DNA of 20,646 nucleotides from a virus. Position 1 is the stretch's first letter. Every line of letters starts with the position of its first letter. This document shows, one piece after another, positions 1 through 20,646 of this stretch. The translations under genes were made by a program, and so were the position numbers. Location of the stretch: IMG/VR virus record IMGVR_UViG_3300044984_003330, positions 1 through 20,646 of that record; one strand, given 5' to 3'. Below the pieces are notes generated by a model, which was not told the origin of the DNA, did not search any database, and saw only the letters and a program-made list of their open reading frames with translations.

Positions 1-68
1 GTCGAGGAACGGGGCACACTTTGTTGGGCGCTGTGATTTCGCCAGGCGGCCCGTAGAATGCTCCCATC

Positions 69-2090
69 ATGCCAGCCGCCGCAGATACCCAGCGCTACGC
101 CGAGCACAAGCAACGCGAAGCCAAGCGTTCTAGAAAGAAAAGCCAGGAAGGCCGAGACATTGGCGACCTTCCGCCTATCATCGATGTTGCTCGCCGCCAA
201 GGTTGCGAGTTCAACTTGCGATTGTTTTGCGAAACGTATTTGAAGGAACAGTTTTCGCTAGCATGGAGCAAGGCCCATTTGCTCGCCTTGGCAAAACTTG
301 AGCGGGCCATACTCAAAGGCGGGTTGTTCGCGCTCGCCATGCCGCGAGGATCTGGCAAGACAACACTAGCCGAAGCGGCCGCCATGTGGGCCATTCTTTA
401 CGGCCATATCAGGTTCGTGGTTATCGTTGGGGCCGAGAGCGACCACGCCGAAGAAATCGCGGAATCGATGCGGGTTGAGATTGAAAGCAATGAGCTACTC
501 TATGAGGATTTTCCCGAGGTTTGCTACCCGATTGAATGCTTGGATGGAATTGTAAATAGATCGGCCGGGCAGCTTCAGAACGGAGAGCGGACGCGCATCA
601 AGTGGACGGGCCGGATTATAAAGTTGCCGACGATTGAAGGGAGTCAATCGAGCGGGGGAGTTGTTAAGACCGCAGGCATTACGGGCCGAATCCGAGGGAT
701 GCGGGTTAAGCTTGCGGACGGATCGACGTTGCGGCCGGGCCTCATTCTAGTTGACGATCCACAGACGGACGAAAGCGCTAAGAGCATTACCCAAAATGCG
801 AGCCGCTTGAAGGTGCTTTCGAAAGCTATCTTGGGCCTCAAAGGGCCGACCGGAAAGCCCATCGCCGCGGTTATGGCATGCACGGTTATTGAGCCAGGCG
901 ATTGCATCGACCAAATTCTAGACGTTCAAAAATATCCGCAATGGCAGGGCCAACGGACCAAGCTAATTGAAGCTTGGCCGACATCGAAACGATGGGAAAC
1001 TTACGCCGAGCTTTGGAAGGTAGGAATGCAGGAAGGCCGAGGGATTGAGGATGCAACGGCCTACTATCGAGAGTATCGGGCCGAAATGCAGGAAGGGGCC
1101 ATTGTCAATTGGCCCGAGCGCTTCGACGAGGGCGAGCTTGACGCAATCCAACACTGTTGGAATTTGCGCTTAACCCTGGGAATCAAGGCGTTTTTGGCGG
1201 AATACAATAACGACCCTCAGCCCGATGTTGAAACGAAGCAACTCGATTTCTTCATGGCGGCCAGGCAGGGCGCGTTTACCCAGTGGGAGATTCCCGCTTG
1301 GGCGATTAAATCCACGGCCTTCATTGACGTTCAGGGCGAGGCGCTTTTCTATTTGTGTACTTCATGGGCCCAGGATTTTACCGGTGCAATCGTAAACTAT
1401 GGCATTTACCCAGAGCAGAGAATCGGGCTTGCCAGGCTTTCCGAATTGTCAGATCTCTTGAGCGACAAGGAAGGCGCGGGGCTTGAGGGCCGCATGAGTG
1501 AAGCGCTATTGAATACGATCGGAATGTTGCGATCAAAAGCAAAGTTCGATGCCATCGGCATAGATGCAAACTGGGGTTTGAGCACCGACGCAGTTTACAA
1601 GATCGCCTACGAGCAGGCCGCAAACAACGTGCACGCAATGCACGGCCGATTTTATGGCGCATCCTCGGCCCCTCTGAATGGCGGCCGACCCAAACAAGGC
1701 GAGCAACGGGGGTACTACTGGAAGCGCATCATTGAGGGGCCGCGGACTCGGATCCTATTTGACAACAACGCTTGGAAGGATACTTTGCTTTCCCGCTTGC
1801 AAACGAGCCTCGGGGATAGCGGGGCATTGTCGGTATTCTCGCCAGCCGCAGACAATCACAGCTTGCTAGATGAGCATTTTCACGCCGAGCATTATGTTGA
1901 GGTTTGGGCGCGTGGGATCAAGCGCAACGAGTGGAAGCAAACGCCAGGCGTTGATAACCATTGGTGGGATTGCTTGGTGGGTGCGGGAGTGCTTGCAAAT
2001 TTCGTAGGGTGTTCGGTGCCGACATGGAGTAGCGATCGACCGCGCCAGGTCAGTTTCGCAGAGATGCAACGCCAAGCCCGAGCGGGTTAG
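69..2090 (+). CDS. terL: Phage terminase large subunit
   Basis: This is the DNA-packaging motor: an ATPase that drives DNA into the prohead plus a nuclease that cuts the concatemer. The 673-residue length fits large terminases of lambda-portal-type phages. Visible motifs are a Walker A, PRGSGKTT at residues 92-99, and a Walker B-like hydrophobic strand ending in acidic residues, LILVDDP at about 225-231. A C-terminal RNase H-like nuclease has spaced acidic residues at D420 (AFIDVQG), D499 (IGIDANWG) and D634 (HWWDCLVGA). The ATG at 69 has only a weak ribosome binding site. No small terminase gene is recognisable upstream in the first 68 bases. It opens the rightward structural operon and is followed by a small protein and the portal. 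Family assignment is confident; nuclease residue roles are inferred from spacing. Confidence 0.93.
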   Translation: MPAAADTQRYAEHKQREAKRSRKKSQEGRDIGDLPPIIDVARRQGCEFNLRLFCETYLKEQFSLAWSKAHLLALAKLERAILKGGLFALAMPRGSGKTTLAEAAAMWAILYGHIRFVVIVGAESDHAEEIAESMRVEIESNELLYEDFPEVCYPIECLDGIVNRSAGQLQNGERTRIKWTGRIIKLPTIEGSQSSGGVVKTAGITGRIRGMRVKLADGSTLRPGLILVDDPQTDESAKSITQNASRLKVLSKAILGLKGPTGKPIAAVMACTVIEPGDCIDQILDVQKYPQWQGQRTKLIEAWPTSKRWETYAELWKVGMQEGRGIEDATAYYREYRAEMQEGAIVNWPERFDEGELDAIQHCWNLRLTLGIKAFLAEYNNDPQPDVETKQLDFFMAARQGAFTQWEIPAWAIKSTAFIDVQGEALFYLCTSWAQDFTGAIVNYGIYPEQRIGLARLSELSDLLSDKEGAGLEGRMSEALLNTIGMLRSKAKFDAIGIDANWGLSTDAVYKIAYEQAANNVHAMHGRFYGASSAPLNGGRPKQGEQRGYYWKRIIEGPRTRILFDNNAWKDTLLSRLQTSLGDSGALSVFSPAADNHSLLDEHFHAEHYVEVWARGIKRNEWKQTPGVDNHWWDCLVGAGVLANFVGCSVPTWSSDRPRQVSFAEMQRQARAG

Positions 2091-2145
2091 CCTCTTCACT
2101 TCCGCATGGGTTGCCAATACAATCGGGCGAAGTGATGCAACTTTA

Positions 2146-2210
2146 CCGGGGGGAAAAGGAGCGAGCCCCCCCGGCCGCAACGATTCCCCCCGGTTTATTC
2201 TCAACGGGGG
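2146..2210 (+). promoter_or_regulatory. Mutually exclusive GC-rich hairpins before the small gpW-position gene
   Basis: In the 125-base gap after the terminase gene, a left arm CCGGGGGG (2146-2153) can pair with CCCCCCGG at 2167-2174. Alternatively, extended to ACCGGGGGGAA (2145-2155), it can pair with TTCCCCCCGGT at 2184-2194, an 11-bp perfect stem. The second C-run could instead pair with the GGGGG at 2206-2210 that acts as the ribosome binding site of the gene at 2216. The pairing is seen directly; regulatory function is inference. If translation actually starts at 2111 these bases would be coding. Confidence 0.35.
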
Positions 2211-2215
2211 ATCCC

Positions 2216-2410
2216 ATGCCGACCGACCCAGCCGACAAACCGAAGATAAGAGAGGTTGACGGGCAAAAGATCGAGCAGCACTCTTTACCCGACCGCATTG
2301 CGTGGGAAAAGCACCAAGCCGAAAAGGCCGCGGGCGGGGGCTTCGGCGCCATGCGTTTTGGCCAGGTCAGGCTTGGTGGGGTGAACGATAGCGGGGCCAT
2401 GCCGCAATGA
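2216..2410 (+). CDS. Small head-tail joining-type protein (gpW position)
   Basis: A 64-residue, charged and Gly/Ala-rich protein between terminase and portal, the position held by gpW-like connector proteins in lambda-type phages. The core pattern L-x-D-x-I-x-W-E-K followed by a Gly-rich stretch and RFGQVRLGG resembles small proteins found at this position in many such phages, but no catalytic or binding motif is visible. I chose the ATG at 2216 because GGGGGA lies just upstream (2206-2211). An in-frame ATG at 2111 would add 35 residues that run through a GC-rich hairpin region and look non-coding. The stop overlaps the portal start by ATGA, so the two are translationally coupled. Its role in head assembly is inferred from position. 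Confidence 0.55.
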   Translation: MPTDPADKPKIREVDGQKIEQHSLPDRIAWEKHQAEKAAGGGFGAMRFGQVRLGGVNDSGAMPQ

Positions 2411-3786
2411 GCCTAATGTACGCGCCAGGAATACCAGTTGGCAACATGGCGCCTATCCAGGCCGCTTCTTACGATTCCGCGAGAACAACGAAGCTTAATG
2501 AACGCCATTGGGCGATCGGCCCCCAGGTATCGGATCCGACCCCAGAGCAACGCGCTACCCTTCGCAACAGAACGCGCTACGAGGTTGCCAACAATTCCTT
2601 GCTTGAGGGAATGATCGAAACCTACGCGCGGGATTTGGTTGGAAGCGGGCCGCATCCTACGTTCCGCGAGTTCGGATCCCAGCGCCGACAATTGCAGGCG
2701 GCATGGAAAGATTGGGCCGGGGAATTGTCGATCGGTTCGCTGATGAAAACGATCGCCAGGACTTACTTGATTGACGGGGAGTGTTTTTTACTTTCGATCG
2801 AGGAGCCCCCCTACGTTCGAATCATCGAGGCGGAACGGATTGTAAGCCCGCTAATGATGAACGATGCGTCAATGCAGCCCTACTGGCCAAACGCTATACC
2901 AGGGCCGAGCCAGCCAACACAGAAGCGCGAGCAAACGATCGAAGGAATCGAGTATTCGCAGGGGGTGCCGATTCATTACTACGTTGACGGGGGAAACGGA
3001 TTCACGGCCGATGTGCTTACCCATTTGTTCAAACAACAATTTGCAAATCAGCGCCGTGGGGTTCCGCGGCCAGCCCCCTCACTCGATATGCATGCGAACA
3101 TTAGGCGCACAAACCAAGCTTGCGTTATCAGCTATGAGACGGTTGCGAAAATCTCTTTAGTTTTGCAAGCGAAAATGCTATCGGCCCAAGCTACGGGCAA
3201 GCCCTTTGAGACTATCGATTTGGTGCCAGGTTCGGCCATTACTTTGCCCGAGGGATACGAGCTAGGGCAGGTCAAAGCAGAGCATCCCATGCAGAGCCAT
3301 AGGGATGCGGTTGCGATGTTCGTATGCGAGGCCGCAAGATGTTTTCCGATGCCACTCAACAAGGCGCTTGGGACTTCTCAAGATTCTAATTTCGCATCGG
3401 GTTCGCTGGATAACATCGACTACGAGCGGGCCATTGCTAGCGACCAAGTTTTGCTGGCAGAGCGATTAGTGCAAAGGCTTGTTGCTATTTTCTTGATGTT
3501 GCAAGGCCTGGAATATCAAAGGTGCTTTATCGGGTGGGATAGCATCCCGCACTTAAACCCTGAAAAGCAATTCGCAGCAATCGAAAAAAAGCTTTCCATG
3601 AGACTCACAAGCAGAACGCGGGAGGCCGCCAAACTTGGGGAGGATTGGGAGGATATCAACGAGGAGCTTGAGCGCGAAGAGCAAGCTATAGGAATGAGTC
3701 AGAACGAGCCGGGGGATAACCTTAACGGAGAGGATACAGAAGATGAGAGCGAAACGGATGCGGATGAAACCATACAAGATGATTAA
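2407..3786 (+). CDS. Phage portal protein, lambda family
   Basis: This is the dodecameric portal at the unique capsid vertex through which DNA enters and leaves. The 459-residue protein shows the lambda-portal signature region near the N-terminus: NSLLEGMIETYARDLVGSG at about residues 62-80, equivalent to the conserved stretch with DLVGTG in that family. Near residues 330-340 is a segment containing SGSLDNIDYERA, the conserved region before the C-terminal crown. The last ~40 residues are strongly acidic and probably disordered. The start ATG overlaps the preceding stop as ATGA, and its 3' end overlaps the protease-capsid gene by 44 bases, giving tight coupling of portal and capsid synthesis. 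Assignment is confident from motif and gene order. Confidence 0.92.
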   Translation: MSLMYAPGIPVGNMAPIQAASYDSARTTKLNERHWAIGPQVSDPTPEQRATLRNRTRYEVANNSLLEGMIETYARDLVGSGPHPTFREFGSQRRQLQAAWKDWAGELSIGSLMKTIARTYLIDGECFLLSIEEPPYVRIIEAERIVSPLMMNDASMQPYWPNAIPGPSQPTQKREQTIEGIEYSQGVPIHYYVDGGNGFTADVLTHLFKQQFANQRRGVPRPAPSLDMHANIRRTNQACVISYETVAKISLVLQAKMLSAQATGKPFETIDLVPGSAITLPEGYELGQVKAEHPMQSHRDAVAMFVCEAARCFPMPLNKALGTSQDSNFASGSLDNIDYERAIASDQVLLAERLVQRLVAIFLMLQGLEYQRCFIGWDSIPHLNPEKQFAAIEKKLSMRLTSRTREAAKLGEDWEDINEELEREEQAIGMSQNEPGDNLNGEDTEDESETDADETIQDD

Positions 3787-5518
3787 GGCCGCGGGCCGTA
3801 TCAATCTCTGTAGTGATGTTACTTTTGGGATTGCCCCAGTCGAGGCGGCCCAAGATGGAAAGCCGGGCAAAGTGCCCTTTCGTCAAGTGGCCTACACTGG
3901 CGCCAAAATGAGTATTCCCGGTTACAACTTTCCGGTTGTACTCAATCTCGCCGGGGCAGTGCTTTCCAATACCAGGCCGATACTACTTGAACACGATCGC
4001 AAGGCGCTCGCCGGGCAATCTAGCAAATGCGCCATCGAGGCCGAGGGGCTTGTTATTGAAGGCCACATGCTTGAGACAGCGGCCGCGGGTGAAGTGCTTG
4101 AGCTTGCAAACCAGGGCTTCCAATGGCAGGCCAGCGTTGGCGCGGCCCCATTGGCGCCGCCTCAGTTTATTCAAGCCGGATCGAGCGTTAACGTAAACAA
4201 TCAAACAGTGGACGGACCGTGTTTGGTGTTTGCCAAATGGCAGCTTGGGGAAAGTTCGTTTGTTAAGATCGGCGCGGACATGGCCACACAATCCCAGTTT
4301 GGCCAGCCGATCGCCGCGAGCTACGCAGGCCCATCGTACTTGCCATCCGTCCCAACGGGCCAGGCCCCAGGCGTTCACATGGTGCGCAATTACAACACGA
4401 ACGAATCCGCTATCGAGTGCGCTTTATTGCGGACGATCAATTGCGGATCCCAAACCGAAAAGCAATTCTCGGATGAAATCAACTCGGCCGCGGATTCGAT
4501 GCGGGGAATCACACTTCACGGAGTTATGGCCCGCAGCATCGCCGCGGCCGGGCAGACGCCACTCTATGAGCGCGTCCCGCTATACACGAAGTCTATCGAG
4601 TTGATTCAGGCTTCCCAGAATTCGACCGTAAGCCTTCCGAGAGTGTTCGCAAATACTCTTAACAAGGCCATGCTAGCCCAAATGGGAGTCATGCCGACGC
4701 TATACCAGCGCATGGTTAAAACGGATTCGGCGAGCGATTTTAGAGCGAAGAATTTTATTCGCTTGAGCGGTGTTGGTGGATTCCAAACCGTTAACGCCGA
4801 GGGCGAATTGAAATCCCTTCGCTTACTGGATGCACAATACTCGGCCAAGCTTGCGACCTTTGGTAGCATCTTGGGATTGAGCCGCGAGCAAATGGTTAAT
4901 GACGATGTGGGCGCCTTTGCGCAGTTGCCAGAGATTTTCGGGCGGGCCTCGGCCTTGGCGATCGAGCAAGAATTCCACCGCGTTTTTCTCGCCAGCTTTG
5001 TTGCCGGGAATACCATCGGCCTACCGCCAGCGGGTCACCCCCTCAACGGTGTTTTAACGGCGTTGGATTTGAGCCCATCAAACATGAACGCCCTCACGTG
5101 GGTTCTTCAGTTCTTCAGGGACCAAAGGGACTCGCAAGGGATGCCGATGATGGCCCAGCCTCAAACGTTGTTTGTGCCGACATCCTTGGAGGTGCCAGCG
5201 CTTCAAACAATGACCGCCATCAACGCGACGACCACAGCAAACACAAACGTTCTTGCGGGCCGTTTTAACGTTGAGGTTAGCCCGTACTTGAACAACGCAA
5301 ACATTGCAGGGAACAGCCAAAAGGATTGGTATATCGTTGGCAATCCCAACGTGTTGCCGTTCCTGATCCTTCTGTTCTTGAATGGAGCTTCTAGCCCCAC
5401 GTTTGAGTCCGCGGATATGGATTTTAGCGTAGTGGGTGGGATGCGTTGGCGAGGTTATTGGGACTTTGGTTTCAATGCGGCCGAGCCACAGGGGGCGGCG
5501 AAAATCGACGTCACATAG
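3743..5518 (+). CDS. Prohead protease / major capsid protein fusion
   Basis: One 591-residue polypeptide joins a prohead protease to the major capsid protein. Residues ~20-180 look like a S78-type prohead protease: catalytic His84 in LLEHDRK, a GLVIEGHML strand at 102-110, and Ser131 in FQWQASVGA. The region from ~215 to 591 matches the HK97-fold/gpT-like capsid family, with the helix-rich stretch GELKSLRLLDAQYSAKLATF followed by GLSREQMVNDDVGAF. Protease-capsid fusions are a recognised architecture in which the protease part probably acts as scaffold and is then cut off. GGAGAGG at 3728-3734 supports the ATG at 3743; in-frame ATGs at 3758 and 3764 are alternatives. A strong hairpin follows the stop. 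The cleavage site, probably between residues 180 and 215, is inferred. Confidence 0.88.
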   Translation: MRAKRMRMKPYKMIKAAGRINLCSDVTFGIAPVEAAQDGKPGKVPFRQVAYTGAKMSIPGYNFPVVLNLAGAVLSNTRPILLEHDRKALAGQSSKCAIEAEGLVIEGHMLETAAAGEVLELANQGFQWQASVGAAPLAPPQFIQAGSSVNVNNQTVDGPCLVFAKWQLGESSFVKIGADMATQSQFGQPIAASYAGPSYLPSVPTGQAPGVHMVRNYNTNESAIECALLRTINCGSQTEKQFSDEINSAADSMRGITLHGVMARSIAAAGQTPLYERVPLYTKSIELIQASQNSTVSLPRVFANTLNKAMLAQMGVMPTLYQRMVKTDSASDFRAKNFIRLSGVGGFQTVNAEGELKSLRLLDAQYSAKLATFGSILGLSREQMVNDDVGAFAQLPEIFGRASALAIEQEFHRVFLASFVAGNTIGLPPAGHPLNGVLTALDLSPSNMNALTWVLQFFRDQRDSQGMPMMAQPQTLFVPTSLEVPALQTMTAINATTTANTNVLAGRFNVEVSPYLNNANIAGNSQKDWYIVGNPNVLPFLILLFLNGASSPTFESADMDFSVVGGMRWRGYWDFGFNAAEPQGAAKIDVT

Positions 5519-5560
5519 TCCCCAAATTCTTAGCGGGTTGAGAGGGATCCGTTAAGTTGT

Positions 5561-5595
5561 GCCTCGGGGTTTGTGGAACGTGCAAACCCCGAGGC
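5561..5595 (+). terminator. Hairpin terminator after the capsid gene
   Basis: A perfect 13-bp stem: GCCTCGGGGTTTG at 5561-5573 pairs with CAAACCCCGAGGC at 5583-5595 across a 9-base loop, followed by CTCTTTCC. It sits in the 113-base gap between the capsid gene and the decoration gene. The T-tract is poor, so it may be a partial terminator or an mRNA 3'-end stabiliser that keeps capsid mRNA abundant relative to downstream genes. Confidence 0.7.
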
Positions 5596-5631
5596 CTCTT
5601 TCCAAAACACTTTATGATTTAGAGGTTAGAA

Positions 5632-6969
5632 ATGCCAAATACAATTTGCCGATCGTTTCAAGAGGGTAGCAGAATCGACCATACGCCAAGCGCGGACTTA
5701 GGCGCGGGGGTTATCGTCGTTCTAAACGTGGGGGCGGGTCAAAACAGGATAAAGGGAGTTGCTACGAGCGACATACCAGCCAATACGCCCGGATCCCTTG
5801 ATGCAACGCATGGACGGATTTACGAATGCGCTTTTGTGCCAGGTTCCAATCTAGTGGATATGCAGGATATCTTCGTTGAGCCGGACGGGGATTTAGTCCT
5901 CACTTCCAACAGTGGAGCAAACCCAAAGTTCGGCCAATGCGTTGGAGCGTATCTCGCCGCAGCAACGGCCGTACTTGTCAGAGCAACTTTTCTATTGTTG
6001 TTCATGCTTGGCGTTGCACTTGGCCAAGATTGTGCGGACGGAAAGTGTATACCAGTTGAGGCTAACGTCATCGTTGCCGATACCCCGCACGTTCGATGCA
6101 TGGTTGGGAATAGTTGCGGGAGTGGGACAATTTGCGGAATCGATGCGACGGGCGCCTATGTTTTGTCCAATGCCCATGTTTGGGGAACGCAACTCGGAAA
6201 GGTTGTCAACATCGATGCCGTAGTGGGTGGAGTTCAAAAACGGACTCAGGGCCGCTTGGTGTTCGCTGGATACTCCAGCACGAGAATGGTTGATTTCGCG
6301 ATTGCCCTATGTCCAAACCTCAAGAGCGAGCGCTATATGCCATTGCTACGAACAGAGCCAGCGGGCCAGCCGTTCGAAACAATTGGCAGCCCGAGATGTG
6401 TTTGGCCGCAAGTGCGAAAACCCTTTAACGACCCTCGCAACTATGGCGATGGTTTAGTCACAGGTTCGCCGGATGCGATCGGGGGGCAAAGTGGTAGCGC
6501 TATCTACAACGCGGCCGGGCAGCAAATCGCCCTTCTCACATGGTCTATCAATGGTCGATGTGCGGGCCAAAAGACTTCCAAGCTATGGCAGGTTGCAACT
6601 AGCCGAAACGTATTGCTCGCCGATGTTCGGCCCGAGGGGCTTAGGGAAATGGGCGAGCCATGCCAGGAAGGCGTATTCGGTTCGGTTCCTTTCCTGCAGG
6701 AAGTGCAATCAGGAAGTGTTCGTCCAGTGACGGAAAACGTGATCGCCTCGCTAGCCTCATCCTCCATGGAGCAAATGCCGATTTGGTTCGACGCCAGCAA
6801 GCCAGAGCCAGCGCCAGATTGTTTTGAACTCACAGAGCAAGAAAAGGAGTTGATTAAATTCCTTCGCAAACAAGCAGAAACGGGCGTAGGCGAAACCAAA
6901 TACAACTGGGCCGAAATCATTCGCCTGGTCCTGGAGCTTATTGCCATCATCAACAAAAAAGGGAACTAA
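5632..6969 (+). CDS. Fusion: capsid-decoration-like domain plus trypsin-like serine protease
   Basis: A 445-residue protein of two parts. Residues 1-~118 resemble DUF2190-type capsid decoration proteins: beta-rich, ending GQCVGAYLAAATAVLVRA, the usual end of such a protein. Without a stop it runs into a signal-peptide-like hydrophobic segment (about 117-131, with LLLFMLGVALG) and then a chymotrypsin-fold protease. The full triad is visible: His182 (LSNAHVWG), Asp221 (VDFAIAL) and Ser287 (GGQSGSAI). Seven or more cysteines lie in the protease half. The tail (about 398-445) is helical and ends NKKGN. AGAGG at 5621-5625 supports the ATG at 5632. No ribosome binding site precedes the internal ATG at 6004, so a true fusion is favoured. 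Possible roles are virion maturation, degradation of host surface protein, or egress; none is shown. Confidence 0.78.
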   Translation: MPNTICRSFQEGSRIDHTPSADLGAGVIVVLNVGAGQNRIKGVATSDIPANTPGSLDATHGRIYECAFVPGSNLVDMQDIFVEPDGDLVLTSNSGANPKFGQCVGAYLAAATAVLVRATFLLLFMLGVALGQDCADGKCIPVEANVIVADTPHVRCMVGNSCGSGTICGIDATGAYVLSNAHVWGTQLGKVVNIDAVVGGVQKRTQGRLVFAGYSSTRMVDFAIALCPNLKSERYMPLLRTEPAGQPFETIGSPRCVWPQVRKPFNDPRNYGDGLVTGSPDAIGGQSGSAIYNAAGQQIALLTWSINGRCAGQKTSKLWQVATSRNVLLADVRPEGLREMGEPCQEGVFGSVPFLQEVQSGSVRPVTENVIASLASSSMEQMPIWFDASKPEPAPDCFELTEQEKELIKFLRKQAETGVGETKYNWAEIIRLVLELIAIINKKGN

Positions 6970-6970
6970 A

Positions 6971-7390
6971 ATGGCGATTCAATTCAACGTTGCCACGCGG
7001 AACGGTAGGCTAGATGCGATCGAGACGACAAACGGCACAAGTTGCTCGATGGAGATTCGTTCGGGCGCTGTTCCCGCTAATTGCGCCGCAGCAAATGCGG
7101 GATCCGTACTTGCGACTATAAATCTGCCAGCCGATTGGATGGCCGCAGCGACAGGCGGTCAAAAGCTTCTAGCGGGCAGTTGGCAGGATCTCAGCGCCGA
7201 CGCTACGGGGACCGCGGCCCATTTTAGGATGTTCAACTCCCAAGCGACCAAGGACGGTACAACGTGCTTTTTGCAGGGGACCGTAACAGCAACAAGCGGG
7301 GGTGGCGATATGGAGCTTACTTCGGTTAGTTTGACCGCCGGACAATCCGTGTCCATTACTACCTTTACCCTGACAGACGGTAACGCGTAA
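6971..7390 (+). CDS. Conserved phage structural protein (139 aa)
   Basis: A 139-residue, Ala/Gly/Thr-rich, beta-type protein beginning MAIQFNVATRNGRLDAIET. I recognise the pattern (N-terminal RNGRLDAIET, a central GTAAHFRMF, and a final VTATSGGGDMELTSVSLTAGQSV-type region) as a widespread small phage protein lying between capsid and tail genes, usually annotated hypothetical. It is probably a virion component. The start at 6971 lies one base after the preceding stop, with AAAGGGA upstream as ribosome binding site. An upstream in-frame ATG at 6941 lies inside the previous gene and is less likely. Exact function is unknown. Confidence 0.75.
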   Translation: MAIQFNVATRNGRLDAIETTNGTSCSMEIRSGAVPANCAAANAGSVLATINLPADWMAAATGGQKLLAGSWQDLSADATGTAAHFRMFNSQATKDGTTCFLQGTVTATSGGGDMELTSVSLTAGQSVSITTFTLTDGNA

Positions 7391-7392
7391 AG

Positions 7393-8229
7393 ATGCCGCT
7401 AACACTCGATAAACTCATTGGGGCCTATAAACAGGTTGTTCCCCTTACAAAAACGACCGTTCTCACGACCGTTGCGGGGATTCCGTTTACTCTATTCGAC
7501 CGCGCAGGCGTTCCGGCCGCGGGGAGTCTAAACCCAGGCAACACGACAACCGGTATCGTTCCAGTCGATACCGACGCAACAGGGTACCCGGTGCTTGATA
7601 ATCCCTTGGGGACCAACAAGCTTTATTTGTCGAGGGTTGCGATAAACGGCAGCGTTGCTATGTCAATCGATCTCTACGACGTATTGTTCATGGCGGGCCA
7701 AACGACGATCCCAACGAGCGGGACAACGACCGTTGCCCTAACAAGCCGACCTAGTTTCAGTGGCCGCGTTCCGTTTTTGGCGGACGGTGTAACGCGCGAT
7801 TGGTCACGCGTAGAGTTGTTTATTCAAGCAAGTACCGCGCTTTCCAATCACACCCATACTTGCTCGATTGATTATCTTGACCAAGGCGGAGCCGCGAGCA
7901 ACACGGGCAACGTATCAACGCAAGCTATTACCATCAATCGATGGATCCGTTGCCCGCTAGCGGCGGGCGATTCAGGCGTTCAAGAAATCACAGGATACAA
8001 CGTCAACGGCGTGGCTAGCGCTACGGGCAGCCTTTCCGTGTTGGCAGCCCGAAGACTAGGAAGCTTTCGCACACAGGGCGGTTTGTCCTCGCTCTACGGG
8101 CCAGACTATACGGGCTTGCCCGAGTTGTACGGCAACTCGGCCATCGTGATGGTATGCCGTTCGGATAGTACAAGTTCCGGCACTCCAGACGTCTTGATTG
8201 AAGTCGCGCACATGGATCCCAACGCCTAA
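7393..8229 (+). CDS. Conserved phage structural protein (278 aa)
   Basis: A 278-residue, Thr/Ser/Gly-rich protein beginning MPLTLDKLIGAYKQVVPLTK. It is predicted beta-rich, without cofactor or catalytic motifs. It resembles a phage family that regularly follows the 139-residue protein upstream, with a conserved start (LDKLIGAYKQ), a central SRVAINGSV-type strand and LPLQAGDTG-like motif (here CPLAAGDSG near residue 190), and a C-terminal YGNSAIVMV. It is likely a virion protein of the head-tail region or a decoration element. It begins three bases after the previous stop with little ribosome binding site, so translation is probably coupled. The stop overlaps the next start as TAATG. Function is not established. 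Confidence 0.7.
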   Translation: MPLTLDKLIGAYKQVVPLTKTTVLTTVAGIPFTLFDRAGVPAAGSLNPGNTTTGIVPVDTDATGYPVLDNPLGTNKLYLSRVAINGSVAMSIDLYDVLFMAGQTTIPTSGTTTVALTSRPSFSGRVPFLADGVTRDWSRVELFIQASTALSNHTHTCSIDYLDQGGAASNTGNVSTQAITINRWIRCPLAAGDSGVQEITGYNVNGVASATGSLSVLAARRLGSFRTQGGLSSLYGPDYTGLPELYGNSAIVMVCRSDSTSSGTPDVLIEVAHMDPNA

Positions 8230-9254
8230 TGTACGCAAATTTGAGACTCCTCGGACTCGGACTTACCAGGCCGCATTTACGCGGTTTAAGTTCGACCGTG
8301 CAAAATCTCAGCCATTGCGGGGTTTGCAAGTATCCATCGATTCAATCCGAAATGCTTTTCGGCCCGCCAAGCCCGCCAAGCGCCGTGACGGGAACTATAA
8401 CGCGGACCTTGGCAAATGCGACGCTTGTCGCAGTGGATTCAGTTGGAGGAGTGACCGGAACGCTAACGCGGACGTTGGACAACGCTACGGTTGCCAGCGC
8501 GGGCAGTATTGCGACCGGCCCGAGCGGAACGCTAACGCGGACGTTGGACAACGCTACGGTTGCCAGCGCGGGCAGTATTGCGAGCGGCCCGAGCGGAACG
8601 CTAACGCGGACCTTGGCCAACGCTACGGTTGCCAGCGCGGGCAGTATTGCGAGCGGCCCGATCGGAACGCTAACGCGGACCTTGGCCAACGCTACACTTG
8701 CCAGCGCTGGCAGCATCGCGAACGGCCCGAGCGGAACGTTAACGCAGAGCTTGGCCAACGCTACACTTGCCAGCGCGGGCAGCGTTGCGACCAGCCCGAT
8801 CGGAACGCTAACGCGGACCTTGGCCAATGCTACACTTGCCAGCGCGGGCAACGTGGTCAACAACGATCCGATCGGGAGCGGAACGGTAACGCATACGTTG
8901 GCCAACGCTACGCTACAGTCGATAGCGATCGCAGTTTCTAACGATGACCTTGACGATATGTCGGATATCATCGAGGCCAACGCCGAATTGATTGGCTACA
9001 CGTTTTCGGGGAGCGTTGGCCAATGTCGCGCATGGTGGGGCCGCCAGGATCGAGAGGTTAAACGCGTAGACGGTGCCAGGCTTGCTTTTACGAAACGAGA
9101 CTTGATGGTGGTCCGCGCCGATCTCCCAAGGGAGCCAAAAGCAGGCGATCAATTTTCGGCCGAAGGGGTTTGGACGGTTCGACCCAGAGGGGAGGATTGC
9201 TTCACAGCTTCCGACCGCAGGGCAAAACTCTTGAGAGTATACGTGACGAAATGA
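8229..9254 (+). CDS. 23-residue-repeat protein fused to a head-completion-like domain
   Basis: A 341-residue protein in three parts. Residues 1-~50 are of unclear quality. Residues 55-~237 contain eight units of the motif GTLTRTLANATLASAGSIASGPS, at residues 55, 77, 100, 123, 146, 169, 192 and 218. Residues ~239-341 form a separate domain with ADLPREPKAGDQF and an end FTASDRRAKLLRVYV that resembles head-tail joining (stopper/gpFII-like) proteins, whose C-termini have a similar aromatic-SD-R-RI pattern. The position just before the tail-terminator-like gene fits head completion. The start at 8229 is chosen by TAATG overlap. The ATG at 8352, directly before the PPSPPSAVTG linker, is an alternative, because the N-terminal 41 residues are not convincing protein. 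Repeat function is unknown; a surface decoration or adhesive arm is possible. Confidence 0.65.
   Translation: MYANLRLLGLGLTRPHLRGLSSTVQNLSHCGVCKYPSIQSEMLFGPPSPPSAVTGTITRTLANATLVAVDSVGGVTGTLTRTLDNATVASAGSIATGPSGTLTRTLDNATVASAGSIASGPSGTLTRTLANATVASAGSIASGPIGTLTRTLANATLASAGSIANGPSGTLTQSLANATLASAGSVATSPIGTLTRTLANATLASAGNVVNNDPIGSGTVTHTLANATLQSIAIAVSNDDLDDMSDIIEANAELIGYTFSGSVGQCRAWWGRQDREVKRVDGARLAFTKRDLMVVRADLPREPKAGDQFSAEGVWTVRPRGEDCFTASDRRAKLLRVYVTK
8391..8942 (+). repeat. Eight tandem repeats, mostly 69 bp, in coding sequence
   Basis: Units start at 8391, 8457, 8526, 8595, 8664, 8733, 8802 and 8880. The first spacing is 66 bp, the next five are 69 bp and the last is 78 bp. The units at 8457 and 8526 differ by a single base, and that at 8595 differs from its neighbour by about three, indicating recent duplication. 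Outer units are more divergent. Period lengths divisible by 3 keep the reading frame and also keep two other frames open, which explains the long shadow frames here. Expected to vary in copy number between relatives. Confidence 0.9.
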
Positions 9255-9682
9255 CAAGCCGAGCCCAAACAATCCAAGAAGGCGTTGCCAGGATATTCAA
9301 CGCAGTATCGCCGACCAATGAAGGATGGGTGAAAGTTGCGGACAATCCGCAAATGCTCATTGAGGATTTGCTACTTGGCGTTCCGATGGGTGTTGCCATG
9401 AAAGCCGGGATGACCTCGGAGCGAGTGGCCCGCAACGTATTTCAACGGACCTACAAAACGGCCGTTGTGCTGCGGTGTTTGTGCAATGGTGCCAGGTTCG
9501 CAACTTCGGATCAGTTTGTTGAGTTTGTAGAACGGGCGGCCGAGTATTGCGAAACGGTTTGTAGCCCGTTGAGAATTACGAAATGCGCTATTGAAGTTCA
9601 AACGGACCCCGAGGAGTTCGAGCAAAACGGGATTACGTCAACGTTGGTTATGGTCGAGGCGATGGAGTGGCCCGCGATATGA
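9251..9682 (+). CDS. Probable tail terminator / tail completion protein
   Basis: A 143-residue protein directly after the head-completion-like domain and before the gp10-like gene, the position of tail terminators (gpU/TrP type) in siphophages. The central and C-terminal layout is like small tail-terminator proteins: a helix QFVEFVERAAEYCETVC at about 87-103, then beta strands with TDPEEFEQNGITSTLVMVEAMEW. No enzymatic motif is seen. The start at 9251 is chosen because ATGA overlaps the preceding stop; the in-frame ATG at 9170 lies deep in the previous gene. The stop overlaps the next start in the same way. Function is inferred from position and fold-like pattern only. Confidence 0.6.
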   Translation: MTSRAQTIQEGVARIFNAVSPTNEGWVKVADNPQMLIEDLLLGVPMGVAMKAGMTSERVARNVFQRTYKTAVVLRCLCNGARFATSDQFVEFVERAAEYCETVCSPLRITKCAIEVQTDPEEFEQNGITSTLVMVEAMEWPAI

Positions 9683-10056
9683 TTCGTGCATCCATGCAAT
9701 TAAACTTCCGGCCATTGGATAAGGCCAAAAAACAAGCGGCCTTTAAGGGTATTTACCAGGCGGCCGGATTCATTCGAACTACCGCCAGGCGTTCGATCAA
9801 GCGCCGCAAAACTCCAAGCCCAGCCGGGCAGCCGCCGCACACACAGACGGGCCGCATAAAGAATGCTTTGGCCTTTGAAGTCAGAAACGAACATACGGCC
9901 ATCATTGGGGCGAGAGCTTCGATTGTTGGGCCTATCCTCGGCGTCATGGAAGCCGGGGGACGATTTCGGGGAACGCTTTACGATTCACGGCCCACCATGA
10001 AGCCAGCACTAGAAAAGGCATTGCCAAGAATGCCGGAGGGATATCGATTCAAATGA
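9679..10056 (+). CDS. HK97 gp10-like tail completion protein
   Basis: A 125-residue basic protein with features of the HK97 gp10 / minor tail protein family. These are an N-terminal helix with IRTTARRSIKRR, the conserved PSPAGQPPHTQTGRIKNAL stretch at about 46-64, a strand AIIGARAS, an EAGG turn, and a C-terminal RPTMKPALEKAL helix. Family members act at the head-tail interface or tail completion. The ATG at 9679 forms an ATGA overlap with the preceding stop. A GTG at 9667 in the same frame is a possible longer start. The stop overlaps the tail tube start by ATGA. Confidence 0.75.
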   Translation: MIRASMQLNFRPLDKAKKQAAFKGIYQAAGFIRTTARRSIKRRKTPSPAGQPPHTQTGRIKNALAFEVRNEHTAIIGARASIVGPILGVMEAGGRFRGTLYDSRPTMKPALEKALPRMPEGYRFK

Positions 10057-10538
10057 GCAGAAACATTCTATTAGGCTTTGAAGGCGTTTTGCTTTTGAAT
10101 ACAGCAACGAGCACGCCATACGCAACGCCTACTTGGGACGAAATTGATACCGTCAAGAACATGGCCCTTAAGGTAACGAGCCAAACCGCAGACATCGGGA
10201 TGAGGCGGGGCAAGGGTTGGGGTTCTCAGATGAATTCGATCAAGGATTTGCCGATCGAAGTCGAAGCCCTTTACGAGAAGGGAAACGCGGACCTAAACGA
10301 GTTCTTCCTAGCGGCCATTACGCCGAGGAAGTTTCTCGATTGTGTAATTCTTGACGGGCCGTTGGTTGAGGCCGCCGGGGGGGTTGCGTCAAAGGGGATG
10401 CGAGCACACTTCAACATTAGCGATTGGGAGTTAGGCCAGCAACTCGCAGACGGGCAAATGGTCAAATTCACTATGGCCGTTGGTTACTTTATTGCCGGTC
10501 AGGAGCCTAAAGCCTTTACGGGGACGGTTGCGACCTAA
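10053..10538 (+). CDS. Major tail tube protein
   Basis: A 161-residue protein in the position of the tail tube gene, just before the tail chaperones and the tape measure. The sequence is typical of short tail tube proteins: near residues 27-36 TWDEIDTVKN, then a beta segment with TADIGMRRGKGWGSQMNSIKDLPIEVEAL, in which a charged loop precedes a strand, and later FFLAAITPRKFLDCVILDG and a final strand FTMAVGYFIAG. Tube proteins form stacked hexameric rings around the tape measure. It starts by ATGA overlap with the gp10-like gene and ends with its stop abutting the next ATG at 10538. Assignment rests on order and fold-like pattern. Confidence 0.75.
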   Translation: MSRNILLGFEGVLLLNTATSTPYATPTWDEIDTVKNMALKVTSQTADIGMRRGKGWGSQMNSIKDLPIEVEALYEKGNADLNEFFLAAITPRKFLDCVILDGPLVEAAGGVASKGMRAHFNISDWELGQQLADGQMVKFTMAVGYFIAGQEPKAFTGTVAT

Positions 10539-10969
10539 TGTTCATTGATAAAAAAAGCCGGGTTTGGGATCTATCGTTCACTTGCGCGGAGCTTTTCGCA
10601 GTTCAAGAGGCCGAGGGAATCGACCTATCCGACATCGAGGCCGTTATCGAGTTGTTATCGAGTCCGCGGGCCTTCCTTGGCGTTTGCTGGGTGCTCGCCA
10701 AGGCCGAGGCTAGGGACATTGATTTCATAACCTTTTGCGCGGGCTTTGATGGGGATACTATCGAGGCGGCCCAGGCCGAGCTATGGAGGGCTATCGAGGT
10801 TTTTTCCCCAAGCGGCCGGAAGGAGTTGGTAGCGAATTTGGCCGCGAAGATAGCAGACCACACAAAAGCCCAGATCGAAGCGGCCGGGGCCAGATTGAAA
10901 CAATCTGGAAGCTTGCCGGAAGGATCGGAATCGACCCCAAGCCCTTCACCTACCGTCAGCTTGACCTAA
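10538..10969 (+). CDS. Tail assembly chaperone, G-like
   Basis: A 143-residue acidic, helical protein directly before the tape measure, corresponding to the lambda gpG position. It binds and protects the tape measure before tube assembly. Helical segments AELFAVQEAEGIDL, IEAVIELLS and LAKAEARDIDFITFCAGFD lead to LWRAIEVFSPSGRKELVANLAAKIADH, a pattern I know from gpG-like proteins. The last 20 residues (from about SGSLPEGSEST) are low-complexity and overlap a strikingly conserved-looking -1 frame, so part of the ribosomes probably shift to make a longer G-T product. The start at 10538 overlaps the tube gene stop. The stop TAA at 10967-10969 overlaps an ATG in the T frame. Confidence 0.75.
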   Translation: MFIDKKSRVWDLSFTCAELFAVQEAEGIDLSDIEAVIELLSSPRAFLGVCWVLAKAEARDIDFITFCAGFDGDTIEAAQAELWRAIEVFSPSGRKELVANLAAKIADHTKAQIEAAGARLKQSGSLPEGSESTPSPSPTVSLT

Positions 10970-11160
10970 TGGCCCTAGGCCGCTTTGAGGCGGATTGCTT
11001 AATTGCGGCGAGGGTTTGCGCGGGGCTTGGGACGGTGCTTAATTGGGGAGGCCATAGTTTTACCCCTTCGCAGTTCATGCCAGGCGAGCAAGCGGCCAAG
11101 CCCGCCAAGATCGAAGCCAGCCTAGCGATAGAAGCCCTTCACGGAGTTTACCTAAGATGA
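10894..11160 (+). CDS. Tail assembly chaperone, T-like -1 frame extension
   Basis: The -1 frame relative to the G-like gene carries a typical gpT-like segment, IWKLAGRIGIDPKPFTYRQ, followed by LDLMALGRFEADCLIAARV and about 45 more residues, ending at 11160. The conserved-looking part starts before any sensible start codon, which implies a -1 ribosomal frameshift from the G-like gene somewhere in about 10858-10905. No classic X-XXY-YYZ heptamer is present; A-AAA-G at 10864-10868 is the best weak candidate. An ATG at 10969 overlapping the G stop (TAATG) could also give a 63-residue product by reinitiation. The given start marks the conserved frame, not an initiation codon. The stop overlaps the tape measure ATG. 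Confidence 0.65.
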   Translation: METIWKLAGRIGIDPKPFTYRQLDLMALGRFEADCLIAARVCAGLGTVLNWGGHSFTPSQFMPGEQAAKPAKIEASLAIEALHGVYLR

Positions 11161-13112
11161 GCCGAGCAGACATCAGAGCGGGGGGCGGATACGTTGAGCT
11201 ATCCACGCGTGACGCAAAATTCTATGCAGGCCTCAAGCGCTCTCTTGGGGCCGCCAGCAAGTGGGCCGGATCGATCGGCAAATTGTCCGCGGTTGGGGCC
11301 GCGGGCTTTCTAGCGGGCGGAATCGGAATCCAGGGCGGGCTTCAGGCGATTACTTCGGCCATCAGTGGATTTTCAATCCTCGGGTTTACGAAAAGCTTCG
11401 CCGATGCCGGGAGCGCCATCGATGACATGAGCCAACGGACCGGAATAGCGGCCGAGCAACTTTCGGCGCTGCAGTTCGTTGCTCAAATGAACGATGCCAC
11501 GCTTCAGGATGTTGGCGTTGCGGTGAAGGGGATGAGCAACTTTCTATTTGCGGCCGCAAGTGGATCCGAGGAGGCGACCGAGGCTATCCAAAAACTCGGG
11601 TTGAGCCTCCGAGCATTACGCCAGGCCGATCAATTCGGCCGCTTTCGAATGCTTTCCGCGGCCCTCGGCCAGATTGGGGATCCGGCCATTAAAGCCGCCA
11701 TGGCCATGAAGGTGTTTGGGAAAGGTGCTATTGCGTTGTTGCCGATGATAAACGCGGGGGCCGCTTCTTTCGATGAACTCACGGCCAAGGCCAAGGAACT
11801 CGGGTTAGTCATGAGCGCCGAGGATGCGAGCGCCGCGGCCGAGCTTGGGGATTTGCTGGATACCGTAAGCTTGGCGGCCTCGGGCCTATCGAAAAAGCTT
11901 GGGGCCGCGTTGACACCACAGGTCACGAAGCTACTCGGAACAGCGATAAAAATTATCAGCCCGATAGGCCAGTGGATCGAAGCAAACCGGGATTTGATCG
12001 GGACCATTGTTCCGATCGCCTCGGCGGGGTTTGCGGCCGCGGCCGGTGTTGCGTTGCTCGCCGGGGGGCTTAGTTTGCTTGCTCCGTTGGTGCCACTCGC
12101 CGCGTTCTTTGGATCGGCGTTGCTTGCGGCCGGAGCCGCGGCCCGAGTTGTTTACCGCAACTTCGGTACACTCGCCAGTATTGGCGGCCAAGCTTTCAGC
12201 TTCATCGCATCAAGTGCGGCCAGTGCTATAGGTTCCCTTGGTGGAAACTTCCGATCATTCCTAAATTGGGTTGTCGGTGGGTTCCGGTCATTCGCGAGCG
12301 GTGCCATCGAGAACCTATCCGCCATCGCAACGGCCGTAAGCAATGGCGAGCTTGGGGCCGCGTTTGATTTAGTTCTCGCAACTTTCGACATGGCATGGGA
12401 TTCTACCATTGCAGCATTCCAGGCCGGTTGGGGCGAGCTTACCAATAACATGGCGTTGTTAGGGATCGAGGCCGCCTACGCGTTTTGGATCGCTTGGGAA
12501 AACGCTTTCGCAGGCATCAAGACGCTAGGCATTGACGTCAGTTCAACGCTTCGGAAGGCTTGGTTTGGTTTGCAATATGAGCTTGCAGGCATGGCCGAAT
12601 TCACTGGGATCGCCGCGCCGGGTTCTCAAGCCGCCATGGCCCAAGATTTGATCGATCAAGACAACGCAGCCAACGCCGCGGGCCAGGCTAGGAAAAAGGA
12701 AATCGAGGCCCAACGCCAGGCCGCAGTTGGAGGGCTTGAGGCAAACCGGACGATTGACAGGGACGCCAACGCAGCCCAGGGCCAGCGCCGAGGCGATGCC
12801 GCGGCCGAGCGAGTGTCAAAGGCCATGGAGGCATACAATAAAGCCCTTGCGGCCGCCAAGGCCGCGAAGGGCAAAGCTAACGATGGAAGCGCGGGAGGAC
12901 TCGGGCCGCTTGCGCTCAAAATGCCAGGCATGCCAGGCTTCGAGGGCTTCGGCGAGTCAGCAACAAACCGAGCGGAAAGCGTGGGAACATTTTCGGGCTT
13001 CGGTGCGGCCGTGGGTTCGACCGTCAAATACGACCAAGAGCAAGTGAAGCAACTTGGCAAAATTCATGATACCTTGCGAGAGATCGCTTTGAGAAATTTG
13101 GGGATAGCGTAA
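11157..13112 (+). CDS. Tail tape measure protein
   Basis: A 651-residue tape measure, which sets tail length and is ejected with DNA. It shows the usual features: an N-terminal helical region with SAIDDMSQRTGIAAEQLSAL (about 86-105), a recurring signature of phage tape measures. Ala/Gly-rich hydrophobic stretches follow at about 285-335, a possible membrane-inserting part. Then come tryptophan-rich segments and a charged, coiled-coil-prone region at about 500-590 rich in Ala, Lys, Glu and Gln. By the known scaling of roughly 0.15 nm per residue, the tail would be near 100 nm. The start overlaps the preceding stop by ATGA. It is short for a siphophage, matching the compact genome. Confidence 0.92.
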   Translation: MSRADIRAGGGYVELSTRDAKFYAGLKRSLGAASKWAGSIGKLSAVGAAGFLAGGIGIQGGLQAITSAISGFSILGFTKSFADAGSAIDDMSQRTGIAAEQLSALQFVAQMNDATLQDVGVAVKGMSNFLFAAASGSEEATEAIQKLGLSLRALRQADQFGRFRMLSAALGQIGDPAIKAAMAMKVFGKGAIALLPMINAGAASFDELTAKAKELGLVMSAEDASAAAELGDLLDTVSLAASGLSKKLGAALTPQVTKLLGTAIKIISPIGQWIEANRDLIGTIVPIASAGFAAAAGVALLAGGLSLLAPLVPLAAFFGSALLAAGAAARVVYRNFGTLASIGGQAFSFIASSAASAIGSLGGNFRSFLNWVVGGFRSFASGAIENLSAIATAVSNGELGAAFDLVLATFDMAWDSTIAAFQAGWGELTNNMALLGIEAAYAFWIAWENAFAGIKTLGIDVSSTLRKAWFGLQYELAGMAEFTGIAAPGSQAAMAQDLIDQDNAANAAGQARKKEIEAQRQAAVGGLEANRTIDRDANAAQGQRRGDAAAERVSKAMEAYNKALAAAKAAKGKANDGSAGGLGPLALKMPGMPGFEGFGESATNRAESVGTFSGFGAAVGSTVKYDQEQVKQLGKIHDTLREIALRNLGIA

Positions 13113-13981
13113 TGCCAACATTAGGAGAGGATCTACCCGTTGAGGGAACGCCATACCCCGAGCTGCCGGGCGGTGCGCTTTCCTTGTTTGACATCACAAT
13201 GGAGGAACGGAACGACTCCCGATCCATCGTGTCAGGGGTCAATCAGGATCGAGAAATCCGACGCTATGCGCTATGGTGCAACAACGATAGCGCTATCGAT
13301 GATGAATACTTGGAATACTACATTCGTTCCAAGATCGAGAATAACGCACCGGCCGAAGTCGATGGGGGCCTACGGCCCAAGATCATTCGAATCGAGCCCC
13401 AGCGGGGCGGGATATTTCATGCCGATGTTGAGTATGGTTTGATCGACGTTACGGCCGGATTTGAATTCGATACGACCGGGGGAACTACCTTGATGCGCCA
13501 AAGCTTTGGCACTCGCCGCTATGGTTCGGGGCCGGTGTTTGGCGGCCTCATCAATTGCAGAGATGGAAAAGTAGAAGGCGTTGAGATTACCCAGCCAGTC
13601 ATGACCTTTTCCGAAACGCGCAGCTTCATCAACGTATCAAACGCCTACCGCAATTTTCTTTACCGAATGACCGGCCGAGTCAATTCGGGGGCTTTCAAGG
13701 GAACGGCCGCGGGTGAATGTCTGTTCATGGGTGCCAGGGGCCGCAAACAAGGCCGAGACAATTGGACCGTTCAATTCAACTTCGCTTGCTCCGAGAATTT
13801 AACGAGCTTGAGTCTCGCAGGCGGTGCGGTTGTTGTAGATTCGAAACTAGGTTGGGAATACTTATGGATGTACTATGAGGACAAGGTAGATTCCGATCGA
13901 TTGATTCCTTACCCTCAAGCCGCCTACGTGGAGCAAACGTACCTTCTCGCAGATTTGACAGCCCTTGGGATCGGAAGTTGA
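13112..13981 (+). CDS. Distal tail-region structural protein
   Basis: A 289-residue protein directly after the tape measure, the position of the distal tail (Dit-like) protein. It has long beta-rich segments and a C-terminal part with MTGRVNSGAFKGTAAGECLF, then FACSENLTSL and GWEYLWMYYEDKVD followed by AAYVEQTYLLADL. I recognise this combination as a conserved protein found after tape measures in phages and prophages of planctomycetes, where it is normally annotated hypothetical. It probably forms part of the tail tip ring. The ATG overlaps the last base of the tape measure stop (TAATG). Three bases separate its stop from the next gene. The precise role is inferred from order. Confidence 0.7.
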   Translation: MPTLGEDLPVEGTPYPELPGGALSLFDITMEERNDSRSIVSGVNQDREIRRYALWCNNDSAIDDEYLEYYIRSKIENNAPAEVDGGLRPKIIRIEPQRGGIFHADVEYGLIDVTAGFEFDTTGGTTLMRQSFGTRRYGSGPVFGGLINCRDGKVEGVEITQPVMTFSETRSFINVSNAYRNFLYRMTGRVNSGAFKGTAAGECLFMGARGRKQGRDNWTVQFNFACSENLTSLSLAGGAVVVDSKLGWEYLWMYYEDKVDSDRLIPYPQAAYVEQTYLLADLTALGIGS

Positions 13982-13984
13982 AAT

Positions 13985-14719
13985 ATGTGGCCCGTAAAGT
14001 TCAAAGGCGATGCATTCATACCAACGGCCCAAGAATTCCAGGCCCAGCGCCAGGCGATGCAATTGGCCTTGAGAAAGTCAATTCAGAAAACCGCCCCAGG
14101 AATGGAAGTTAGTTTCGAATCTCAAACGTTGGTCAGAGTCAAAGCCCACGCGACGCTAGCGCGTTGGAGTCCGATAGGCATTCAAGACGGGCCCATGTTT
14201 ACCTTTGCGGGCGCGGGCTTCCCAAAAGGAATGGAGGAACGGACAGCCCTTCAAGGGGCCGCGCTCGCAAACCGCAAACCGTGGGGGATACTCGCCGAGC
14301 CGGTGGCGGCCAATAAGTTCGCATGGGTGATCGTCAAAGGGATCGCGCTCGCCAACGTGACGATCGACAACACGGCCCGACCTAACATCGGTTGCGATTG
14401 CGAAACAGGCCAGGCGGCCCTAGTGGTGAAGGAAGGCGGCCCCGCGAGGATCCTATACCGCCAGGCGGGGACAGGCTTGCGGCCGTGCATTATCGACATA
14501 TCGCCTACAACTCCAAGATTCTTCGTTGGGACCAATGCGGCGAGCAGCATAGCGCCGGGGTTCTTCGGGTTGATAACAGCCACAGGGGATACTTCGTTTA
14601 TTGTGTGGGCCAAAAATGAAAGCCCCACGGGAACGGTTGCAGCAAGTGCCAAGGTTGGATGTACTTGGGACGACCTACAACGAAGCTACGTTATCACCCT
14701 AGAGTTTTGCGAGGCTTGA
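13985..14719 (+). CDS. Tail tip / baseplate protein of unknown function
   Basis: A 244-residue protein in the tail tip block. The first ~45 residues are helical and charged (TAQEFQAQRQAMQLALRKS), followed by a longer beta-rich, Ala/Gly-rich section. A short NIGCDCETGQAALV motif near residue 135 has a Cys-x-Cys, and the end contains CTWDDLQRSYVITLEFCEA. No catalytic motif is visible. The start at 13985 follows the previous stop by three bases, with GGAAGTTGAA as a poor ribosome binding site. Its place between the Dit-position protein and the cysteine-rich protein suggests a hub or spike component, but I do not recognise the family firmly. Confidence 0.6.
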   Translation: MWPVKFKGDAFIPTAQEFQAQRQAMQLALRKSIQKTAPGMEVSFESQTLVRVKAHATLARWSPIGIQDGPMFTFAGAGFPKGMEERTALQGAALANRKPWGILAEPVAANKFAWVIVKGIALANVTIDNTARPNIGCDCETGQAALVVKEGGPARILYRQAGTGLRPCIIDISPTTPRFFVGTNAASSIAPGFFGLITATGDTSFIVWAKNESPTGTVAASAKVGCTWDDLQRSYVITLEFCEA

Positions 14720-14722
14720 AGC

Positions 14723-15796
14723 ATGCCATGCGACATGAAAAATGTGCCAGGGGATCCATGTTGCGGAGGGGCTTCTTGTTTATGCGGTGCCGCTTGGGCG
14801 CTAGAGGATTGGAGCTTCACTGTATTTGGCAAAACGTTTAGCGGGGGTTGGAGCCCAGCGATATTGGAGCCAGAAACTTGCGCTAGGTCAGGTGCCGATT
14901 GTGTTTACGATGCCCCGCTATTGGTTGTGGATACCATTGAGGATAGCGGTTGGATTGATTTGGAAATGCCGGTGTTGTCGGCCTTATGTCTATGCGATGC
15001 CTGTGGCGGATATGCCGGCCGAAAGGTTCAGCATTGGAGACGGAGCGCCGCCTATTGTTCCCGCGTTGCGGTTTGGCATCATGTGCAAACCTACGCTTCG
15101 TTCAGTGCAATTTCTTGCGGTGCCAGCGGAGTGAAGTTTTTCTCAAACGTGATTTACTCCATCACGCGAATTGTGCAAGCTACCGACCGCATAAGCAATC
15201 GATACAAGAAATGGGAGCGCGATTGTGACGCAGGAACACAAGAGGAAGTGGGCGATTTTGTTTATCGATGTGGAGACGTCGACGACTACATAATTGGATC
15301 GATTGTTCTTCCGTGTCGTTGGCCCCAGCTAAATACCGCAGGCCTATGCGCTCAGAGTACGAATCTCACAATACCAGATTGCGCCCCCGCGGTGGAAGGG
15401 TTGGTGTTGAACGATGTGATCCGATTGCGTTGCATTGACGGTGCTTGCGTGTCAGTTACTACCGCCGAGCTCTTTGCATGTGCGGCCGGCAATTTGGATG
15501 GAGGTTGCGCTTGTAGCCAGCCTTTCCAATCTTGCACTTTCGGAGTACCTATTGACTCTGGCACGGGATCGAGAGCGCAAAGGCGTCAGTATTCCATCGA
15601 CTACGAATCCGAATGTTACGATTGCGGTTCACTTCCATCGACAGTCGAGCTTGAAAGAACGGGTTCATTGCCGGGCATTGCAGGTACCGGGGATGTTACG
15701 CTTAACGTTTTTGATTCTGCTACGGGGTCCGGTTGCGGGACAGCTCCGGCCGTTCCAATAACAATACCCTTCTTGCTTTCGGTTGCGATTTCATGA
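14723..15796 (+). CDS. Cysteine-rich tail tip protein
   Basis: A 357-residue protein with about 26 cysteines (roughly 7 percent), far above its neighbours. They occur in clusters such as PGDPCCGGASCLCGAA (residues 9-24), LCLCDAC near 88-94, and GGCACSQPFQSC near 268-279. Pairs spaced by one or two residues suggest either many disulfides or bound metal. It lacks an N-terminal signal peptide, so it is probably made in the cytoplasm and assembled in the tail tip. It follows the tail tip gene by three bases (ATG at 14723), and its stop overlaps the start of the Erv1-like gene by ATGA, so the two are translated together. That coupling suggests disulfide formation is needed. The family is not recognised. 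Confidence 0.65.
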   Translation: MPCDMKNVPGDPCCGGASCLCGAAWALEDWSFTVFGKTFSGGWSPAILEPETCARSGADCVYDAPLLVVDTIEDSGWIDLEMPVLSALCLCDACGGYAGRKVQHWRRSAAYCSRVAVWHHVQTYASFSAISCGASGVKFFSNVIYSITRIVQATDRISNRYKKWERDCDAGTQEEVGDFVYRCGDVDDYIIGSIVLPCRWPQLNTAGLCAQSTNLTIPDCAPAVEGLVLNDVIRLRCIDGACVSVTTAELFACAAGNLDGGCACSQPFQSCTFGVPIDSGTGSRAQRRQYSIDYESECYDCGSLPSTVELERTGSLPGIAGTGDVTLNVFDSATGSGCGTAPAVPITIPFLLSVAIS

Positions 15797-16173
15797 TTCC
15801 TACCGTTATCAAACTTACCCGAGAGCAGGCCCTAGAGCGAATTGCAAACCACGATCTATTCATCAATAGAGATACGGCCGAGAATCCTTCGGAGCCTATC
15901 GATACCGAGTTCGTCAAAAAATTGCAGCGAGCACACTGGGAGGAGATTCACACAAACCAAATGAGCCCAGAGCAATTTTCGTTGTGGCTAGAAACCATTC
16001 CAGGCGTTTGCAATTGTCGGCAAAAGGCCGCCAAGATAATCGCCGCAAATCCCCCCCGATTTGATGATTGGTTTCGGTGGGGTTGGGAGTTCCATAACGC
16101 AGTCAACGCGGAGCTTGGCAAGCCATCGATTGCCTACGATGAGGCTTCGGCGTTTTGGCGTTGGGTTAGCTAG
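15793..16173 (+). CDS. Small Erv1/ALR-like CxC protein
   Basis: A 126-residue protein whose C-terminal half resembles the Erv1/ALR sulfhydryl oxidase core. The match is PGVCNCRQKAAKII (Cys73-x-Cys75), then NPPRFDDWFRWGWEFHNAVNAELGKP with His101, Asn102 and Asn105, like the FAD-binding HN-x-VN-x-x-LGKP of ALR proteins. Real ALR proteins carry CxxC; here the pair is CxC, so oxidase activity is not certain. The N-terminal half is helical and charged and may bind partner proteins. It starts at 15793 by ATGA overlap with the cysteine-rich tail gene, suggesting it forms or arranges disulfides in that protein. An in-frame ATG at 15733 lies inside the upstream gene and is unlikely. Similar small proteins occur in planctomycete phages, usually unannotated. 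Confidence 0.65.
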   Translation: MIPTVIKLTREQALERIANHDLFINRDTAENPSEPIDTEFVKKLQRAHWEEIHTNQMSPEQFSLWLETIPGVCNCRQKAAKIIAANPPRFDDWFRWGWEFHNAVNAELGKPSIAYDEASAFWRWVS

Positions 16174-16315
16174 TCCTCGCCGCTTCGCTAAACTTCTCAA
16201 CGATCTTCAAATAGATAGGAGTCAAGACATTAGCGGCCGCCATAGCATCTGGGGAGGTTTTTACAGCCGCATCAAAAGCCGCTTTGAGATATCTGAATTC
16301 TTCTTCAGTCATCAT
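16166..16315 (-). CDS. Small helical protein (49 aa), end of fibre operon
   Basis: On the minus strand just after the fibre gene is a 49-residue reading frame beginning MMTEEEFRYLKAAFDAAVK, then a helix MAAANVLTPIYLKIVEKFSEAAR. AGGA at 16325-16322 sits six bases before the ATG at 16315, which decides the start; an ATG at 16321 is too close to it. The frame ends at TAA (16168-16166), overlapping the convergent Erv1-like gene by 8 bases. The protein looks amphipathic and could be a fibre chaperone by position, but no family is recognised. Confidence 0.5.
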   Translation of the reverse strand: MMTEEEFRYLKAAFDAAVKTSPDAMAAANVLTPIYLKIVEKFSEAARTS

Positions 16316-16323
16316 TTTCATTC

Positions 16324-17496
16324 CTAAGAAACGTTAAAAGCAAATCGTCTCGTTGTTCCGTCCGATCCTCGATAGACGATGTTGCCGGTTGTGTTAGAAG
16401 TCATTTCGATTGCTAGTTCTCTATCCGTGGCAAGTGTAACGGATGAGCCGCTAACAATTTGATGCAATGGGCCAGTTGTGTTTATTCGCCCGTACAACGT
16501 TGTTGGCCCACCAGCCGCAGGATACAAGACCCTCGCAGTACCCGCGAGATCGGAATGATTCACGCCAGTTTGCAGAAACGTTCGGCCGTCGCTTGTTAGT
16601 AGCCAGTTCAAGGCAGCGGAGGAAGTATCTCGCATTTGAATTTGCGAATCCGACTCCAAAAACAATGTTCCCGCAGCGCTAAGTAATCGCGTTGTTGCGT
16701 CCCCCCCTATCTCTACGGTTCCGCGAAGAATAGTTCTTTCTATTGACGAGTTTCCGATTGATACTGTATTGCTTCCGGCGCCCACCGCCTCATAGCCAAA
16801 AACATTTTCGTTTATCGCGCTGTTGGACAGGCTTTTCGTCCTTGCGCCGAGGTATACGCTAGATTTTCCCCCGGTTTTCTCGTTGGAATCATTGAGCAAA
16901 CGCCCTGCCATGTCTCCTACTGCGGTTATGCGATGGCCCGTTCCAGTCGCGAAATTTCCGCTTCCCACTACGTGTTGCAAAGTGCCATGCCCTAAAGAAA
17001 CGTTTTCCGAGCCGCCACCGATCGAGCGAAGTGCGTTGGCGCCCATTGCAGCGTTGTCCATAGCGCTGGTGAGGTTTTGACCGCAGTTTATGCCAATGCA
17101 AGTATTGTCTAACGCCCCTCCATCTATCGTCCCACCGGCCGCCGCCCCAGCGCTACGACCTACGAACGTGTTTCCAGTATTTCCCAAACCCCCGCCATCG
17201 TAGCTATTTCCTTGGCTACTACTTGTCATGTATAAACCGCAATTAGTGCCGATTAAGACATTTGCTCGGCCAGTGGTTAGCACTAGCCCCGCGTCTTTTC
17301 CGATTGCGATGTTATCGAATCCATCTTCGCCGGTTGCATGCTCCAAATCTCTTAGGCCGGTGCCGTAGGCGTAAGAGCCAGGGAATTCGGTTTGGTCAGC
17401 AACAAAAACTTGGGACGGGCCAGCCGGGCCTTGTGCTCCCCCTACTTGATTCAGATCGAAGCCGCCGCCGGTTTGTGGTTGAAGTGTAAAAGTCAT
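16324..17496 (-). CDS. Tail fibre / receptor-binding protein
   Basis: A 390-residue minus-strand protein typical of phage fibres. It has a short N-terminal attachment region, a collagen-like GGAQGPAGPSQ at 19-29, and then repeated YadA-head-like beta motifs (IAIGKDAGLVL, VLIGTNCGLYM, TFVGRSAGAAA, TCIGINCGQNL, NVSLGHGTLQHV) over about residues 62-255. A C-terminal beta domain ends FAFNVS. Such repeats form trimeric beta-rolls that present a receptor-binding tip. It begins immediately after the stop of the BppU-like gene with no gap, so the two are coupled. It runs against the structural operon, which is unusual for a tail gene. The N-terminal repeat length would allow variation by repeat loss or gain. 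Confidence 0.8.
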   Translation of the reverse strand: MTFTLQPQTGGGFDLNQVGGAQGPAGPSQVFVADQTEFPGSYAYGTGLRDLEHATGEDGFDNIAIGKDAGLVLTTGRANVLIGTNCGLYMTSSSQGNSYDGGGLGNTGNTFVGRSAGAAAGGTIDGGALDNTCIGINCGQNLTSAMDNAAMGANALRSIGGGSENVSLGHGTLQHVVGSGNFATGTGHRITAVGDMAGRLLNDSNEKTGGKSSVYLGARTKSLSNSAINENVFGYEAVGAGSNTVSIGNSSIERTILRGTVEIGGDATTRLLSAAGTLFLESDSQIQMRDTSSAALNWLLTSDGRTFLQTGVNHSDLAGTARVLYPAAGGPTTLYGRINTTGPLHQIVSGSSVTLATDRELAIEMTSNTTGNIVYRGSDGTTRRFAFNVS

Positions 17497-17856
17497 TTAA
17501 GCATGCCCAGCACTTACGAGAATCAAAGCAGTAATCGGCCGACGTTTGAAGCCCGCGGAATCAGTCCAGAGCAATCGGCCATGATAAACAGAATTGCGTT
17601 CGGCCTCGGAGACTCCCGATTCCAGATCGGCAATGTCGGCCGCAGAGTAGAAAATCGTGACGGTTGAGCCGCTTACGGTGATTGTGCCAGTATCAACGGG
17701 CGTTTCTGAGTTTGCAATCCTTCGGATCTCAAATACAAACGTTGAGCCAGTCAAGTTGACGGGAATTCCATTCGCTTGAATTTCAAACGATTCCCGAAAA
17801 TCGGCCCCTACTTCAAAGACAAAAGTAGCCCTGGCAGAGTTGCGGCCGAATTCCAT
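17497..17856 (-). CDS. BppU-like tail/baseplate adaptor protein
   Basis: A 119-residue beta-sandwich-like protein. It begins with ADFRESFEIQANGIPVNLTGSTFVFEIRR, similar to the conserved start G-x-D-x-x-x-x-x-dG-x-x-vDLTGa-x-f of BppU N-terminal-like phage proteins. It continues with FYSAADIADLESG and a final GFKRRPITALILVS. Such proteins typically link fibres to the baseplate or tail tip. It is the first gene of the leftward fibre operon. The ATG at 17856 has AAGG (minus strand, 17867-17864) as ribosome binding site. Only 23 bases separate its start from the tRNA-like att core, so no full promoter fits on the gene side of attP. Confidence 0.75.
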   Translation of the reverse strand: MEFGRNSARATFVFEVGADFRESFEIQANGIPVNLTGSTFVFEIRRIANSETPVDTGTITVSGSTVTIFYSAADIADLESGVSEAERNSVYHGRLLWTDSAGFKRRPITALILVSAGHA

Positions 17857-17879
17857 GGTAGCGCCTTAGTTGCAATGGA

Positions 17880-17926
17880 AGCGGATTGCAAATCCGCCAT
17901 CGTGGGTTCAACTCCCACCGGAGCCT
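17880..17926 (+). other. attP: Phage attachment site core (attP): 3' half of tRNA-Cys(GCA)
   Basis: The segment holds a complete tRNA-type anticodon arm: stem GCGGA (17881-17885) and TCCGC (17893-17897), with loop TTGCAAA containing anticodon GCA for cysteine. A 4-base variable loop follows, then a T arm GTGGG-TTCAACT-CCCAC (17902-17918) and CGGAGCC (17919-17925) as the 3' acceptor strand. The matching 5' acceptor GGCTCCG and a proper D arm are absent, so it is not an intact tRNA gene. Integrases of this type commonly use a tRNA 3' half so that insertion restores the host tRNA. The integrase gene starts about 470 bases downstream, as expected. Confidence 0.8.
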
Positions 17927-17929
17927 CTC

Positions 17930-17949
17930 ACCCCCCTACGCAGGGGGGT
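17930..17949. repeat. Inverted repeat ACCCCCC/GGGGGGT next to att core
   Basis: ACCCCCC (17930-17936) pairs with GGGGGGT (17943-17949) across the loop TACGCA. It directly follows the tRNA-like 3' end. No T-tract follows, so it is not a convincing terminator on this strand. It may be a carried-over tRNA 3' flank or a recombination accessory structure. Confidence 0.5.
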
Positions 17950-17956
17950 AACGTGC

Positions 17957-17975
17957 AGCGGACTCGTAGTCCGCT
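17957..17975. repeat. Perfect inverted repeat sharing AGCGGA with the att core
   Basis: AGCGGACT (17957-17964) and AGTCCGCT (17968-17975) form an 8-bp stem over a 3-base centre. The outer bases AGCGGA/TCCGC are also those of the att anticodon stem at 17880-17897. This could be an accessory integrase or regulator site, or chance. No T arm follows, so it is not a second tRNA. Confidence 0.45.
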
Positions 17976-18051
17976 TCATCAAATGGTAACGCGTTCAGGA
18001 TGCAAAGGGAATCGTCTTTCCGTTTGTAGTTTGTCTCGTTATAGTTGGGGA

Positions 18052-18282
18052 ATGATATCAGTGGCATCCAACGAAACCGAAGTTCTAATCCAGGAACTCG
18101 CCGACCTTCTCAACGAAGCTTGCGAGCACGGCGATAACGTGGCGGCTATTGCTAAGCGGGCGGGAGTTTCACGGCCCGATTTGAGCCGCCTACGAAATAT
18201 GAGCCATACGCACTATCCTAACGTTGAAACACTCGTACGGATTGCTTCGGCCCTTGGGAAAAAAATCAGCATCCACACCTAA
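18052..18282 (+). CDS. Small HTH (XRE/Cro-C1-like) transcriptional regulator
   Basis: A 76-residue protein with a helix-turn-helix core. NVAAIAKRAGVSRPDLSRLR (residues 29-48) has the spacing of XRE-family HTHs, followed by NVETLVRIASALGKKISI, the usual ending of the family. It sits alone between attP and integrase and points the same way as the early genes, so it is the only visible candidate for a lysogeny repressor or early regulator. A -10-like TATAGT lies at 18040-18045, very close to the ATG; no good -35 is visible. GTG at 18061 is an alternative start with GGGGA upstream. A longer in-frame ORF from 17776 would run through attP and is rejected. No divergent cro-like partner is seen. Confidence 0.75.
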   Translation: MISVASNETEVLIQELADLLNEACEHGDNVAAIAKRAGVSRPDLSRLRNMSHTHYPNVETLVRIASALGKKISIHT

Positions 18283-18317
18283 GCCCTATTGCGTGGCCGT
18301 GTGAAGATTCATACACT

Positions 18318-18354
18318 TACCCGCGAGGGTAGTTTCTAGCCGATAAGCTTCGGC
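18318..18354 (+). terminator. Two small hairpins after the regulator gene
   Basis: TACCC (18318-18322) pairs with GGGTA (18327-18331), followed by GTTTCT. GCCGA (18339-18343) pairs with TCGGC (18350-18354), followed by CTTCCC. Both are weak; together they could reduce readthrough from the regulator gene into integrase. The rest of the 113-base gap holds the integrase ribosome binding site and nothing else recognisable. Confidence 0.3.
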
Positions 18355-18395
18355 CTTCCCTCAAATCCACTACTTGGATGGGTTGCGGGGGATCT

Positions 18396-19370
18396 ATGAA
18401 GGCGGAAACGTCAACGGATTTGAGGGCCGCCTATGGGCTTTCCGAGATGTTGCTACGTGATTTCTTTGCCGCTTTGTATATCAACAGGCCCCGCGTTCAA
18501 TCGCCGCGAACAAGGGAGTTTTATCGTGACGAAATTTCGAAACTGGATCGCCACCATGGCGAGCCGGTGGCGTTGTCAGAGCTTAGCGAAGCGTTGGTTC
18601 TTTCTAGTTGTCGCTCGCAACTATTGGCAGGCCGAAGCTATGCAACGGTGCAGAAGCATCAGACAGCAATCAGGGCGCTTTGGGCCTACGCTTTTCGCAA
18701 GTCGTCCCAAATGTCCATTGCGGTTGCATCGGTGCCGCAATTCGAGCGTTGGCCGCGCTACGATCGCGAGCCGGTCAGCTATTCGGGGGATGAGCTTTCA
18801 AGAATACTCCAGAGCGCCTCACGCCAAACTGGCAACTACGGTGCGACAAGTGCGGGCGTTTTCTGGGCCGCTATAATTCTCACAGCATACGAAACGGGTT
18901 GTAGGATCTCGGCCATTATGGCCGTGAAATGGAGTGACTACGACCCGCATCGAGGCGTCTTGTTATTCAGGGCCGAGGCCGCCAAGGATCGAGCGGATAC
19001 AAGATGCCATTTATCTTCACAGCTGCGCGGGTTGCTTGATGCAATGCCGCACGAAGCCGAAACGGTGTTCGGTTGCTTTCCATTCGACCGAGCGCCTAAA
19101 GCCCATTGGCGGGGCCTCAATCGACGATTAAAGGCCATTCTTGCCGACGCAAAAGTTGAGTCAGAGCCCCGCGTTCTATGGCACAAGTTTAGAAAGACGT
19201 TCGCTACGAATGTTGCGAGCGTTAAAGGCGAAAGCGTTGCTCAGAGCATGCTAGGCCATTCTTCATTATCAGTCACAAGGCGTTATCTGGATAAGAGCAA
19301 GCTTGACCTACCGAGGGCTTGCGACATCCTACCGCCCGTTGCTTTACCAGGATTAAGGGTTGTCGGATGA
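18396..19370 (+). CDS. int: Tyrosine-type site-specific integrase
   Basis: A 324-residue tyrosine recombinase that inserts and excises the phage at attP/attB. The catalytic set is complete in this numbering: Arg170 (ETGCRISAI), Lys197 (AEAAKDRAD), His263-x-x-Arg266 (LWHKFRKTF), His288 (MLGHSSLS) and nucleophile Tyr297 (RRYLDKS). An N-terminal SAM-like core-binding domain lies at about 15-115, with TREFYRDEISKLDRHHG and KHQTAIRALWAYA. I chose the ATG at 18396 because GGGGGA lies at 18387-18392; the ATG at 18378 would add six residues. Its stop overlaps the next gene by ATGA, so it is translated together with the replication genes. It lies close to the tRNA-Cys-derived att core. Confidence 0.93.
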   Translation: MKAETSTDLRAAYGLSEMLLRDFFAALYINRPRVQSPRTREFYRDEISKLDRHHGEPVALSELSEALVLSSCRSQLLAGRSYATVQKHQTAIRALWAYAFRKSSQMSIAVASVPQFERWPRYDREPVSYSGDELSRILQSASRQTGNYGATSAGVFWAAIILTAYETGCRISAIMAVKWSDYDPHRGVLLFRAEAAKDRADTRCHLSSQLRGLLDAMPHEAETVFGCFPFDRAPKAHWRGLNRRLKAILADAKVESEPRVLWHKFRKTFATNVASVKGESVAQSMLGHSSLSVTRRYLDKSKLDLPRACDILPPVALPGLRVVG

Positions 19371-19642
19371 ACAAACAAGTTGACGGAGTTAGTCTGTTAG
19401 GTCAGACCGTTATTGATATCGAATTTACACCGGGGGCCATCATGGTTGACAAGGTGTTGAGAGCCAACGAAGTGCCGTTCGGACCGGCCGTGGGTGCTTT
19501 GTTGCTTTGGTTGTTTTCTAGGCTATCAGAGGCCGATCAATTGGCGGGCTTGGTCGAAGCCGGCCCAGCTACGAGCATTTGCCATGCGTTGTTGGTTGAT
19601 CTTGCAGAGGCCCGAGTACAACTTGTCAGTGAGGGTAATTAA
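19367..19642 (+). CDS. Unknown early protein (91 aa)
   Basis: A 91-residue protein with an N-terminal beta-like half (VDGVSLLGQTVIDIEFTPGAIMVDKVL) and a hydrophobic, helical second half (GPAVGALLLWLFSRLSEADQLAGL, then ICHALLVDLAEARVQLVSE). The middle stretch AVGALLLWLFS is hydrophobic but short and could be an amphipathic helix rather than a membrane span. It starts at 19367 by ATGA overlap with the integrase stop and ends one base before the next gene. Position in the integrase-replication operon suggests an early role, possibly an excision or regulatory factor, but no HTH is evident and I do not recognise it. Confidence 0.55.
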   Translation: MNKQVDGVSLLGQTVIDIEFTPGAIMVDKVLRANEVPFGPAVGALLLWLFSRLSEADQLAGLVEAGPATSICHALLVDLAEARVQLVSEGN

Positions 19643-19643
19643 G

Positions 19644-19826
19644 ATGGCAACAACTTCCAACAACACGCGAAAACTCAATCTTCTAATCGCACAAGGAAAA
19701 GCCCGTGAGCTTCTCAAGAGTTTGCAGCGATTAGCGACGCATGAGGAGCCAGGCTACTACGGTTCCGAGATTTCGGCCGTTAAAGAGACGATCGAGAAAC
19801 TCAAGGTGGAGGAGCAGTACGCATGA
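19644..19826 (+). CDS. Small helical early protein (60 aa)
   Basis: A 60-residue charged protein, largely alpha-helical (RKLNLLIAQGKARELLKSLQRL and SAVKETIEKLKVEEQ), with no recognised domain. GAGGG at 19632-19636 gives a good ribosome binding site for the ATG at 19644. Its stop overlaps the replication initiator start by ATGA, so it is coupled to that gene. It could be a small replication or regulatory partner. In-frame sequence upstream to 19494 overlaps the 91-residue gene and is not used. Confidence 0.55.
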   Translation: MATTSNNTRKLNLLIAQGKARELLKSLQRLATHEEPGYYGSEISAVKETIEKLKVEEQYA

Positions 19827-20599
19827 GCAAGGTACAAGAATGGAAGCAACTCGACCTAGACTTTTCGTATAGGTCACATAGAAGGGCAGCTATCGATGAT
19901 TGCAAGAGGCTTGCGGGCCTTCATGTGATCGAGGGAACGAAGCGCATCAACTTGAACGCATGCGAGGCCAAGGTATTGTTGCAAAAGATCGCAGAATACG
20001 ATGTTTGCTTTATGTCGATGCCAATGCTCGCCGAGGAAGCCGGGATATCGGAACGCAACGTCAAGCGACTACTAAAGGCAATGCAGGCCGAGGGCCTATT
20101 GAGCATCGAAAAGCATGCGGCCGAAAAGGGCCATTTCCCATGCAATCGATACGTTGTTTTCTACTCTGAATTGTCCTTAAAAATTTGTCCACCGCAGGCC
20201 ACACCGCAGGCCACACCGCAGGCCACACCGCAGGCCACTGTGGCCCACAATCTATATATAGATAGAAAGAAAGAAACAACAACAACGGAAAGCCCTTGGG
20301 ATGTTGTTGTTGTTGCTCTTGAAAATGTTGGCGTAGGCCAAGCAGCCAAAGCAGCCGCCAAGGCCCATGAGCGGGGCCGCTTGCCTGCCGATGTTCTCGC
20401 CCAGATCGAAAGCCTCAAGGGTTCAAGCCCCGGTGTGATCTTCAATCAGGTTTGCTACCCCAAGGCCGTAACGATCGCCAAGCCCAAGCCGATCCGTGTT
20501 GAGAGTCGAGAACAGAAACGCCATAGGGTGTTCATGGCGCTACGAGATAGGCTAGGTCGAGTGCCATTCGAGAACGAAATCGAGGAGTGTTTAGCATAG
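19823..20599 (+). CDS. Replication initiator-like winged-helix protein
   Basis: A 258-residue protein with a winged-helix domain at about 45-112. NACEAKVLLQKIAEYD is followed by MPMLAEEAGISERNVKRLLKAMQAEGLLSIEK and NRYVVFY, a pattern common in phage and plasmid replication initiators. A linker of four PQAT units (124-139) follows, encoded by four tandem 12-bp repeats. Next is a Thr/Val-rich stretch, and a C-terminal part with helices (QAAKAAAKAHERGRL, ADVLAQIESLKG) and a final helical RVFMALRDRLGRVPFENEIEECL. The layout (N-terminal DNA binding, origin inside the gene, C-terminal partner binding) parallels lambda O. It closes the early operon; if the genome is circular, terminase follows about 110 bases on. 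It could alternatively be a small terminase by position, but the winged helix favours replication. Confidence 0.7.
   Translation: MSKVQEWKQLDLDFSYRSHRRAAIDDCKRLAGLHVIEGTKRINLNACEAKVLLQKIAEYDVCFMSMPMLAEEAGISERNVKRLLKAMQAEGLLSIEKHAAEKGHFPCNRYVVFYSELSLKICPPQATPQATPQATPQATVAHNLYIDRKKETTTTESPWDVVVVALENVGVGQAAKAAAKAHERGRLPADVLAQIESLKGSSPGVIFNQVCYPKAVTIAKPKPIRVESREQKRHRVFMALRDRLGRVPFENEIEECLA
20192..20315 (+). other. Putative phage replication origin with iterons
   Basis: Four tandem 12-bp iterons, CCGCAGGCCACA at 20192, 20204, 20216 and (last base T) 20228, are followed by the near-palindrome GGCCACTGTGGCC (20233-20245). Next comes a long AT-rich, purine-strand-biased tract (20249-20286, with TCTATATATAGATAG). 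AACAACAACAAC (20275-20286) can pair with GTTGTTGTTGTT (20303-20314). Iterons plus adjacent AT-rich DNA inside an initiator gene is the lambda ori plan. Function is inferred. Confidence 0.6.
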
Positions 20600-20646
20600 G
20601 TTCTTCCCAGGGTTTGGCGCTATCGATGCCCGCGGGACGAGTCGAG
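20600..20646. other. Short right-end non-coding segment
   Basis: The last 47 bases carry no gene and no clear structure. They end in GTCGAG, the same six bases that begin the window. With the 68 bases before the terminase gene they would form a gap of about 110 bases if the molecule is circular, the region where a cos or pac site would be expected. Confidence 0.3.

Follow-up and report, generated by a model that had tools for sequence, protein, structure and literature searches.

A CxC variant of the Erv/ALR family predicted beside a cysteine-rich, putative tail protein in tailed phages

A 126-amino-acid protein encoded in the tail module of a phage genome was identified, by profile and predicted fold, as a CxC variant of the Erv/ALR family. 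A test for the CxxC signature failed, and for that reason the protein was kept apart from the canonical Erv/ALR sulfhydryl oxidases. Its gene overlaps that of a protein with 26 cysteines, and comparable gene pairs were found in dozens of phage lineages. In the reading that we consider probable, the small protein works as a FAD-dependent thiol oxidase with an Erv/ALR fold and uses a CxC center to form disulfides, within the cytoplasm, in a cognate virion protein; FAD binding, activity, disulfides, tail location, and cytoplasmic action are all inferred. A wider proposal is favored only slightly. It holds that a two-gene disulfide system is spread among diverse tailed phages, Verrucomicrobiota prophages among them, with a CxC Erv/ALR oxidase cross-linking, in the bacterial cytoplasm, a tail protein that is encoded beside it and scaffolded by disulfides.

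Genome context of the gene pair

The window (the whole 20,646-base stretch of DNA analyzed, an IMG/VR virus record) encodes a terminase, a portal, a fused protease-capsid protein, a tape-measure protein, an integrase, and a replication initiator and, on its predicted gene content, represents all or part of a temperate tailed phage. The features of the tail module are as follows.

11157..13112 (+): tail tape-measure protein, 651 aa (phrog_8462; E value, 1.1e-25)
13112..13981 (+): tail-module gene of unknown function, 289 aa (ORF list; without Pfam or PHROG family match)
13985..14719 (+): tail-module gene of unknown function, 244 aa (ORF list; without Pfam or PHROG family match)
14723..15796 (+): cysteine-rich partner, 357 aa, 26 Cys (7.3%) (position behind the tape-measure module; Cys kept in relatives)
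15793..15796 (+): ATGA stop/start overlap (sequence; the ATG of the putative oxidase gene shares four bases with the TGA stop of the partner)
15793..16173 (+): ALR/Erv-like protein, 126 aa from the ATG (PF04777 above cut-off; AlphaFold2 helices; PDB fold matches; dN/dS)
15937..15951 (+): WEEIH, matching the W..xH conserved in helix 1 of Erv/ALR proteins (in alignment A1, neither W49 nor H53 varies)
16009..16017 (+): CNC, the CxC dithiol, C73 (distal) and C75 (C75 column invariant; alignment to human ALR, 3o55)
16093..16125 (+): HNAVNAELGKP, residues 101 to 111, the ALR-family FAD-binding signature (aligns with HNEVNRKLGKP of human ALR)

The partner gene lies three genes after the tape-measure gene, and no other gene of the window that encodes 90 aa or more is as rich in cysteine (median of the others, 1.4% Cys). 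The product of 13112..13981 is possibly a distal tail protein, by position alone. An initial annotation of this DNA described the small gene as overlapping the stop of a tail protein with about 26 cysteines; the ATGA overlap and the 26 cysteines were found as described, while the designation "tail" remains positional only, as the partner had no Pfam or PHROG family match. From its place in the gene order, the partner is a probable tail-tip or fiber component and the proposed substrate. The ATGA overlap suggests translational coupling of the pair, which is inferred.

Other features of the window were also recorded. A single ORF at 3743-5518 (+) apparently fuses a head-maturation protease and a major capsid protein (phrog_4523, phrog_133, and phrog_3244), and one at 5632-6969 (+) combines a Phage_cement_2 domain (26.0 bits; cut-off, 24) with a trypsin-like peptidase stretch scoring below cut-off (19.1 bits). 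The protein encoded at 8229-9254 (+) carries repeated GTLTRTLANATVASAGSIASGP-type units, and other frames across the same stretch are likewise open and repetitive. A tRNA-Cys-like sequence with GCA in the anticodon loop was located at 17863-17926 (+), ∼450 bases ahead of the integrase gene (18378); it scored 25.0 bits against the Rfam tRNA model (cut-off, 29), its D-arm is degraded, and ARAGORN gave no call. This sequence is probably the attachment site of a phage integrating in tRNA-Cys.

Family membership and predicted fold

The motifs PGVCNCRQ and HNAVNAELGKP, from which a resemblance to ALR/Erv1 had been proposed in the initial annotation, are both present in the product of 15793-16173 (C73/C75 and residues 101 to 111, respectively). 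The resemblance held up in a profile search and in a structure prediction, either of which, according to that annotation, could have refuted it; each found a relation to the ALR/Erv four-helix bundle. The protein scored 35.1 bits with the Pfam family PF04777 (Evr1_Alr), for which the curated cut-off is 27.6 (E value, 1.7e-8), and the FAD-binding signature of W..xH plus HNxVNxxLGK is complete (W49, H53, and H101 to P111). C73 (codon, 16009-16011) and C75 (codon, 16015-16017) are its only cysteines, and no structural or shuttle disulfide cysteines beyond this flavin-proximal pair are present in the 126 aa. Shuttle cysteine pairs differ among known Erv/ALR members. Searches of the PHROG profiles with the protein returned no family match (best E value, 0.19).

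A scan of IMG/VR viral contigs with the pattern HNxVNxxLGKP identified at least 119 true relatives, grouping into about 35 clusters when cut at 60% identity, which rules out a curiosity confined to one phage; three further motif matches (L016, L082, and L122) were spurious and were dropped. All 58 relatives that were aligned (alignment A1) matched PF04777 at an E value of ≤0.01, and W49, H53, and C75 were invariant among them. Because relatives were picked on HNxVNxxLGKP alone, the invariance of that motif is built in, whereas the other three residues were not selected on. A profile search with the phage proteins recovered human ALR (2.8e-17), pB119L of African swine fever virus (ASFV; 7e-16), and yeast Erv1 (3.2e-15), along with Erv2 and QSOX1, and no match outside ALR, Erv, pB119L, and QSOX1 at an E value of ≤0.001. 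In the reciprocal profile alignment, C75 falls opposite the latter of the two cysteines in CEEC of ALR. A chance motif match was ruled out by the Pfam profile, the fold, and the reciprocal profile searches. The top phmmer matches (protein A-type tag fusions and a Mediator subunit entry) were disregarded as apparent chance resemblances between helices. The dN/dS ratio was 0.11 between the window gene and its nearest relative, L001, and 0.09 to 0.33 between relatives; by this measure, the ALR-like gene is under purifying selection.

AlphaFold2, supplied with 58 sequences, modeled helices at residues 38 to 54, 59 to 68, 75 to 85, 93 to 108, and 115 to 122, corresponding to a four-helix bundle with a short fifth helix. 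Block-mean confidence was 82 to 96 from residue 41 on, and residues 1 to 37 were mostly low. The best 24 PDB fold matches obtained with Foldseek were all ALR, Erv1, Erv2, or ASFV pB119L, each with a probability of 1.00, and the next, unrelated fold followed at 0.08. The Foldseek E values were modest for a small domain (best, 1.6e-3), with TM-scores of ∼0.5, partly because residues 1 to 37 were mostly modeled at low confidence.

Cysteine-rich partners

Loci with an ALR-like gene formed 37 clusters at 60% identity, of which 35 had usable gene context. Proteins were scored as cysteine-rich when they contained at least 8 Cys and 4% Cys. Among the matches listed, the gene immediately upstream (position −1) was cysteine-rich in 28 of the 35 clusters, either neighbor in 29, and a gene within −2 to +1 in 31, compared with 12 of 249 nearby genes of at least 120 aa (4.8%; binomial P for position −1, ∼6e-31, with the caveat that the clusters are not fully independent). 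By phmmer, the cysteine-rich partners divide into 15 sequence families, and descent from a single ancestral gene pair is therefore insufficient to account for the whole pattern. When the search was reversed, using the N-terminal motif of one partner family, 46 loci were identified, and an ALR-like gene lay next downstream in all 43 contigs that continued past the gene; these included LGKT, LAKP, and LSKP variants beyond the reach of the HNxVNxxLGKP pattern. As these 43 loci come from related phages, they indicate stable coupling within a lineage and not independent origins. Co-occurrence with cysteine-rich proteins, which the initial annotation had suggested surveying among homologues and the absence of which it listed as refuting, was recovered from both directions. 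In the window, as in the distant clusters L011, L021, L029, L037, L046, L047, and L049, a tape-measure gene precedes the pair by a few genes, a position that holds in most cases checked. No partner meeting the threshold was found in 4 of the 35 clusters (L046, L047, L085, and L110), nor at the Rubritalea locus (L126) and the archaeal locus (L127).

Cysteine conservation in the partners is strong. Within the subfamily of the window's partner, 21 to 24 of ∼25 Cys positions are kept in most relatives at 42 to 60% identity, and in an alignment of 52 partner proteins, 25 columns were conserved at ≥90%, of which 20 were cysteine. Such conservation is typical of disulfide scaffolds; metal sites would conserve cysteine too, and the disulfides are inferred. 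Both the disulfides and the tail location of the partner rest on cysteine conservation and gene order. Disulfide pairing could not be read from cysteine covariation across the 52 partners, since the perfectly concordant column pairs inspected change once on the tree and were given no weight; two concordant Cys pairs in the window's own partner subfamily are probably single events also. Comparison of 31 partners with Pfam and PHROG gave no meaningful match, and an AlphaFold2 model of the partner (eight sequences) had a pLDDT of 48, too low for a fold search.

Metal or Fe-S coordination has been reported for some siphophage tail-tip proteins. The partner could likewise coordinate metal or an Fe-S cluster through an N-terminal CCC/CxC cluster and other cysteines, with the ALR-like protein protecting or loading the thiols. 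The tail-tip-like position of its gene would fit, as would an N-terminal poly-Cys motif (e.g., MGxxGxCCCxC, CCC, or CCxC) in 25 of 31 partners, where shuffled sequences gave a mean of 2.3. We nevertheless consider this unlikely: the partners typically carry 15 to 46 Cys along the whole chain, far above the need of one cluster; the enzyme comes from a thiol-oxidase family, and oxidation destroys rather than builds thiolate sites; and no zinc or Fe-S family was matched beyond one weak zf-CXXC hit.

Several variations in the neighborhood of the ALR-like gene were noted. The gene at +1 (in L004, L008, L017, L027, and others) matched calcineurin-like metallophosphatases in 7 of 18 scanned sequences. 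In L110 (8240-9667, −), the ALR-like domain forms the C-terminal part of a fusion that also matches glycosyltransferase family 29 (sialyltransferase), and in L007, L009, L036, and L125 it is followed in the same ORF by an extra 200 to 300 aa without Pfam match. Some six or seven genes ahead of the ALR gene, an ORF of ∼103 to 112 aa with 9 or 10 Cys recurs in L006, L009, L027, and L078, and may be a second cysteine-rich virion protein or a spurious ORF.

The CxC center, proposed mechanism, and distribution

On translation, the family follows the layout W..LH, then IP..CxC or IP.CxxC, then W..xHNxVNxKLGKP....EA...W. The 119 matches listed, which were chosen regardless of cysteine, comprised 98 with CxC, 20 with CxxC, and one with CX6C (L049). 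The window protein lacks the FAD-adjacent CxxC redox center of the family and has CNC instead, with the first Cys shifted by one and the position of the second kept. We know of no characterized Erv enzyme with a CxC flavin-proximal center. Among the matches listed, the nearest relatives outside the window's own 97% group (L006, L027, L044, L109, and L111; 39 to 47% identity) are CxxC proteins, in which PGCSTC occupies a segment of equal length to PGVCNC of the window, and their upstream partners are 42 to 61% identical to the window's partner. On these alignments, CxC and CxxC seem interchangeable, and a first Cys that has shifted by one among near relatives, with the slot of the gene unchanged, argues for a working variant and against a decayed site. 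The number of CxC/CxxC switches is not claimed; the best tree gave at least seven, and well-supported branches force only one.

In other proteins, CxC motifs function as isomerases or as relay sites. Such precedents, including the CxC of Mia40 (mentioned in PMC8557897), together with the replacement of CxxC and the absence of a second (shuttle) Cys pair, could point to a non-catalytic or isomerase-like protein, namely, a binding partner or chaperone that retains the fold without oxidizing. The initial annotation had raised this possibility, and had also held that homologues without cysteines would refute its ALR reading; the dithiol was kept as CxC or CxxC in 118 of the 119 matches listed. A non-catalytic role appears quite improbable, given also that A1 shows no exception to C75, the residue opposite the second Cys in CxxC of ALR, that the nearest relatives have CxxC in the same slot with homologous partners adjoining, that the FAD motif is intact, and that the gene is under purifying selection. 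A thiol oxidase aimed mainly at host or general cytosolic thiols (redox takeover or defense evasion), its position reflecting shared regulation only, would suit the loci without a recognized cysteine-rich neighbor (L046, L085, L110, and L126) and the one clade with a metallophosphatase-like protein as the next gene, but is highly improbable, as it is at odds with adjacency to 15 unrelated partner families and at 43 of 43 loci of one family, and shared regulation alone leaves the cysteine-richness of the neighbor unexplained.

That the window protein works as a thiol oxidase is regarded as likely but unproven, with FAD binding and activity inferred. Counted against the main reading were the missing CxxC signature, the lack of extra shuttle cysteines, the low pLDDT of the partner model, the phylogenetic confounding of the covariation, the loci without a qualifying partner, the incomplete independence of the clusters, and the modest Foldseek scores. 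In the mechanism proposed, the cysteine-rich protein and the oxidase would be made together, for which gene order and the ATGA overlap are observed and coupling is inferred. The oxidase would bind FAD, as inferred from the intact motif and the fold; by homology, the CxC disulfide would take electrons from substrate thiols and C75 would hand them on to FAD, and the resulting FADH2 would presumably be reoxidized by O2 or another acceptor. Independently of the host periplasmic Dsb pathway, the partner would be disulfide-bonded before or during tail assembly; that it joins the tail is inferred from gene position. Oxidation would have to be cytoplasmic because no signal-peptide-like N terminus was evident on either the ALR-like protein or the partner. 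Thioredoxin and glutaredoxin normally oppose disulfide formation in the bacterial cytoplasm. Cytoplasmic oxidation is chemically reasonable because yeast Erv1p promotes disulfide formation in the cytoplasm of E. coli (PMC3526497).

The window protein shares with ALR, Erv1, and Erv2 (PF04777; PDB 3o55, 3w4y, and 1jra) the profile, four helices plus a C-terminal helix, W..xH, HNxVNxxLGKP, and a dithiol with which the helix following the IP motif begins. It differs in the CxC that replaces CxxC, as in most phage relatives among the matches listed, in a shorter segment between W..xH and the dithiol, in the absence of structural and shuttle Cys pairs, and in being encoded in a phage tail module beside a gene for a cysteine-rich protein. 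Virus-encoded Erv-type proteins are also represented by ASFV pB119L, which was matched by both profile and fold, vaccinia virus E10R, and mimivirus R596. To our knowledge, these viruses, which infect eukaryotes, keep CxxC; the carriers here, in contrast, are tailed phages and prophages in which the gene for the presumed substrate adjoins. Poxvirus E10R has been linked to virion morphogenesis (PMC10598087). The bacterial Dsb and VKOR systems likewise make protein disulfides but are periplasmic or membrane bound and quinone linked, whereas the proposed phage pathway is inferred to be soluble, flavin based, and cytoplasmic. If true, the proposal would show a route by which phages make disulfide-hardened tail parts in the cytoplasm, extend Erv/ALR virion oxidation from eukaryotic viruses to phages, as a prokaryotic-virus counterpart to the pathways by which giant viruses form virion disulfides, and supply a small matched pair of oxidase and substrate with which disulfides could be produced in the cytoplasm. 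A CxC flavin-proximal center would also pose a testable question, that of how the Erv mechanism tolerates a shifted first Cys.

A tblastn search of 50,697 INPHARED records with the window protein and three other representatives gave no match, nor did PLSDB plasmid records for the representatives tried, and a literature search found no report of phage-encoded Erv/ALR proteins (subscription papers were outside its scope). Relatives in genomes were found mainly among Verrucomicrobiota. PF04777 was detected in 3 of 388 Verrucomicrobiota genomes, in all three within prophage-like tail regions with the same gene order as the window: a 178-aa protein with 7 Cys followed by a GCNCR protein (L123), a 241-aa protein with 7 Cys followed by a GCGCQ protein (L128/L179), and a 571-aa protein with 32 Cys followed by an NCPCR protein (L129/L180). 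PF04777 proteins listed as bacterial in Pirellula, Verrucomicrobiaceae, and other groups (PMC10598087) belong to the same Pfam family, and their bacterial groups overlap with those of the phage-borne set. Since three Verrucomicrobiota genomes carry PF04777 in prophage tail modules, at least some "bacterial" members are viral; some of the "bacterial" entries may be prophage genes, which would bear on the origin of the family. A contig from a Nitrososphaeraceae MAG, possibly viral, encodes a canonical CGDC ALR protein without a cysteine-rich neighbor (L127:1785-2513).
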